A DNA stretch of 64,000 nt. Source: Flavobacteriales bacterium. GTDB taxonomy: Bacteria > Bacteroidota > Bacteroidia > Flavobacteriales_E > Vicingaceae. The notes beneath the pieces are model-generated. The model was not told the DNA's origin. It saw only the letters and a list, made by a program, of their open reading frames with translations, and did no database searches. Shown here one piece after another: positions 1-64,000 of the stretch. Location: the NCBI GenBank assembly GCA_018608405.1, contig JABAZP010000023.1, forward strand, positions 1 to 64,000, in the 5' to 3' direction. Each line of letters begins with the position of its first letter. Positions within the stretch are counted from its first letter, which is position 1. Both the position numbers and the translations under genes were made by a program.

Positions 1-729
1 CTTACTTATCGCTATTGGTTTATAACTATGCACTTACTAACCTCTACTAAAAAGAACTTCTCTGCAAAAGAAATACAACGTCAATTAGGTCACAAACGTT
101 ATTCTCCTATTTGGCATATGGTTCATAAACTCCGTAAGATAATGGGAACTAGAGATGAACAATACGTGCTAGCAGGTAGAATCGAATTAGATGAGGGTTA
201 TTTTTCAACAGAAATTCCTGCCGACGAAAAGGATAAGCCTTTAAAAAGAGGAAGAGGAAGTCAGAAGAAGTCTAAAGTGATAGTGATGGCTGAAAGCGAA
301 GTTGTTGAATCTCCCAAACCAGGCAAGAAACCAAGAAGGGTTGGTTATTTAAAAATGAAGGTTATAGATGATTTAACTAGGGAAACCATCAACAAGTGCG
401 TTAAAGAATTGGCAACAGATGCCACTGAGGTAGATACAGATGATTCGACTTCATACACTGAAATCAAAAATTATATTCCTAATCATAATTCACAAGTTAT
501 ACCAAAAGATAAAGTTGGAGAAATATTACCGTGGGTTCATATTGCAATCAGTAATGCCAAAAGACAATTGTTAAATACATATCACGATATAAAGCCGGAA
601 TACTTGCAGAGTTACCTTGATGAATTCTGTTATAAATTTAATCGAAGATATTTTGGTGAATCACTCTTTAACAGATTGTTATTTGCTTCTGTTAGTTATA
701 AAAATGACTTTAGGTATAAGTACGGATAA
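1..729 (+). CDS. IS1595-family (ISXO2-like) transposase, 5' partial
   Basis: The frame is open from the first base of the window, so the N-terminus (normally a zinc ribbon) lies upstream; an ATG at 28 is internal. The visible part starts with the helix-turn-helix linker typical of this family (QRQLGHKRY...MVHKLR), followed by the DDE-type domain: IELDEGYF for the first Asp, a second Asp in the VDTDDS region, and the C-terminal signature YLDEFCYKFNRRY. It would catalyse cut-and-paste transposition of its own element. About 243 codons are visible without a stop, so the remaining part looks intact. The left terminal repeat is outside the window. The 80 bp after the stop should hold the right end, but I could not identify a terminal repeat without its partner. 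Confidence 0.85.
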   Translation, partial: LTYRYWFITMHLLTSTKKNFSAKEIQRQLGHKRYSPIWHMVHKLRKIMGTRDEQYVLAGRIELDEGYFSTEIPADEKDKPLKRGRGSQKKSKVIVMAESEVVESPKPGKKPRRVGYLKMKVIDDLTRETINKCVKELATDATEVDTDDSTSYTEIKNYIPNHNSQVIPKDKVGEILPWVHIAISNAKRQLLNTYHDIKPEYLQSYLDEFCYKFNRRYFGESLFNRLLFASVSYKNDFRYKYG

Positions 730-810
730 TCATTTAAGAAAACATCAACGGCTGTTAAATAGTGTTAAGCGGCATAAACGGGTGATTTTATTGCTTTATT
801 TTAACAAATA

Positions 811-2379
811 ATGGTCAAAAAACGATTGATTATCCTTATCGCTCTTGCCTCAATTAGCATATTAGTGCTCATTGTTTTACAAACGTATTGGGTAAAAAAA
901 AGCACCGAAACGCAAGAAAAGCAATTTGACCAAATGGTGATGGATGTAATGAGCAATGTTGTCCAAAAACTAGACCGAGAGGAAGCTGTAACTAAAATTA
1001 CGAGTTCACTTTTGGAAGGTGAGGAACTTTTTTCTGGGCTGAGTTCAGATACCGTTTTGAATGTTCAACCTAAAAAAAAGGAAAGCGAAAGTAATTCACT
1101 GAGCAATAGCTTAGCAAGAATCCCTTCAGATTATTTACAAATCAACTTTAAACCACCTCCACAAAACGATTCTTCCTACTTCATAATTCGCGAGACAAAA
1201 AAAAGAATTCTAAGTTCTTCGATTCAAGACTCATACAGTAGCGATACCTTGTTAAGAAATCAACTCAAAAAGAAGGCTCTTTTGTTCAATGATATTGTAA
1301 ATGAAATTGCACTTATCACTATCCGAAAAGACAAAAACGAACTCGTTTCTTACGAAAAAATAGACTCTTTGTTTTCAAAAGAATTAATGATTCATGGAAT
1401 AAAGGCTGACTATGTATTCGACATTTTAGATGCACAAACCAATAGACTGACCTTTACCGAAGATGAAAACGGCTCAAGCGAATTACGAGACTCTCCATAT
1501 AAGATTGCGCTCTTTCCAAATGCTTTTCTAATAGAAAGTGATGAACTGTTACTTTACTTCCCGGAGAAAGACTCGCTAATCATTAAAAATAGCTGGAAAG
1601 TACTCCTAATATCCATTTTGCTAATTTTTATACTCATAGGTCTATTTTACAGCTCTATTTCTACCATTTACAAGCAAAAGAAACTATCATTAGTGAAAAA
1701 TGATTTCATAAACAATATGACGCATGAGTTAAAAACTCCAATTTCTACTATTTCTTTAGCTTGTGAAGCCCTTAGTGACAAAACGTTGATGCTAGATACG
1801 GATAGACAAACAAGTTATGTTAGTATGATAAAAGCTGAAAACAAGCGTCTATCTACGCTTGTTGATAATGTATTAAAAAGTGCAGTTTGGGACTCCACTC
1901 ACCTTAAGTTAAACTTTTTAAAAATTAACCTTCACGAAATAATTCAAAAAGTAAGTCAAAACTTTGACATTCAAATTAACAACAGAAATGGCAAACTAAA
2001 CTTAGACCTAGAAGCAAAAGAAGCGTACATATTAGCCGACAAAGTTCACTTCTCGAACGTAATTTACAACCTACTGGACAATGCCAATAAGTATAGTCCT
2101 GAAGTTCCGAAAATTGGTATTTCAACTAGAAATGAAGACGGTTTCGTTATACTATCAATATCTGATAATGGTATAGGAATTAGCAAGGAAAACCAGAAGA
2201 AAATATTTGATAAATTTTTTAGAGTCTCCACAGGCAATATTCACGATGTAAAAGGGTTTGGTTTAGGCTTAAGCTATGTAAAACGGATTGTGGATTTACA
2301 CCACGCAGAAATAAGTATAGAAAGTGCTCGAAATAAAGGAACAACAATAAATATTAAAATTGCAACTCATGGAAAATAA
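811..2379 (+). CDS. Membrane sensor histidine kinase
   Basis: A two-component sensor kinase of 522 aa. A first membrane helix spans about residues 5-26, a periplasmic sensor region of roughly 235 residues follows without a recognisable named fold, and a second helix lies at about 262-283. The HisKA H-box MTHELKTP puts the phosphorylated His at residue 305. The ATPase domain shows the N-box (NLLDNANKY, about 419), G1 (DNGIGIS, about 452) and G2 (GFGLGLSYV, about 484). The gene overlaps the following response regulator, so the pair is translationally coupled and almost certainly cognate. The stimulus cannot be read from the sequence. Confidence 0.93.
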   Translation: MVKKRLIILIALASISILVLIVLQTYWVKKSTETQEKQFDQMVMDVMSNVVQKLDREEAVTKITSSLLEGEELFSGLSSDTVLNVQPKKKESESNSLSNSLARIPSDYLQINFKPPPQNDSSYFIIRETKKRILSSSIQDSYSSDTLLRNQLKKKALLFNDIVNEIALITIRKDKNELVSYEKIDSLFSKELMIHGIKADYVFDILDAQTNRLTFTEDENGSSELRDSPYKIALFPNAFLIESDELLLYFPEKDSLIIKNSWKVLLISILLIFILIGLFYSSISTIYKQKKLSLVKNDFINNMTHELKTPISTISLACEALSDKTLMLDTDRQTSYVSMIKAENKRLSTLVDNVLKSAVWDSTHLKLNFLKINLHEIIQKVSQNFDIQINNRNGKLNLDLEAKEAYILADKVHFSNVIYNLLDNANKYSPEVPKIGISTRNEDGFVILSISDNGIGISKENQKKIFDKFFRVSTGNIHDVKGFGLGLSYVKRIVDLHHAEISIESARNKGTTINIKIATHGK

Positions 2380-3067
2380 AAACACGAAAATTCTTGTCGT
2401 AGAGGACGATGAAAATTTAGGAAAAATACTTTCAGATTACCTAAAAGTAAAAGGATTTGACATTGTATTGAAACGAGACGGAGAAGCGGGCTTGAAGGGC
2501 TTCATAGAAAATGAAATCGACCTTTGCTTGTTGGACGTAATGATGCCTAAAAAAGACGGATTTACTTTGGCAAAAGAAATTAGAGGACTCAAATCTAGTG
2601 TGCCAATTATTTTTCTCAGTGCAAAATCAATGGAGGACGACATGAAAGCAGGTTTTGAGTCGGGAGCGGATGATTATATTACAAAACCATTCAGCATGGA
2701 GGTGCTAATGCTTCGAATTGATGCCATCATGAGAAGAATAAATCAAATTGAAGATAACCTTCTTCATAAAAAAGAGTTTGATATTAATGACTATAAATTT
2801 TACCCGGAAAAGCAACTCATAATCAAAGGCGATTTTGAGAAAAAATTAACTTCGAAAGAGAATGAATTGTTGCGATTATTATGCATGTATATGGGCAATG
2901 TGGTAGATAGAAATGATGCTTTAAATATGGTTTGGGGTGACGACAACTATTTCAACTCCAGAAGCATGGATGTATACATTACCAAGTTGAGAAAAATCTT
3001 TAAGGAAGATGAAAACATTCAGATCATCAATAGTCACGGTAAGGGTTTTAAACTACTAGTTGATTAG
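2369..3067 (+). CDS. OmpR/PhoB-family response regulator
   Basis: A receiver domain (residues about 5-120; acidic pair EDD near the start, phospho-acceptor Asp about 56 in LLDVMMP, conserved Lys in YITKP) is followed by a winged-helix DNA-binding domain ending in the signature RSMDVYITKLRKIF. It is the partner of the preceding kinase. An in-frame ATG at 2360 would add three residues; the ATG at 2369 gives the usual family N-terminus (MENKNTKILVVEDD) and an 11-base overlap with the kinase gene, so I chose it. Target genes are unknown. Confidence 0.93.
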   Translation: MENKNTKILVVEDDENLGKILSDYLKVKGFDIVLKRDGEAGLKGFIENEIDLCLLDVMMPKKDGFTLAKEIRGLKSSVPIIFLSAKSMEDDMKAGFESGADDYITKPFSMEVLMLRIDAIMRRINQIEDNLLHKKEFDINDYKFYPEKQLIIKGDFEKKLTSKENELLRLLCMYMGNVVDRNDALNMVWGDDNYFNSRSMDVYITKLRKIFKEDENIQIINSHGKGFKLLVD

Positions 3068-3089
3068 TGAGTTTTTTACGTTAAATTTG
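3059..3089 (+). promoter_or_regulatory. Candidate Bacteroidota promoter for the universal stress gene
   Basis: GTTG at 3059-3062 and TAAATTTG at 3082-3089 are separated by 19 bp, close to the Bacteroidota consensus TTTG-N19-TAnnTTTG. The -33 element overlaps the stop codon of the response-regulator gene. The start codon of the stress protein follows about 30 bp later. This is a pattern match only. Confidence 0.4.
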
Positions 3090-3118
3090 GTTAGCTACAT
3101 TTTGCAATCCAGTTAACA

Positions 3119-3943
3119 ATGAAACATATTCTATTCCCTACTGATTTTTCAGACAATTCTGACCAAGCGTATCCTTATGCTTTAGATATTGCCTATTTAC
3201 TTGGAGCGGAACTGGTCATTTTTAATTCCTACAAGCTTCCTCATTCAAAGTCAAATGTGATGGTTTCGATTATAGATCGCATGAAAGAGGATTCAATTAA
3301 TTCATTAAAAAAACTAAAGGAAGAAACACTTTTAAAAGAAAAATACAAGAATCTAGACATAAAGACAACGTCTCGCTCAGGTAGTTTTGTTTCATTAATT
3401 CCGAAGGTTGCAAACGAGTTTCACAGTGATTTAATTGTGATGGGAACCAAAGGAGCAAACAGTCTAAAGGAGATGTTCATTGGTACGAATACTCTGGAGG
3501 TTATTCAAACCACGAAGATTCCAATATTAACTGTTCCTGAAAAAGCAAAAAACAATAAAGTAGATAAAATTGCAATGGCAGTTGACCTTCGAAAAATTAA
3601 AAACCCAGAGCAACTTCGTCCGCTTTTACAAATGGCAAAACTGTGTCGTGCATCAATTGAGTTTGTTCACGTTATGCATCCTGATGCCGAAGACAGCACT
3701 CAAGACCGTTTTAATCAGATTATGTTTTTAGAAAAGTTCGCCTCAGAAATTGAATCTAATATAAATATCATCACAGACACTGATATTATTGACGGATTAA
3801 GTAGGTACGTTGAGACTGAAAAGCCTGATATGCTTGCTATGCTCTCGAGGAAACATACGTTATTCGAAAGACTATTTTCAGAATCAATCACCAACAAGTT
3901 AGCTTTTCGTAGCGAAATTCCTTTATTGGTAATGGACGAATAG
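3119..3943 (+). CDS. Universal stress protein, two tandem UspA domains
   Basis: A cytoplasmic protein of 274 aa made of two UspA-like halves (about 1-142 and 148-274). The first half carries a typical opening (KHILFPTDFSDNS) and the nucleotide-binding-type glycine motif MGTKGANSLKEMFIGTNT, so it may bind ATP. The second half is more diverged and lacks a clear G-x2-G-x9-G motif, which is common in tandem Usp proteins of Bacteroidota. It has its own candidate promoter and is probably monocistronic. Confidence 0.88.
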   Translation: MKHILFPTDFSDNSDQAYPYALDIAYLLGAELVIFNSYKLPHSKSNVMVSIIDRMKEDSINSLKKLKEETLLKEKYKNLDIKTTSRSGSFVSLIPKVANEFHSDLIVMGTKGANSLKEMFIGTNTLEVIQTTKIPILTVPEKAKNNKVDKIAMAVDLRKIKNPEQLRPLLQMAKLCRASIEFVHVMHPDAEDSTQDRFNQIMFLEKFASEIESNINIITDTDIIDGLSRYVETEKPDMLAMLSRKHTLFERLFSESITNKLAFRSEIPLLVMDE

Positions 3944-3987
3944 AATACTAGCATTGCTTAATTTTGCGATGAAATCAACGGTAACCT

Positions 3988-4374
3988 TTGAAACTTACAC
4001 ACCTATTCCTTATACTTCTTATTAGCATTTTGTGCTCATGTAGCTCAAGTGGAGGCATGTACAATACAAATAAGTCGGTCCGAAAGGCTGCCCCTTCTGG
4101 AAAATACAGAAACCCAACCATGTTTAGCCGTGTTAATCCCTTTCAAGGCAGAGCGAAAGCTAAACTTCAAAAAACCCAGAAAAGACAACGGAAACTTCTC
4201 CGCAAAAAGCGGGCTAGACAAGGGATGCTTAGGAAAGCCAGAAAACCTGGCAAGACTTTTGGTACTAAGCGAACTTTGTCGAGAAGAAGAATGAAAAGTT
4301 CTGGAAGCCGATCTAAATCCAGCGGAGGGAGAGGTAGAGGGAACAAAAACCTATTCAACACTCGAAAGAAATAA
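3988..4374 (+). CDS. Small, strongly basic predicted lipoprotein
   Basis: I do not recognise a family. The frame must start at TTG 3988, because an in-frame stop lies two codons upstream. The first 18 residues form a hydrophobic signal ending in LCSC, an acceptable lipobox. The mature part (about 110 aa) is extremely rich in Lys, Arg, Gly and Ser, with blocks such as KRQRKLLRKKRARQG. It could bind nucleic acid or acidic polysaccharide at the envelope. It precedes the YfiR-like/TPR/phosphatase genes in the same direction. Confidence 0.6.
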   Translation: MKLTHLFLILLISILCSCSSSGGMYNTNKSVRKAAPSGKYRNPTMFSRVNPFQGRAKAKLQKTQKRQRKLLRKKRARQGMLRKARKPGKTFGTKRTLSRRRMKSSGSRSKSSGGRGRGNKNLFNTRKK

Positions 4375-4456
4375 ATGAAAAGTTAAATGTTACCTTAATC
4401 TTATGCGTTTAATTCCAAAAGTTTATTACTTTTCTATATTAACAAAGGAAAAATTT

Positions 4457-4993
4457 GTGAAAAAGTTTCTAATAGTATTAATCCTTTTATTTATGATTGC
4501 GCTACCCGCCTTTACGCCTGCAGATCAGGGCCCTAAGGTAAATACAAATGCAAAAATAAAAGCGGTTTTTATTTACAATTTCACAAAATATATTGAATGG
4601 CCTGCTGACTACCAAGCAGGAGACTTTACCATTGCTATTCTTGGAGATAATGCATCTTTATACAAGGAATTAAGCAATATGTCCAAGGTAAAAAAAGTCG
4701 CTAATCGACCGTTTACCATCAAACTAATTAATGATGCCTCGCAAATTGGCAAGTCTCATATTGTATACATACCTAGAAACAATAATGCGGTGGTTGGAAA
4801 AGCTTTAGCAACAGTTAAAGGGAAAAGCACCTTAATCGTAACAGAGTCTCCCGGTTACGCCCAAAGAGGAGCAACAATCAACTTCACAATCACTGGAGGG
4901 CAGCAAAAATTTGAATTAAATAAATCTACAGCACAACAACATAACTTGAAGGTATCTTCTACGTTAGAAAATAAGGCTGTTTTAGTAAACTGA
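4457..4993 (+). CDS. YfiR-like periplasmic protein (DUF4154)
   Basis: The domain opens with KAVFIYNFTKYIEWP, the hallmark of the YfiR/DUF4154 family. In Pseudomonas, YfiR is a periplasmic repressor of a membrane diguanylate cyclase. The longest frame begins at ATG 4403, but GTG 4457 has an AAAGGAA ribosome site 6 nt upstream and gives an immediate signal peptide (KKFLIVLILLFMIALPAFT), so I prefer it. The stop is followed one base later by the start of a TPR gene, then a membrane-bound SpoIIE phosphatase, which suggests one signalling unit. Confidence 0.8.
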   Translation: MKKFLIVLILLFMIALPAFTPADQGPKVNTNAKIKAVFIYNFTKYIEWPADYQAGDFTIAILGDNASLYKELSNMSKVKKVANRPFTIKLINDASQIGKSHIVYIPRNNNAVVGKALATVKGKSTLIVTESPGYAQRGATINFTITGGQQKFELNKSTAQQHNLKVSSTLENKAVLVN

Positions 4994-4994
4994 T

Positions 4995-5903
4995 ATGAGA
5001 AAGATATTCTACATAGCTCTTCTCTTGTTTTGCACCAACTCTATTGTTGGACAAAATAAACTGACAAATGCAGTTTATAGTCTAAAAAACAATGAGCTTG
5101 ACAAGGCAAAAGAATTAATAGATGCTGCTGCTGAAGATAGCGCATTCTTAAGTAAGCCCGCTACATGGTATTATAGAGGGTTTATTTACAAAGATCTTTT
5201 TAAGAGAGACGAAGCTTCTGATATTAACTCTGAACTGAGAGAGAAATCAATCGAATACTTTACTAAAGCGTACGAAATGGAGAAGGGCAGCCCATTTTCA
5301 AAAGGATGCGTAAATGCTATTAAATATTTTGCCCAAACTTTTTATAATCAATCTGCTACATCTTTTAACCCCAACGATTACCCTGTTGCGGTAAGCTCTT
5401 TTGAGCGATATAAAGAGTTAACCAAAAGAATTAACCCTGAGGCCGATTTTACAGAGAAAGATATTCAATTTAACTTAGCTATGGGGAGCACGTTCAATAG
5501 AATTGCAACTATTGATAGTAACAATGCCGATGTCAATATGGCGAAGTCAATTGAGTACTACAGAAAAGTGCTTTCTGCTGATTCTAATAATTTTAGCGCT
5601 AATTATAATTTAGGTATTATCTATTATAATAAAGGGGTAGAGATTGTTAAAAAAATGGACTACGGCTTAGATTTAGATGGATTGACGAAAATGCAAGATG
5701 AGCTGTTCGAAATTTTTAGAACCTCACTTCCCTATATGAAAAAAGCCTATGATTTAGACCCAAGAAGAAGAGAAACTTTAATTGGTTTAGAGGGAATTTA
5801 TTTTAGTATGAACGACGTAGAAAAATCTGAGCTCTTTAAGAAAAAAATTGAAGAGCTAGATGGAGGCGGAGAGCCTGGTAGTGGTGACACTCAAAACAAA
5901 TAA
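4995..5903 (+). CDS. Secreted tetratricopeptide-repeat protein
   Basis: A signal peptide (residues 1-19, ending near IVGQ) is followed by TPR-like helical repeats from about residue 20 to 285, for example the repeat around SIEYYRKVLSADSNNFSANYNLGIIYYNKG. The C-terminus is a short Gly-rich tail. It probably scaffolds partners in the periplasm. The spacing to the YfiR-like gene before it is one base and to the phosphatase gene after it 27 bases, so the three are likely co-transcribed. Confidence 0.8.
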   Translation: MRKIFYIALLLFCTNSIVGQNKLTNAVYSLKNNELDKAKELIDAAAEDSAFLSKPATWYYRGFIYKDLFKRDEASDINSELREKSIEYFTKAYEMEKGSPFSKGCVNAIKYFAQTFYNQSATSFNPNDYPVAVSSFERYKELTKRINPEADFTEKDIQFNLAMGSTFNRIATIDSNNADVNMAKSIEYYRKVLSADSNNFSANYNLGIIYYNKGVEIVKKMDYGLDLDGLTKMQDELFEIFRTSLPYMKKAYDLDPRRRETLIGLEGIYFSMNDVEKSELFKKKIEELDGGGEPGSGDTQNK

Positions 5904-5930
5904 TCAAAATTAGTTCAGAAACACTATTCA

Positions 5931-7715
5931 ATGAAGTTTAGGTTTACGATAGGGAAAAAAATTGCATCGGGGTTTGGTATATTAATTATACTTACCCTCA
6001 TTGTGTTTACGACAACCTATATAATCTTAGAACAGTCTAGAACAACAAATAATCGCATTAGCAGCGTTAATACACCTTCTGTAAAAGCACTGCAAGAGTT
6101 AAAGTACGACATGCTGGAGTCTAAGCTATTCTTAGAGTCTTGGATGCGAATTGAAAAAGCCCATGCGGACAAAGACAGACTATTAAAGTTCAGAAACAAG
6201 GAATATCCTAAAATAAAGTCCAAATTAACAGCGCTAAGCTCGTATTGGCCTGAAGACCAGAGAGACTCATTAAGTAAACTATTCGATGAGATTTCGGTCC
6301 TATTCTCGATTCAAGAGAGTGAAATCATTGGCCCCCTCCAAGCATTTTCTGATTATGACGCTACCAACAAGATGATTGCAGAGTTTGCTCTTGAAGAGGG
6401 AGGAGATGTTTACATGCAAACGGAAACTGTTCTTGATAATCTGGAAGTGTTAATAACCAAGCAAAAAGAAGTTTCGAACGAAGCTAATGAAAGCATGTAT
6501 GCCCAATTTGATACGTTAAAAGGATTGGTAATTTGGTTAGGTTTTGCATTGATTGTAATTAGTTTTATTGTAGCGATAATCACCACTAAAAATATCGTTG
6601 ACCCAATATACAGACTAAAAACGGTTTTGGTAAAGCTTGGGAGAGGAGTATTTCCTGATAAACCAACCTCTGCAGGAAATGACGAAATTGGGGAAATGGC
6701 AGTAGCCATGAATAATGTTGTTGACGGTTTGAAAAGAACAAAAGATTTTGCCCAAGAGGTTGGTTCCGGTAATTTCGATACAGAGTATAAGCCACTTTCT
6801 AGCAAAGATAGTTTAGGTAAGGCTCTACTAACCATGCGCGACGACTTAGCGGAAAACGAGCGCTTTTTAGAAGAGAAAGTTCGTCAACGTACTGCAGAAG
6901 TAGTGAAGCAAAAAGAAGAAATTGACCAACAAAAAGAACAATTAGAAGAGTACTTCTTACAAGTAACTGACAGTATTAAATACGCTCAAAAAATTCAAGA
7001 AGCTATTCTCCCACCGGAAAGCTATGTTCGTAAGTTACTACCTGACTCCTTTATTTTTTATCGCCCTAAGGATATTGTGAGCGGGGACTTTTATTGGTTA
7101 GGAGAGGCAGAAGATAGAGTTTATTTTGCCGCAGTTGATTGCACCGGTCATGGAGTGCCGGGGGCATTTATGAGCATTGTGGGATACAACCAGCTAAAAC
7201 AAGCTGTTATTACTACGAATGGAGGCTCTCCTGCAGAAATTCTTGACCACTTAAACATAGGCGTTTCAGAAACATTACATCAAAAAGATGAGAATTCTAC
7301 TTCAAAAGATGGAATGGACGTTGCTATTTGTTCTTTAAACCATAAAACAAAAGAATTGCAATATGCCGGAGCTTTCAATCCTCTCTATTTATTGAGGGAT
7401 GGAAAAATTGTTCAGACCAAAGGAGATAAATTTCCGATTGGATCTTTTCTAGACGGCGCAACTCCAAATTTTACAAACCACAAACTGCAATTATTAGAGG
7501 GTGATATTCTTTACATTTTCTCCGATGGCTACGCCGATCAATTTGGAGGTCCAAGAGGAAAGAAAATGATGTACAAGAAGTTTAGAGACACCTTAATTGC
7601 AAATAGCCAAAAAGACCTGTCAGTGCAAAAAGACTTACTTAGAGATCACCTGTACGATTGGATGGGAGAAGAAGAGCAAGTGGATGACATCTTGGTTATT
7701 GGCGTAAAAGTATAG
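5931..7715 (+). CDS. Membrane SpoIIE/PP2C-type serine phosphatase with HAMP domain
   Basis: A protein of 594 aa: N-terminal membrane helix (about 11-33), four-helix-bundle-like extracytoplasmic region, second helix (about 197-220), HAMP segment, a coiled coil (about 300-345, rich in Glu/Gln/Lys), and a C-terminal SpoIIE phosphatase domain (about 350-594). The phosphatase metal motifs are visible: RPKDIVSGDFYW, DCTGHGVPGAFMS and FSDGYADQFGG. Such proteins dephosphorylate anti-sigma antagonist-type partners; none is encoded nearby. With the YfiR-like and TPR genes just upstream, an envelope-sensing route is plausible but inferred. Confidence 0.88.
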   Translation: MKFRFTIGKKIASGFGILIILTLIVFTTTYIILEQSRTTNNRISSVNTPSVKALQELKYDMLESKLFLESWMRIEKAHADKDRLLKFRNKEYPKIKSKLTALSSYWPEDQRDSLSKLFDEISVLFSIQESEIIGPLQAFSDYDATNKMIAEFALEEGGDVYMQTETVLDNLEVLITKQKEVSNEANESMYAQFDTLKGLVIWLGFALIVISFIVAIITTKNIVDPIYRLKTVLVKLGRGVFPDKPTSAGNDEIGEMAVAMNNVVDGLKRTKDFAQEVGSGNFDTEYKPLSSKDSLGKALLTMRDDLAENERFLEEKVRQRTAEVVKQKEEIDQQKEQLEEYFLQVTDSIKYAQKIQEAILPPESYVRKLLPDSFIFYRPKDIVSGDFYWLGEAEDRVYFAAVDCTGHGVPGAFMSIVGYNQLKQAVITTNGGSPAEILDHLNIGVSETLHQKDENSTSKDGMDVAICSLNHKTKELQYAGAFNPLYLLRDGKIVQTKGDKFPIGSFLDGATPNFTNHKLQLLEGDILYIFSDGYADQFGGPRGKKMMYKKFRDTLIANSQKDLSVQKDLLRDHLYDWMGEEEQVDDILVIGVKV

Positions 7716-7747
7716 GCCAAACTATTATCTTTCCTTATCTTTAACTC

Positions 7748-8467
7748 ATGCTTGACAATCTAAAGCTCGATAAGGTAATATTCATTGATATTGAAACTGT
7801 TTCTCAGGAAAAAGAATTCTCAAAACTGTCAAAGAAATGGAAGTCCTTATGGGGAAAAAAGTGTACTTACTTAATTAGTGAAGAGGAAACCGCTGAAGAC
7901 ATATACAAACGTGCAGGCATATATGCAGAGTTTAGCAAGGTCATTTGTATCTCAGTAGGAATTTATCGCCAATTTAAAGACAACAAGGTTTTTCGTATTA
8001 AGTCATTTTATGGAAAGAACGAAAAGCAAGTATTAAAGCAATTTTGTGATCTTTTTAAAAAAAGTTTTCAATCAAACGACTTTGTGCTGTGCGCCCACAA
8101 CGGAAAAGAGTTTGATTTCCCTTTTTTAGCTCGCAGAATTTTAGTTAATCAATTACCGTTGCCTTATATTTTAGACATAGCAGGTCGAAAGCCTTGGGAA
8201 GTGCAGCACTTAGATACACTGCAACTTTGGAAATTTGGTGATTATAAAAACTATACTTCGCTTGCACTTCTTTGTGAACTGTTCAATATAAAGTCTCCAA
8301 AAAACGACATGAACGGGAGTGATGTTGGACGAGTGTATTGGCAAGAAGACAACTTAGAAAAAATTGTAAAATACTGCCAGAATGATACCCTTGCAGTTGC
8401 TCAACTACTTTTAGCTTATAAAGGGTTAGAGCAAATTAAAGATTCTGAAGTAGAGATTATTAGCTGA
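7748..8467 (+). CDS. Predicted 3'-5' exonuclease, PolB exonuclease-like
   Basis: A DEDD-type RNase H-fold exonuclease of 239 aa without a polymerase domain. Exo I is FIDIETV (Asp/Glu at about residues 14 and 16), Exo II is AHNGKEFDFPFL (about 117-128) and Exo III is YCQNDTLAV (about 213-221, YxxxD type). This matches the stand-alone family related to the exonuclease domain of B-family polymerases, found widely in Bacteroidota. The stop codon overlaps the region of the next start by a base or two, so it is coupled to the ABC ATPase gene. The DNA or RNA substrate is unknown. Confidence 0.82.
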   Translation: MLDNLKLDKVIFIDIETVSQEKEFSKLSKKWKSLWGKKCTYLISEEETAEDIYKRAGIYAEFSKVICISVGIYRQFKDNKVFRIKSFYGKNEKQVLKQFCDLFKKSFQSNDFVLCAHNGKEFDFPFLARRILVNQLPLPYILDIAGRKPWEVQHLDTLQLWKFGDYKNYTSLALLCELFNIKSPKNDMNGSDVGRVYWQEDNLEKIVKYCQNDTLAVAQLLLAYKGLEQIKDSEVEIIS

Positions 8468-10188
8468 TGGGAAAAAATGCTCTAATTGAAATTAAAGATC
8501 TCTGCATAAGTTTTGGCGAGCAGAAAACAATTAAACACCTATCCTATATAGTAAAAGAAGGCGAAGTGCTTGGAGTGGTAGGTGAATCAGGCTCTGGAAA
8601 ATCACTTACTTCTTTAGCCGTAATGGGTCTCCTGCATCCTTCAGCAAATGTTGATTCTGGTGAGATTATATTTCATCATAACGGGAAATCTGTTGATTTA
8701 CTAAAGCTAAACGAAGATAAAACACGAAAATTTCGAGGCAATGATATTGCCATGATCTTTCAAGAACCAATGACTTCATTAAACCCAGTAATAAAATGCG
8801 GCGAACAAGTGGCTGAGGCGCTTCGACTGCATAAAAAACTTTCTAATAAAGAAGCTAAAGAGCGCACAATTGACTTATTTAAAGAAGTTCAACTACCTCG
8901 ACCAGAATCAATTTACGATTCTTATCCACATCAGATTTCAGGAGGCCAAAAGCAACGCGTGATGATTGCAATGGCAATTAGTTGTGAACCTAAACTATTG
9001 ATTGCGGATGAGCCTACAACTGCTCTAGACGTTACGGTGCAAAAAACCATTCTAGACCTTATAAAGTCCTTGCAAGTCAAACGTAACATGAGTGTCATAT
9101 TCATTACACATGATTTGGGAGTGGTTGCAGAAATTGCAAATCATGTTGTTGTTATGAAAGGTGGTGAAAAAGTTGAAAGTGGCACTACTCAACAACTATT
9201 TGAAAACCCAAAACACCCGTATACCAAAGGCTTATTAGCTTGCAGACCTCCCATTGACTTTCGGCTAAAAAAACTACCCATTGTTGAGGATTTTTTAGCA
9301 CTCGACCAACCTGTTAATGACTTTATCAATCAATTAAAAATAACACCACAGGAACAGCTCACTGAACTTGAAAAAGTTTTAAAACAAGACCATATCATAG
9401 AAGTTTCCAACTTAAATACACACTTTCCTATTCAACAAGGAGTTTTTAGAAAAACGGTTGGCTATGTAAAAGCAGTGAATGATGTATCCTTTCACGTTCA
9501 CAGAGGGGAAACACTCGGATTGGTTGGAGAGTCCGGTTGTGGAAAAACTACTCTAGGTCGCAGTATTTTGAGGTTAATTGAGCCTACTTCCGGAAGTGTT
9601 AAATATAACGGCGAAGAATTAATTACTCTTAATGCAGAAGCAATGAGAGTCAAACGAAAAGATTTGCAAATCATCTTTCAAGACCCATACTCATCTCTTA
9701 ATCCTAGAATGAAAGTAGGTCAGGCAATTTTAGAACCAATGCAGGTTCACAAAATTGAGGATAACAATAAGGTTAGAAAGGAAAAAGTAATTGATTTAAT
9801 GGAAACTGTTGGACTTCGGGCAGAACAGTTTGACCGCTACCCTCATGAGTTTTCTGGTGGTCAACGCCAACGGGTTTGTATTGCCAGAGCCTTAGCTATG
9901 AACCCAAAGTTTATTATTTGCGATGAGTCTGTTTCTGCACTAGACGTTTCTGTTCAGGCTCAAGTATTAAATTTATTAAACGAACTAAAGTCGAAATTCT
10001 CATTCTCTTATGTATTTATTTCTCACGATTTGTCCGTTGTAAAGTACATGAGCGACAGAATGATTGTAATGAAAGAGGGGCAAATTGAAGAAATGGGGAT
10101 TGCTGAAGATATTTACAGAAACCCACAGTCTATCTATACTCAAAAGTTGATTGAAGCTATTCCTAAGGTTGACTTTAGTTTGGTTTAA
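8467..10188 (+). CDS. Fused two-domain ABC ATPase of the oligopeptide/dipeptide type
   Basis: Two complete ABC cassettes lie in one chain of 573 aa, equivalent to a DppD-DppF or GsiA-like fusion. Cassette 1: Walker A GESGSGKS (about 37), signature SGGQKQR, Walker B LLIADEPT. Cassette 2: GESGCGKTT (about 356), [19 protein letters not shown]. Each is followed by the oligopeptide C-terminal extension (for example [11 protein letters not shown]). It would energise uptake of peptides or similar small molecules through permeases that are not encoded in this window. The 3' end overlaps the convergent SDR gene by 14 bases. Confidence 0.92.
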
Positions 10189-11623
10189 ACTTCACTAAAT
10201 TATTTGCCATATTCCAGAAAATAAAGTGATGGAATGGCACCATAGAATACCAATAAATTCTTCCAAATAACCCTTTTGGTCTGAAAGTAGCGGTTTGCGT
10301 TAGTCTAGCTTCACTGTCGTTATTAGACTCAACCTTGAACTCCAACCAAGCTTCTCCCGGAAGCCTCATTTCAGCAAACAGCAACAGTCTTCCTTCTTCT
10401 TTATCAGCTAACAGCACCCTCCAAAAATCCAAAGAATCTCCTGTATAAATATCGGTTGGGCTTCTTCTTCCTCTTCTTAACCCAACGCCTCCAAAAAATT
10501 TGTCTAAATACCCTCGTATTTCCCACATCCAGTTACCATAGTACCAACCTCTTTGCCCGCCAATTGCCCAAATGTTAGATAAAACAGAGGTTGATCTATC
10601 TTTAGGAAATACCACTTTTTTCTGATCAGTGAATGTTCCATTTTCAGGAACTTTTATATAGTAATTTAAGCCATACCCCTTTCTCAATTGCTCTGCATCT
10701 GTCCAGCTACTTACTACTGTGTTTTGCTCTATGCGTTTAAAGGCTAGCGATACGTTTTCCGTGTATGTCAACAAATCAATAGGAATAACCTCTTTAATGT
10801 CCCCAATTTTCACCACAACCTCATTCTTCATGCTGTCTACTAGGTTTACCGCTAAATGGTAAGAGGTAGATGTAACAAAATAAAGCCAGTATGAAGAAAG
10901 CTTAGGAGTCATGATTGGCACCGTTCCAATCCACCTCTTCATTTTTCTGACCTTTGCGAACTGCAAAAGCATTTCTTTGTAGGCCAATATTTCAGGTCCA
11001 CCAATATCAAATGTTTTAGCAAATACTTTCGGATTATTACAACATTCAATTAGGTACTCAATTACATTCCGAATACCGATAGGTTGGCATTTAGTTGTTA
11101 ACCACTTAGGAGCTATCATGACCGGTAATTTTTCTACTAAATCGCGAATGATTTCAAAAGAAGCGCTTCCCGATCCAATAATGATGGCAGCACGTAAGGT
11201 TGTTACAGGAACACTTGCTTCAGAAAGTAGGTCGCCAGTTTTTTGACGAGACTTAAGGTGGTCCGAAAGGGCATCATCGTTACTAATTCCGCTTAGGTAA
11301 ATGGTTTGCTTGGCAGATGTTTGGTTGATGTAACTGTTATAATTTTTAGCTACTTGTTCTTCTTTTTCTGAAAACCCTTGGCTACCAGAGGATAATGAAT
11401 GCATCAAAAAATAAGCAACGTCTATTTCCTTCGGAAGCTTTTCAACACTTAGGTAGTTTAAAAAGTCGACCTCCACTACTTCTACCTGCTGCTCTTCTGA
11501 CTTAGATAATCGAAGGGCATTTTTGTCGCGAACGCACGCAATAACTTCATGACCTTGCTGTAACAGCACCGGTAAGAGCCTTCTTCCTATATACCCATTT
11601 GCTCCAGTCAGTAATATTTTCAT
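10175..11623 (-). CDS. SDR-family NAD(P)-binding protein with C-terminal DUF2867
   Basis: A Rossmann domain (residues about 1-290) with GANGYIGRRLLP at the N-terminus resembles atypical short-chain dehydrogenases of the NmrA/complex I 39-kDa type. The C-terminal half (about 300-482) matches DUF2867, with the segment GDSLDFWRVL and many Trp residues. This two-domain architecture is often encoded beside photolyases in Bacteroidota, as here, where the CPD photolyase gene lies 101 bp upstream on the same strand. The substrate is not known. Confidence 0.82.
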   Translation of the reverse strand: MKILLTGANGYIGRRLLPVLLQQGHEVIACVRDKNALRLSKSEEQQVEVVEVDFLNYLSVEKLPKEIDVAYFLMHSLSSGSQGFSEKEEQVAKNYNSYINQTSAKQTIYLSGISNDDALSDHLKSRQKTGDLLSEASVPVTTLRAAIIIGSGSASFEIIRDLVEKLPVMIAPKWLTTKCQPIGIRNVIEYLIECCNNPKVFAKTFDIGGPEILAYKEMLLQFAKVRKMKRWIGTVPIMTPKLSSYWLYFVTSTSYHLAVNLVDSMKNEVVVKIGDIKEVIPIDLLTYTENVSLAFKRIEQNTVVSSWTDAEQLRKGYGLNYYIKVPENGTFTDQKKVVFPKDRSTSVLSNIWAIGGQRGWYYGNWMWEIRGYLDKFFGGVGLRRGRRSPTDIYTGDSLDFWRVLLADKEEGRLLLFAEMRLPGEAWLEFKVESNNDSEARLTQTATFRPKGLFGRIYWYSMVPFHHFIFWNMANNLVKFKPN

Positions 11624-11724
11624 AATAAGTTAACTAAGGTACTGTCTAAATGTTTATGCCCCTGCAAGATACTTTTTCATTGAGAATAAACTTAAGAAGT
11701 TATTTTATATCCCTAAAAGAATCC

Positions 11725-13032
11725 CTAAGAATTCACCCCTTCCTTAAAAGCAGCAATTGCTCTTTCTCTGGCCATTTTATGTTCTACCATTTCCTTAGGG
11801 TATCGATCTGTTCCAAACTCAGGAACCCACTTTTTAATGTAAATACGGTCTTTATCGAACTTGTCAATTTGTGTAGTCGGATTGAACACCCTGAAGTAAG
11901 GTTGGGCATCTACTCCAGTTCCCGCCGACCATTGCCAATTTCCGTTATTCGATGACAATTCATAATCCAACAACTTTTCTGCGAAATAAGCTTCACCCCA
12001 TTTCCAATCAATCAAAAGGTGCTTGGTTAAAAAACTAGCAACTAACATTCTCACTCTATTGTGCATAAAGCCAGTCTGATTTAGTTCTCGCATTCCTGCA
12101 TCCACTAATGGGTAACCAGTTTGACCGGTTTTCCATTTTTCAAACTCTTTTTCATCGTTTCTCCATTGCACCCCATCGTATTTCTGGCTGTAGTTGTTCT
12201 CAACAACTCTCGGAAAATGATATAGAATACACATGAAAAACTCTCGCCAAATCAACTCTTTTAAGTAAGTATTTTCTTCACTTTTAGCTGCTTTAGCTGC
12301 CATTTTTCGTATGCTCACTGTTCCAAATCGGTAATGGATTCCCAAACGAGAGGTACTGTCTTTTGCAGGAAAATTTCTTTCATCGGCATAATGCTCTACA
12401 GTTGCAGCTTTCAATTCTTTACCAGGAAGTTCAATGTCTGTTTGCTGAAAACCCATTTCCTTCAATGGAATTATTTCTTTAAACCCGATGGACACCCAGT
12501 TTTCAAATTGTAATCCGGATGTATAGGGTTCATAGTCCTTTTCAGTTACTTCAGAAAGCCACTTCTTGCTGTAAGGAGTGTAAACCAAGTATGGAGTACC
12601 GTCATCTTTTAAAACCTCATCTGGTTCAAAAATTACTTGATCCTTATGGGTAAAAAATTTGGCTCTATCCTTTAGCAGCTCTTCAATTTGTGCATCTCGT
12701 TCAGTTGCGTAGGGTTCATAGTCCCTATTTGTATGTACTTCTCGAATATCGTATTCTTCTAATAGCTTCTTAAAAGTATTTAAAGGAGTGGAATAAAAAG
12801 TATGTAACTGTGTTCCTTTCGATTTTAATTCATTGTTTATTTCACTCAACTCTTGATGAATAAAGGAAACTCTAGCATCCTTTTTATCTGATAAATCTTT
12901 GAGTATGTTTTGATCAAAAATAAAAACTGGTAACACGGGGAAGTCACTTTTTAAGGCGTGATAAAGCCCTCGATTATCATCTAACCGTAAATCTCTTCTA
13001 AACCAAAAAATAGAAACTTTTTGTTTGCCCAT
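11725..13032 (-). CDS. phrB: Class I CPD deoxyribodipyrimidine photolyase
   Basis: Uses near-UV/blue light and FAD to split cyclobutane pyrimidine dimers. N-terminal alpha/beta antenna domain begins FWFRRDLRLDDN; the FAD domain carries GQTGYPLVDAGMREL, HNRVRMLVASFLTK and the NNGNWQWSAGTG segment, all hallmarks of class I CPD photolyases. At 435 aa it is slightly shorter than the usual 450-480. Start ATG overlaps the stop of the SDR gene upstream (TAATG), so it belongs to the crt/photolyase transcript and is likely controlled by the same light-responsive promoter. Confidence 0.93.
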   Translation of the reverse strand: MGKQKVSIFWFRRDLRLDDNRGLYHALKSDFPVLPVFIFDQNILKDLSDKKDARVSFIHQELSEINNELKSKGTQLHTFYSTPLNTFKKLLEEYDIREVHTNRDYEPYATERDAQIEELLKDRAKFFTHKDQVIFEPDEVLKDDGTPYLVYTPYSKKWLSEVTEKDYEPYTSGLQFENWVSIGFKEIIPLKEMGFQQTDIELPGKELKAATVEHYADERNFPAKDSTSRLGIHYRFGTVSIRKMAAKAAKSEENTYLKELIWREFFMCILYHFPRVVENNYSQKYDGVQWRNDEKEFEKWKTGQTGYPLVDAGMRELNQTGFMHNRVRMLVASFLTKHLLIDWKWGEAYFAEKLLDYELSSNNGNWQWSAGTGVDAQPYFRVFNPTTQIDKFDKDRIYIKKWVPEFGTDRYPKEMVEHKMARERAIAAFKEGVNS

Positions 13033-13721
13033 TATCTTAAACTACCCATTCCCCCATCAACAGAAATTACCTGTCCAGTCATCCATCGAGAGTCATCTCC
13101 AAGTAAAAATCGCGCTGTATTTGCCATATCTTCAGCCGTTCCAATTGACTTCAATGGATGACGATCAGCATTAGCCTTCTTTTTATCTTCGCTAGAAAGC
13201 AATCTTTCTGCTAAAGGAGTATCAGTTAAGGAAGGGGCAATTACGTTAACTCGAATACTAGGAGCCAGTTCGGCTGCCAAGGCTTTTCCTAATCCTTCTA
13301 TCGCTCCTTTTGCCGAAGCTACACTAGAGTGAAATGTTAATCCTGTTTGAACTGCTACCGTACTAAATAAGACAATCGATGCATTTTCAGACTTTTTTAA
13401 TGCCTTTAATGCTTGCTGAATAACTTTAACAGCTCCAAGATGATTTACTTTAAAATCGGTTAGGAAATCTTCTTCATTCAACCTATGAAATGGTTTTAAA
13501 TTGATAGACCCTGGACAATACACAACTGCATCTAATTGTTCTGGTAACTCTAATTGAAAGTCCTCTAAGACGTCAATCTTTTGGTATTTAATGTTTGGTC
13601 CAGTTACGTCACTTTCAGTTCTGGAAGCCAGATATAAGTGATTTGTTCCGTCATTTAATTGTGAAGCCAAGGCTGCTCCTATGCCGGAACTAGCTCCTAC
13701 GATTAAGATATTTTTTCCCAT
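13032..13721 (-). CDS. Short-chain dehydrogenase/reductase
   Basis: A classical SDR of 229 aa: cofactor motif GASSGIGAALA at the N-terminus, the NAG-like motif replaced by YCPGSIN, and a C-terminal DGGMGS tail. The expected catalytic YxxxK appears altered: the segment is HSSVASAKGAI, so Tyr is replaced by Ser or Val while Lys is kept. That would make it an atypical or weak oxidoreductase. An in-frame ATG at 13745 exists, but ATG 13721 gives the normal SDR N-terminus. It is translationally coupled to the photolyase gene, in the carotenoid/photolyase operon. Confidence 0.85.
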   Translation of the reverse strand: MGKNILIVGASSGIGAALASQLNDGTNHLYLASRTESDVTGPNIKYQKIDVLEDFQLELPEQLDAVVYCPGSINLKPFHRLNEEDFLTDFKVNHLGAVKVIQQALKALKKSENASIVLFSTVAVQTGLTFHSSVASAKGAIEGLGKALAAELAPSIRVNVIAPSLTDTPLAERLLSSEDKKKANADRHPLKSIGTAEDMANTARFLLGDDSRWMTGQVISVDGGMGSLR

Positions 13722-13785
13722 TATTCTATTTTTTGAATGAAACAAGGTGTTTCATATAATGTTTGAGCAAAGAATCGAAAGTGAA

Positions 13786-14622
13786 TTAAAGCATCCCCAA
13801 CTTATGCTTCAAAAAGCATTGTACTAAAATCGCATACTTCTTCCCATCAGTTATTCTGATACGTTCGTTTCGAATACGGTCTGCTTTGATGCCCTTTATT
13901 TTATCGAACAAGGCTAAATAATAACAATAGGCAGTATAAACCCCAAACTTTGAATTTTTAGGTAAATCCTTGATTCCTTTAAATCCATCTTGAAAATCCT
14001 TTAAAATATCGGCTTCTATTCCCCGTTTTTGCTCATCGTTGAAACTTTCTATAGTAACATTTGGAAAGTACGTTCTGCCTTTGTCGTCAAAGTCATCTTT
14101 CAAATCACGCAAAAAATTAATTTTCTGAAACGCTGCTCCTAAACGTTTTGCAGGGAATTTCAACTTTTGATATTCGCTCTCATCTCCTTGGCAAAACACT
14201 CTTAAACACATTAGCCCCACTACTTCGGCAGAACCATAAATGTATTCCTCATATTCTGCTCGAGTGTATTCTGTCTTCGATAAGTCCCATTCCATGCTTT
14301 TTATAAAAGCATCAATTAATTCTTGCTCAATACTGTACTTGTTTACAGCCCACTGAAAAGAATGCAAAACGGGATTTAAACTCAGTTTGCGTTTTATTGC
14401 AAGGTTGGTTTCATTAACGAACTCGTCCAACAAGGTTTTTTTATCTTGTTGGTGAAAGGTATCTACTATCTCGTCCGCCAAGCGAACAAAACCATAGATA
14501 GCATAAATTGGGTCATGAATTTCATTCCCCAACGCTTTAATACCCAATGAAAAAGAAGTGCTATAACAATTTGTTACCACCTTGCTAGATAGCAAAGATG
14601 CTTCTTGATACAAAGCTTCCAT
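13786..14622 (-). CDS. crtB: Phytoene synthase
   Basis: Condenses two geranylgeranyl diphosphates to phytoene, the first committed step of carotenoid synthesis. The two Asp-rich metal motifs are present: DEIVD (about residues 50-54, after GFVRLA) and DLKDDFDDKGR (about 170-180, after NFLR). Length 278 aa is normal for a bacterial CrtB. The gene starts four bases after the crtI stop, a tight crtI-crtB pair as commonly seen in Bacteroidota. Confidence 0.95.
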   Translation of the reverse strand: MEALYQEASLLSSKVVTNCYSTSFSLGIKALGNEIHDPIYAIYGFVRLADEIVDTFHQQDKKTLLDEFVNETNLAIKRKLSLNPVLHSFQWAVNKYSIEQELIDAFIKSMEWDLSKTEYTRAEYEEYIYGSAEVVGLMCLRVFCQGDESEYQKLKFPAKRLGAAFQKINFLRDLKDDFDDKGRTYFPNVTIESFNDEQKRGIEADILKDFQDGFKGIKDLPKNSKFGVYTAYCYYLALFDKIKGIKADRIRNERIRITDGKKYAILVQCFLKHKLGML

Positions 14623-14626
14623 ACTA

Positions 14627-16099
14627 CTAAGCTAAGGTTTTTAAAACTTCTTTTGCAACAACTTGCCCAGAAATTAAGCTTGGTGGGACACCTGGACCGG
14701 GCGTTGTTAGTTGACCCGTGTAAAAGAGGTTTTTTAACTTTTTATTTCTCAAGTTCGGCTTTAAAATAGCTGTTTGCTTCAACGTATTCGCCAAACCATA
14801 TGCATTTCCTTTAAACGCATGGTAATCCGCCTTAAAGTCTGAGTGGGCGTATGATTTTTTGTAAATCACGTGTTCTCTAATGTTTTGATTTGTCAAGGAC
14901 TCAAGTCGATCCATTACCATGTGATAATACTTTTCTCTTGTCGCCTCATCATCTTTTAAATCTGGTGCAACCGGGATTAATATAAATACATTTTCTTTTC
15001 CATCAGGTGCCACAGTGCCGTCCGTAATTGAAGGTACACAAACATAAAACAGGGGGTTGCTGGGCCATTTGGGGTCGTCATAAATTTCTATTGCATGCTG
15101 ATTAAATGATTCATCGAAGAAAAGGTTGTGATGTCTCAGTTTTTCAACTTTTTTATCTAGGCCTAGATAAAATAACAAACTAGAAGGAGCCATTTTCCTT
15201 TTATCCCAATATTCAGCGGAATAGTTGTGAAACTCTGCGTCTAATAGATGCTTGTCTGTATGATGATAATCTGCTCCAGAAATAAAGTGAGTTCCTTTAA
15301 AATCACCTTTTGTAGTGATAGCTTTTGAAACCTTACCATTCTTTACTTCTAGTTTTTTTACTTCACAGTCTAACACAAACTCGACTCCTTTTTCTTTCGC
15401 CAATGCAGTCATCCCTTCTACTATTTTATGCATTCCGCCCAAGGGATACCATGTACCCAATTTAATGTCAGCAAAATTCATAAGACTGTATAATGCCGGT
15501 GTTTCCTGTGGTTTTGCTCCTAAAAACAACACCGGAAACTCCAGCAGTTCAATTAATTTAGGGTTAGTAAAGTGTTTTCGGATATGCTTGCTGATAGAAC
15601 TAAACAATTGCAATTTAAACACCCCAGCAATGACTTTCCATTGTGCAAATTCCAATATTGATTGACTTGGCTTGTGCACCAAATCATCCATTCCTACTCG
15701 GTATTTGTATTCCCCTTCTGAAAGAAATTTGTCTAATTCAGCGCCACTCCCTTTTTCATATTTTTCGAAAAGCGCTTTTAGCTCAGTATAGGCCGCAGGA
15801 ATGTCAACAAACTCTTTATCTTGGAATATAACTTGGTAACTTGGGTCTAATCGGACTAACTCGTAATAATCTGAAACTTTTTTACCAAAGCGTTCAAAGT
15901 AGGCATCAAAAACATCAGGCATCCAGTACCAACTTGGGCCCATATCAAAAGTAAAACCGGAGGCAGAGAACTGTCTAGCTCTACCTCCGGTTTGAGAATT
16001 TTTTTCTAAAATCGTGACTTTTTTACCTTCTGCCGCTAAGCTGGTTGCTGATGCAAGAGACGAAAAGCCCGAACCTATTACAATAATATTTTCTGTCAA
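14627..16099 (-). CDS. crtI: Phytoene desaturase (lycopene-forming type)
   Basis: An FAD-dependent desaturase of 490 aa: dinucleotide-binding motif VIGSGFSSLASA at residues about 6-17, then EKNSQTGGRARQF, and the C-terminal CrtI signature FYTGQLTTPGPGVPPSLISGQ. It should introduce the double bonds that convert phytoene to lycopene. No lycopene cyclase (crtY) is in the operon; a crtZ hydroxylase is encoded at about 52 kb. The gene follows the ECF sigma gene by 21 bases. Confidence 0.95.
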   Translation of the reverse strand: MTENIIVIGSGFSSLASATSLAAEGKKVTILEKNSQTGGRARQFSASGFTFDMGPSWYWMPDVFDAYFERFGKKVSDYYELVRLDPSYQVIFQDKEFVDIPAAYTELKALFEKYEKGSGAELDKFLSEGEYKYRVGMDDLVHKPSQSILEFAQWKVIAGVFKLQLFSSISKHIRKHFTNPKLIELLEFPVLFLGAKPQETPALYSLMNFADIKLGTWYPLGGMHKIVEGMTALAKEKGVEFVLDCEVKKLEVKNGKVSKAITTKGDFKGTHFISGADYHHTDKHLLDAEFHNYSAEYWDKRKMAPSSLLFYLGLDKKVEKLRHHNLFFDESFNQHAIEIYDDPKWPSNPLFYVCVPSITDGTVAPDGKENVFILIPVAPDLKDDEATREKYYHMVMDRLESLTNQNIREHVIYKKSYAHSDFKADYHAFKGNAYGLANTLKQTAILKPNLRNKKLKNLFYTGQLTTPGPGVPPSLISGQVVAKEVLKTLA

Positions 16100-16120
16100 G
16101 AGAGTTAAATTAATACTACG

Positions 16121-16624
16121 TTATGCAAAATCCTTTAATGCATCCGTTAGTTTTTTTCGAGCAAGAAAAATACGGCTTTTTACTGTTCCAATAGGCATGT
16201 TCAACTCGTCAGCGATTTCCTTATACTTATACCCATCAAAATGCATTTGAAATGGAATTTTACATTCATCATTTAATGACTCTACTGTTTTCAAAATATC
16301 CTTATGATTATATTCTGAATCTGGAGTTACAGGAGAGACCTTTTTTGTTGAGTTTACAAAGTAGTCGTCATCTGTATTATCCATTATTGTTCTTTTACGA
16401 ACATTTCTTCGATAATTATTGATGAAAGTGTTTTTCATAATTGTGTATAACCACGCTTTCAAATTAGTTGCTTCTTGAAACTTATCCTTATACTTAAGAG
16501 CCTTGAGAAAGGTTTCTTGCAATAAGTCTTCCGCATCTTCATTATCGGATGTTAATTTTAACGCAAAATATTTTAATGGATTCTGAAAGGAAATTAATTG
16601 CTGATTGAATTCTATTGCTGTCAT
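16121..16624 (-). CDS. ECF RNA polymerase sigma factor heading the crt operon
   Basis: A 167-aa sigma-70 family protein with region 2 (NEDAEDLLQETFLKALKYKDKF, about 27-48) and region 4 (about 110-160, MPIGTVKSRIFLARKKL as the recognition helix). No anti-sigma gene lies beside it. Its gene sits between a CarH/LitR-like regulator and crtI, so it probably amplifies a light response by driving crt, photolyase or distant genes. Its own promoter (16666-16696) overlaps an inverted repeat. Related arrangements are known for light-induced carotenogenesis in other bacteria; the link here is inferred. Confidence 0.9.
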   Translation of the reverse strand: MTAIEFNQQLISFQNPLKYFALKLTSDNEDAEDLLQETFLKALKYKDKFQEATNLKAWLYTIMKNTFINNYRRNVRKRTIMDNTDDDYFVNSTKKVSPVTPDSEYNHKDILKTVESLNDECKIPFQMHFDGYKYKEIADELNMPIGTVKSRIFLARKKLTDALKDFA

Positions 16625-16636
16625 AACTTTATATAT

Positions 16637-16669
16637 TTTGAATCGTTTGTTTAATTATTTCGATTCAAA
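16637..16669. promoter_or_regulatory. Inverted repeat, candidate operator of the crt/photolyase operon
   Basis: Perfect 9-bp arms TTTGAATCG (16637-16645) and CGATTCAAA (16661-16669), separated by 15 bp. The right arm overlaps the -7 element of the minus-strand promoter and the repeat covers the expected transcription start. A repressor bound here would block the promoter. The adjacent B12-binding MerR protein is the obvious candidate. Confidence 0.6.
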
Positions 16670-16696
16670 GATAAACAATATGTTACTACATGCAAA
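16666..16696 (-). promoter_or_regulatory. Promoter of the sigma-crtI-crtB-SDR-photolyase operon
   Basis: Read on the minus strand, TTTG (16696-16693), a 19-bp spacer, and TATCTTTG (16673-16666) match the Bacteroidota sigma-A consensus TTTG-N19-TAnnTTTG exactly. Transcription would begin around 16660, giving a leader of about 35 nt before the sigma gene. Confidence 0.7.
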
Positions 16697-16707
16697 TATT
16701 TTGTTCG

Positions 16708-16737
16708 GTTTTTTGTTAAAAATGTTAAACAAAAAAC
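16708..16737 (-). terminator. AT-rich hairpin after the MerR gene
   Basis: GTTTTTTGTT (16708-16717) pairs perfectly with AACAAAAAAC (16728-16737), loop 10. It lies 10 bases after the MerR stop codon and before the crt-operon promoter. It has no GC-rich stem, so termination is likely weak; it may separate the two transcripts. Confidence 0.35.
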
Positions 16738-16747
16738 TAATTTGATT

Positions 16748-17608
16748 TTAAATTACCTCAGAATGCGAGGTAATCTCTTTTACATTAGGCGGATACAAAA
16801 TAGACGCGTCTTTCTGAAAACTGTTTACTAATAAATAGTTTTCATCAGATTCACACTCACCAAGTTCTTCAACAAGACTCTGTAAACCCCCTTTTGGGCT
16901 AATTACAGAGTAGGTTAACACCCAATTCGGCTTGATAACCTTAGCCGCTTTTTTAATTTGCTTTATAGGCGCGGATTGACCAAAATAATAAACTCTTACC
17001 CCTCTCTTTTTGTACAAATAGGCAAAAAACAAAAGCCCCAATTCATGGTATTCTCCTTCTGGGAGAAAAAGTATCACCTTTTTAGACTTCTCCGAGTTTT
17101 TGGGTAGTGACTCAATAGCAACAGATATTTTTTGACGAATAATATGAGTCATAAAGTGCTCTTGAGCAGGATCTACTCCATCGGTTAACCACAATATTCC
17201 AACTTTTTCCAAAAAAGGATACAATACATCTGTAAATGTATTCTCCACACCTATCTCTTTGTAATATGATTCTAATAGATTATTGATTTTGTCCTCATCA
17301 AATGAAAGCATCGGAAAAATGAGGTCATCGATCCGTTTTTGATTGATTAATTCTGTATTCGTGACTTGCGACACGGCATCTTTTAACTGCTCTTCATCTA
17401 ATTCAACTATTTTAGATATTTTCTTCCCGTCGTTTGATAAAATGGCAACATTTAGAAGCTTTTTCAGATCTGAATCTGAATAGTACCGGATATTCGTATC
17501 TGTTCTATGCGGTTCAAAAAGATTGTATCGTTTCTCCCAAATTCTTAAAGTGTGCGCTTTGATCCCTGATAAACGTTCTAATTCTTTTATGGAGTAGTTT
17601 CCCATCAT
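16748..17608 (-). CDS. MerR-family regulator with cobalamin-binding domain (CarH/LitR-like)
   Basis: A protein of 286 aa. The N-terminal winged MerR helix-turn-helix (about 4-70) shows YSIKELERLSGIKAHTLRIWEKRY. The middle four-helix region (about 75-180) contains W-x9-EH (Trp in ILWLTDG, then EH in QEHFMTH), the CarH motif that covers the upper axial face of adenosylcobalamin. The C-terminal Rossmann-like domain has EYHELG, an E-x-H-x-x-G form of the DxHxxG motif that supplies the lower His ligand. CarH/LitR proteins repress carotenoid genes in the dark and let go when light breaks the B12 Co-C bond. Position directly upstream of the sigma/crt operon supports that role. Confidence 0.9.
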   Translation of the reverse strand: MMGNYSIKELERLSGIKAHTLRIWEKRYNLFEPHRTDTNIRYYSDSDLKKLLNVAILSNDGKKISKIVELDEEQLKDAVSQVTNTELINQKRIDDLIFPMLSFDEDKINNLLESYYKEIGVENTFTDVLYPFLEKVGILWLTDGVDPAQEHFMTHIIRQKISVAIESLPKNSEKSKKVILFLPEGEYHELGLLFFAYLYKKRGVRVYYFGQSAPIKQIKKAAKVIKPNWVLTYSVISPKGGLQSLVEELGECESDENYLLVNSFQKDASILYPPNVKEITSHSEVI

Positions 17609-17718
17609 TCGGTATAATTTTAAAGACTTAGTTGGTAAGGTTTGCTAAGCGAAGTCCATTACGTAGTCTAAACACAACAGTTGTAAAATGGTTCGGCCGG
17701 CAAAAATTATACTTTTAA

Positions 17719-17748
17719 TTGAATTAAACCGCTATAACTTTAACTTTG
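17719..17748 (+). promoter_or_regulatory. Candidate promoter of uvrC
   Basis: TTG at 17719-17721, a 19-bp spacer and TAACTTTG at 17741-17748 fit the Bacteroidota consensus. The start of transcription would fall almost on the GTG start at 17753, so the message may be leaderless. Confidence 0.4.
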
Positions 17749-17752
17749 CGTT

Positions 17753-19555
17753 GTGAAAATTCCAGCAGACTTATCAGAAAAAGTAAAATCAGCTCCAAAA
17801 AAACCAGGAATTTATCAATACTATGATAAAAATGAGAAATTGTTATATGTAGGTAAGGCAAAAAACTTAAAAAATAGAGTGGCTTCTTACTTTGTAGATG
17901 ACAAAGGGAAAAGTGGGCGAATTAGATTGTTAGTAAGTAAAATAAGAGATGTAAAATATATCTTGACTGATTCAGAAATGGATGCTTTGTTACTTGAGAA
18001 CAATCTTATAAAAACTCACCAACCAAGGTACAATGTCATGCTCAAGGACGATAAAACCTACCCATGGATATGCATTAAAAATGAACCTTTCCCCCGAATT
18101 TTCAAAACGAGAACTTTAATTAAGGATGGGTCGGAATATTATGGGCCTTACGCTTCTGTGAGCATGATGAACACCATTTTAGATTTGATTCGTAAGAACT
18201 ATAAGTTAAGAACCTGTGCCTATCATCTAAGCAAAGAAAACATAGAAAAAGAAAAGTTTAAAATTTGTTTAGAGTATCACATTGGAAATTGCAAAGCTCC
18301 TTGCGAAAGTTTGCAGTCAAAGGAAGCATACGATCACAACATTGCTGAAATTAGGAACATCATTAAAGGTAATGTTAATGTGGTAAAGAACGAATTAAAA
18401 AACGCCATGAAAAAGGCAGTTGAAGAGCTCGATTTTGAAGAGGCGCAAGCTCTAAAAACTAAATTAGAAGCCTTCCAGAAATTTCAATCTAAATCGACCG
18501 TTGTTTCTCCTACCATACACAACGTAGATGTGTTTTCATTACTTGTAGACAATGATTTGGCTTACGTAAATTACATGAAAGTTAGTAGTGGTGCAGTAAT
18601 TCAAGGACACACTTTGGAATTGAAAAAGAAGCTGGACGAGTCCAAAAGTGAATTGTTAGAAATTGCGATTACAGAGATGAGAGAGCGGTTTAAAAGTACC
18701 TCAAAAGAATTGATTGTGCCTTTTGTGCCGGACTTTGAAATGGAAGGATTGAGTTTACACCAACCACAACGAGGGGAAAAGAGAAAGTTATTAGAACTTT
18801 CAGAACGAAATGCAAAGTATTTTATGCTGGAGCGCAGAAAACAGCACGAAAAAGTGGATCCAGAGCGCCATAGTAAAAGAATTCTTGAAGGCATTAAAAA
18901 AGATATGCGCTTGAGCGAATTACCTGTCCACATCGAGTGTTTTGATAACTCAAATATACAAGGCAGTAATCCTGTTGCTGCTTGTGTCGTATTTAAGAAT
19001 GCTAAGCCAAGTAAAAAAGACTATCGACACTTTAACATAAAAACGGTAGTTGGCCCTGACGACTTTGCGAGCATGGAAGAAGTGGTTTATAGACGTTACA
19101 AACGATTATTAGCCGAAGATGAGTCGTTGCCTCAACTAATTGTTATCGATGGGGGTAAAGGGCAGCTAGGTTCTTCCCTTAAAGCTTTAGAGCGTCTGGG
19201 GCTTAGAGGAAAAATTGCGATTGTTGGTATTGCCAAAAGGCTGGAAGAAATATTTTACCCAGGAGACAAATATCCTTTGTTTCTAGATAAAACTTCAGAA
19301 ACACTCAAAGTGATGCAACATCTAAGAAACGAAGCTCATCGATTTGGAATCACCTTTCACAGAAATCAGCGATCTAAAAACAGCATACAAACGGAACTTT
19401 CCAACATTGATGGGGTTGGAGAAAAGTCAATCGAAGAGTTGCTGCGAAAGTTTAAATCGGTTAAACGTGTAAAGGAGGCAAAGCTTAAAGAGTTGCAAGA
19501 AGTTGTTCCACTAAATAGAGCGCAAGCAATTTGGGATTATTTCAATAAAACCTAG
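17753..19555 (+). CDS. uvrC: Excinuclease ABC subunit C
   Basis: The dual-incision nuclease of nucleotide-excision repair. GIY-YIG domain at about residues 19-95 (GIYQYYDKNEKLLYVGKAKNLKNR), UVR motif at about 225-245 (ELDFEEAQALKTKLEA), the RNase H-like C-terminal endonuclease (about 385-530, ECFDNSNIQGSNPVAACVVF and IVIDGGKGQL) and a terminal helix-hairpin-helix region (NIDGVGEKS). 600 aa is the normal length. The start is GTG at 17753; the N-terminus aligns with family starts. It is divergent from the CarH/LitR-like gene across 144 bp, so light control of repair is conceivable but not shown. Confidence 0.96.
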   Translation: MKIPADLSEKVKSAPKKPGIYQYYDKNEKLLYVGKAKNLKNRVASYFVDDKGKSGRIRLLVSKIRDVKYILTDSEMDALLLENNLIKTHQPRYNVMLKDDKTYPWICIKNEPFPRIFKTRTLIKDGSEYYGPYASVSMMNTILDLIRKNYKLRTCAYHLSKENIEKEKFKICLEYHIGNCKAPCESLQSKEAYDHNIAEIRNIIKGNVNVVKNELKNAMKKAVEELDFEEAQALKTKLEAFQKFQSKSTVVSPTIHNVDVFSLLVDNDLAYVNYMKVSSGAVIQGHTLELKKKLDESKSELLEIAITEMRERFKSTSKELIVPFVPDFEMEGLSLHQPQRGEKRKLLELSERNAKYFMLERRKQHEKVDPERHSKRILEGIKKDMRLSELPVHIECFDNSNIQGSNPVAACVVFKNAKPSKKDYRHFNIKTVVGPDDFASMEEVVYRRYKRLLAEDESLPQLIVIDGGKGQLGSSLKALERLGLRGKIAIVGIAKRLEEIFYPGDKYPLFLDKTSETLKVMQHLRNEAHRFGITFHRNQRSKNSIQTELSNIDGVGEKSIEELLRKFKSVKRVKEAKLKELQEVVPLNRAQAIWDYFNKT

Positions 19556-19625
19556 ACGACTGCATTAAATATTATGCTTTGCGAACGATTTTTTTATGGA
19601 ACTGTTCCTCAATTGAATTAATACA

Positions 19626-22067
19626 ATGACCGCCCTCCAACAAATAGAAAATTGGTTTTCAGCTAAAAAATGGAAGGTATTTCCATTTCAAAAACAAACA
19701 TGGAAAGCATACTTGGACGGAAAAGATGGAATGTTAAATGCTCCAACAGGATCCGGAAAAACCTATGCTGTTGGCCTCGGAATATTAGCAGAGTATTTAG
19801 AAAACCAAGACTCGAAAGACCACCAAACAGGAATTCAAGCCGTTTGGATCACGCCTATTCGTGCTTTAGCAAAAGAGATTGAGTTTGCATTAACTGCCGC
19901 ATGTGCAGAGTTAAATGTTCCTTGGGAAGTAGCGAAACGAACTGGAGATACAACCGCTGCTCAACGCGCCAAACAAAAAAAGAAGCTTCCTCAAATACTC
20001 ATTACAACACCAGAAAGTTTGCAGCTTTTACTGGCGAGCAAAGGCTATCAAAAACAATTTGAAAGCCTCAAGTGCATTGTAAATGACGAATGGCACGAAC
20101 TACTTGGAACCAAACGTGCTGTTCAAATGGAGTTGGCCCAATCTCGATTAAAAAGAATTTGTCCTAGGCTAAAAATATGGGGAATCTCTGCCACCATAGG
20201 TAACATGGAAGAAGGAATTGAAGTGCTTTTGGGGGATGATTTTCAGCATGGGAATCATGAATTAGTCATTGCCAATATCAAAAAGAAGATTGACTTGGAA
20301 ACCTTAATTCCCGAAGAAGTAGAAAAGTTCCCTTGGGCCGGGCATTTGGGGATAAAAATGTTAAAGCAAGTTGTTCCAGTTATTCGCAAGAGCAAAACCA
20401 CCCTCATTTTCACCAATACACGTTCTCAATGCGAAATTTGGTACCAACGACTGTTAGAAGAGGAGCCAGATTTGGCCGGACAAATAGCCATGCATCACGG
20501 ATCTATTGGAAAAGAAATCAGAGAGTGGGTAGAAGACGCTTTACATACAGAAAAATTGAAGGCAGTAGTTTGCACCTCTAGTTTAGATCTAGGTGTTGAC
20601 TTTAGGCCGGTTGAAACCATCATTCAAATTGGAAGTCCAAAAGGAGTTGCTCGGTTTTTACAAAGAGCTGGGCGAAGCGGACACCAGCCTGGAGCAACTT
20701 CGAAAATCTACTTTGTACCAACCCATTCGCTAGAAATAATTGAATCGGCTGCTTTGGGCCAAGCCATGAAGGAGGACCTGATGGAACGCAGAATTCCTTA
20801 TTTCCGTTCTTTCGATGTGCTGATTCAATATTTAGTTACTCTCGCTGTATCAGACGGCTTTAAACCAGAAGATATTTATCCGGAAATCAAATCTACCTTT
20901 AGCTATGCTACTCTTTCTAATCAGGAATGGAGCTGGGTACTGCAGTTTATTGTGAACGGAGGTAACTCACTGGACAATTACGATGAATATAAAAAAGTAA
21001 TAGTCGACGAAAACGGAAGCTACCGAGTTGTTGATCGAACGATAGCTACTAGGCATCGTCTTTCAATGGGAACAATTGTGAGCGAACCTGATATTAAAAT
21101 CACCTTCATGAGCGGTAAATATATTGGCACCATTGAAGAGTATTTTATGGCATCGTTGAAACCCGGAGCTGTTTTCTCTTTTGCCGGAAGAAATTTGGAA
21201 TTCGTTCAACTAAAGGGAACCACTGGAATCGTAAAACTTTCCAAAGAAAAAAATGCCAGAGTTCCATCTTGGAAAGGCAGCAGAATGCCGCTGTCTTCTC
21301 AGCTTTCAGAAATGTTGCGAACAAAGATTATGGAATGCCAAACCAACCCTGATTCACAAATTGAGTTGAGGAGCATGGCGCCGCTAATTCAGATGCAGGC
21401 AGAACGATCTCATGTGCCACAAAAAGATGAGTTTTTAATCGAAACCTTTGAAAGCAAAGATGGATACCATGCTTATTTCTATCCATTTGAAGGGCGGTTT
21501 GTACACGAAGGTATGGCAGCTGTTATTGGCTACCGACTTTCTCTGCTTCAGCCCATTAGTTTCTCTATTGCGCTAAATGATTATGGCTTTGAGTTGCTCT
21601 CGGATCAGCCCATTCCATTAGAGCAAGCGTTAGACAATAATATTTTTACAGCTGACCATTTGTTCGATGACATCCAAGCCTCAGTAAATTCGACTGAAAT
21701 GGCTAGAAGGAGGTTTAGAGATATCGCCTCTATTTCAGGACTAATTTTTAGAGGTTTTCCGGGGAAAAACAAAAAAGACAAACATATTCAGGCATCGTCA
21801 CAATTATTTTTCGATGTATTCGCCGATTACGAAAAGCATAACCTTTTGTATTTGCAGGCATACGAGGAAGTAATGGAGTTTCAGTTGGAAGAAACAAGAA
21901 TGCAAGCGGCGATGAATAGAATAGCTGCACAAACTATAGTTGTTAAACAACTTAACAAACCCAGTCCCTTCTCTTTTCCAATAATGGTAGACCGTTTAAA
22001 CAGAGAGAAACTAAGCTCCGAAAAGTTGGAAGATAAAATTCGCAAGATGAAGTTAGATTTCGATTAA
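19626..22067 (+). CDS. Ligase-associated DNA-damage-response DEXH-box helicase (Lhr-like)
   Basis: An 813-aa superfamily 2 helicase: Walker A APTGSGKT at about 40-47, the DEWH box in VNDEWHEL (about 154), motif III SAT, and the C-terminal helicase domain with QRAGRSGHQPG (motif VI). The region after residue 430 is the Lhr-type accessory module. This subfamily is usually encoded with an ATP-dependent DNA ligase, a metallo-beta-lactamase exonuclease and the PdeM phosphoesterase. Here only PdeM is present, 8.5 kb away; ligase and exonuclease must be elsewhere or missing. Confidence 0.9.
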   Translation: MTALQQIENWFSAKKWKVFPFQKQTWKAYLDGKDGMLNAPTGSGKTYAVGLGILAEYLENQDSKDHQTGIQAVWITPIRALAKEIEFALTAACAELNVPWEVAKRTGDTTAAQRAKQKKKLPQILITTPESLQLLLASKGYQKQFESLKCIVNDEWHELLGTKRAVQMELAQSRLKRICPRLKIWGISATIGNMEEGIEVLLGDDFQHGNHELVIANIKKKIDLETLIPEEVEKFPWAGHLGIKMLKQVVPVIRKSKTTLIFTNTRSQCEIWYQRLLEEEPDLAGQIAMHHGSIGKEIREWVEDALHTEKLKAVVCTSSLDLGVDFRPVETIIQIGSPKGVARFLQRAGRSGHQPGATSKIYFVPTHSLEIIESAALGQAMKEDLMERRIPYFRSFDVLIQYLVTLAVSDGFKPEDIYPEIKSTFSYATLSNQEWSWVLQFIVNGGNSLDNYDEYKKVIVDENGSYRVVDRTIATRHRLSMGTIVSEPDIKITFMSGKYIGTIEEYFMASLKPGAVFSFAGRNLEFVQLKGTTGIVKLSKEKNARVPSWKGSRMPLSSQLSEMLRTKIMECQTNPDSQIELRSMAPLIQMQAERSHVPQKDEFLIETFESKDGYHAYFYPFEGRFVHEGMAAVIGYRLSLLQPISFSIALNDYGFELLSDQPIPLEQALDNNIFTADHLFDDIQASVNSTEMARRRFRDIASISGLIFRGFPGKNKKDKHIQASSQLFFDVFADYEKHNLLYLQAYEEVMEFQLEETRMQAAMNRIAAQTIVVKQLNKPSPFSFPIMVDRLNREKLSSEKLEDKIRKMKLDFD

Positions 22068-22112
22068 TTACCTTATTTTTGATGACATGTTAATTATTAG
22101 TTTATCAAAAAA

Positions 22113-22526
22113 ATGGATAAAAATATAGTTTACGAACTCGAAAAGACACTGCACGAAATCAATAGTCAGACCTTAGCTCTTTTTCGTGAAAAAAAATTCC
22201 CTGTTTCAAAGGAGCAATGGCTAATTCTAAAACGAATATCTGAAGAAGAAGGTTCTAGTCAAAAAGACATTGCAAAAGATACGTTTAAAGACCCAGCTGC
22301 ATTAACAAGAATGCTCGACTTACTTGCCAAAAAAGGGTTTGTGCAAAGAAAAGGATCGAAGCGCGATCGAAGAACGTTTGATGTGTACTTGACAGTGGAG
22401 GGTAACAGGTTAGTCAATAGAATACGTCCAATTCTTGAAAACCTTAACCTGACTGTTTCAAGAAAGTTAAGCGCAAGAGATAAAACGTACCTATTTGAAA
22501 TTCTTGCCAAGGTTCAAGCCCACTAA
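22113..22526 (+). CDS. MarR-family transcriptional regulator
   Basis: A 137-aa winged-helix protein. The DNA-binding part shows SSQKDIAKDTFKDPAALTRMLDLLAKKGFVQRKGSKRDRRTFDVYLT, with the DxRxxxxxLT wing motif in slightly altered form (DRRTFDVYLT). MarR proteins are dimeric regulators that often respond to phenolic or oxidative ligands. A 9-bp inverted repeat lies just downstream, before the methyltransferase gene, which may be its target. Confidence 0.88.
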   Translation: MDKNIVYELEKTLHEINSQTLALFREKKFPVSKEQWLILKRISEEEGSSQKDIAKDTFKDPAALTRMLDLLAKKGFVQRKGSKRDRRTFDVYLTVEGNRLVNRIRPILENLNLTVSRKLSARDKTYLFEILAKVQAH

Positions 22527-22554
22527 CTTACTATTCAGCAACGGAACAAATCTA

Positions 22555-22615
22555 TTCATACACTAATTTAACACCCTCTTCTAGCGAACAAATAGATGAT
22601 TGCATTGTGTATGAA
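22555..22615. repeat. Inverted repeat between marR and the methyltransferase gene
   Basis: TTCATACAC (22555-22563) and GTGTATGAA (22607-22615) are perfect complements with a 43-nt loop. A shorter nested pair (ATCTATT / AATAGAT) adds to the symmetry. It may be a regulator site or an RNA structure in the leader of the methyltransferase gene. Confidence 0.4.
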
Positions 22616-22670
22616 CAGAAACGACAAACCAGTTTATTAAACATTGAATGTATCAGCATAATTAAAAGAA

Positions 22671-23333
22671 ATGAAAACGATTATACTTCTAAGTTTTGCA
22701 TTTGCCCTTGCAGCTTGCGAAAACTCTCAGCACAAAAGCCTTTCGGCAAATTATCATATGCACAAAAGCTCATTCGAAGAATTAGTTGAAAAATTTGAAA
22801 ACCCGGAAAGAGATCAATGGCAAAAACCTGATTTGGTAATAGAAAAACTAGGGGATATTAAAGGTAAAAAAATTGCTGACATCGGAGCGGGAACAGGATA
22901 CTTTAGCAGGAGGTTGGCTCAAAAAGGAGCTTCTGTATTAGCGTTAGACATAGACGAACAGTTTCTAAACTTCATTAACACCCACTCATCTGACAGTTTA
23001 ACTATTGTTACAAGAAAGATTCCTTTTAATAGCCCCCAACTTGATAGTGCAGAAGTTGATGCAGTAATTGTAGTGGACACATACCACCACATTGAGAATC
23101 GGTACGACTACTTTAGAGATGTTTGGAGAGGAATGAAAGCTGGTGGACAATTGATGGTTGTGGATTTTAAGAAAAAAAAGACACCACACGGACCCCCAAC
23201 CAAAATGAGAGTTGAAGGGTTTGATGTAATGAGAGAATTGCAGAAAGCCGGATTTATAAAGGTTGTGATTGATACAAAGACTCTTGATTATCAGTATATC
23301 ATAATGGCTAAAAAGTATGAAAAAGCGACATAA
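22671..23333 (+). CDS. Class I SAM-dependent methyltransferase with lipoprotein signal
   Basis: The methyltransferase core begins around residue 60: motif I ADIGAGTGYFSRRL, then LALDID, and VVDTYHHIENR as the post-motif region. Unusually, the N-terminus (MKTIILLSFAFALAAC) is a clean lipoprotein signal with the LAAC lipobox at about 13-16. If exported, the enzyme would sit where SAM is not normally available. Either the signal is real and the domain has another role, or translation starts downstream. The substrate is unknown. A strong hairpin follows the stop codon. Confidence 0.82.
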   Translation: MKTIILLSFAFALAACENSQHKSLSANYHMHKSSFEELVEKFENPERDQWQKPDLVIEKLGDIKGKKIADIGAGTGYFSRRLAQKGASVLALDIDEQFLNFINTHSSDSLTIVTRKIPFNSPQLDSAEVDAVIVVDTYHHIENRYDYFRDVWRGMKAGGQLMVVDFKKKKTPHGPPTKMRVEGFDVMRELQKAGFIKVVIDTKTLDYQYIIMAKKYEKAT

Positions 23334-23337
23334 AAAA

Positions 23338-23362
23338 CCCAAGTTTGAAAAACAAACTTGGG
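23338..23362. terminator. Strong hairpin after the methyltransferase gene
   Basis: CCCAAGTTTG and CAAACTTGGG form a perfect 10-bp stem with a 5-nt A loop, five bases after the stop codon. On the plus strand it is not followed by T's, but on the minus strand it is followed by TTTTTT, so it would terminate minus-strand transcripts best and may act in both directions. Confidence 0.75.
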
Positions 23363-23370
23363 CTAATTAA

Positions 23371-23428
23371 CACAGAGTACTATGAATTACTAATTGGCTA
23401 CTACTACCTTTATGAAAACTACTCTGTG
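23371..23428. repeat. Long-range inverted repeat in a 0.5-kb intergenic region
   Basis: CACAGAGTA (23371-23379) and TACTCTGTG (23420-23428) are perfect complements with 40 bases between. The region 23334-23852 otherwise holds the hairpin above, a tiny ORF on the minus strand and AT-rich sequence; I see no other gene in it. Confidence 0.4.
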
Positions 23429-23442
23429 GTCTTATAAATTCT

Positions 23443-23526
23443 TTAATTAAATATTAAAATTAATAAAAAAACAATACTTATCACAATTAACTGAAATAAT
23501 CCTAAAACTGAGTGTCTTGTCTTCAT
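23443..23526 (-). CDS. Possible 27-aa single-span membrane peptide
   Basis: A short frame from ATG 23526 encodes MKTRHSVLGLFQ followed by a hydrophobic stretch of about 15 residues (Leu, Ile, Val, Phe) and ends at TAA. A charged N-terminus followed by one membrane span is typical of bacterial small membrane proteins. A small hairpin (ACCTTT/AAAGGT, 23544-23559) lies 18 bases upstream. The terminator at 23362-23338 would end its message. In AT-rich DNA such an ORF can also occur by chance. Confidence 0.3.
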   Translation of the reverse strand: MKTRHSVLGLFQLIVISIVFLLILIFN

Positions 23527-23852
23527 GAGTGCTTTTATACGTTACCTTTATTTAAAGGTTACAAGTATATTTTATATTTTTTAGTTAAAGAATAAAACAC
23601 ATTGATTATAAGCGATCAAGAACCTAAATCCTTTTCAACCCTAATAATAGTAACGTCTACAGGCTTTGTTAGCAATTTAATTTAGTACTAATCTTCATGG
23701 TGACTTTGACTCCAAAAGTATACAGCAGTGTATTTGAAGTAAAAAGGACAAATTCCTAATAATAATTACAACACTAAAAATGGACTCCTAGTTTTTTTAG
23801 AATAAAAAACGAAGTGTTCCTAAGGCTGACATTCTGTTGTAATTTTACGTGT

Positions 23853-24134
23853 ATGAACTTCAAAATAGAACGAAACGGATCAAAAGGTGCAGCATATTTC
23901 ACCGAAGATGGCTCCCGTATAGCCGAAATGACCTACTCTATCGCTAGCAGTGAACTAATAATTATTGACCATACTATGGTGGATATTAGTTTAAAAGGGC
24001 AGGGTGTTGGGAAAAAACTACTTCTGTCTATTGTTGAGAAAGCTAGAAAAGAGGATTTTAAAATTTTACCTCTCTGCCCTTTCGCAAAGTCTTTATTTAA
24101 TAAATTGGATGACATTAAAGATGTTTTAAAATAA
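23853..24134 (+). CDS. Small GNAT-type N-acetyltransferase (YjdJ/Gtn-like)
   Basis: 93 aa from ATG 23853; the longer frame from 23814 adds 13 residues of no family value. The protein has the compact acetyltransferase fold of the GCN5-related YjdJ type: GSRIAEMTYSI, then IIDHTMVDISLKGQGVGKKLLLSIVEKA with the acetyl-CoA loop GQGVGKKL, and PLCPFAKSLFNK near the end. The substrate is unknown. Its stop is directly followed by the 2'-5' RNA ligase-like gene. Confidence 0.85.
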   Translation: MNFKIERNGSKGAAYFTEDGSRIAEMTYSIASSELIIIDHTMVDISLKGQGVGKKLLLSIVEKARKEDFKILPLCPFAKSLFNKLDDIKDVLK

Positions 24135-24135
24135 T

Positions 24136-24681
24136 TTGCTGGTGCACAAATACTTCTTAGCTATTCTTCCTCCAGAAAAAATTGCTACTGAAATAGTTGC
24201 TTTTCAAAAAGAAATTGAAGATGAGTTTGGTGCGATTCACGCTCAGAAAACTCCACCACACATCACTATTATTCCTCCTTTTGAGTGCGCCCCTGAAAAG
24301 CTATCCGAACTTACTAGCATGTTAGCCCTGTTTTTAAAAGGAAAGGCAACAGATGACATGATAATAGAGCTAAACAACTTTCAGCGCTTTGAAAGTAGAA
24401 CCTTATTTGTAGATGTTGCGAAGAACGACGAATTTGAAATGCTTTGCAAAGAGTTAAAGATTCTCTTCAACCAACAGAAAATAATTAAACAGCGAGTAGA
24501 AAAGCACTACTTTGTCCCACACATTACCATTGCCAACAAGGACATAAAAAAGCGAGACTTTAAGGTAGCTTGGGAAAACTTCAAAGAACGAGAGTACCGA
24601 AGAGAATTTAGTCTTAAAAGCTTGGTTGTTTTAAAGCTGATTGAGAAGCAATGGACGGTAATGAATGAAATCCAATTTTAA
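24136..24681 (+). CDS. 2'-5' RNA ligase / 2H phosphoesterase superfamily protein
   Basis: Two HxT motifs define the 2H fold: PPHITIIPPF (about residues 42-51) and VPHITIANKD (about 123-132). Members hydrolyse 2',3'-cyclic phosphates or related linkages in RNA or nucleotides. Length 181 aa is normal. The frame starts at TTG 24136 or GTG 24142; there is no ATG and the upstream stop is one base away, so a non-ATG start is needed. Coupled to the GNAT gene before it. Confidence 0.85.
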   Translation: MLVHKYFLAILPPEKIATEIVAFQKEIEDEFGAIHAQKTPPHITIIPPFECAPEKLSELTSMLALFLKGKATDDMIIELNNFQRFESRTLFVDVAKNDEFEMLCKELKILFNQQKIIKQRVEKHYFVPHITIANKDIKKRDFKVAWENFKEREYRREFSLKSLVVLKLIEKQWTVMNEIQF

Positions 24682-24725
24682 TTCGAACGAATTCAACTTA
24701 ACTTCGTTTTCCTAAAAAACGATAA

Positions 24726-25682
24726 ATGATAGATGTATTAATTATTGGTGCCGGACCTATAGGAATTGCTTGTGGATTGGCTGCCAAGAAAAAGGGGCTG
24801 AGTTCTATAATTATTGAAAAAGGAACGCTTGTAAATTCTCTGTATAATTATCCAGTAAGCATGACCTTCTTTTCCACTTCGGAAAAGTTAGAAATTAATG
24901 AAATCCCTTTTATCAGCAATAACTCGAAACCAACTAAACAAGAGGCCTTAGAGTATTATAGGAGGGTTGCTAAATCCAACTCCTTAAAAATTAATCTTTA
25001 CGAAGAAGTCCAGAGTGTTAAAAAGGAAAAGCACTTTAAGGTAACAACAAGCGCTAGCGACTACGAAGCAAAAAATGTAGTTATTGCTACTGGATTTTAT
25101 GACCTTCCAAACTTATTGAATGTAGACGGAGAAAGCCTTCCGAAGGTAAAGCACTACTATGGTGATCCGCATGAATATGCCTTTATGAAAACCATAATCG
25201 TGGGTGCAAGCAATTCAGCTGTAGATGCCGCCTTAGAGATTTATCGCAAAGGCGGTGACGTTGCTATGGTAGTTAGAAAAGAGGCAATTGGAGAAAGAGT
25301 AAAATATTGGGTTAAACCCGATATAGAAAATAGAATTAAAGAAGGAAGCATATCTGCCTTTTTCAACTCTGAAATTACTAATATTGGCCCTAAAGAGGTA
25401 AAAATTGATACTCCAGAAGGGGAACGGAAGTTAGAGAACGATTTTGTTTTGGCATTAACTGGATACCAACCGAACCTGGACTTTCTTGAAAAAATTGGAA
25501 TCTCTGTAAATCACAAGGAACACAAAAAACCAATATATAATCCTAATACAATGGAAACAAACGTAGAAGGTGTCTACTTGGCAGGTGTAATATGTGGTGG
25601 AATGAAAACAAGTGAATGGTTTATTGAGAACTCTCAAATTCATGCCGAAAAAATCATGAATCATATAGTACCGAAGGGTTAA
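24726..25682 (+). CDS. ypdA: YpdA-family FAD/NAD(P)-dependent disulfide reductase
   Basis: 318 aa with two Rossmann motifs, IGAGPIGIACGL at residue 7 (FAD) and VGASNSAVDAALE at about 160 (NADPH), and the family segment YNYPVSMTFFSTSEKLEI. YpdA reduces the oxidised form of bacillithiol in Firmicutes, and homologues are common in Bacteroidota. No thioredoxin-reductase-like CxxC is present, as expected for the family. Role in low-molecular-weight-thiol redox balance is inferred from family. Confidence 0.88.
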   Translation: MIDVLIIGAGPIGIACGLAAKKKGLSSIIIEKGTLVNSLYNYPVSMTFFSTSEKLEINEIPFISNNSKPTKQEALEYYRRVAKSNSLKINLYEEVQSVKKEKHFKVTTSASDYEAKNVVIATGFYDLPNLLNVDGESLPKVKHYYGDPHEYAFMKTIIVGASNSAVDAALEIYRKGGDVAMVVRKEAIGERVKYWVKPDIENRIKEGSISAFFNSEITNIGPKEVKIDTPEGERKLENDFVLALTGYQPNLDFLEKIGISVNHKEHKKPIYNPNTMETNVEGVYLAGVICGGMKTSEWFIENSQIHAEKIMNHIVPKG

Positions 25683-25781
25683 GAAGGGAAAGACTCCCTA
25701 TTCTCTCTCCAATTCCCAATAGAATCGAGGCTCTTCTATCTCAACCCATACTTTACCCAGCGTCAGTTTTTAATCTCGTCT

Positions 25782-25795
25782 GAGAATCGATTCTC
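25782..25795. promoter_or_regulatory. Perfect 14-bp palindrome upstream of the Y-polymerase gene
   Basis: GAGAATCGATTCTC is fully self-complementary and sits about 100 bp before the polymerase start. It shares the AATCG/CGATT core with the inverted repeat at the crt promoter. Possible regulator site. Confidence 0.35.
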
Positions 25796-25857
25796 TAACC
25801 TTTTCATAAAATATTTTCTTTGCAAATAGAATCAAAATCTAAAATTTTGATTATTTT

Positions 25858-25892
25858 ATTGTCAAAATATTGACGTTAAAATTGTCAAAATA
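25858..25892 (+). promoter_or_regulatory. Twofold direct repeat abutting the Y-polymerase start
   Basis: ATTGTCAAAATA occurs at 25858-25869 and again at 25881-25892, immediately before the ATG. The first copy also forms half of GTCAA-N4-TTGAC (25861-25874). The 23-bp period is about two helical turns, as expected for a cooperative DNA-damage-type operator. Confidence 0.5.
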
Positions 25893-27104
25893 ATGAGCTC
25901 AATACTACACTTAGATTTAGATAGCTTTTTTGTTTCCTGTGAACGTTTGCTGGACAGCAAATTGAACAATCGCCCAGTTTTAATTGGAGGCACATCAGAT
26001 CGTGGTGTTGTAGCTTCTTGTAGTTACGAAGCTCGCGCTTTCGGAGTTCATTCTGCTATGCCCATGAAAATGGCTCGACAACTTTGCCCACATGCTGTAG
26101 TAATTCGAGGTAACAGTGGTACATACAGTAAGTTTTCTGACATCGTTACGGATGTCATCCGATCCAACAGTCCTCGATTCGAAAAATCATCCATCGACGA
26201 GTTTTACATAGACACTACGGGAATGGACCGATTTTATGGAACCTACAAATGGTCGCAAGAATTGCGTACACAGATTATGAAAGAAAGCGGTTTACCCATC
26301 TCTTTTGGACTTTCCACAGGAAAAACAACCGCAAAAATTGGAACTGGCGAGGCAAAACCCAACAACTTTATGAAAATTGACGAAGGGGAAGAAAAACCAT
26401 TTCTCGCTCCTCTACCTGTTCGTAAAATGCCAATGATTGGCTCCAAAACCAATCAAAAATTACACCTCATGGGCATTCAAAAAATACAAACCATACAGGA
26501 AATGCCCGTAGAGTTAATGACTCGCGTATTGGGTAAGAACGGTCATTCCATTTGGGAAAAAGCGCAAGGAATTGATAATGATCCCATTACAACTTACCAC
26601 GAAAGAAAGTCCATTTCGATTGAAAGAACATTTGAAAAAGACACTACAGATATTGCTAAACTCAAAAGTATTTTAACCGCCATGGCTGAAAATTTATCGT
26701 ACCAACTTCGTAATGGAAACAAGCTGAGCGGCTGCGTTACCGTGAGAGTACGTTACTCCGATTTTATTACGGAGAGTAAACAGCAGCACATCCCTTATAC
26801 CTCGCTAGATAATAAACTAATAGAAACGGTGCTTTCGCTTTTTCAAGCGCTCTATAATAGAAGGGTCTTGGTGCGCTTAATTGGTGTTCGTTTCAGCAAA
26901 TTGGTCGGCGGGAACCATCAAATTAACTTGTTCGATGATAGCGAAGAGCTAATCAATCTATACCAAGCTTTAGATAGTATTCGCAACCGGTACGGACAAG
27001 ATGCAGTAAAACGAGTTGTCGCTATGGGTTCCAAGGGTATAGGCAGATCCTCTAATCCATTTAATGGGCAACCCATCGTAATTCCTGCACACCGGAGAGC
27101 TTAA
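25893..27104 (+). CDS. Y-family translesion DNA polymerase (DinB/UmuC-like)
   Basis: 403 aa with the catalytic triad of Y-family polymerases: LDLDSFF (Asp residues 7 and 9) and SSIDEFYIDTTG (about residues 99-110). The palm, finger, thumb and little-finger regions follow the DinB plan. It should copy past lesions at the cost of errors. It is followed by an alternative DnaE with 119 bp between, so the two form a mutagenic repair cassette. A twofold repeat at the start codon suggests damage control. Confidence 0.93.
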   Translation: MSSILHLDLDSFFVSCERLLDSKLNNRPVLIGGTSDRGVVASCSYEARAFGVHSAMPMKMARQLCPHAVVIRGNSGTYSKFSDIVTDVIRSNSPRFEKSSIDEFYIDTTGMDRFYGTYKWSQELRTQIMKESGLPISFGLSTGKTTAKIGTGEAKPNNFMKIDEGEEKPFLAPLPVRKMPMIGSKTNQKLHLMGIQKIQTIQEMPVELMTRVLGKNGHSIWEKAQGIDNDPITTYHERKSISIERTFEKDTTDIAKLKSILTAMAENLSYQLRNGNKLSGCVTVRVRYSDFITESKQQHIPYTSLDNKLIETVLSLFQALYNRRVLVRLIGVRFSKLVGGNHQINLFDDSEELINLYQALDSIRNRYGQDAVKRVVAMGSKGIGRSSNPFNGQPIVIPAHRRA

Positions 27105-27223
27105 AGAGTTAGGAGTGTGGAATGAAGAATGTAAAATTCTTAATCTCTGAATTTTTAGTTTTTAATAACACAAGCTAGAAAATAACAATACCTACTCCAT
27201 TGATTCATTGAATTATTAAACAG

Positions 27224-30202
27224 ATGCTCCTTAACACCCACAGTTATTATAGTCTAAATTACGGTTGCCTTTCTATTCGGGAGGTATTGGAAACCTGTCA
27301 ATTTTTGGGACACAAAACAGTTGCGCTAACTGACGTAAACAACACTTCAGAGTGCTTTACTTTTTTGCTATTGGCAAAAGAATACAACATTCACCCAGTG
27401 GTAGGAATTGACTTTAGAAATGGAGTAGATCAGCAGTTCGTTGCCTTGGCGAAAACCCACGAAGGCTTTTTTGAATTAAATGAATTTTTATCACACTACC
27501 AACGGAGCAAAAAGCCAATCCCAGAAAGAGCAACTTTTAAAAATGCATTCACCATTTATCCGTTTGAAAAAGCATTGCGTTTTGACGAACTCAGCGAAAA
27601 TGAATTTACAGGAATAGCCCCTGAACAACTCAACCGCCCCATTTTTAAGCAATACAAAAATCTGTTTGAAAACAAGCTACTTGCTTTATGCTCTGCCACC
27701 TTCAGACACAAAAAAGATTATAACACCCACCGTCTACTCCGAGCCATTGGAGAAAATACGCTACTCAGCAAACTTGGCAAAAATCAACAAGCAAAAGAAA
27801 GCGATAAGTACCGCAGTGTGACAGAAATTTCTGTCCTATTCCAACACCATTTTCCTATAGTTGAACGTACTAACAAGTTACTACAACAATGCGATTTCCA
27901 ATTCACCTTTCAAAAACCAAACAACAAGAAACATTTTACCGAAAGTCAAGAGGAAGATGCACAACTACTTCGAAAGTTAAGCTATGAAGGACTTCCGTAT
28001 CGATACGAATTTAACCCTATGCGAGGAAAAAAATTGAGCCCCAAACAGCAAGAAATTTTAAACCGAGTAGAAAACGAGCTGAATGTAATTGAGCAATATG
28101 GGTTTTCTTCCTACTTTTTAATTAATTGGGACATGGTTTGCTACGCCATGAAAAAAGGCTATCCGCACGTTGGTAGAGGAAGTGGGGCAAACAGTATTGT
28201 TGCCTATTTAATTCGGATTACAAACGTAGACCCCATAGAGTTAGATCTTTATTTTGAGCGATTTATCAACCCTTATCGCAGTAGTCCTCCAGATTTTGAC
28301 GTAGATTTTTCGTGGACCGATAGAAATGATGTAACCACTTACCTTTTTGAAAAACATGGCTACAATAAAGTAGCCTTGTTAGGCTCTTACACCACGTACC
28401 AGCACAAGTCTGTCATTAGAGAATTGGGGAAGGTGTTTGGACTGCCAAGCGAAGAAATTGAGCAGCTTCAACGGGGTGGAATTGCCGATAATGAATACGG
28501 TCAACTCATTCAGAAATATAGCTCTTACATTGCCGGGTTTCCAAGTAATTTAAGTGTTCATTCGAGTGGAATAATTATTTCTGAAAAACCAATTCATTAC
28601 TATTCTGCCACTTACTTGCCGCCTAAAAATTACCCTACCGTTCATTTCGACATGCAAATTGCTGAAGACATTGGACTTTATAAATACGATGTTTTAAGTC
28701 AGCGTGGGTTGGGAAAGATTAAGGATGCTGTAACCTTTGTAGAGCAGAACCACGGTAAAAAAGTGGACATCCATGCCATGAAGGCCATCAAAAACGACCC
28801 GAAAGTGAAAGACCTTCTCCGCGAAGGGGACCTAACCGGTTGCTTTTACGTGGAGTCGCCAGCTATGCGCATGTTAATGACCAAACTAAAAGCCGAAGAT
28901 TATACAAGGTTAGTTGCGGCAAGTTCCATCATAAGGCCGGGAGTTGCAAAAAGTGGTATGATGCGAGAATACATTCTTCGTTTTCAAAATACAGAAAGGC
29001 GCGAGGAAGCACAAAAAGCATTGCCCGAATTGTACGAAATTCTAGAAGAAACCTATGGAGTAATGGTGTACCAAGAGGACGTGCTAAAAGTAGCGCACTA
29101 CTTTGCCGGATTAAACTTAGCCGAAGCTGATATTTTGCGCCGAGGCATGTCTTGGAAGTTCAAGCAACGAAACGAATTCAACAAAATAAAAAAGCGCTTC
29201 TTTGACAATTGCGCTCGAAAGCGAGTAACCCACCATACCGTCCAAAAAATATGGGATCAAATTGAAAGTTTTGCCAACTTTGCCTTTTCAAAAGGGCACT
29301 CGGCTAGTTATGCGGTAGAAAGTTTCCAAGCCCTTTACTTGCATGCCTACTATCCGCTAGAGTATTTAACCGCAACATTGAATAACGGTGGAGGTTTTTA
29401 TTCTAGAGAACTATACGTTCATACCGCTCGAATGAAAGGTGCACAAATTGAGCTGCCCTGTGTTAACGAAAGTTGGGCTGCTGCCAACATTGAAGGCAAA
29501 AAAATAACCCTCGGTTTTACGTTTATAGATGGTGGATTTGAGACAAAAAACATGGAGTACATTCTTGCAGAAAGACAGAAAAACGGAACATTTACTTCCT
29601 TTCGAAATTTTGTAGAGCGTGTACCTGAAATATCCTTGGATCAAATTATTGTGTTAATTAGATTGGGGTGTTTTCGCAACCTAGAACAAGATAAAAAGAA
29701 ACTACTCTGGGATGCCCATTTTCTACTTTCAAAAACTCCTAAAAAAAATAGGAATCATTCTCTTTTTGAGCTAAAACCCCAAGAATGGCTACTGCCAGAG
29801 TTAGTTCAAAACCCACTAGAAATTGCTATGGACGAAATTGAATTGCTCGGTTTTCCGGTAAGTTACAGTCCGTTTGATTTAATAGAAGAAGAGGAACAAA
29901 ACCTCCCTGAGTTGACTGCTAAAGAGCTAAAAGAAAAAATTGGAAAACGAGTAAGCATTGCAGGCTACCGAGTACACATAAAACCCACGAAAACCAGCAA
30001 TGGGAAAGCCATGCGCTTTGGAACCTTTATTGATAAAAAAGGTTATTGGATTGATACCGTCCTTTTTCCCGATGCGGTTGCCAAACTAAGACACATTGGT
30101 CCAGGTTGCTATCTCATAAAGGGCATCGTAACAGAAGAGTTTGGGCACATTAGTTTAGAAGTAAATGACTTGAAACGTTACAACAATAAGGTGTTGGCTT
30201 AA
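27224..30202 (+). CDS. Alternative (short) DNA polymerase III alpha subunit, DnaE type
   Basis: 992 aa, against about 1150 for replicative DnaE. PHP domain at the N-terminus (NTHSYYSLNYG, TDVNNTS), catalytic palm with PDFDVDF at about 355-361 and the third acidic residue further on, the fingers, and a C-terminal OB fold (ISIAGYRVH-type, about 905-985). The tau- and beta-binding tail of replicative DnaE is not evident. Linkage to a Y-family polymerase suggests the DnaE2-like error-prone role in damage tolerance. A decayed WYL gene and PdeM follow. Confidence 0.9.
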   Translation: MLLNTHSYYSLNYGCLSIREVLETCQFLGHKTVALTDVNNTSECFTFLLLAKEYNIHPVVGIDFRNGVDQQFVALAKTHEGFFELNEFLSHYQRSKKPIPERATFKNAFTIYPFEKALRFDELSENEFTGIAPEQLNRPIFKQYKNLFENKLLALCSATFRHKKDYNTHRLLRAIGENTLLSKLGKNQQAKESDKYRSVTEISVLFQHHFPIVERTNKLLQQCDFQFTFQKPNNKKHFTESQEEDAQLLRKLSYEGLPYRYEFNPMRGKKLSPKQQEILNRVENELNVIEQYGFSSYFLINWDMVCYAMKKGYPHVGRGSGANSIVAYLIRITNVDPIELDLYFERFINPYRSSPPDFDVDFSWTDRNDVTTYLFEKHGYNKVALLGSYTTYQHKSVIRELGKVFGLPSEEIEQLQRGGIADNEYGQLIQKYSSYIAGFPSNLSVHSSGIIISEKPIHYYSATYLPPKNYPTVHFDMQIAEDIGLYKYDVLSQRGLGKIKDAVTFVEQNHGKKVDIHAMKAIKNDPKVKDLLREGDLTGCFYVESPAMRMLMTKLKAEDYTRLVAASSIIRPGVAKSGMMREYILRFQNTERREEAQKALPELYEILEETYGVMVYQEDVLKVAHYFAGLNLAEADILRRGMSWKFKQRNEFNKIKKRFFDNCARKRVTHHTVQKIWDQIESFANFAFSKGHSASYAVESFQALYLHAYYPLEYLTATLNNGGGFYSRELYVHTARMKGAQIELPCVNESWAAANIEGKKITLGFTFIDGGFETKNMEYILAERQKNGTFTSFRNFVERVPEISLDQIIVLIRLGCFRNLEQDKKKLLWDAHFLLSKTPKKNRNHSLFELKPQEWLLPELVQNPLEIAMDEIELLGFPVSYSPFDLIEEEEQNLPELTAKELKEKIGKRVSIAGYRVHIKPTKTSNGKAMRFGTFIDKKGYWIDTVLFPDAVAKLRHIGPGCYLIKGIVTEEFGHISLEVNDLKRYNNKVLA

Positions 30203-30223
30203 AAGTTTTATTAGTTTTAAAAC

Positions 30224-30492
30224 ATGAATGAGCAAATTATACTCTTACGAAATTCGATTTCCAACTTTCACGTACTATTTCTAGAGTACAAAAGTGGAAT
30301 TGGAATAATCTCCGAAAGAGAAATTGAACCATTAGGGTTGTTTTTTGATCAAAATGAGTGGAAATTTGTCGCTTTTGCAGATTAAGAGGCGAAAAACGCA
30401 CTTTTTTGCTAAATCGAATTCAATCTTTAGAAGTAACTAAAGGCAATTTCCCTCCAAATCAATTTAGTTTGGAGGAATATTTTAGCAAATGA
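30224..30492 (+). pseudogene. WYL-domain regulator remnant, frameshifted
   Basis: The first frame runs from ATG 30224 to a stop at 30383 and reads YKSGIGIISEREIEPLGLFF..., and the next frame continues RLRGEKRTFLLNRIQSLEV...FSLEEYF to 30490, a textbook WYL-domain end. Adding one T in the TTTT run at about 30373 would restore VAFCRLRGEKR. The N-terminal helix-turn-helix is absent, so the gene is both truncated and frameshifted. WYL regulators often control DNA-damage or defence genes. Confidence 0.8.
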
Positions 30493-30575
30493 GTTCATAG
30501 TAATACCCTAAAATTTACAATTGATTACTATTCAAAAAGTCAAACGCTCTATTTAACTTTTCCGACCTTTGTAAC

Positions 30576-31238
30576 ATGCCAGCAGAACTCTCCATTTCTA
30601 AATTTGAAGCAGCCGAAATTCGGGGAGAAAAGCTACTCTTACTTCCTGAGAAAGCAATCTATTGGACAGCTAAAAAGTTACTACTAATTGCTGATTTACA
30701 TCTCGGTAAGTCAACTCATTTTAGGAAAAATGGAATAGCCGTTCCTAAACAAGCAGAACAAAAAAATTGGCTCTTGTTGCACAAACTGTTTAAGCAAAAT
30801 GAACCTGAAAGAGTCTGCTTTTTAGGTGACTTGTTCCATAGCACACACAATAAAGAATGGGAGGTGTTTGGCGAATTAATTGAAAGTTATCCAAACATCA
30901 ATTTTGAATTGGTACAAGGGAATCATGATATTTTACCTCCAGAGATGTATCAAAAACTTGGGTTTAAGGTATATGAATCGCTATTGGAGGAACCTTTTCT
31001 ATTTACTCACGAACCACTTGAAGAAGAAGGGGTTTATTACAACCTTGCAGGACACATTCACCCTGGAGTGAGATTAAAAGGAAAAGGCAATCAAAAACAC
31101 AAGGTAGCTTGCTTTTATTTTAGCAAGAACGCAGGTTTACTGCCTGCTTTTGGCTCTTTCACTGGATTGGCTACAATTAAAGTAAAAAAAGAAGATCAAG
31201 TATTTGTAGTTGCAGAAGAGGTGGTAATTGCAGTTTAA
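30576..31238 (+). CDS. pdeM: Ligase-associated DNA-damage-response endonuclease PdeM
   Basis: A calcineurin-like metallophosphoesterase of 220 aa. The metal motifs are in order: IADLHLGKSTHFRKNG (DxH), FLGDLFHS (GDxxH-like), QGNHD (GNHD) and LAGHIHPGV (GHxH). This fits the PdeM group, usually encoded with the ligase-associated helicase, ligase and exonuclease. The helicase is 8.5 kb upstream on the same strand. A plausible -7 element (CCTTTG) precedes the ATG. Confidence 0.88.
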   Translation: MPAELSISKFEAAEIRGEKLLLLPEKAIYWTAKKLLLIADLHLGKSTHFRKNGIAVPKQAEQKNWLLLHKLFKQNEPERVCFLGDLFHSTHNKEWEVFGELIESYPNINFELVQGNHDILPPEMYQKLGFKVYESLLEEPFLFTHEPLEEEGVYYNLAGHIHPGVRLKGKGNQKHKVACFYFSKNAGLLPAFGSFTGLATIKVKKEDQVFVVAEEVVIAV

Positions 31239-31268
31239 TTTTGAATCTCTTGATTTTTAGTTTTTAAT

Positions 31269-31300
31269 CTAAGAACTTGTCTAGCTGAGAATTTTCTTAG
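31269..31300. terminator. Hairpin between convergent pdeM and DASH cryptochrome genes
   Basis: CTAAGAA (31269-31275) pairs with TTCTTAG (31294-31300). It lies between two convergent genes. The stem is short and AT-rich, so this is a weak candidate. Confidence 0.3.
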
Positions 31301-31367
31301 TGGATGGTTAATCAAAATCTGATTGATTCATTCACAATTAAAAATTCTTTGACAAAAAATTTATAAT

Positions 31368-32771
31368 TCAATAATGCTTCTTCCAATAACTCAGCTCCAC
31401 CATTGGAGCAGGATAGTCTAATTCCGGCGTACCAAACAAATCCTCCTGCTTCGTCCAAGGGTGATGCACAACTCCGCTGTCTAACTCTTTTAATTCTGGA
31501 AGCCAGATTTTAACATACTTTCCCTTTTCATCGTAACGCTTAGCTTGCAGAATAACATTGAAATAGCGGTCTCTTGGGTCATTTCCTACCCCTGAATTGT
31601 ACATCCAGTTTCCATAATTACTTGCAACATCATAATCGATTAATTTACTTTCGAAATATTCCGCACCCATTCTCCAATCGATTTCCAGCTCATTTGTCAA
31701 AAATGAAGCTACGTTTTGCCTTCCTCGATTACTCATGAAACCTGTTTTATTTAACTCCCGCATGTTTGCGTCAACAAATGGAATGCCCGTTCTGCCTTCC
31801 GCCCATTGGTTGAACAAGTTCCTGTCAGTGGACCAATTATAATCTTGATTTTTAATACCTTTCTGAAAGAATATTTTATTCCCGTGCTTGAGAGAGATAA
31901 ACTTAAAATAGTCTCGCCAGATTAATTCAAAAATTAACCAATAGGTAGATTGGTTTGACTTCACTTCCTTTTCATACCGCTTTACTTCCCAATATATTTG
32001 CCGCGGAGAAATACAGCCATTCCATAACCAGAGTGAAAGTTTAGAAGAATAGTCTGCACCAATGAGTCCGTTCCGCTTTTGCTTGTAGTAACTGAGTTCC
32101 TCCGTTTCAAAAAAGTAATGTTGTAGTCGCTTCAGAGCTTCGTCTTCCCCTCCCTTTGCAACAATAGCTGCTCTCTTGTCAATTGGTTGAGCGGTTAATC
32201 CAAAATCTTCCACCCTCGGAATAGTTCCCAAATCTATTGCAGACTCTAATGCCGGCAACTTTTCGGGTCTTTGAAGAACAGCCCTCACTGAGCTTTTCTT
32301 TTCCACTCCTTTTCTGAACTGAGTAAATACTTGTGGCGTGTCTTCGAAAGGGTGTGGTAAATCTTTAACATGATACAGCGTAGAACCAAAGGAGTAATCA
32401 ATAGGGATATCCAATTGCTCTACTTTGTCTTGAACTGCAATCTCTTCTTCATGAATGTCTTTGAATGTATAAATTTTTGAAACTTCCACTTCTGTCGTGA
32501 GCCTTGCAATTTGCTCAGCCGTATTCCCCTTTCTTATCACTAGGTCCGAGCCTAAATTTTTAAGGTTCTCTTTGAGATTCTGAACGCTTTCTATTAAAAA
32601 TTGCGCCCTATGTGCTCCTGTTTTTTCGAACCCAAATTTGGTCGAACCAAACTCCATTTCTTCAAAACAATAAAATGGTATAATCAACTCATGCTGCTCA
32701 AGCGCTTTTACCAAAGCCTCATTGTCATGGATTCTCAATTCCTTCCTAAACCAAACAATTGCTGTACTCAT
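31368..32771 (-). CDS. DASH-type cryptochrome/photolyase
   Basis: 467 aa. The N-terminal antenna domain starts AIVWFRKELRIHDNEAL; the FAD domain carries GRTGIPFVDANMREL, FMSNRGRQNVASFLTN and NYGNWMYNSGVGNDPRDRYFN. The Arg in SNRGRQN and the DPRDRYFN block are typical of the DASH group, which repairs dimers in single-stranded DNA and may signal. Its ATG overlaps the stop of a 44-aa DUF2256 gene by four bases (ATGA). Confidence 0.93.
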   Translation of the reverse strand: MSTAIVWFRKELRIHDNEALVKALEQHELIIPFYCFEEMEFGSTKFGFEKTGAHRAQFLIESVQNLKENLKNLGSDLVIRKGNTAEQIARLTTEVEVSKIYTFKDIHEEEIAVQDKVEQLDIPIDYSFGSTLYHVKDLPHPFEDTPQVFTQFRKGVEKKSSVRAVLQRPEKLPALESAIDLGTIPRVEDFGLTAQPIDKRAAIVAKGGEDEALKRLQHYFFETEELSYYKQKRNGLIGADYSSKLSLWLWNGCISPRQIYWEVKRYEKEVKSNQSTYWLIFELIWRDYFKFISLKHGNKIFFQKGIKNQDYNWSTDRNLFNQWAEGRTGIPFVDANMRELNKTGFMSNRGRQNVASFLTNELEIDWRMGAEYFESKLIDYDVASNYGNWMYNSGVGNDPRDRYFNVILQAKRYDEKGKYVKIWLPELKELDSGVVHHPWTKQEDLFGTPELDYPAPMVELSYWKKHY

Positions 32772-32902
32772 CTTTTTTTATTTCTTCGACATCTTTCACT
32801 GCAATACTTTACCTCATCCCATACCTTTTCCCACTTCTTACGCCATGCGAATGGTTTCTCGCAGACAATACAGATTTTGTGAGGTAGGTGTTGCTTTTTC
32901 AT
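32768..32902 (-). CDS. DUF2256 small zinc-ribbon-like protein
   Basis: A 44-aa protein with two CxxC-type pairs: KICIVCEKPFAWRKKW and YCSERCRRN. This is the DUF2256 family, which is repeatedly found directly before photolyase genes. The Cys pairs probably bind zinc. Its stop overlaps the cryptochrome start (ATGA), so the two are translated together. No experimental function is known to me. Confidence 0.88.
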   Translation of the reverse strand: MKKQHLPHKICIVCEKPFAWRKKWEKVWDEVKYCSERCRRNKKR

Positions 32903-32944
32903 TCTAAAAACAAACAGCAGTGGTTAGGTTTTGGTTTTAATACA

Positions 32945-33175
32945 ATGGACAATGAATAGTTTACAATGGACAATGAACGACTCATCAAAACAACCATCTC
33001 AGGTATTTCGACCCTTTGGTCATTTCGTAAGCCCGCAGATTTCGCTAATCTTCGCAGGTGTTGTTTGGTGGGGAATAGCCAATGTCAAAATAGAATAAGA
33101 AATATACTTTGAATTACTGAACAATTAACTGATTCAACGATTCATCAAAACACCCATTCTAGGTATTCTAAAATT
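32945..33175. repeat. Imperfect direct repeats in a 312-bp gene-free region
   Basis: The stretch around 32974-33011 (AACGACTCATCAAAACAACC...GGTATTTC) recurs with changes around 33135-33165 (AACGATTCATCAAAACACCC...GGTATTC). Between them lies an AATCTTCGCAG-type segment seen in many intergenic spacers of this phylum. The 312 bases from 32903 to 33214 hold no recognisable gene. Confidence 0.5.
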
Positions 33176-33214
33176 TTAGGCACTTTAAGTACTCAACAAC
33201 TTCAAGTATTTCGC

Positions 33215-33478
33215 TTAAGCCGCCTTGTAGATGATATGAATACTCTCTGGTGAGAAATTCTCTTTCCCCTCTACAATGACGTGCCAAGAGCCATCTACTG
33301 GTTTTTGAAAGTGAGCATAACTATCTTTCACTTCAATGCTTTGTCCGTAGTATCTTCCTTCGTTTCGGTATGAATTAAAATTGTCTTCATCTAACAATAG
33401 AACACTATAAGTATCTGGCAACTCAATGCCAATAAAACCCGGCTGACTGCCTCTAATTTTGTGTTGAATGTTTTTCAT
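33215..33478 (-). CDS. DUF1883-domain protein
   Basis: An 87-aa protein that matches the whole DUF1883 domain: a start with TYSVLLLDEDNFNSYRNEGRYYG and an end with GSWHVIVEG...SIHI. The family has a small beta-rich fold, sometimes fused to TIR domains, with no assigned activity. It is divergent from the LexA-like regulator. A TATATTTG -7 element (33523-33516, minus) lies before its start, and a palindrome sits in its promoter, so the regulator probably controls it. Confidence 0.85.
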   Translation of the reverse strand: MKNIQHKIRGSQPGFIGIELPDTYSVLLLDEDNFNSYRNEGRYYGQSIEVKDSYAHFQKPVDGSWHVIVEGKENFSPESIHIIYKAA

Positions 33479-33532
33479 ATTGCTAATTATTTTAGGATTG
33501 CGTACTTTTATGACTCAAATATACTACATTTT

Positions 33533-33544
33533 TTAGTTTACTAA
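33533..33544. promoter_or_regulatory. Candidate operator between DUF1883 and the LexA-like gene
   Basis: TTAGT-TT-ACTAA is an inverted repeat with 5-bp arms. It lies 10 bp upstream of the DUF1883 -7 element and 18 bp before the TTG start of the repressor gene. Both genes could be controlled from it. Confidence 0.4.
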
Positions 33545-33561
33545 TATTTTTAGCATTTATT

Positions 33562-34344
33562 TTGAATTATTTTCAATCCAACTTAAAATACCTCCGTAAG
33601 TCAAAAGCCTTAACCCAAGGTGATTTAGCCAATAAAATTGGTGTAAACCGACCAAAAATTGGATCTTACGAAGAAGGAAGAGCAGAACCAAAATTTGAAA
33701 CCCTTCAAAATATTTCTCACTTTTTTCAAGTAACCATTGACGATTTATTAGAGAAAGATTTAAGCAAAGAGGCGAAGGGTGGTCTTAAAAACATACAAGG
33801 CAATAACCTAAGAGTGCTTCCTATTATCGTAGATGGTGAAAACAACGAGCGCATTTCGCTTGTCCCGATTAAAGCTGCCGCAGGTTACTTGAACGGTTAT
33901 TCTGATCCGGAATTTGTAGAGCAATTGCCCAACTTTAGCTTGCCGGTTAAAGAGCTCAGCCAAGGTAGTTACCGCGCATTTGAAATAAAGGGAGACAGTA
34001 TGCTGCCAGTTACTTCGGGAAGTTATTTGCTAACGGAATACCTTGAAAATTGGAATTGGCTTAAATCGGGAGAATGTTACGTAATCGTTTCTAAAAACGA
34101 GGGTGTGGTGTATAAAAGAGTTGTAAACCAGATTGAAACTAAGCAAAACTTGGAGCTACATTCTGACAATGAAGTTTACGAGCCTTACGACGTTGACGTA
34201 AATGACATTGTTGAAATTTGGAAAGCAAAGGGTTATTTGACCTTCGATGTCCCCGAAAAACAAGCCAACCCAACTTCTGTAGATGAATTAAGCAACATGA
34301 TGCTAAAGCTTCGAAATGAAGTGGAGAAATTGAAAGGGAATTAA
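33562..34344 (+). CDS. LexA/CI-like repressor: XRE helix-turn-helix plus S24 peptidase
   Basis: 260 aa. Residues about 5-60 are an XRE-type helix-turn-helix (NLKYLRKSKALTQGDLANKIGVNRPKIGSYEEG). The C-terminal half is an S24 autopeptidase with catalytic Ser in GDSMLP and Lys in VVYKRV. An Ala-Gly site (KAAAGY, about residue 112-117) is the expected self-cleavage bond. It therefore looks cleavable under RecA-type damage signalling. Start is TTG 33562; no ATG fits. Regulatory targets may include DUF1883 and the Y-polymerase cassette 8 kb away, but the operators found differ. Confidence 0.9.
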   Translation: MNYFQSNLKYLRKSKALTQGDLANKIGVNRPKIGSYEEGRAEPKFETLQNISHFFQVTIDDLLEKDLSKEAKGGLKNIQGNNLRVLPIIVDGENNERISLVPIKAAAGYLNGYSDPEFVEQLPNFSLPVKELSQGSYRAFEIKGDSMLPVTSGSYLLTEYLENWNWLKSGECYVIVSKNEGVVYKRVVNQIETKQNLELHSDNEVYEPYDVDVNDIVEIWKAKGYLTFDVPEKQANPTSVDELSNMMLKLRNEVEKLKGN

Positions 34345-34563
34345 TCTAAAACTGTTCAAGTTAACGGCACTTCGACATATAAATTCTCTTGCTAGTAAGT
34401 TTTCCGTTTACAAATGGCTGAAGTATCATTTCATGATTGTTAATGGATTCTACTTTAAAAACAATATAACTGTCCCGATCTCGATCTGGGGTTAGGTACA
34501 GTAACCTGCTTTTAGTTCGAATAGAAAATTTACCGTTTTCAGTTTTCCCATTTACAATGTACG
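34345..34563 (-). pseudogene. Fragment of a lipocalin-like protein
   Basis: On the minus strand an open frame without a start encodes LTYIVNGKTENGKFSIRTKSR followed by LLYLTPDRDRDSYIVFKVES and ends at MSKCR. This looks like the C-terminal end of a small beta-barrel (lipocalin-like) protein. It begins exactly where the OmpA-like gene stops, in another frame, so two gene pieces seem to be joined here. Confidence 0.45.
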
Positions 34564-34926
34564 TTAGCTGGTTTTATTTTTTCCTTCAACTTTTTCAATT
34601 AATCTGTTCTCTCCAAAAAAATCAAGTTTTATCAAACTTTCAGAGTAACCCATCTTTATAACTTCACGCTTAACAGTTTCAGCTCTTTTTTTAGAAAGCT
34701 CTTGGTTATAATTATCGTCTCCTTTAGCATCTGTATGTCCTGAAATTGCAATTTTCGTGATGGATTCCGGTTCTGACGACTCAAGAAAAATGGCCAGACT
34801 TTTCCTGTTCTCAAGATCAAGCTTCCATTCGTTTAATTCATAGTTTAACACCATTTCTGCTGTTTGACCGGTACAATTAAATGTAGTGGAAATGGTTGTT
34901 ATAATTAAAAAAATCTTTCGAATCAT
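34564..34926 (-). CDS. OmpA-like C-terminal domain protein, 3' end truncated
   Basis: From ATG 34926 a signal-like segment (MIRKIFLIITTISTT) is followed by an OmpA-like peptidoglycan-binding domain: ISGHTDAKGDDNYNQELSKKRAETV (about 66-90) and the GENRLIEK loop. The domain normally ends with an NRRVEI strand; here it stops after KNKTS, so the last helix and strand are missing. It probably lost its 3' end at the junction with the lipocalin-like fragment and may be non-functional. Confidence 0.7.
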   Translation of the reverse strand: MIRKIFLIITTISTTFNCTGQTAEMVLNYELNEWKLDLENRKSLAIFLESSEPESITKIAISGHTDAKGDDNYNQELSKKRAETVKREVIKMGYSESLIKLDFFGENRLIEKVEGKNKTS

Positions 34927-35048
34927 AAAGAAGGGTTTTGTGAAAGAGCTGCAGTTTATGTGTGGCTTCGTATTTACCACACTAAAATAAACTCTTTTAC
35001 CCGCACTTTATTACTTATCCTCTTTCTTATTTTTACAAAAAAAAACAC

Positions 35049-35465
35049 ATGTCAAGCGAAAAATTTGATTCCAATAGAGCTCCTGAACCAGTTGGCGCAT
35101 ACCCACACTCTAGAAAAGTAGGCAATTTACTATTCCTTTCAGGAGTCGGGCCAAGAGAACGAGGAACTAAAAAGATTCCTGGGGTAGAGTTAGATGAAGA
35201 TGGGAATATAGTTTCTTACGACATAGAAACGCAATGCCGTTCTGTATTTAACAACGTGAAAACAATTGTGGAAGATTCAGGCGCAAAATGGGAAAACGTG
35301 GTGGATGTTACTGTCTTTTTAACGAATATGAAAAATGATTTTAAGGCATATAACAAGTTATACGCTGAATTTTTTAAAGACAATCAACCTTGCAGAACTA
35401 CGTTGGAAATTAAAAGTCTACCAACTCCAATTGCAATTGAGCTTAAAGTTATTGCCACTATTTAA
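35049..35465 (+). CDS. RidA/YjgF-family enamine/imine deaminase-like protein
   Basis: 138 aa, slightly longer than RidA proper (about 128). Typical trimer-core features are PVGAYPHSRKVGNLLFLSG, the RSVFNNVKTIVEDSGAKWENVVDVTVFLT helix-strand, and the terminal CRTTLEIKSLPTPIAIELKVIAT, with the substrate-binding Arg of the family. It would hydrolyse reactive enamines or act on aminomuconate-type compounds; the subgroup cannot be fixed by eye. Confidence 0.88.
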   Translation: MSSEKFDSNRAPEPVGAYPHSRKVGNLLFLSGVGPRERGTKKIPGVELDEDGNIVSYDIETQCRSVFNNVKTIVEDSGAKWENVVDVTVFLTNMKNDFKAYNKLYAEFFKDNQPCRTTLEIKSLPTPIAIELKVIATI

Positions 35466-35541
35466 CTTTCGCCTATCGCAATTAGATTTTTCATTTAAGT
35501 CAGTTTCCCTACCAGCAAAATAGTAGTTTTTTAAATTGAAA

Positions 35542-36247
35542 TTAGTCCATCAAATCAGCCAACATAATTAGTCCATGAACATCTAATAGCCGGAGTCTTT
35601 TCCCTTCAAGCCCGATTAGTCTGTCTTTCTTTAACTCACTTAAAAGTCTTATTAACGCTTCAGTTGAGCTTCCAATCATATTGGCGAGCTCTTCCCTACT
35701 CAGTTTAATATCCAAACAATCATCTTGATCTAAGCCAAATATTTCCTTTAACCACAATAACATTTCCGACAGCCTTTGTTTTGCTGTTTTTTGGGCTAAA
35801 ATAGTTATCAATTTAGTTGCCTTATTCCAGTTAATCGCAGAGGTTTCGAGCACCTTCATGCTAAATTTTGGTTCTGTTTTTAGTAATTCGAAAAACTGTT
35901 CAGCGGGTATGAAACAAACTGCCGCATCTTCTAAAACGGTTGCTGTTGCGGTTAACGGGTATTTGCTTAACATCGAATTGTATCCCATTACATCTCCCTC
36001 CGTTGAAAATCGAATAATCTGCTCCTTTCCTGAAGAACCTATTTTACTCAATTTAACTTTACCCTTGTTTACAAAAAAGACCTCTTGAATAACCTCCCTC
36101 TCTAAAAATTACTTCTCCTTTCTTGTAAAACTCGCATCCTCTATGCTCGTCTAATTGAACTAGTTGTTCGCTGTTTAAACTACAGAATACAGATTTTTGC
36201 TTCGCACCACATGTTTGGCAAGATGGTGCTTGTAGTTTTTGACTCAT
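35542..36247 (-). pseudogene. Crp/Fnr-family regulator, frameshifted
   Basis: The gene begins at ATG 36247 with an N-terminal Cys cluster (CQTCGAKQKSVFC), as in FNR-type oxygen sensors. The first frame breaks at about 36062 after SRGLFCKQG; the second continues GKVKLSKIGSSGKEQIIRF..., the cyclic-nucleotide-like beta barrel, and ends with a Crp-type helix-turn-helix (SREELANMIGSSTEALIRLLSELKKDRLI). Restoring GLFCVNKGKVKL needs two bases (GT) near the TTTTTTGTAA tract. It is divergent from a broken ccoI gene, so this is probably the FNR that served a cbb3 oxidase locus. Confidence 0.8.
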
Positions 36248-36305
36248 ACTTGTGACAAATATCATACTTTGTATTCGAAATAAAAAGGAAATTTGACCTT
36301 TCAAA

Positions 36306-36737
36306 ATGGAAATAAATACAGCAAATTCTGTACTAACAAATAAATGCTATCGTTTTGGAGATGAGTGCATTGAATAAAATATAGTTTCAGAAGGGAAAAA
36401 CTTCTGCTGTCACGGTTGCCAAACTGTTTTTGAAATACTATCTCAAAACGAAATGTGCGACTATTATGAGCTTGAAAACATGCCCGGAATTAGCATGAAA
36501 GCTCGAAAAGAAGCCCGTTTTGATTATTTAAATCAACCGGAGGTTATTGAGAAGTTAATCGATTACCGAGATGAAAGCTTAACAAAAATTCAATTTTACC
36601 TCCCGCAAATTCATTGCAGCGCTTGTTTGTGGTTGCTAGAAAATTTATATAAACTCAACCCAAATGTTAATCAAAGCCGGGTAAACTTCTTAAAAAAAGA
36701 GCTTTATGTCACCTTTCAATATCTTCCCCAGCTATAA
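36306..36737 (+). pseudogene. CcoI-like copper P-type ATPase, N-terminal remnant
   Basis: The start at ATG 36306 encodes the CcoI N-terminal metal-binding domain: NKCYRFGDECIE, a TAA at 36375, then GKNFCCHGCQTVFEIL in the same frame. A heavy-metal domain follows (HCSACLWLLENLYKLN). The frame stops at 36737, where it joins an unrelated minus-strand gene; the membrane, phosphorylation and ATP-binding domains are gone. CcoI delivers copper to cbb3 oxidase, which therefore has lost this loader here unless a second copy exists. Confidence 0.82.
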
Positions 36738-36954
36738 AAAAGCTGCCATCAAATCCAGTGTAATTAAAAACCTCTTGTGGTGGAGCTCCTGCTGAGTCCG
36801 TTCTATCAAAAAAGTCTTGTGTGTTTGTTCCAACTCCATTTCCGTTCGGATAGGAGAATCCCGAGGTAGTCTCAAAGGATTCAGTATAAAATGTTGCTTG
36901 AGCTATAGCCCCTAACGACATGAATACCAATGCTAATGTGTAAATTTTTTTCAT
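36709..36954 (-). pseudogene. 5' fragment of a secreted protein
   Basis: 81 codons from ATG 36954 with a clear signal peptide (MKKIYTLALVFMSLGAIAQ) and an ATFYTESFETTSGFSYPNG segment typical of large secreted T9SS or lamin-tail proteins. It stops at the point where the CcoI remnant begins, in the opposite direction. The mature part is far too short, so I read it as cut by the same deletion or rearrangement. Confidence 0.65.
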
Positions 36955-37099
36955 ATTACTTTTAGTTTTATTTCTGCAACTAAAGTATTTTGAAAGGGAT
37001 TAATTTAAAGAGGGCTTTGTTTTACGAAAGACTTATTTAATCTTTATGGCGAGGTTATTCCAAGGTTAAAAACGGAAAGAAATAAGTACAAATTGTTAA

Positions 37100-37896
37100 C
37101 TAAATCACCTCGCTCCACTTCTTCTTGACAAAAGGCATGGTTGCCTTATTTTTAATGGCATGCAGTTGGATGGTTACGAGTAAAAATGCAGCGGCGCCAG
37201 CTGCAGGATAGGCAATTGCTATTTCAGAATTCCAATGGCGAACTGCAATTGCAACCAAGGCCCAAACGGCTACTAAGCCAACTTCACGCAAGTTTCTTTT
37301 TTGGACTAAAAGAAAGTTGATCAACGTCACTACTCCAATCATAATAATTACCCAAGTGCGCTCTTGCAAACCCATAGAAAAGCCGGTGTAATTTAAATAC
37401 GATGAAACGTTGGCAACAAATGCCACCATAATCCATCCAAAGTAAAGATCAATGGGCCACCAAATCAAAGCTATGACCTTGCAAGGAGCGTCCCACAGTT
37501 CCATTTTTAATTGGATGATTATTCTTAGAAACCAACTAAACATCAAAAACATTATGATAACAGACATTAAAATGTCTTCCGTGAGCCAATAGTACACCCA
37601 AGCGCCATTTAGTAAGTTAAGCCCAATCATTAACGGAATTGCTTTTTCTACATGATGGTATTTATCCGGTTTTGTAAAAGCCAAGTACACTGCGAAAACT
37701 CCAAAAACAATAAGTCCTAAAAAGATAATTCCCAAATGGAAAAAGCATAACCTGCGGGCGTAAATAAACTATCGTACTTTCCGCTTACACTGCCAATCGT
37801 TTTGCCATCTATAAATCCAGTATTAGAAAGGTAATTCCAATAGATTAAAAGTAATGTTACAATAAGATTTGTTACAGAGAGTATTTTGAATTTCAT
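37100..37896 (-). pseudogene. TspO/MBR-type membrane protein, frameshifted
   Basis: From ATG 37896 the N-terminal part reads KYDSLFTPAGYAFSIW, the TspO first loop. The frame then breaks at 37734-37738 (TTTGGGAATT); adding one G restores SIWGIIFLGLIVFGVFAVY. The rest (211 codons) is intact with six to seven membrane helices and many Trp residues. The family binds tetrapyrroles and in photosynthetic bacteria regulates pigment genes in response to oxygen and light. Translation from an internal TTG is possible but would lose the first helix. Confidence 0.75.
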
Positions 37897-37952
37897 GGAG
37901 ACAAATTTAACTATAAGTGTTTTTGTTGGCTTCTGTTTTCCATTTCAATAAG

Positions 37953-37984
37953 TTGTGTAAATCACCCCCATTTTGTTACCTTCG
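37953..37984 (+). promoter_or_regulatory. Candidate promoter of ileS
   Basis: TTG at 37953-37955 and TACCTTCG at 37977-37984, spacing 21 bp, resemble the Bacteroidota promoter pattern. The leader to the ATG is about 25 nt. Weak match. Confidence 0.3.
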
Positions 37985-38012
37985 CAAACGTTTATTTTAA
38001 GTAAACACTATC

Positions 38013-41000
38013 ATGGGTAAATACAAAGAATACAAGCTATTAGACCTTCCTGCTGTTGCAGATCAGGTTTTAAAATACTGGGAAGAAAACGATATTTTTC
38101 AAGAAAGTATTGAAAGCCGTGAAGGAAATAAGCCATTTGTTTTTTATGAAGGCCCTCCTTCAGCAAATGGACTTCCGGGAATTCACCATGTCATGGCAAG
38201 AGCCATTAAAGATATTTTTTGCCGCTATAAAACTCAAAAGGGCTTTCAAGTAAAGCGAAAAGCTGGTTGGGATACACATGGTTTGCCTGTGGAATTAGGT
38301 GTTGAAAAAGAGTTAGGAATTACCAAGGAAGACATTGGCAAAAAAATATCGGTTGAGGATTATAACAAAGCGTGCCGGGAAGCGGTAATGCGCTACACCG
38401 ATGTTTGGAATGATCTAACAAAAAAAATGGGCTATTGGGTAGATATGGAAAACCCATATGTAACCTACGAAAACAAATACATTGAGTCGGTTTGGCACTT
38501 GTTAAAACAACTCTACGACAAGGGTTTAATCTACAAAGGATATACGATTCAGCCGTATTCCCCTGCAGCTGGAACTGGTTTGAGTTCACACGAATTAAAC
38601 CAGCCCGGAGCATACAAAGACGTAAAAGATACCTCAGCTACAGCGCAGTTTAAAGTAATTAAAGACGATAAGTCAAACTTTTTATTTAATGACCTACACG
38701 GCGATTTATTCTTTTTAGCTTGGACCACCACTCCGTGGACTTTGCCTTCGAACACGGCTTTGGGAGTTGGTAAAAACATCGACTACGTTAAAGTTAAGTC
38801 CTTTAACAAGTACACTCACGAACCAATAACTGCCATTCTCGCAAAGGAATTGGTGGGCAAGTGGTTTGCAGATAAATCAAAAGATTTAGCCCTTTCAGAT
38901 TACAAGAATGATGGAAAAAATATTCCATTTGAAATCGTTGCTGAATTCAAAGGAAGCGACTTAGACAGAATTCGTTACGAACAGTTATTGCCATACGCAC
39001 AACCAGAAGAAGGTGATGCTTTTCGTGTGTTGTTGGGAGATTTTGTAACGACCTCTGACGGTACAGGAATCGTGCATTTAGCGCCAAGTTATGGAGCTGA
39101 TGATTACCGCGTTGCGCAAATTAATGGAATAGGTGCGCTACACTTAGTTGACAATCAAGGAAAGTTCAAAGCAGAAGTTACTGATTTTGCAGGTGAATAT
39201 GTAAAAGAACAATACCTAAAAGACGAAGACAAACCTGCTGACTACAAATCTATTGATGTTAGAATTTCCATCAAGTTAAAAGAAGAAAATAGAGCGTTTG
39301 ACGTGCAGAAATACGAGCACAGTTACCCACATTGCTGGAGAACCGACAAACCGATCTTATACTTCCCACTAGATTCTTGGTTTATTAAAACAACTGCAGT
39401 TAAAGAACAGTTAATTGCCAATAACAAAAAAATTAACTGGAAACCAGAAAGTACTGGAACTGGCCGGTTTGGAAACTGGTTGGAAAACCTGCAAGACTGG
39501 AACCTCAGCCGTTCTAGGTATTGGGGAATTCCCATTCCCATCTGGACCACCGAGGATAAAGAAGAGCAAATTTGTATTGGTTCTGCTGAGCAGTTGCGAG
39601 CAGAATGTGAAAAAGCAGTTGAGACCGGCTTGATGGATAAAAATCCTTTGGGAGATTTTGAGCCACAAAACATGTCAAAGGAAAACTACGAAACCTTCGA
39701 TTTTCATCGCCCTTTTGTTGATGATATTGTGTTAGTTTCTCCCTCTGGGAAAGCGATGAAAAGAGAAACTGACTTGATTGATGTTTGGTTTGACTCAGGA
39801 TCCATGCCCTATGCACAATGGCACTACCCTTTTGAAAACAAGGAGCTAATAGATCAAAATAAATTTTATCCGGCTGATTTTATTGCCGAAGGTGTAGATC
39901 AAACAAGAGGTTGGTTTTTTACGCTTCATGCAATAGCAACTTTATGTTTTGACACCATAGCTTACAAAAACGTGGTTTCAAACGGCTTGGTGTTAGATAA
40001 AAATGGGCAAAAGATGAGTAAGCGACTTGGAAATGCCGCTGACCCTTTTGAGACACTAAAAAAATACGGACCAGATGCCACAAGATGGTACATGATTACC
40101 AACGCTCAGCCTTGGGATAACCTCAAATTTGATTTAGATGGGATTACTGAGGTACAGCGCAAGTTTTTCGGAACCTTATACAACACGTATAACTTCTTTG
40201 CGCTTTATGCAAACATTGATAATTTCACCTTTGAAGAGGCACATGTGCCCTATGAAAAGAAACCAGAAATTGACCGTTGGGTGCTATCTAAACTTAACTC
40301 TCTTGTAAAAGAGGTTGATGCTGCATTTGAAGATTATGAACCGACAAAAGCAGGTCGTTTAATTCAAGAGTTCACAACCGACCATTTAAGCAACTGGTAC
40401 GTGCGTTTATGCAGACGAAGATTCTGGAAAGGTGATTACACCGAAGATAAAATTTCAGCCTACCAGACACTTTATACCTGTTTGATTACCATCGCTAAAT
40501 TGTCTGCCCCAATTGCTCCATTCTTTATGGACCAATTGTTTAAGGACTTAAATGACGTAAGCGGAAAAGAAACAGTTAACTCTATTCATCTTTCAGATTT
40601 TGGAAAGTTGAAAGAAAAGTACATCGACGAAGATTTAGAGCAACGCATGGAAATTGCTCAAAAGCTTTCTTCCATGGTTTTAGCACTAAGAAAAAAAGAA
40701 AGTTTAAAAGTTCGCCAACCGCTGCAAAAAATGATGGTGCCTATTTTAGACCCAACTTTCAAACGACAATTGCAAGACGTTGAAGCTTTAATTCTATCTG
40801 AAGTAAATGTGAAGGAATTAGAATACTTGGAAGAAACCGCAGGAATATTAGTGAAAAAGGTGAAAGCAGACTTTAAAAAACTAGGGCCTAAGTTTGGGAA
40901 AGACATGAAACAAGTTGCCGGAGCTATTAGTCAGTTATCTCAAGATCAAATCAGTGACCTAGAGAAAAACGATAAAATTGAACTTCAATTAAGTGACAAA

Positions 41001-41378
41001 ACAATTGAGTTAACCACGGCCGATGTTGAGATTTCTTCAGAGGATATTCCAGGTTGGTTAGTTGCTACCGAAGGAAAATATACTGTTGCGTTAGACGTTA
41101 CTTTATCGGAAGAGTTAATCGAGGAGGGTATTGCTAGAGAAGTAGTTAACCGTGTACAAAACTTTAGAAAAGAAGCTGGGTTTGAGGTAACAGATAAGAT
41201 TAACATATCTTTAGAAACTAGTAATGTGCTAAACAGTGCAATCCAAAACAATAAAAATTATATTTGTTCTGAAACATTGGCCGAGAATTTATCGTTTGTA
41301 GATAAAATTGATGGAGAGAAGTTTTTATTAGAAATAGATAACGAAACAAAAGCCTACGTTGGTTTAAAAAAGGTATAA
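38013..41378 (+). CDS. ileS: Isoleucyl-tRNA synthetase
   Basis: 1121 aa. Class I motifs: the HIGH-equivalent GLPGIHH (about 53-59), the KMSKS loop GQKMSKRLGN (about 665-674) and the editing domain with TTTPWTLPSN. The zinc motifs of some IleRS C-termini are not obvious, in line with the eukaryote-like group used in Bacteroidota. Charges tRNA-Ile with isoleucine. Intact over the whole length, with downstream dksA-like and lspA genes in the same direction. Confidence 0.97.
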   Translation: MGKYKEYKLLDLPAVADQVLKYWEENDIFQESIESREGNKPFVFYEGPPSANGLPGIHHVMARAIKDIFCRYKTQKGFQVKRKAGWDTHGLPVELGVEKELGITKEDIGKKISVEDYNKACREAVMRYTDVWNDLTKKMGYWVDMENPYVTYENKYIESVWHLLKQLYDKGLIYKGYTIQPYSPAAGTGLSSHELNQPGAYKDVKDTSATAQFKVIKDDKSNFLFNDLHGDLFFLAWTTTPWTLPSNTALGVGKNIDYVKVKSFNKYTHEPITAILAKELVGKWFADKSKDLALSDYKNDGKNIPFEIVAEFKGSDLDRIRYEQLLPYAQPEEGDAFRVLLGDFVTTSDGTGIVHLAPSYGADDYRVAQINGIGALHLVDNQGKFKAEVTDFAGEYVKEQYLKDEDKPADYKSIDVRISIKLKEENRAFDVQKYEHSYPHCWRTDKPILYFPLDSWFIKTTAVKEQLIANNKKINWKPESTGTGRFGNWLENLQDWNLSRSRYWGIPIPIWTTEDKEEQICIGSAEQLRAECEKAVETGLMDKNPLGDFEPQNMSKENYETFDFHRPFVDDIVLVSPSGKAMKRETDLIDVWFDSGSMPYAQWHYPFENKELIDQNKFYPADFIAEGVDQTRGWFFTLHAIATLCFDTIAYKNVVSNGLVLDKNGQKMSKRLGNAADPFETLKKYGPDATRWYMITNAQPWDNLKFDLDGITEVQRKFFGTLYNTYNFFALYANIDNFTFEEAHVPYEKKPEIDRWVLSKLNSLVKEVDAAFEDYEPTKAGRLIQEFTTDHLSNWYVRLCRRRFWKGDYTEDKISAYQTLYTCLITIAKLSAPIAPFFMDQLFKDLNDVSGKETVNSIHLSDFGKLKEKYIDEDLEQRMEIAQKLSSMVLALRKKESLKVRQPLQKMMVPILDPTFKRQLQDVEALILSEVNVKELEYLEETAGILVKKVKADFKKLGPKFGKDMKQVAGAISQLSQDQISDLEKNDKIELQLSDKTIELTTADVEISSEDIPGWLVATEGKYTVALDVTLSEELIEEGIAREVVNRVQNFRKEAGFEVTDKINISLETSNVLNSAIQNNKNYICSETLAENLSFVDKIDGEKFLLEIDNETKAYVGLKKV

Positions 41379-41417
41379 AAGTCCGGCTGAATAAAGAGGG
41401 GCATTAAAGAAAAGAAA

Positions 41418-41792
41418 ATGGAAAAAGAAAAATACAGTGACAAAGAGTTACAAGAATTCAAGGAATTAATTGAAGGAAAGTTAAGTGAAGCAAAAATAGA
41501 TTTAGAAGGATTGAGAGGTTCATTGTCACATAAAGATGATCACGGAACGGAAGATACTTCTCCGTCATTTAAAATGATGGAAGACGGTTCTGAAACACTT
41601 TCTAGGGAAGAGATGAGCAACTTAGCTATTCGTCAAGAGAAGTTTATTACTCATTTAGAAAACGCTTTGACGAGAATTGCAAATAAAACCTACGGCGTTT
41701 GTAGAGAAACAGGAAAATTAATTCCAAAAGAACGTTTGAGAGCAGTGCCACACGCTACACTTTCAATTGAAGCAAAAAACGCTCAAGGATAA
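41418..41792 (+). CDS. DksA/TraR-like protein lacking the zinc-finger cysteines
   Basis: 124 aa. The coiled-coil part (about 10-85) is rich in Lys and Glu, and the C-terminus has the TraR/DksA segment TYGVCRETGKLIPKERL, but only one Cys remains of the usual four, so it should not bind zinc. Members bind RNA polymerase through the secondary channel. Position between ileS and lspA suggests co-transcription. It is the Bacteroidota form of the family; its effect on transcription is unknown. Confidence 0.85.
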   Translation: MEKEKYSDKELQEFKELIEGKLSEAKIDLEGLRGSLSHKDDHGTEDTSPSFKMMEDGSETLSREEMSNLAIRQEKFITHLENALTRIANKTYGVCRETGKLIPKERLRAVPHATLSIEAKNAQG

Positions 41793-41805
41793 CACAGAAT
41801 TAAAT

Positions 41806-42471
41806 ATGAAGAGTAAGTTTTCTTCTTATGGACTGCCGCTACTAATTATAGTGGCAGTTTTGTTTATTGACCAAGCGAGTAAGTTTTGGGTGAAGTTAAA
41901 CATGGAGATTTCAGAAGAAATTCCAGTATTAGGAGATTGGTTCATTATTCACTTTACAGAGAATAATGGAATGGCTTTTGGAATGGAATTCGCAGGTGAA
42001 TGGGGAAAGCTATTCTTAAGTCTTTTCAGAATTGTTGCCGTTTCAGGAATAGGTTGGTACTTATTCAGTCTGCCTAAAAAAGGAGTTTCAGCAGGTTTAA
42101 TGGCTAGTGGAGCACTAATTTTTGCCGGAGCACTAGGGAATATCATTGACAGTGTTTTTTACGGAGTCATCTTTAACGACAGTTATTATCAAGTTGCTAC
42201 CTTATTCCCCGCTGAAGGAGGTTACGCTGCACCTCTATATGGCAGAGTTGTAGACATGCTTTACTTTCCTTTAATGGAGGGGTTTTTCCCTGAATGGTTT
42301 CCAATATGGTCAGGAGAGCATTTTATTTTCTTTAGGCCTGTATTTAATATTGCCGATACAGCCATTACTTGTGGAGTTGCTTCTGTGCTGTTATTTCATA
42401 GAGACTTCTTTAAGGAGGAGGAGTCAGAAGAGGAAGAGGTAGTAGAAGAGGTTGAAGACAAACAAGATTAA
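41806..42471 (+). CDS. lspA: Lipoprotein signal peptidase
   Basis: Cleaves signal peptides of prolipoproteins in the inner membrane. 221 aa with four membrane helices; catalytic Asp residues are in GRVVDMLYF (about 149) and NIADTAIT (about 185). Starting at 41767 would add a short non-conserved extension, so I chose ATG 41806. The C-terminus carries an acidic tail (about 20 residues, mostly Glu) that is unusual. The gene is followed by a hairpin terminator. Confidence 0.93.
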   Translation: MKSKFSSYGLPLLIIVAVLFIDQASKFWVKLNMEISEEIPVLGDWFIIHFTENNGMAFGMEFAGEWGKLFLSLFRIVAVSGIGWYLFSLPKKGVSAGLMASGALIFAGALGNIIDSVFYGVIFNDSYYQVATLFPAEGGYAAPLYGRVVDMLYFPLMEGFFPEWFPIWSGEHFIFFRPVFNIADTAITCGVASVLLFHRDFFKEEESEEEEVVEEVEDKQD

Positions 42472-42516
42472 AACGCTTTTTATCCTCAAAAAGGAAATCT
42501 TATTCTTTATAAAATA

Positions 42517-42553
42517 AAAAAGAGCCGCAACCCATTGGGTTAACGACTCTTTT
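42517..42553. terminator. Bidirectional terminator between lspA and a barrel gene
   Basis: AAAAGAG (42517-42523), AACCC and GGGTT, and CTCTTTT (42547-42553) form a stem with one or two mismatches and a short ATT loop. A-runs precede and T-runs follow, which suits both strands of these convergent genes. Confidence 0.7.
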
Positions 42554-42575
42554 CTGTTTAATAGTATCTCTATCC

Positions 42576-43958
42576 TTAGAACTTAAATCTAGTTCCAAAA
42601 CTGACTCCAACGTATTGCAGTTTCTCCGTGAATCGTGCTTCCTCTTTCGTAATTGAGTTCACACTTCTTCTGAAACTCGGTGTAATTAAGAAGGATGTTT
42701 TCTCACTATAAAAATAAGTAACCCCTGCAGCTAAGTGAACATTCACAACTCCGGCAGTTTTAAAAGGGTTCTCTCCTTCATCTTCCAAGTTTGCCACCTC
42801 ATTTACAGACTGCCTATTTGATAAGCTATGGTTTTGGTTCACATACCCTTTTACCGCACCCTGCTTCATTCTAATCAGAGGTTGCGGTTCTACTCCTCCA
42901 AAAACATCTACACGTTTTAAAATATAACCCTTGTAAGAGTTCATGATTTGCAACCCAAGTCCGCCTTTTACATGCCATCCCCATCTTGAATTTCGATTTT
43001 GATAACCTAATAGTAGTGGTACTTCAACAAAATTATATTGATTGCTGAAACGTTTCTTGTCTTCGAAATGCATTTCCTCGTAGATCTGAGTATAATTAAT
43101 TCCTGTTTCAATGAACCTATTTTTCGTTAATTCATATTGCAACAACCCACTTACCGTAAACGCAATTCGAGTATTTTCCGCTTTCTCCCGGTCTCTTAAA
43201 TAAGACGAAGACAAATCATACTTTGCTCGCATTGTTTTGTGAATAGAATGTGGTGTTACAGCAAACAAAACCGAACTTCTTTCCCAAAACGTTTTTCGTT
43301 CAACTCTAGGTAATACGTAGTCATAATCAATTTCCACTTTTTTAGGATCTACGCTATCCAAATCTGTATTAACGAACTTTTTCTGCATCAATTCCATTTC
43401 ATAATACCTTGTAAATGCTTTTGCCCTTGCACTTTCCCAACCATCCAAATTTTCAATGTAAACAGAAAGCCTAGAGTCGGGCAGGTCTGGTCTGGTAAAC
43501 CCTGCTTGCTCTAGCGAAGCAAGTTCGTCTACTGAAGGGTATAGATTACGATAATCATATTGGCTTTCAAGTGACCTAGAAGCTTTAAATGTAGAATTCT
43601 TTTGAGCCCGAGATAAATTAAATTGAGCTGTGATTTTATTTGTTGTTGAATTATTAATCTCATCTATTTGACTCGTTTCGAATTCCTCGCTTATAATTAG
43701 TTTGCTAATCTCGTTTGCCCGGTATGTGTATTGGCTTGTCTCCTCCTCTCCAAAAAGCACGATAGAACTACCGCCCGCCAAAAGCAACATCAGTAACGTT
43801 CCAAAAATCCCCCAGTTGTTCGAAATTCGGTTGGCCACCACATGACCAAAATTTCGCTTAGCCTGAATGTTTTCCCATACGGCAGGGGGAGGAGTTGCCA
43901 TTTGGTCACTCAGTCTATCTCGGAAGACTTGGTCAAAATTGTTATTTTGATCAGACAT
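42576..43958 (-). CDS. Outer-membrane barrel-like protein with N-terminal inner-membrane anchor
   Basis: 460 aa. A cytoplasm-like start (about 1-38), a hydrophobic segment (GIFGTLLMLLLAGGSSIVLFG, about 49-69), a linker, and a C-terminal half of alternating beta strands ending FSVSFGTRFKF-like (terminal Phe), as in outer-membrane barrels. This mixture of an anti-sigma-like anchor and a barrel end occurs in sigma-linked Bacteroidota proteins. It overlaps the ECF sigma gene by eight bases, so it probably regulates that sigma factor or is its target. Confidence 0.75.
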   Translation of the reverse strand: MSDQNNNFDQVFRDRLSDQMATPPPAVWENIQAKRNFGHVVANRISNNWGIFGTLLMLLLAGGSSIVLFGEEETSQYTYRANEISKLIISEEFETSQIDEINNSTTNKITAQFNLSRAQKNSTFKASRSLESQYDYRNLYPSVDELASLEQAGFTRPDLPDSRLSVYIENLDGWESARAKAFTRYYEMELMQKKFVNTDLDSVDPKKVEIDYDYVLPRVERKTFWERSSVLFAVTPHSIHKTMRAKYDLSSSYLRDREKAENTRIAFTVSGLLQYELTKNRFIETGINYTQIYEEMHFEDKKRFSNQYNFVEVPLLLGYQNRNSRWGWHVKGGLGLQIMNSYKGYILKRVDVFGGVEPQPLIRMKQGAVKGYVNQNHSLSNRQSVNEVANLEDEGENPFKTAGVVNVHLAAGVTYFYSEKTSFLITPSFRRSVNSITKEEARFTEKLQYVGVSFGTRFKF

Positions 43959-44490
43959 GACTAGTTATTTTTAATTTTTCTAATTCGTTTTGCATCCATT
44001 TTCTTGACTTCGCTAGCTGAGATCGAGAAGTACTTTCTGTAATGTCGAGCATTTCTCCTATCTCTCTATGGCTAAATCCTTCTATCACATAAAGATTAAA
44101 AACCACCCTATATCCGTCAGGTAATTTTTGTATTAATGCCAAAAGTTCTTTCTCACCTAAATTGCTAACTGCTTTTGATTGAACAATTTTATCTTGGTAA
44201 TCTTCAATTCCTAATTTTTCGTGCTTAAAGCTTGACTTCCGACAATAGTTTAAAGCGGTGTTGACAATTATTCTTCTAATCCAACCCTCAAATGAGCCGT
44301 TAAACTTGAAAGACCCTATGTTATCAAAAACTTTTATGAAGCCGTCTTGCAACATGTCTTGCGCTTCAGAGGCGTGTCTTGCATAACGCAAACAGACAAA
44401 GTACATTTTTGGCGAGTAGGTCTCATACAAATATTGCTGAGCAGCTTTTTGCTCATCAATACATCCCTGTATGATTTTTTCTTCGGTCAT
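43951..44490 (-). CDS. ECF RNA polymerase sigma factor
   Basis: 179 aa with region 2 (ARHASEAQDMLQDGFIKVFDNIGSF, about 36-60) and region 4 (about 120-165; SHREIGEMLDITESTSRSQLAKSRKW). It drives a gene set tied to the barrel protein encoded next, whose start overlaps its stop by eight bases. The N-terminus begins with MTEEKIIQGCIDEQKAA. No anti-sigma of the classic type is adjacent, so the membrane part of the downstream protein may take that role. Confidence 0.9.
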   Translation of the reverse strand: MTEEKIIQGCIDEQKAAQQYLYETYSPKMYFVCLRYARHASEAQDMLQDGFIKVFDNIGSFKFNGSFEGWIRRIIVNTALNYCRKSSFKHEKLGIEDYQDKIVQSKAVSNLGEKELLALIQKLPDGYRVVFNLYVIEGFSHREIGEMLDITESTSRSQLAKSRKWMQNELEKLKITSHV

Positions 44491-44607
44491 ATCGTTGCGA
44501 TAAATCTTTTACGTACCTACTCCTCAGATACAAGACGCTGCGTAATCTAAAAACGCTGTCTGGTCTTTACAAGATAAGATATAATTCTGAAAAAGAAATT
44601 GTTGGGG

Positions 44608-45597
44608 TTAAACCTTCCCCGAAGCAACTAAATATTCTGCAATTTGAATTGCATTTGTTGCAGCGCCTTTGCGCAAATTATCCGAAACGATCCAAAGATT
44701 AAGGCTATTTTCAGCACTTTCATCTCTTCTAATTCTTCCCACAAAAACTTCGTCTTGCTCCTTTTTATAAAAAGGCATTGGATATTCGTTTTTAGCCGGA
44801 TTGTCATGAACTACAACACCTTGTGTATTGTTCAAAATAGATTTAATGTCTTCGACTTTAAAATCATTCTTGAAAGTAACGTTTACTGATTCTGAATGAC
44901 CCCCAATAACAGGAATTCTTACCGCTGTGGCAGTTACTTTTAAATTGGGTGCACTTAAAATTTTTCGGCTCTCGAGAACCAGTTTCATTTCTTCTTTCGT
45001 GTAATCGTTTTCTAGGAACACATCACATTGTGGAATTGCATTTTGGTGAATTTGATAGGAGTAGGCCATTTCCCCTTCTATTCCCTTTTGCTCATTCTCT
45101 AACTGTTGTACCGCCTTCACCCCGGTGCCTGTTATAGATTGGTAGGTAGAGATCACCATTCGTTCAATTCCGTATTTTTGATGAAGTGGCGCCATTGCCA
45201 TCATTAACTGAATGGTGGAGCAATTCGGATTGGCAATAATTTTATCCTCTTTTATAAGTTCTTGCCCATTTACCTCCGGCACAATTAACTTCTTAGAAGG
45301 GTCCATTCTCCAAGCTGAAGAGTTATCAATAACTACGGTGCCGCTGGCAGCAAACTGCTCGGCAAAAGCCAAAGAAGTTTCTCCACCTGCAGAAAAAAGC
45401 GCAAAAACTGGTTTTTCATCAATCGCGTACTGCATACTAACCACCTCAACCTCTTTACCTCTAAAAGTAATTTTCTTTCCAACAGATTTCTCCGAAGCAA
45501 CCGGTAATAATTGCGTTACAGGAAAGTTTCTCTCTTCCAACAAACGCAACATTACTGTTCCTACTAAACCGGTGGCACCTACTACTGCAACTTTCAT
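44608..45597 (-). CDS. asd: Aspartate-semialdehyde dehydrogenase
   Basis: 329 aa. The NADP-binding motif VGATGLVGTVML is at the N-terminus and the active-site Cys lies in IANPNCSTIQL (about 128). FVGRIRRD and GGHSESVNVTF carry substrate-binding residues. It makes aspartate semialdehyde for Lys/diaminopimelate, Thr and Met synthesis. No linked amino-acid genes are present. It is divergent from the lamin-tail gene across 74 bp. Confidence 0.95.
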   Translation of the reverse strand: MKVAVVGATGLVGTVMLRLLEERNFPVTQLLPVASEKSVGKKITFRGKEVEVVSMQYAIDEKPVFALFSAGGETSLAFAEQFAASGTVVIDNSSAWRMDPSKKLIVPEVNGQELIKEDKIIANPNCSTIQLMMAMAPLHQKYGIERMVISTYQSITGTGVKAVQQLENEQKGIEGEMAYSYQIHQNAIPQCDVFLENDYTKEEMKLVLESRKILSAPNLKVTATAVRIPVIGGHSESVNVTFKNDFKVEDIKSILNNTQGVVVHDNPAKNEYPMPFYKKEQDEVFVGRIRRDESAENSLNLWIVSDNLRKGAATNAIQIAEYLVASGKV

Positions 45598-45671
45598 CTC
45601 TTCTTTCTTAACGATTTGTTCACTTCAACAGCAGCCAAAATTACTAACTTTACGAGGCTTATTTTTGATAT

Positions 45672-48299
45672 ATGAAGAAACAGACTTCACTATTCATTCT
45701 CTTTTTATTCCTTGCTTTTGCAACCAAATTAAGCGCTCTAATCGGTTTCTCTGACAATTTTAATGATAGCAATTTCACTTTAAACCCTGTTTGGAGTGGA
45801 GAAGTGAGTAAGTTTGAGGTTAACGCTGCAAAAGAACTTCAACTAAATAATTCGACTGCGGTTAGTAGTAACGAAACCTACTTATCAACCCCTTCACTAG
45901 CGGTAAACGATGCTTTTTAGGAGTTTTACATTCGGTTAAACTTTAACCCTTCTACTTCCAACTTTGCCAAGGTTTATCTTATATCAGACAACCAAAATTT
46001 AACTGCTGCACTGAACGGTTATTATGTTCAGATTGGTGGACAATCAGGAACTGTTGACAATGTGCGACTTTATCGCCAAGATGGCACAGTTGATTCTTTA
46101 TTGATCGACGGACCAGATGGCACAGTAGCAACAGCACCTGCTGTTAAAATTAGGGTAACAAAAACTACCGCCAACCTTTGGAGTTTGTTTTTGGACCAAA
46201 CAGGGACTGGTAGCTCCTATCAATTACAAGGCTCTTCAACAGAAAGCAAGCACAATACTAGTTCTTACTTTGGCGTGTTTTGCGATTATACGTCAACTAG
46301 GTCAGATAAATTTTTCTTTGATGACTTTATCGTTAGTGGAGTTGCATTTCAAGATACGATACCTCCCGTTGTCAATCAAGTTACTGTTTTAACTCCTCAA
46401 CAATTAGAGGTGGGTTTCAATGAAAAGTTAGATTCTTCCAGCGCGCTAAACCTTAACAACTACACTCTAAACCAATCAGTTGGGAACCCAACTTCAGTAA
46501 ACTTTACAGCTCAAGATAGCAGTACTATAGAGCTAAATTTTGCAAGTTCTTTTATAAACGGGAATACCTACAATTTAACTATTCAAACTATTGAAGATGT
46601 TGCAGGGAATTCAATGATTCCTTCTTCTTCAAGTTTTTTTTATTTTATTCCGACTTCTGCAGGGAAGCGTGATGTTGTAATTAATGAGCTTTATCCGGAC
46701 TTTACTCCTAGCAACGGTATACCAGAGAGCGAGTTTATTGAACTTTTCAATGCTTCTAACAAAATTTTCGACCTTGACGGGTGGATTCTTACTGATGGCA
46801 CAAGTAATGCAACATTGGACAACCATATTCTTCGTCCTGGTGAATATTTAATTATTTGCCCTCCAACTGCGGCACTTGACTATTCGAATTTTGGCGCTAC
46901 CCAAAATTTAATCAGCTTTCCAACCTTAAACAATACCGGCGATAACATCACGCTGAAAGACAATAATGGAAGAACAATTGACTTTGTGAATTATACGGAC
47001 AATTGGTATCAAAATGAAAATAAAGATGACGGTGGTTATACCTTAGAGCGAATTAACCCATTTACTGATTGTGTCGGAGCCAATAATTTCATTGCTTCTA
47101 ATGCAACAATTGGTGGTACACCTGGAGCTCAAAACAATCAATTCGATACATTGCCCGACCTTATCTCACCAATACTAACAGAAGTGCTTACTCTAAACGA
47201 CAGCACTATATCTTTGCGGTTCAGTGAGGCCATGGATAGTGCCTCAATCCAAAACGGATCCTATGCTTTTTCTCCTTTGGTTGTGGTCGATACGATTTTG
47301 CTCAATGCTCCTGATAACGAAATCCCAACGCTAAAACTACAGACAAAGTTAGATTCAAGTGTTTTTTATTCCTTTAGTGTCTCTAACATCAGCGACTGTG
47401 CCGGAAATGTCATTCCTGCTAATTCAACTACTATAGCACTGCCGAGTTTGGCCGATAAGAACGATCTTGTAATAAATGAGATTCTATTTAATGCTAGATC
47501 TGGCAGTGTTGACTTTGTTGAACTTTTCAATCGGTCTGATAAGGCTATTACACTTCAAAACTGGCTAATTGCCAATTTTGACAATGACACTATTGCTAAT
47601 TTAAAAGTGATTACGGACAATCCTTTTCTTCTCTTCCCACAAGAATATGTTGTACTAACCGAAAACAAACTTGACATTATTCAACAATACCCACTTAGTG
47701 TTGCCAACAGTATTCTTGAAATAACGGACTTGCCAACTTACAATGATAGTGAAGGCAGGGTTTATCTGTTCAACACAAACCAAGAGTTAATTGATGAAAT
47801 GGAATACAAAGATGATTATCACTTTGCATTACCTGTTGACGATGACGGAGTCTCGTTAGAAAGAATAAGCAGCGAAGGAGAAAGCCTAGACGAAAGCAAT
47901 TGGCACTCAGCTTCAGAAAGTGTAGATTTTGCAACTCCTGGGTATAAAAACTCACAAGACTTTACTCATCCAAAATCTAGCGGAACCGTTTCCACAGAAC
48001 CAAATATAATTTCTCCAGACAATGACGGGTTTCAAGATATTCTTTCAATTAATTACCAATTTAATGCTCCAGGTTTTGTCGCTAACGTTTCCATCTTAGA
48101 TCGAAATGGAAGACTGATCAGGAAACTAGTCAACAATGAATTATTGGGCAGCGACGGAAGCTTTTTTTGGGATGGTATAACTGACGACAATAATAAAGCA
48201 AGGGTTGGAATATATGTTGTGCTGTTTGAAGCCTTCAACCTTGATGGAAACAAAGAGGTTCTTAAAGAAGTAATAACCGTAGCTTCGCCATTAAAATAA
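45672..48299 (+). pseudogene. Secreted lamin-tail-domain protein with in-frame TAG
   Basis: One frame of 875 codons from ATG 45672 to TAA 48297, broken only by TAG at 45918. The flanking residues (NDAF-stop-EFYIRLNF) suggest a Trp codon TGG changed to TAG. The protein has a signal peptide (FLAFATKLSA), an N-terminal concanavalin-like region, two lamin-tail domains (about 340-430: DVVINELYPDF...; about 600-690: DLVINEILFNA...) and a C-terminal gliding-motility-type module with DNDGFQDIL...GSFFWDGITDD. The lower part has its own in-frame ATG at 46062 but no signal peptide. Confidence 0.85.
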
Positions 48300-48303
48300 C
48301 TGT

Positions 48304-49053
48304 ATGAAAAATTTAGTTTTACTATTTTCCGTAATTGTAACCTTAAGTTCTTGTAACTTTTACAAACCGGCCATGATGAACGCCCCTGTTTTAGAAGAAA
48401 AAGGGGGAATAAACCTTGGGGTTAGCACAGGAAATGGAACTGACGTAACAGCCTCCTACGCCATTACAGATTATTTAGCTGTTAGTTCTAGATTTACAAC
48501 GAACGCAAATCTTACTTATGAGGTTACAACCTTTGACACCACTCAGAAATTTACAGCAAAAAACTATAATTACGAGTTAGCTTTAGGGTATTTTAACGCT
48601 AAAAATGAAGGGTACAACATAAGTTTTTTCGGTGGTTATGCTATGGGTGAAACTGGCACTTTAGACGACAACTTTCTTTTGTTCTCCGAAGACTTTGCAA
48701 TCGGGGCAGACTTCTCCTCTTTCTTTGTTCAAGGAGCCGCTTTCGCCAACTTAGACAAACAGAACCATGTTGGGTTGGTTGTTCGAGTAAATGCTATTGA
48801 GTATAGTAATTTTAGATACTCCGACTTTTTTGCCAATGAAGACTTTACATCCTCCATTGACTTTTCTGACAAAACCCAAACGGTTGGACAGGCAGGGCTT
48901 CAATATAATTACAAAGGGCAAAAGTTTGGTTTCATGAGTCAAATACAGTATGCTTTTACCAACAGTAATGACGACTATTTTACGGTCCGTGGCTTTGGAA
49001 TACACGTAGGAGCATATTTCAGGTTGAACGAAATATTTAAGAAAGTCGACTAA
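48304..49053 (+). CDS. Predicted outer-membrane lipoprotein with beta-barrel-like body
   Basis: 249 aa. A lipoprotein signal ends in TLSSC (Cys at about 17). The mature part has alternating short strands (for example GINLGVSTGNGTDVTASYAI, YELALGYFNAKN, GFGIHVGAYFRLN) and terminates without the usual Phe-end of a barrel. It lies five bases after the lamin-tail gene, so the two were probably co-expressed. I do not recognise a family. Confidence 0.7.
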   Translation: MKNLVLLFSVIVTLSSCNFYKPAMMNAPVLEEKGGINLGVSTGNGTDVTASYAITDYLAVSSRFTTNANLTYEVTTFDTTQKFTAKNYNYELALGYFNAKNEGYNISFFGGYAMGETGTLDDNFLLFSEDFAIGADFSSFFVQGAAFANLDKQNHVGLVVRVNAIEYSNFRYSDFFANEDFTSSIDFSDKTQTVGQAGLQYNYKGQKFGFMSQIQYAFTNSNDDYFTVRGFGIHVGAYFRLNEIFKKVD

Positions 49054-49661
49054 TGCTTTAGTGCCTTTTTTACGGCTTTTCTAAACGGAAGCATGCCTGG
49101 TTGACCAAATTTTAATGCTTCCACTACTCCTTCTTCGTTAACGATAATAAACTTTGGAATACTTTCACCCCATACTATCCTTCTTGGTGAAAGCTCAATA
49201 AGAGCAGTTGGTAAAGCCGAATTATTTGAGCTAGTCGCGTTAGTTGCCCAAGCCCCGTCCATATTTAACCCTGCAATTAGAGCAGGACTAGCAACAGTTT
49301 CTTGAAAAGCAAAAACTTGATCACCAGAACTTTAAAAAGCAGGCATTGCTCCAGTTGTAGAACCGATACTTGGAGCCGTTGAATTTATGGTTACAATCGT
49401 ACCCGTTGAAATAGCTGTATCGGATGACCAAACAATCACATTTTCGTTGGCTCTAAAAGCGCCAGTGGACAGCCATCCGTGATCCGTAAAACTTATTATC
49501 GTTGCAGAATCAACGTCCTCCAAGAGAATAAAAGAAAATTCATCAGGATTGTCTGAAGTGTAACTTGTAAAAGCCAAGTCCCCCGGAGATAGACTTGTTT
49601 GTGCAAATGAAAAGACACTCGCAGTAAATAATAATGTAAATAATGTAATTCTGTTTCGCAT
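49050..49661 (-). pseudogene. Chimeric remnant: secreted protein start joined to a thioredoxin-like end
   Basis: From ATG 49661 a signal peptide (FTLLFTASVFSFAQ) is followed by a secreted-protein domain (GDLAFTSYTSDNPDEFSFILLEDV). The frame is interrupted by TAA at 49333-49335 (MPAF-stop-SSGDQVFAFQ), continues to about 49190 (NSALPTALIEL), then runs into VWGESIPKFIIVNEEGVVEALKFG, which reads like the C-terminal end of a redoxin. So this locus carries both an in-frame stop and a probable gene-fusion junction. Confidence 0.6.
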
Positions 49662-49721
49662 AACTTTTTTTGCAAACCTACACCCAAAAACAGAAGCTCT
49701 ATACAATCAACACGTTAAAAT

Positions 49722-51266
49722 TTAAATTGAATTCATATTCTCTAAAATATACTGAGCTCTTTCTAACAATTTCACCTTTTGTTCTGGATCTTGTTTTTTC
49801 CAATTGGCGACCATCATACCCATTCGGTGATTGCTTTCCCACTTATCTAAATGTCGATCAATAAAGTTCCAATAAAGGGAGTTAAATGGGCAGGCTTTTT
49901 CTCCCACCTTATCCTTCTTAGAGTAATAACAGCTGCCGCAATAGTCACTCATTTTATCAATGTAGTTGGCCGATGAAACATAAGGCTTGGTTGCAACCAA
50001 ACCACCATCTGCCCACTGGCTCATGCCACGTGTGTTTGGGAGCTCTACCCACTGAATAGCATCTACGTAAATTCCCAAGTACCAATCATCAACTTGTTGT
50101 GGTTCAACTCCTGCAAGCAATGCAAAATTTCCGGTAACCATTAACCGCTGAATATGGTGTGCATAAGAATAGTCTAACGATTGTTGAATGGACTGTCGCA
50201 TGCAGTTCATTTTTGTTTTCCCATTCCAATAGAACTCGGGGAGACTATTCGTGTGGTTCAGTTGGTTTTCATTTTCATATTCCGGCATTTTTGCCCAATA
50301 AATTCCTCGCATGTATTCCCGCCAACCTATTATCTGCCTTACAAAGCCTTCCACTTGAGAAATATCAATTGTATCTTGATTGTTTTCCCAATGTTGAATT
50401 ACTCGATCAACGACCTCTTTTGGTGAAAGAATTTTAGAGTTCATTAAAAATGAAAGTCTAGAGTGATATAGACTCCATTCACCAACCGACATAGCATCTT
50501 GAAAGTCTCCAAACAGCGGAAGGCATTCTTCAACGAAAAACTCCAACATTTCTTCCCCTTCATTTCGGGTTACCGGCCAAAGGAAGTTTTTAGAATCGAT
50601 ACTCCCGATTGTTTTTACGTTTTGCTCTTCCAGCATTTTCATTATATCAGAAACATCTCGTTGAAATAACTTCGGTGCCGTTGGCTTGTGATTCTTGGGT
50701 AGTTTTTTTCGATTGGATTGGTCATAATTCCATTTCCCTCCCAAAGGCTTCTCATTAGAGTCGATAAGTAGTTCGTGCTTTTTTCGCATTTCTCGATAAA
50801 AGCTTTCCATAAGCCAGCCTTTACTTTTCCTTTTATCGAACAGCTCTTTCATTTCCAGCCTTTCCGTATAAAAGTGCTCCGAACTAACAGCGTTTACCTC
50901 AACAGACAACTCTTTGTGCAAGCTCGTTAATTCTTGATCCAAACGATATTCATCTGGCTGCTGGTATTCCAGCTGATCAAACTTGTTATTCGAGACGGTT
51001 CTTTTTAGATTTTTTGTAAAACTTTGTTCGTTTTTTGAGTCATCTAATTCGAGGTAAATTACTTGGTGCCCTAATTCCTCTAACTCTTTCGCAAAAGACC
51101 TCATACCAACAAAAAAAGAAACTACCTTTTGAATGTGATGCTGCACGTAATCTGTTTCAGACCTCAACTCCATTAGAACGTAGGTAATGTTTTCTTTCTT
51201 TTCAGAATACCAGCTGTGTTTAATGTTTAACTGATCTCCTAACACTAAGCGCAATGTTTTCTTCAT
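49722..51266 (-). CDS. FeS-type photolyase/cryptochrome-like protein (FeS-BCP)
   Basis: 514 aa from ATG 51266, which gives the family start KKTLRLVLGDQLN; a longer frame to 51473 is not supported. The FAD-binding half carries GWREYMRGIYWAK, QRLMVTGNFALL and NTRGMSQWADGGL. Four Cys, in KMNCMRQS, YCGSCYYS and KACPFN, match the 4Fe-4S ligands of the FeS-BCP/PhrB group, some members of which repair (6-4) photoproducts. It is divergent from a DUF429 gene across 90 bp. It is the third photolyase-family gene in the window. Confidence 0.92.
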   Translation of the reverse strand: MKKTLRLVLGDQLNIKHSWYSEKKENITYVLMELRSETDYVQHHIQKVVSFFVGMRSFAKELEELGHQVIYLELDDSKNEQSFTKNLKRTVSNNKFDQLEYQQPDEYRLDQELTSLHKELSVEVNAVSSEHFYTERLEMKELFDKRKSKGWLMESFYREMRKKHELLIDSNEKPLGGKWNYDQSNRKKLPKNHKPTAPKLFQRDVSDIMKMLEEQNVKTIGSIDSKNFLWPVTRNEGEEMLEFFVEECLPLFGDFQDAMSVGEWSLYHSRLSFLMNSKILSPKEVVDRVIQHWENNQDTIDISQVEGFVRQIIGWREYMRGIYWAKMPEYENENQLNHTNSLPEFYWNGKTKMNCMRQSIQQSLDYSYAHHIQRLMVTGNFALLAGVEPQQVDDWYLGIYVDAIQWVELPNTRGMSQWADGGLVATKPYVSSANYIDKMSDYCGSCYYSKKDKVGEKACPFNSLYWNFIDRHLDKWESNHRMGMMVANWKKQDPEQKVKLLERAQYILENMNSI

Positions 51267-51305
51267 GATAAATAAACCTATTGTAAAAGAATAAAGTTTT
51301 ATTTG

Positions 51306-51327
51306 GTTGAACATTTTTTTATTCAAC
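51306..51327. promoter_or_regulatory. Inverted repeat between the FeS photolyase and DUF429 genes
   Basis: GTTGAA (51306-51311) and TTCAAC (51322-51327) are perfect complements separated by 10 bp, in the divergent promoter region of both genes. Confidence 0.35.
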
Positions 51328-51356
51328 AGTGTTTCAAGAGACCAACTAAGAGAACT

Positions 51357-51944
51357 ATGATAATTGGAATAGATTATGGTGCAAAAATGGCGGGAACTAC
51401 CGTAATTGCCCGAATGTATGATCACAATAAAGTTGATTTTTTTGCTACGGCAAAAAACCAAGATGCAGACCAATTCATAAAAGATTTTATTGCTTCGAAC
51501 GAAGATGTTTGGTTAGCGTATTTAGACGCGCCACTATCACTACCAAAAGTTTACACTGAAAGCGGGTCCGAAGGAAATTATTTTTACAGAGAGGCTGATA
51601 AAGCTACAGGCGCCATGTCTCCCATGTTCTTAGGTGGATTAACAGCTAGAGCAATAAAATTGTCCGTTGAGTTAGGTAAACTTGGTGTAAAAGTAGTAGA
51701 AACGTACCCATCTAAATTAGCAGAAGTTTTAAAACTGAAAGATAAAAACTATAAAAAAGACAGACATCAAATAGCTGCGTTGTGCGAAGAGCTTAAAGAA
51801 GTTAGTGGGTTTATGTTTGACAATGAAGAGGTTGTAACTTGGCACCACTTTGATTCTTTACTTTGTCTTTACTCTGCTAAACGCCACGAAATTCAAGCTT
51901 CTATGGTTTTTGGTGACATAGAGGAAGGAACCATTACCGTTTAG
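51357..51944 (+). CDS. DUF429-family predicted nuclease (RNase H-like fold)
   Basis: 195 aa from ATG 51357 (an upstream ATG at 51303 adds a non-conserved stretch). The N-terminus IIGIDYGAKMAGTTVIA and the second acidic strand WLAYLDAPLSLP mark the RNase H-like DUF429 fold, with an acidic pair expected to bind metal. The natural substrate is unknown. It is divergent from the FeS photolyase and convergent with crtZ, overlapping it by 11 bases. Confidence 0.8.
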   Translation: MIIGIDYGAKMAGTTVIARMYDHNKVDFFATAKNQDADQFIKDFIASNEDVWLAYLDAPLSLPKVYTESGSEGNYFYREADKATGAMSPMFLGGLTARAIKLSVELGKLGVKVVETYPSKLAEVLKLKDKNYKKDRHQIAALCEELKEVSGFMFDNEEVVTWHHFDSLLCLYSAKRHEIQASMVFGDIEEGTITV

Positions 51945-52398
51945 TTCCGACCGCTTCCTTATAATACTTCGTTGGTACTACCAGCATTCCAAAGCACTCT
52001 CCTTCTTCTTTTCCCAAATGCTTGTGGTGAACTTTGTGCGCTTTGCGAATAGCTCGAAAATAAGCGTTGTCTGTCTTTTTTAGCCAATTTAACCGTTGGT
52101 GAATGAATATATCATGAACCGCGAAATACGCCATTCCGTAAAAGAGAATTCCAAGTCCCATAGATATTCCATATTCAAAAACTCCTTCTCCCCAAGCAAT
52201 AACAAGGCCTGTACTAACTGCTGCGTAAAAAATAAAGAACGTATCATTTCTTTCAAACCAGCCCTTCTTCGGCTGGTGGTGGTCTTTATGAAGCACCCAC
52301 AAAAAACCGTGCATAATGTACTTGTGTGAAAACCAAGCCATAAATTCCATTACAAAAAAAGTAACTATTGTAATGAAGATGTGTAATAGAATATTCAT
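51934..52398 (-). CDS. crtZ: Beta-carotene hydroxylase
   Basis: 154 aa fatty-acid-hydroxylase-type membrane protein. The four His clusters of CrtZ are all present: SHKYIMHG, HKDHH, VHDIFIH and HKVHHKH. It would hydroxylate the beta-rings of beta-carotene to zeaxanthin using a di-iron centre. It is separated from crtB/crtI by 36 kb, so the pathway is split in this genome; the cyclase crtY is not in the window. Confidence 0.92.
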   Translation of the reverse strand: MNILLHIFITIVTFFVMEFMAWFSHKYIMHGFLWVLHKDHHQPKKGWFERNDTFFIFYAAVSTGLVIAWGEGVFEYGISMGLGILFYGMAYFAVHDIFIHQRLNWLKKTDNAYFRAIRKAHKVHHKHLGKEEGECFGMLVVPTKYYKEAVGTKR

Positions 52399-52456
52399 GT
52401 TTACAAATTTACATCAATTGATTGTAACAATTGAGACCCTATTTTGTTATAAATAA

Positions 52457-53008
52457 ATGAAAAGTGAGTTGGGACGTATTTTTTTATATTTCTTAGGAGC
52501 TGTCTTTATTTTTATAGTGTTGTTTGCACTTTTTGGACCGCAAGGGAAAAAAATTAACCTGAAGGAAATAGAGTTTACTACTACCAATTCGAGTGAACTC
52601 TATTTTAAAAACATCCGCTCCTATTTTTATGATAAGGAAGAAATAAACGACGCTAACTTTCTTTTGTATAGAATCAAGAGTCGCGAAAAAGATAGCATCA
52701 AAATAAATCTGCAATTTTTGTTAGTTCATAATTGGTTGCTAAACGAGTGTTACCTCATTGCAGAAACGCAGCACCCCGGTTTACAGGTTGAGTGGGAATA
52801 TGACGACGAGTTTGGAACCATTAAGTTAAATGGAGAAAACAATAGAGCTCACTTTATTTTTGGCGCAGAATTGTTTGAACAGTTAGACCGAGACGCTGAC
52901 ATACGTTTGGTTAATGCAGGATCTAAAAAAGAATTTTCACAAGAAGAAAGGTCGTCTTTAAAGACGAGTTTAAAAGACTATTTCAAATTGGTTGGTAAGT
53001 TGAGGTAA
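52457..53008 (+). CDS. Membrane-anchored protein of unknown function
   Basis: 183 aa. One hydrophobic N-terminal helix (about 7-27, IFLYFLGAVFIFIVLFALFG) is followed by a periplasmic or cytoplasmic domain with mixed alpha/beta character. I see no named motif. The gene is divergent from crtZ across 58 bp and stands alone. Confidence 0.65.
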   Translation: MKSELGRIFLYFLGAVFIFIVLFALFGPQGKKINLKEIEFTTTNSSELYFKNIRSYFYDKEEINDANFLLYRIKSREKDSIKINLQFLLVHNWLLNECYLIAETQHPGLQVEWEYDDEFGTIKLNGENNRAHFIFGAELFEQLDRDADIRLVNAGSKKEFSQEERSSLKTSLKDYFKLVGKLR

Positions 53009-53014
53009 GAATTA

Positions 53015-53272
53015 TTAACGACCCAACTTTCTATTGACAATCCAAATAGCATCGTCTCGCAGTGTTTTTTCTAGCGCTTCGTTTCTTCTTATTGCTTTTT
53101 CCTTTATCTCAGCTAACCGTTTAGGAGAGGACTTTATTGCCTTTATAACATTTTGAACCTCAGTTTCATAATCGAAATTGAAATAAATCTATAAAGCCCA
53201 CTCGCACGTTTACTTCTTGGTTTGGCAAAGTGAAGTACATGCAAATGGGCTCTGTAATGAAAGCAAACTTAT
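53015..53272 (-). pseudogene. Frameshifted C-terminal fragment of an unidentified protein
   Basis: Between the redoxin gene and the 52.5-kb gene, the minus strand reads KFAFITEPICMYFTLPNQEVN...GFIDLF in one frame and NFDYETEVQNVIKAIKSSPKR...IWIVNRKLGR to a stop in the next. The helical end resembles C-termini of sugar transferases, but I cannot fix the family. There is no start codon, so it is a remnant. Confidence 0.5.
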
Positions 53273-53274
53273 TC

Positions 53275-53901
53275 TTATACCTTCACTCTCTTAATGCTGC
53301 AGCCAATGGATTTTGTGTTATTAGGGCTTATTTTTTTTTCCGCTTGCAGATTATTTAACGCATCTTTTAAATAAGTAGAGTTTACTGCTTTTGCGTCTTT
53401 TGAATTATCATCTATTGCTCCTTCATATACAAGTTTCCCATCTTTGTCAAATAGAAAAACATGAGGTGTTGTTTTCGCACCAAACGCATTCGCCAAAGCG
53501 GATTGTTCGTCAACCAAATAAGCTAAATCACCATAACCCATCTCTGTCGCGTGTTTTATCATTTCTTCCATAGAGTCCTCTCCTTTTCTTTTAGCTTCAT
53601 TAGAGTTTACCAGAGCTACTCCTATGCCATTCTTAGATGCCAAGTCTGCAATTTCAGGATAACGATCTTCCCATTGAAGAACAAATGGACATGTATTACA
53701 AGTAAAAATCACTACTATCCCATTGTCTTTTTTTAATCCTTCCAAATTGAGTTGTTTCCCATCAATGTTTTGCATTGTTTTGGTTTGTAACGGAGCTTTA
53801 TCGCCAATCGCCAAGGTGGTATAGTTTTCACCGCCCTTTGGCGTAAATGCCAATAAAACCATTGTGAATACTGCTGCTGCAGAAAAAAGTATCTTTTTCA
53901 T
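53275..53901 (-). CDS. Exported thioredoxin-like redoxin
   Basis: 208 aa. A signal peptide (residues 1-21) precedes a thioredoxin-fold domain with CNTC in VIFTCNTCPFVLQWEDRY (about 68-71), the cis-Pro segment KTTPHVFLFDKDGKLVYEG (about 145-163), and a basic C-terminus SIGCSIKRVK with an extra Cys. It probably acts in periplasmic thiol reduction or peroxide detoxification of the AhpC/TSA-like class. Confidence 0.88.
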   Translation of the reverse strand: MKKILFSAAAVFTMVLLAFTPKGGENYTTLAIGDKAPLQTKTMQNIDGKQLNLEGLKKDNGIVVIFTCNTCPFVLQWEDRYPEIADLASKNGIGVALVNSNEAKRKGEDSMEEMIKHATEMGYGDLAYLVDEQSALANAFGAKTTPHVFLFDKDGKLVYEGAIDDNSKDAKAVNSTYLKDALNNLQAEKKISPNNTKSIGCSIKRVKV

Positions 53902-54159
53902 ATCCTTTATTTTTAAGTTATCGTATCAAGTAAAAATAGCGCTCAAATGCTATTAATAGCATTTCAAAACGTTAAATCTGCTTAAATAAAAAGAATTAAG
54001 CATCTTTTTTTCTACTCTAATAAGTACTAAATAATTCAATTCTAGCATTTAACATCGAAATTAACATAGCCCTCTTGTAATTAGTAAGGTCTAGCTCTGT
54101 TTATCCTATTACCAAAATTGAAGCATTAAGCTGGTTTTCTACTACGTTCCCTGAAGCTA

Positions 54160-55440
54160 ATGAAGTCCGCACAAAATTCAATACAGAAAATTAAAAGGAA
54201 ACAAGCTTTGATTTTTTATCTTCGCGACCTAAAGCAAAAGATCTTGAAGCGCGCCTCTGTCCTTTTTATTACCACCCAGCTACCATATCCTCCTAAAAGT
54301 GGAGGAACAATTAAGTCTTGGAATTACGTCAAGTTTCTCTCTCAAAACCATGTGCTTTCCATTGCAAGCCTGCTAAAAGATGACGATAAAAAGCATGTTG
54401 TAGATTTTTGTAAAGCCCTGAAATTAGAGCACTTTGAGCAAGAAGAAATTGAAATTCAAAGAACCGCTTTTAACCTCCTTAAGAGCTACTTTGTATCACC
54501 CTGCCTAAATGTTTTTAGGAATTATTCCAAGAACTTTCAATCAAAAATTAATTCGCTCGCTAAAAAAGCAGATGTCATTCTTGTTGATCACTACGAAGTG
54601 TTTCAATATGTGTCGCCTAATTTTAAAGGGAAAATTGTCATGCATACTCACAATGCAGAGTTTATGTTATGGCAGCGGATGAGTGAGCTGACAACAAACC
54701 CTATAAAAAAGCTGATTCTTAAGGTTGAAGCGACAAGAGTGAAGAGTTATGAAGCGGCTATTTTTGAAAAGTCTGACTTAATCTATTCTACTCCTTCTGA
54801 TATTGAGCTGTATAAAAAACATGGACTGAACACCTCGAAGCATGCCCTTACCTATCATTTAGGAAATGACAGCTTACTAACTTTACCAGACTTGAAGTTT
54901 AGTAGCACCGAGAAATCGCTCACCTTTATAGGAACTTTAAGTTGGGAGCCTAACATTGACGGAATATGCTGGTTTATTGATCAGTGCTGGTCGAGTATAG
55001 AACAAGTCCACCCAGATGTAAAACTTTATATTTTAGGGAGCAAGCCCAATGAACGCATTCTAAAATCGGCAAACAACGACCCGAACATTGTATTTACCGG
55101 TTTCGTGCAGGATTTAGACACTTATTTACAAAAAACCCGTGTATATATTGCTCCTCTTCGTTTTGGAAGTGGTATGAAAGTGAAAGTTTTAGAAGGGTTG
55201 TACCGCGGTACCCCAACCGTAACGACCTCAGTTGGAGCAGAGGGGTTAGACCTAGTAAATGGCTCAAATTGTGTAATTGCAGATAGCCCACAAGATTTTG
55301 TAGCTGGTTGCTTAACCTTATTTGAAAACGAGGCTCTTTGGAATAACTTTCGAGACAAAACTAGAGTGCTAGCTGCTAAGAAATATACTTGGAATGCGCT
55401 CTTTACTACTATGGAAAAGAACCTACAGAAAATCCTTTAA
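54160..55440 (+). CDS. Family 4-type glycosyltransferase
   Basis: 426 aa. A GT-B enzyme: N-terminal domain with VLFITTQLPYPPKSGGTIKSWNYVKFL (donor/acceptor loop, about 33-60) and C-terminal domain with TFIGTLSWEPNIDGICWFIDQCW, YILGSKP, VFTGFVQDL and RFGSGMKVKVLEGLYRGTPTVTTSVGAEG (the EX7E-like region, about 340-370). It transfers sugars to an envelope or exopolysaccharide precursor. No linked sugar genes are present. The 250 bp upstream (53902-54159) show no gene. Confidence 0.88.
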   Translation: MKSAQNSIQKIKRKQALIFYLRDLKQKILKRASVLFITTQLPYPPKSGGTIKSWNYVKFLSQNHVLSIASLLKDDDKKHVVDFCKALKLEHFEQEEIEIQRTAFNLLKSYFVSPCLNVFRNYSKNFQSKINSLAKKADVILVDHYEVFQYVSPNFKGKIVMHTHNAEFMLWQRMSELTTNPIKKLILKVEATRVKSYEAAIFEKSDLIYSTPSDIELYKKHGLNTSKHALTYHLGNDSLLTLPDLKFSSTEKSLTFIGTLSWEPNIDGICWFIDQCWSSIEQVHPDVKLYILGSKPNERILKSANNDPNIVFTGFVQDLDTYLQKTRVYIAPLRFGSGMKVKVLEGLYRGTPTVTTSVGAEGLDLVNGSNCVIADSPQDFVAGCLTLFENEALWNNFRDKTRVLAAKKYTWNALFTTMEKNLQKIL

Positions 55441-55458
55441 CTTCCTCTAAGAAAAACT

Positions 55459-55487
55459 GGGTTTAATGCGTTTTGCTCTTTAAACCC
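55459..55487. terminator. Hairpin between convergent genes
   Basis: GGGTTTAA (55459-55466) and TTAAACCC (55480-55487), loop 13, lie between the glycosyltransferase stop and the carboxylase stop. It could terminate transcripts of either strand. Confidence 0.5.
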
Positions 55488-55501
55488 TGCTACTTTACTT
55501 G

Positions 55502-57043
55502 CTACATTGGTATGTTGCCATGCTTTTTCTTAGGCAACACATCTACCTTATTCTCCAACATTTTAAAAGCTTTAATTAGCTTCTCTCTTGTTTGGTCTGG
55601 GCGAATTACCTCATCCACGTAACCTCTTGCTGCTGCATTGTATGGATTGGCAAACATTTCTGCGTACTCAGCCTCTTTTTCTTTCAATTTTGCCTCTGAG
55701 TCAGCGGCTTCTTTTATTTCTTTCTTAAAAATAATTTCTGCTGCGCCTTTTGCTCCCATTACTGCAATTTCAGCACTTGGCCATGCAAAATTCATGTCCG
55801 CACCGATGTGCTTCGAGTTCATAACGTCATAAGCACCTCCATACGCTTTTCTTGTAATTACCGTAATTCTCGGAACCGTTGCTTCACTAAACGCATACAA
55901 TAGTTTCGCTCCGTTCGTAATAATGGCATTCCACTCTTGGTCCGTTCCAGGTAAGAATCCTGGCACATCTTCAAATACTAAAAGTGGTATGTTAAATGCA
56001 TCACAAAAACGGACAAAGCGCGCACCTTTTTTAGAGGAGTTATTGTCCAACACTCCTGCTAAAAATGCAGGTTGGTTTGCAACAATACCAATAGACTTCC
56101 CTGCTAAACGAGCAAATCCAACAACAATATTCTCTGCGTAATCTTTATGCACTTCGTGAAAAGAATCTCCATCTACAGTTCCAGAAATCGCTTCGCGAAT
56201 ATCATATGGCTGATTTGGATTTTGTGGAATAACGCCGTTTAGTTTTTCTCTTTTCTCGTCTCCGGAAGTGTAAGGTAAGCTTGGAGCAGACTCTTCGCAG
56301 TTTTGAGGAATGTAGCTTAACAACTTTTTTAACCCGTTAATGCATTCAATCTCGTTTGCATAGGTAAAATGAGTTACCCCTGATTTAGTAGAGTGCGTTG
56401 AAGCTCCACCTAATTCTTCAGAAGTTACTTCTTCGTGGGTTACCGTTTTAACCACGTTTGGCCCGGTAACAAACATGTAAGAAGTATTTTCTACCATGCT
56501 AATAAAGTCAGTTAAAGCAGGTGAGTATACTGCCCCTCCCGCGCACGGTCCCATAATTGCTGAAAGTTGTGGAATTACTCCACTCGCCAATGTGTTTCTA
56601 TAAAAAATATCAGCATATCCGCCTAAAGAAACCACACCTTCTTGAATTCGTGCTCCTCCAGAATCATTCAAACCTAACAATGGCGCACCATTTTTCATGG
56701 CCATGTCCATTACTTTCACAATTTTTTCTGCATGGGCTTCGGCTAAAGAACCACCCATAACAGTAAAGTCTTGCGCAAAAACATACGTTAACCTTCCGTT
56801 TATTTCTCCATAACCTGTTACAACTCCATCTCCTAAAGGCTTGTTTTTTTCTAAACCAAAATTGGTACTTCTATGGGTTACCATCACACCAATTTCTTCG
56901 AATGTGCCTTCGTCCATCAAAAAGTGTATTCGTTCTCTAGCGGTCAGCTTGTTTTTAGCATGCTGTGCTTCTATTCGCTTTTCTCCGCCGCCTAATTTTG
57001 CTGCTGCAATTTTAGCTTCTAAGTCATTTATCTTGTCTTGCAT
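55502..57043 (-). CDS. Acyl-CoA carboxylase carboxyltransferase (propionyl-CoA carboxylase beta-like)
   Basis: 513 aa from ATG 57043. It has both halves of the carboxyltransferase fold: QEGVVSLGGYADIFYRNTLASGVIPQLSAIMGPCAGGAVYSPALTDF (N-terminal oxyanion-hole helix) and the C-terminal DVPGFLPGTDQEWNAIITNGAKLL and KAYGGAYDVMNSKHIGAD. It transfers CO2 from biotin to propionyl-CoA or a related acyl-CoA, probably in propionate or methylmalonyl metabolism. The biotin-carrying alpha subunit is elsewhere. Confidence 0.94.
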   Translation of the reverse strand: MQDKINDLEAKIAAAKLGGGEKRIEAQHAKNKLTARERIHFLMDEGTFEEIGVMVTHRSTNFGLEKNKPLGDGVVTGYGEINGRLTYVFAQDFTVMGGSLAEAHAEKIVKVMDMAMKNGAPLLGLNDSGGARIQEGVVSLGGYADIFYRNTLASGVIPQLSAIMGPCAGGAVYSPALTDFISMVENTSYMFVTGPNVVKTVTHEEVTSEELGGASTHSTKSGVTHFTYANEIECINGLKKLLSYIPQNCEESAPSLPYTSGDEKREKLNGVIPQNPNQPYDIREAISGTVDGDSFHEVHKDYAENIVVGFARLAGKSIGIVANQPAFLAGVLDNNSSKKGARFVRFCDAFNIPLLVFEDVPGFLPGTDQEWNAIITNGAKLLYAFSEATVPRITVITRKAYGGAYDVMNSKHIGADMNFAWPSAEIAVMGAKGAAEIIFKKEIKEAADSEAKLKEKEAEYAEMFANPYNAAARGYVDEVIRPDQTREKLIKAFKMLENKVDVLPKKKHGNIPM

Positions 57044-57162
57044 AGTCTCAGTGTATCGAAACGTAAAAATAAAGATTAGCAAGGGAATTAAAAATAAAGA
57101 CTGAGCCTAAGAAAAAACGTATCTTTATCTTCCTTCAAAGAATTTGAGAAAAAACAACAACC

Positions 57163-57789
57163 ATGACCACAAAAGAAATATTTGAAAATAACAGAGCTTG
57201 GGTAAAAGACAAATTAACCTTAGACCAAAACTATTTTAAAGACTTATCTAAAGGTCAAAACCCTGAAGTTTTGTACATCGGCTGTTCAGATAGTAGAGTA
57301 ACCGCGGAAGAGTTGATGGGAGCTAAGCCTGGAGAGGCATTTGTTCACCGAAACATTGCGAACATGGTTTCCAATTTAGATTTAAGTTCCATGTCAGTTA
57401 TTAATTATGCTGTGGTGTATCTAAATGTTAAACACATTGTTGTTTGCGGGCATTATTACTGTGGTGGAGTAAAAGCTGCTATGGACTCAGCTGATTTGGG
57501 TATTTTGAATCCTTGGTTAAGAAACATCAGAGATGTATACCGAATTCATAAAAAAGAGCTTGCTGCAATAACAGATGAAGAAGCAAAGTATAAGAGATTG
57601 GTTGAATTGAATGTTCAAGAACAATGTATTAATGTACTAAAAACTGCTGAAGTGCAGCATGCTTACAGAACTCGTGGAATATCTGTACATGGTTGGGTTT
57701 TTGATATTCACTCAGGGAAACTGATTGACCTAAAAATTGGCTTTGAAAAAATAATTGAAAATATTGCAGAGATATATCGAATTGACTAA
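57163..57789 (+). CDS. Beta-class carbonic anhydrase
   Basis: 208 aa. Zinc ligands are in CSDSRV (Cys about 44, Asp-Arg dyad) and CGHYYCGG (His about 99, Cys about 102). Interconverts CO2 and bicarbonate, and may supply bicarbonate to the carboxylase encoded just upstream on the other strand. The start ATG 57163 follows a TATCTTTA element at about 57120. Confidence 0.95.
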   Translation: MTTKEIFENNRAWVKDKLTLDQNYFKDLSKGQNPEVLYIGCSDSRVTAEELMGAKPGEAFVHRNIANMVSNLDLSSMSVINYAVVYLNVKHIVVCGHYYCGGVKAAMDSADLGILNPWLRNIRDVYRIHKKELAAITDEEAKYKRLVELNVQEQCINVLKTAEVQHAYRTRGISVHGWVFDIHSGKLIDLKIGFEKIIENIAEIYRID

Positions 57790-57822
57790 AACGTCGGGAA
57801 AAGCTTCATTGCTTCAATCCAC

Positions 57823-58481
57823 TTATTCTTTCTGTACAATCGGTTTTTTAGTGACTGCTTCCCCATTAAAAAGTTCTAATCTAACATAATACAAACCTGT
57901 TGGCAAGTCGCTTAAGTGTATCTTTCTAGCACTTCCCTCTAGCTCGTCTATTAGTTTACCGTCACTGTGATACACTATAATTCTTTGTATACCTGCATTC
58001 TTCGATTGAATATTAACAACCCAATCCGCAGGATTAGGAAAGAGTTCAAATGAGGTGTTTGATAAGTTAGATTCTGCTACACCTGTAGCCATACCACTAC
58101 CTAATAACCGGATGTAGTGGGTAGTATAACTAAAACTTGCAGGGTAGGAACAAATTGAAGAAGTATCCCAAGCTGTTTGAATGAGAACGCGCTGAGACCA
58201 AACCGTATTTGTAAATACGTACATTGTGTCTACTACTCGGTATGTGCTGGTGGTGCAACCTTTAAAAACTATACCAAAAGGAGTGGTAGAACGAACATCC
58301 GGCGCATTATTACTATATGCGACTCTGTCTGTTTCTACAATTTTGGTCTTACCTTCATGTAAATTGAATCAAGAAAGTAATTTGTATGATAAATTGCAAC
58401 GCTATCTAAAATAGTATTTTGTGCGAAAATGATTGAATTTGCAGCAAGGTTAAAAAGAAGAATGATGATTAAGTTTTTCAT
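57823..58481 (-). pseudogene. Secreted T9SS protein, frameshifted
   Basis: From ATG 58481 a signal peptide (KNLIIILLFNLAANSIIFAQ) is followed by LDSVAIYHTNYFLDSIYM; the frame then breaks at about 58345-58360. The next frame continues EGKTKIVETDRVAYSNN...GIVFKGCTTSTYRVVDTMY and reaches a T9SS type A sorting domain (SFELFPNPADWVVNI...GLYYVRLELFNGEAV...) ending at 57823. One base too few or too many explains it. The sorting domain identifies a type IX secretion system cargo. Confidence 0.78.
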
Positions 58482-58607
58482 AACTATTGAATTATTGGAA
58501 TAGTGAATCTTGATTAACAACCTTCTGCTCGAAATTAAACATTTATTGCCTGACGCTTCAAGTTGCAGTTACGTATGCACAAATGGCTTCAACCGCAACT
58601 GTATATT

Positions 58608-59360
58608 TTACATCAACTCCTCCAACTCCTCTGTCATTTCTAAGTTGTGCCAAACGTTGTTCACATCGTCGTCGTCTTCAAACTTTTCAATAATTAGCAA
58701 CACCTTTTCCCCAGTTTCCAAATCTACTTCTTGAGTTGTCTTTGGAATCCGTTGTAATTCTTGATTTTCGGGCTCTACATTCAATTCCTCTAGTTTTTTT
58801 TGCATCAATCCAAAGTCTTCGAAAGAAGTGTACACAGTCAAAAAATCTTCATCTCGATCAAACTCTTCAGCACCACCTTCAATCAATTCCATTTCAAAAT
58901 CTTCCACCCCATATTCTCTAATAACAGATCGTGGAATTTCGAAAACCCCTTTTCGGTCAAAAATAAATTCTAAGGACCCATTGGTTCCTAAGCTCCCTTC
59001 ATATTTGGAAAAAATAGCTCTCACATTTGCTATAGTTCTGTTCAAATTATCTGTTGACGCCTCTACAAACAGTGCTATTCCACCCGGTCCGTAACCTTCG
59101 TAAGTGGTTTCTTGATAACTATCCCCTCCTTTATCCTCAGCTTTCTTGATTGCCCGTGTAATATTGTCTTTAGGCATGTTTGCACCTTTAGCATTTGCAA
59201 TTGCCAATCTTAGTCTAGGGTTAGCATCGGGGTCGGAACTTCCCCCTTCTTTTATTGCAATGTTAATGTCTTTCAAAATCCGAGTAAAGATTTTTCCTCT
59301 TTTCTTATCTAACACGCCTTTCTTTCTTTTTATAGTTGACCATTTACTGTGACCTGACAT
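58608..59360 (-). CDS. YebC/PmpR-family transcription or translation factor
   Basis: 250 aa, complete: the N-terminal MSGHSKWSTIKRKKGVLDKKRGKIFTRI, the middle GSLGTNGSLEFIFDRKG and C-terminal EDFGLMQKKLEELNVE segments are all typical. Bacterial YebC proteins bind DNA as regulators or act on translating ribosomes at proline-rich stretches, which is being revised in the literature. The gene has no clear operon partner. Confidence 0.94.
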   Translation of the reverse strand: MSGHSKWSTIKRKKGVLDKKRGKIFTRILKDINIAIKEGGSSDPDANPRLRLAIANAKGANMPKDNITRAIKKAEDKGGDSYQETTYEGYGPGGIALFVEASTDNLNRTIANVRAIFSKYEGSLGTNGSLEFIFDRKGVFEIPRSVIREYGVEDFEMELIEGGAEEFDRDEDFLTVYTSFEDFGLMQKKLEELNVEPENQELQRIPKTTQEVDLETGEKVLLIIEKFEDDDDVNNVWHNLEMTEELEELM

Positions 59361-59418
59361 AAATTCAATGAGTTTATTTTTGAATGCTCCAATTTACCAA
59401 GTAATTAGTAGAATAAAA

Positions 59419-59446
59419 AAGCCCTCTCGAAAGTTCGAAAGGGCTT
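59419..59446 (-). terminator. Rho-independent terminator after the barrel gene
   Basis: On the minus strand AAGCCCTTTCGAA pairs with TTCGAGAGGGCTT and TTTTTTATTC follows. It lies 29 bases past the stop of the 59475-60326 gene and terminates the sigma/anti-sigma/barrel transcript. Confidence 0.85.
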
Positions 59447-59474
59447 AAAATAAAATTAGTTGCTTTTCTTGTTT

Positions 59475-60326
59475 TTAGAAGTGCAAGAATGAAAGCCCTA
59501 CTGTGAAAGGGTATACTTCCGGTCCTTTATTATTTTCAAACAACGGCGTTAAATTATAGGTAGCATAGAGGGTAAAATCTCCATATCCAACTCTTGCTGT
59601 TGCAGCAAATTGAAAATCATTTACATTAAAATCACTCTTGTCCTTATTTTTATACCTTTCTCCATCTTGCTTATACTTTTGCTTCGTTCTGGTGTTTAGC
59701 ATATAAGTGACCGTACCTCCTGCAGCTAAATGAAATGAGTGATCTGCATCTTTACCCAAATTGGTTTCTAACATTAAAGGAACATGAATCGCGGTAGTTT
59801 TAAACCTATTCTTATTTATTGAACGAGTTGGATCAACCACTCCAATAGTGGAATCCATTTGATTAATTACCACTACATCTTGCACTAAATCATAATTATT
59901 GAATTTAAATCCAGCACCGGTTACAAGCCCTAACTTCTCCTCCCAAATTGGCATATACTTTTCCCAAAGGTTGAATGAAATCTCAAGGGACTTTCGATAG
60001 TTCAACTCTAAAAACTGAGCATCACTTTGGAGGTCAACACTTTGTTTTGGATTAAGAAGCCCATTAACACCAAACTCAATTCCGGCAAAGTGATTTGATC
60101 TTTGCTTTTTCTTCTTTTCTTCCAAAACTCTTTCCTCAGAGAAATCTAAGGTATCCGATTGGTTGTCTTTTTGAATAATAATTCTCGTTTTTCCGATTGA
60201 TATTTCCCAATCGTCACTACTCTCTTCTTTAGTAGAGTCTGTTTTTGTTTCTTGAGCTGTCATTGCAAAACTGAAACTCATCAGCAAAGCAAAAAGCAAA
60301 CTTGATTTTAATATTGAATTTTTCAT
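59475..60326 (-). CDS. Outer-membrane beta-barrel protein
   Basis: 283 aa from ATG 60326, which gives a proper signal peptide (KNSILKSSLLFALLMSFSFAMTAQ); the longer frame to 60422 only adds unrelated residues. The body has an acidic, charged linker and then alternating strands (GIEFGVNGLL, LELNYRKSLEISF, TARVGYGDFTLYATYNLTPLF) ending in FTVGLSFLHF, typical of barrels with a terminal Phe. It is the likely output of the sigma/anti-sigma pair encoded just upstream. Confidence 0.8.
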   Translation of the reverse strand: MKNSILKSSLLFALLMSFSFAMTAQETKTDSTKEESSDDWEISIGKTRIIIQKDNQSDTLDFSEERVLEEKKKKQRSNHFAGIEFGVNGLLNPKQSVDLQSDAQFLELNYRKSLEISFNLWEKYMPIWEEKLGLVTGAGFKFNNYDLVQDVVVINQMDSTIGVVDPTRSINKNRFKTTAIHVPLMLETNLGKDADHSFHLAAGGTVTYMLNTRTKQKYKQDGERYKNKDKSDFNVNDFQFAATARVGYGDFTLYATYNLTPLFENNKGPEVYPFTVGLSFLHF

Positions 60327-60439
60327 TTTTTCTTGTTTTAAATTGAACACTACTTGCATGCTTGGTCGATCGATTTTATTGTTCAATGTTGTTATTTGAA
60401 AGTGTGACGGACAGCAGTCCAAAAAAGTTACAGTTTATT

Positions 60440-61522
60440 TTATTTATTTCTAGAAATACTTAGTTTACCGATGTTTAAAGCGAAGCTTTCGAACAATCCT
60501 TCCTTCTCTTTGTCCGCTTCAAACGTGATTTTATCGTTAGATATTTCCGCGATTTCTTCCACCAAAGTTTCCGAAAATGTCTTTCCTTTTAAAAGGTCTT
60601 TCTTGATTTTATCTTTTGCAAACTTTTGAATTGGCACAAAGTCATTGTTCGTTTTCTTTGTCTCTACTTTTGCTAATACGTTATCTACGATCTTCTCCCC
60701 TACTGCTCTTGCACTCGAAGTTCTCTCTTGCACAGTTCGGTCCGCATTATTATTATTCGTTTGCTCAGCTACAATTTGAATTTCTAAGGGTTTGACGGGC
60801 AGCTGAGTCATTTCTTGCTCCACTTCCCTACTTGGACTTGGTGTCTTTTCAGTTCTTACTTGCGCAAATTGATTGGGTTTGTTAGGCACGACAGGTATAA
60901 GTTTATTAACCGTTTCAATTGTTTCCAATTCGTCTACAGAAATTATACCGTTAGAAAGTCTCTCGTCAAATTTTTCTTGTTCCGCTTGCCAAGCAAACCC
61001 TCTAGGAGTATACTCTTGGTCTAAAGGTCCACCATTCCAGACAACAAAAGCAATTATTGCAGCAGCGGCGGCAGTTGACGCATAGGTCCACCACGCAATT
61101 ACTTTTCTCTCTTTTTGTATTAGTTCTGATTTGTCAGAGTAAATAATAGACTCATTAACAGGGAGTTTTGTTTTATGGAATATTCCTAATTCATCTATTA
61201 ATTTAGGGTTTTGAGAGACAATGGCTGCCAACTCTTTCTTTTCCTTCTTGGTAATTTCTCCTTCTACCTCAGCTACCATTAAGTGTTCAGACCTGATTAA
61301 ACCAGAGAACTCTTCCCTTACAAGGCCTGCCTTAAACCCTTCGTTTAAAGACCCCTCCTCCTCTCTAAGAACCACAAATTGAAACTCCTCCAATTCAGGT
61401 TTTAATTCAGGATGCTTTTCCAAGAATTGTATCAATTCGTTCTTCTGACTTTCAGACAAACTATTTTCTGAATAGTCTAAAAACCAAGCTTCATAATTAT
61501 GTAAATCTATCTTCGCCATCAT
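60440..61522 (-). CDS. Anti-sigma-factor-like protein
   Basis: 360 aa. A cytoplasmic N-terminal region (about 1-150, Glu/Lys-rich helices, with LIEKHPELKPE-like segments) is followed by one membrane helix (about 145-165: WWTYASTAAAAAIIAFVVW) and a long extracytoplasmic tail rich in Gln, Thr and Lys. This is the plan of anti-sigma factors of ECF type. Its start overlaps the end of the broken sigma gene (TGATG), so the two were one operon. With the sigma gene interrupted, it may have lost its partner. Confidence 0.72.
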   Translation of the reverse strand: MMAKIDLHNYEAWFLDYSENSLSESQKNELIQFLEKHPELKPELEEFQFVVLREEEGSLNEGFKAGLVREEFSGLIRSEHLMVAEVEGEITKKEKKELAAIVSQNPKLIDELGIFHKTKLPVNESIIYSDKSELIQKERKVIAWWTYASTAAAAAIIAFVVWNGGPLDQEYTPRGFAWQAEQEKFDERLSNGIISVDELETIETVNKLIPVVPNKPNQFAQVRTEKTPSPSREVEQEMTQLPVKPLEIQIVAEQTNNNNADRTVQERTSSARAVGEKIVDNVLAKVETKKTNNDFVPIQKFAKDKIKKDLLKGKTFSETLVEEIAEISNDKITFEADKEKEGLFESFALNIGKLSISRNK

Positions 61523-62004
61523 ATTACCGCCTCCACGCTTACTAAATAATCTTTCAGTATTTTTCTCGCTCTAAAAATGTAAACTTTCACCTGAGATAAG
61601 CTCAGTCCTGTTATTTCACCTATTTCGCTTTAATCATACCCTTCATAATCCCTCAACATTACAACAGATCGTTGTATTTCTGAAAGTCTTGCCAAGGCAT
61701 CTTGTAGTACTTCATTCAACCCTGTATATTACTGCTGATGCGAATAACTTTGTTCGCTCACTTCATTCCAATTACCTTGCTTCTTTCCTCTGCGAATCAA
61801 ATCAATCATTGTTCTATAGGCTGTAGTAAACAAAGATGACTTTGCCTTTTCAAACTCTACATCTTCCACTTTTTGCCACAGTTTTACAAAAGAATCTTGC
61901 ACAATATCTTTTGCCTTCTCCTCATCACGAATGTTTTTCAAAATAAATCGAAAAACATTGTCTGAGTAAAGCCCAACAGTTTTATTGTACTCTTTTACAG
62001 TCAT
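61519..62004 (-). pseudogene. ECF sigma factor with two in-frame stops
   Basis: A single frame of 161 codons from ATG 62004 to TGA 61519 is interrupted by TAA at 61729 (SHQQ-stop-YTGLNEVLQ) and at 61630 (YEGYD-stop-SEIGEITG). Apart from these it is a normal ECF sigma factor: region 2 (DEEKAKDIVQDSFVKLWQKV) and region 4 (SEIGEITGLSLSQVKVYIFRARKILK). The second stop falls at a Tyr position of relatives (YEGYxYxEIGE), so TAT or TAC to TAA is likely. The anti-sigma and barrel genes after it look intact. Confidence 0.85.
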
Positions 62005-62253
62005 TTTACTAAATTACTGATTGCAATATTGTTTTGTTTTCAATGGTGGAACGCGCGAGCAATCCAATTAGTTACACCTAAAAGTAAAAAAGTTTTTAAA
62101 ATCTCTTTACTTTCATTGTGATAGACGGCAAGTCAACCTTTTAAACTCATATAGAAAAAGCCCTAGTTGTAAACTTTTAACTTCTTATAAGTACCCTGTA
62201 ATAAAGCTACATGGTGAGCAGTTTGCGTAACTTTGTACTTTAAATTTTTTATT

Positions 62254-63186
62254 ATGAAGAGCGAACGACCAAAATCAAAACGAGGCGCAGCAAGAAATGC
62301 CCCAAAAAGAAGAGATTCTTCGGGAAGCGATAAGCCAAGTTTTAAAAAGAATTCTACAAAAAATAGCGGGAGAGGAGATGACAAGGAGTTTGGAAACAAA
62401 AAGTTTGTTTACAAAAAGAAGCCTAAAAAATTGGCAGAGAAGCCAGTGGATGATAAAATTCGCTTGAATCGTTTTTTAGCCAATGCAGGAATTTGCTCGA
62501 GAAGAGAGGCTGACAAGTTAATTGAAACAGGAGTTGTTAGCATTAACAATAAGGTAGTTACTGAATTAGGAACAAAGGTTAGCCCAAATGACGTTGTTCA
62601 TTATGGAGGAATGTTGTTACAAAGTCAGAAAAAGCAGTACGTTTTACTAAATAAACCGAAGAACTACATAACTACCATGGATGATCCCGAGGAACGCCAA
62701 ACAGTTATGGAGCTGGTTAGTAAAGCTTGCAATGAAAGAATTTACCCTGTTGGAAGACTAGATAGAGCCACTTCGGGGTTATTGCTTTTTACAAATGATG
62801 GAGAAATGACTAAACGGTTAACACACCCAAGTGGTAAGGTGAAGAAAATTTACCACGTAACCGTAGACAAGAATATCACACAAAAAGATTTAATTGCCCT
62901 GGTAGAAGGCATTCAACTAGAAGATGGACCGGCTGGAGCGGACAAAGCTTTTTACCTGGCAGATACTTCTAAGTCTACCATTTCAATTGAGTTACATTCC
63001 GGCAGAAACAGAATAATTAGACGGATGATGGAGCATTTAGGCTACAAAGTAACCAAGCTTGATCGAGTTCAATTTGCAGGGCTAACGAAGAAAGATATTC
63101 CGCGAGGTAGATTCAGACACCTCAGTGAAAAGGAAGTTGGCCTAATGCACAGAGTTTGTGGCTTAATTCCACAAGATAACGAATAA
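62254..63186 (+). CDS. RsuA/RluB-family rRNA pseudouridine synthase
   Basis: 310 aa from ATG 62254. The N-terminal 75 residues are strongly basic (Lys, Arg, Ser, Gly), then an S4 RNA-binding domain (about 80-125; RLNRFLANAGICSRREADKLIETG) and the catalytic domain with the RLD motif GRLDRATSGLLLFTNDG (Asp about 169) and the NRIIRRM helix. It isomerises a uridine in ribosomal RNA; whether 16S or 23S cannot be told by eye. Start ATG 62254 is seven codons into the longest frame. Confidence 0.9.
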   Translation: MKSERPKSKRGAARNAPKRRDSSGSDKPSFKKNSTKNSGRGDDKEFGNKKFVYKKKPKKLAEKPVDDKIRLNRFLANAGICSRREADKLIETGVVSINNKVVTELGTKVSPNDVVHYGGMLLQSQKKQYVLLNKPKNYITTMDDPEERQTVMELVSKACNERIYPVGRLDRATSGLLLFTNDGEMTKRLTHPSGKVKKIYHVTVDKNITQKDLIALVEGIQLEDGPAGADKAFYLADTSKSTISIELHSGRNRIIRRMMEHLGYKVTKLDRVQFAGLTKKDIPRGRFRHLSEKEVGLMHRVCGLIPQDNE

Positions 63187-63204
63187 AACTGCGTTTAAGT
63201 AGAC

Positions 63205-64000
63205 ATGAAAATCCTGAAAAAAGTAGTTTTTGCTTTCCTGATTTTGTTTGTTCTAGCTGCAGCAGGAATTGCCGGTGCAGCGTACTTTTATGGAGAAGAG
63301 ATACAAAACTTAGTTGTTACAAATCTCAATAAAGACTTAAAAACCGAAGTAAAGGTTTCTCAAGTAGAATTTACCGTTTTTCAAGACTTTCCTCAAGCTT
63401 CTGTAGTTTTTTCAGATGTAGTAATTTATGCCGTTAATGCGAAGAACGACACGTTACTTTCAGCTAAAAAACTAAGGGCTAAGTTTAATTTAATAGACTT
63501 ATATCGAAAACAATACAATTTGATTGGTCTGCGCATTGAAGATGCTAAATGTCAAATGTTAGTGGATAACTCCGGCAGGTCAAATTATATTTTTTGGAAT
63601 CAAAACGATTCGTCAAGTAACTCGATAGCCGTGCAATTGAAGGATGTTTCACTTGTCAATATGGAGTACACCTATGTTGACTATTCAAAAAGTATTGGAA
63701 TTCACTTCTTAATCGAAGAAGCGCAGCTAAATGGAAACTTTAAAGAAGAAATATTCGACTTAGACTTAAAAACCACTTTAAAAAGAGCAAATATCCAAGT
63801 TGGTGAGACAGCCGTGCTGGAAGACCGAACGTTATTTCTAAAAGTTGAAGGGAATGTAGACCAAACAGCTGAACAGCTGAACTTTGTGTCTTCAAATATT
63901 GGGATTGATGGGATGAATCTAAATTTAAATGGCAATTTGAATTATAGTGAAAACACAAGAGTTGATGTAACCTTGAATTCTGAAAATGCCGATTTAAAAA
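63205..64000 (+). CDS. AsmA-like envelope protein, 3' partial
   Basis: The frame opens at ATG 63205, 18 bases after the pseudouridine synthase gene, and is open to the window end (265 codons seen). It begins with a membrane anchor (KKVVFAFLILFVLAAAGIAGAAYF, about 5-28) and continues with repeated beta-rich motifs, as in the AsmA/TamB-like family of the cell envelope (VEFTVFQDFPQASVVFSDVVIY). Members act as lipid-transfer bridges or barrel-assembly factors. The end lies outside the window. Confidence 0.75.
   Translation, partial: MKILKKVVFAFLILFVLAAAGIAGAAYFYGEEIQNLVVTNLNKDLKTEVKVSQVEFTVFQDFPQASVVFSDVVIYAVNAKNDTLLSAKKLRAKFNLIDLYRKQYNLIGLRIEDAKCQMLVDNSGRSNYIFWNQNDSSSNSIAVQLKDVSLVNMEYTYVDYSKSIGIHFLIEEAQLNGNFKEEIFDLDLKTTLKRANIQVGETAVLEDRTLFLKVEGNVDQTAEQLNFVSSNIGIDGMNLNLNGNLNYSENTRVDVTLNSENADLK

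Follow-up and report, generated by a model that had tools for sequence, protein, structure and literature searches.

In Streptomyces coelicolor, which belongs to a different phylum, a LitR-type regulator and an ECF sigma factor (LitR-LitS) serve carotenoid genes, a combination that recurs in the locus described here. In the CarH protein of Thermus thermophilus, the histidine that follows the tryptophan of the Wx9EH motif caps the cobalt following illumination. The published criterion for CarH is the presence of both signature motifs (PMC8156234); the operators of B12-type CarH proteins consist of tandem 11-bp direct repeats, nnnnTnnACAn (PMC9304148, PMC8156234), and the operator of class II LitR is TGTACA-N12-TGTACA (PMC9758184). 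For Bacteroidota, we found no relevant description of a CarH/LitR operator, or of the motif string reported below, in the open-access literature, and an earlier account elsewhere is possible.

We examined a 64-kb stretch of DNA (hereinafter, the window) from a member of the Vicingaceae, a group of marine Flavobacteriales. The minus strand of the window encodes, in this order, a CarH/LitR-like MerR regulator (16748..17608), an ECF sigma factor with the Pfam domains Sigma70_r2 and r4_2 (16121..16624), a CrtI-type phytoene desaturase that scores above the cut-off of the bifunctional CrtID model (14627..16099), CrtB of the phytoene/squalene synthase family (13786..14622), a short-chain dehydrogenase (SDR; 13032..13745), a protein of the DNA photolyase family (11725..13032) and an NmrA-like/DUF2867 protein (10175..11623). 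The sigma factor gene is the first of the putatively controlled operon and is separated from merR by 123 bp. In this gap, the string TTTG-N19-TATCTTTG (minus strand, 16696-16666), with the -33 element TTTG at 16693..16696 and the -7 element TATCTTTG at 16666..16673, agrees exactly with the Bacteroidota sigma-A pattern, namely, TTTG or TTG about 19 bp from TAnnTTTG. By itself, the exact string is weak proof because it is not rare: 0.87 matches are expected in 64 kb and one is observed. The case for a promoter therefore needs comparative backing. In related genomes, TAnnTTTG is retained in a constant position relative to the conserved operator described below, and 12 of the 18 loci with the same register also have the N19 spacing, so the sigma-A type promoter proposed in the initial, sequence-only reading appears to be real. 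In Flavobacterium psychrophilum, the TAnnTTTG box has been placed at -12 to -5 (PMC9723704) and, by analogy, transcription of the sigma/crt operon is predicted to start near 16661. The spacer between the two boxes also contains TGTAnnnACA (16681-16690), which is conserved in several Vicingaceae (as TGTATATACA in some of them) and is possibly an extra weak half-site.

The main putative operator, denoted O2, is the inverted repeat TGTTTA-TCTTTGAATCGAAATAAT-TAAACA on the minus strand (16648..16677), in which all 12 positions of the two arms match and the flanking bases extend the symmetry to TTGTTTA..TAAACAA. It spans approximately -16 to +14 and so covers the -7 box together with the predicted start site. 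Among 108 upstream regions of sigma factor orthologs, 99 of which are distinct, TGTTTA-N18-TAAACA occurs 76 times at the exact N18 spacing in the distinct regions, compared to 0.0 when dinucleotides were shuffled (30 sets), and the next best of the short spacings, N19, yields 12 occurrences; in the genus analyzed here and in most of the family, the repeat is intact at 12 of 12 positions. With one further base at either end, the repeat is found at two places in the 2.6-Mb genome, and the reversed control pattern at none. A weaker putative operator, O1 (TGTTTA-N18-CGAACA; 16702..16731, minus strand), matches at 10 of 12 positions, starts 54 bp upstream of O2, spans approximately -70 to -41 and lies outside the region considered in the sequence-only reading (16637-16696). 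At the same spacing, two relatives from the same genus match at 11 and 12 of 12 positions (L003 and L005, respectively), and a third (L004) has no counterpart with at least 10 matches. Across loci, the distances between the two copies cluster at 43-44, 53-55 and 62-65 bp, which suggests, without proving it, binding on one face of the DNA; a formal period test on these spacings gave no sharp peak.

Two other arrangements were considered and rejected. The 11-bp direct repeats typical of CarH are not the organizing pattern: family-wide, direct repeats at 11 bp number 2 for TAAACA (0.1 expected) and 14 for TnnACA (2.4 expected), compared to 107 inverted N18 repeats of TnnACA (1.3 expected), and the promoter in the window contains no TnnACA elements spaced by 11 bp. 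A signal from 21-bp direct repeats of TGTnnA/TnnACA (46 versus 3.1) was attributed, on inspection, to the TTTG of the -7 box adjoining TTAAACA.

The MerR protein contains the Pfam domains MerR_1 and B12-binding_2 and matches the NCBIfam CarH model with E=2e-27 and 96 bits, below the cut-off of 400. The best PDB matches by sequence are 3whp and 5c8d, the latter being T. thermophilus CarH (E=9e-18), and the best matches to the fold of an AlphaFold2 model (pLDDT 90.5) are the CarH structures 5c8e and 5c8d; the protein combines a MerR DNA-binding domain with a B12-type C-terminal fold, as CarH does. The Wx9EH motif is retained (W140, E150, H151), the tryptophan and the glutamate in all 77 Bacteroidota homologs and the histidine in 75 of these. 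Of the second signature, the ExHxxG portion is retained as well (E186-Y-H188-E-L-G191; histidine in 75, glutamate in 74 and the final glycine in 60 of the 77 homologs), but in the remainder, x41-SxV/T-x22-27-GG, the residues that align with SxV/T and GG are YSV and VN, respectively, and this nucleotide-tail motif is degraded in much of the family. With only one of the two published signature motifs fully kept, the protein fits the definition of CarH only in part, so we call it CarH-like; given the replaced SxV/T and GG, binding of adenosylcobalamin is not assured.

The scheme that we consider probable is that, in the dark, this protein binds O2, over the -7 box and the start of the sigma-A promoter, as well as the weaker O1 five helical turns upstream, probably in a cooperative manner, and thereby blocks RNA polymerase by promoter occlusion; its release would allow transcription of the cluster of genes for the ECF sigma factor, CrtI, CrtB, the SDR and photolyase. 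Comparison among genomes establishes the operator, its link to MerR, the promoter register and the regulon; direct binding, repression rather than activation, and cooperativity are inferred. By precedent with CarH and from the retained motifs, light acting on adenosylcobalamin would be the signal for release.

The alternative that survives best concerns this signal. The same repressor could act at the same operator in response to something other than photolysis of adenosylcobalamin, be it in a B12-independent mode, as in CarA and class II LitR, which provide the precedents, or through another ligand or a partner photoreceptor. Apart from the degraded SxV/T and GG positions, this possibility gains from the residue that follows the tryptophan of Wx9EH, which is a leucine here (residue 141; 17186-17188, minus strand) instead of the histidine engaged in the light state, and mostly glutamine or leucine across the 77 homologs, so that this protein probably does not form the bis-histidine light adduct seen in CarH of T. 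thermophilus. Against it, the tryptophan, the glutamate and the lower-ligand histidine are each kept in 75-77 of the 77 homologs, the B12 independence of CarA is largely explained by the missing Wx9EH motif (PMC8156234), and the PDB lists crystal structures of the T. thermophilus domain with the H132A substitution in both the dark and the light-exposed state. On balance, we regard a different signal as unlikely, even if it is by far the most serious competitor of the adenosylcobalamin reading.

The position of the promoter relative to the operator bears on the mode of action. Among the 74 loci whose proximal repeat is good, TAnnTTTG begins at offsets of -6 (14 loci), +4 (18 loci, including that in the window) and +15 (20 loci) relative to the repeat, with hardly any other offsets represented. 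These offsets differ in steps of one helical turn, although the phasing may in part reflect sequence economy, as the repeat and the promoter box have bases in common in the -6 and +4 registers. The +15 register puts the repeat between the -33 and -7 boxes, similarly to the sites of MerR activators, and so lends some appeal to the view that the protein is a classical activator of this type that binds the spacer and retwists the DNA. However, in the -6 register and in the +4 register, to which the window belongs, the dyad coincides with the start site or lies downstream of it, a location from which activation by twisting is not expected; moreover, the occurrence of three registers suits occlusion better, and the protein has the fold and motifs of CarH, a repressor family. 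Activation thus seems highly improbable, and we favor occlusion.

The identity of the binder is suggested by the distribution of the sites. The repeat is present at 58 of the 66 loci in which a merR gene adjoins that for the sigma factor, compared to 17 of the 33 loci in which it does not (Fisher p=1.4e-4); a close site is missing at the other 8 of the 66. In 41 of 60 genomes, a CarH-like MerR is encoded, and these contain 132 exact sites against 36 for the reversed-pattern control, whereas the 19 genomes that lack it show no excess (20 against 30), a highly significant difference (Mann-Whitney p=3e-6). In relatives that lack the sigma factor, the site directly precedes crtI (L177-L179, L189, L190) and/or merR (L173-L175), and in one genome (G012; loci L011 and L172), where operator-sigma-photolyase and merR-operator-crtI-crtB reside on separate contigs, a site is present at the sigma promoter as well as between merR and crtI. 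Conversely, two loci whose MerR proteins lack the B12 motifs (L073, L099) also lack a good proximal site. Hence the adjacent CarH-like MerR protein, in line with the CarH/LitR-type repressor named in the sequence-only reading, is most likely the binder of TGTTTA-N18-TAAACA, an assignment that the association across genomes upholds. That the repeat is instead bound by another regulator, of the CRP/FNR type or the ECF sigma factor itself, with MerR being a mere neighbor, is, in our estimate, slightly less probable still than activation. A precedent of sorts comes from Thermus, where LdrP, a CRP/FNR protein, reportedly acts with CarH/LitR in the control of carotenoid synthesis, but the excess of sites is confined to the genomes that encode MerR and no CRP/FNR protein is seen among the genes of the cluster. 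The sigma factor was rejected as the binder because the sites persist at merR and crtI in genomes without it.

Several further features of these loci deserve mention. In the sigma-lacking loci L173-L175, a small gene, that of L174 encoding a SOUL heme-binding protein, is divergent from merR and precedes crtI; the shared gap contains operators. One genome (G068) encodes three CarH-like MerR copies. At four sigma loci in which no adjacent MerR was detected (L087-L089, L092), an 11/12 near-match is located off the promoter, about 199 bp 5' of the sigma gene.

The operator originally named in the sequence-only reading was a different repeat, TTTGAATCG-N15-CGATTCAAA (16637..16669), with its dyad about 9.5 bp downstream of that of O2. 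The repeat is there as described, with 9 of 9 bases pairing between the arms (16637-16645 and 16661-16669) across an N15 loop and with an overlap with the -7 box, but that it is the true operator is hardly credible: the exact pattern is absent from all other fetched loci, the search upstream of orthologous sigma genes having returned nothing beyond copies of the same locus, the arms are altered in all three same-genus upstream regions compared, and repeats of this kind are common here, with 17 inverted repeats that have perfect 9-bp arms and loops of 3-20 in the AT-rich 64-kb window and at least one in about 6% of the shuffles of the intergenic region. Being unconserved in close relatives, it fails the test that the reading itself had set, and we judge it incidental. 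The layout that was envisaged, a steric block at the -7 box and the start of transcription, appears to hold, since a conserved repeat does lie there; the sequence assigned to the operator was wrong. The original proposal is thus confirmed in part, in that the pigment-gene promoter does appear to carry a putative repressor site.

The conserved site apparently outlines a small, seemingly undescribed gene network across many Bacteroidota. It precedes genes for secreted DUF4397 proteins in the genome analyzed here (G000:C10:40374) and in G010, G013, G017, G023, G049 and G056, genes for fasciclin proteins in G001, G004, G007 and G024, those for SOUL heme-binding and DUF2867 proteins in G026, G033 and G017, a gene for an SRPBCC-like protein in G008, G021 and G031, and a carotenoid-hydroxylase-like gene in G049, so named from inspection of the sequence, with no match in Pfam. 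The G017 homolog of the NmrA/DUF2867 gene of the window carries its own TGTTTA-N18-TAAACA site. The secreted fasciclin proteins with the operator come from four Vicingaceae genomes (L237, L238, L243, L181), and DUF4397 proteins take their role elsewhere (L239, L240, L242). The second exact operator in the genome analyzed here (G000:C10:40374-40403; L112 1501-1530, L187) precedes a gene for a DUF4397 protein with a T9SS tail that has no in-frame ATG, GTG or TTG near the signal peptide and whose sorting domain is interrupted by an in-frame TAG (NPSNG*FTLEF), defects that could reflect decay, a rare start or an assembly error.

We see about an even chance that these regulators comprise a CarH-like class of the Bacteroidota's own, defined by the TGTTTA-N18-TAAACA operator, paired binding on one face at spacings of four to six turns and altered B12 chemistry, with no light adduct of the adjacent histidine and a degenerate tail pocket, and with control over an ECF sigma cascade, the genes for carotenoids and photolyase, and secreted surface proteins of the fasciclin and DUF4397 types. 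If so, this would be a phylum-wide operator for B12-type photoregulators in Bacteroidota that is directly testable, light regulons could be read from genome sequences, and surface proteins would be predicted as light targets beside carotenoids. The question then arises of what enables a CarH-type protein to recognize an inverted repeat rather than tandem direct repeats.

Compared to the CarH proteins of T. thermophilus and Bacillus megaterium, the protein described here shares the MerR winged helix-turn-helix and B12-type C-terminus, the Wx9EH and ExHxxG motifs, a carotenoid target and a (putative) operator that overlaps a housekeeping promoter, and its presumed half-site, TAAACA, conforms to the TnnACA element of CarH (PMC9304148, PMC8156234). 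By contrast, the CarH operator consists of three or four 11-bp direct repeats rather than a 30-bp inverted repeat whose arms are 18 bp apart and that is often present in two copies, and in the present case SxV/T...GG is degraded and the light-state histidine is replaced. The operator of Myxococcus xanthus CarA/CarH, at about -70 to -19, has a similar upstream limit (-70), CarA was once proposed to recognize one perfect and one imperfect inverted repeat, resembling the two copies seen here, and two CarA dimers bind cooperatively, as is proposed in our case; however, that operator has been reinterpreted as 11-bp repeats near -35, whereas the main site here lies over -7/+1 with N18, and here the sigma gene is a direct putative target. 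The class II LitR proteins PplR1 and PmlR2 of Pseudomonas have in common with this system an inverted operator of two half-sites, the presence of two sites, one on the start-site side, and a photolyase gene in the regulon, which is light-inducible in Pseudomonas. They differ in that their B12 domain is incomplete, the partner in P. mendocina is a LOV photoreceptor, and the operator is T(G/A)TACA-N12-TGTA(C/T)A, against TGTTTA/TAAACA with N18 here. The inverted, often duplicated N18 arrangement therefore differs from the known operators of both CarH and class II LitR and seems to represent a new operator variant.
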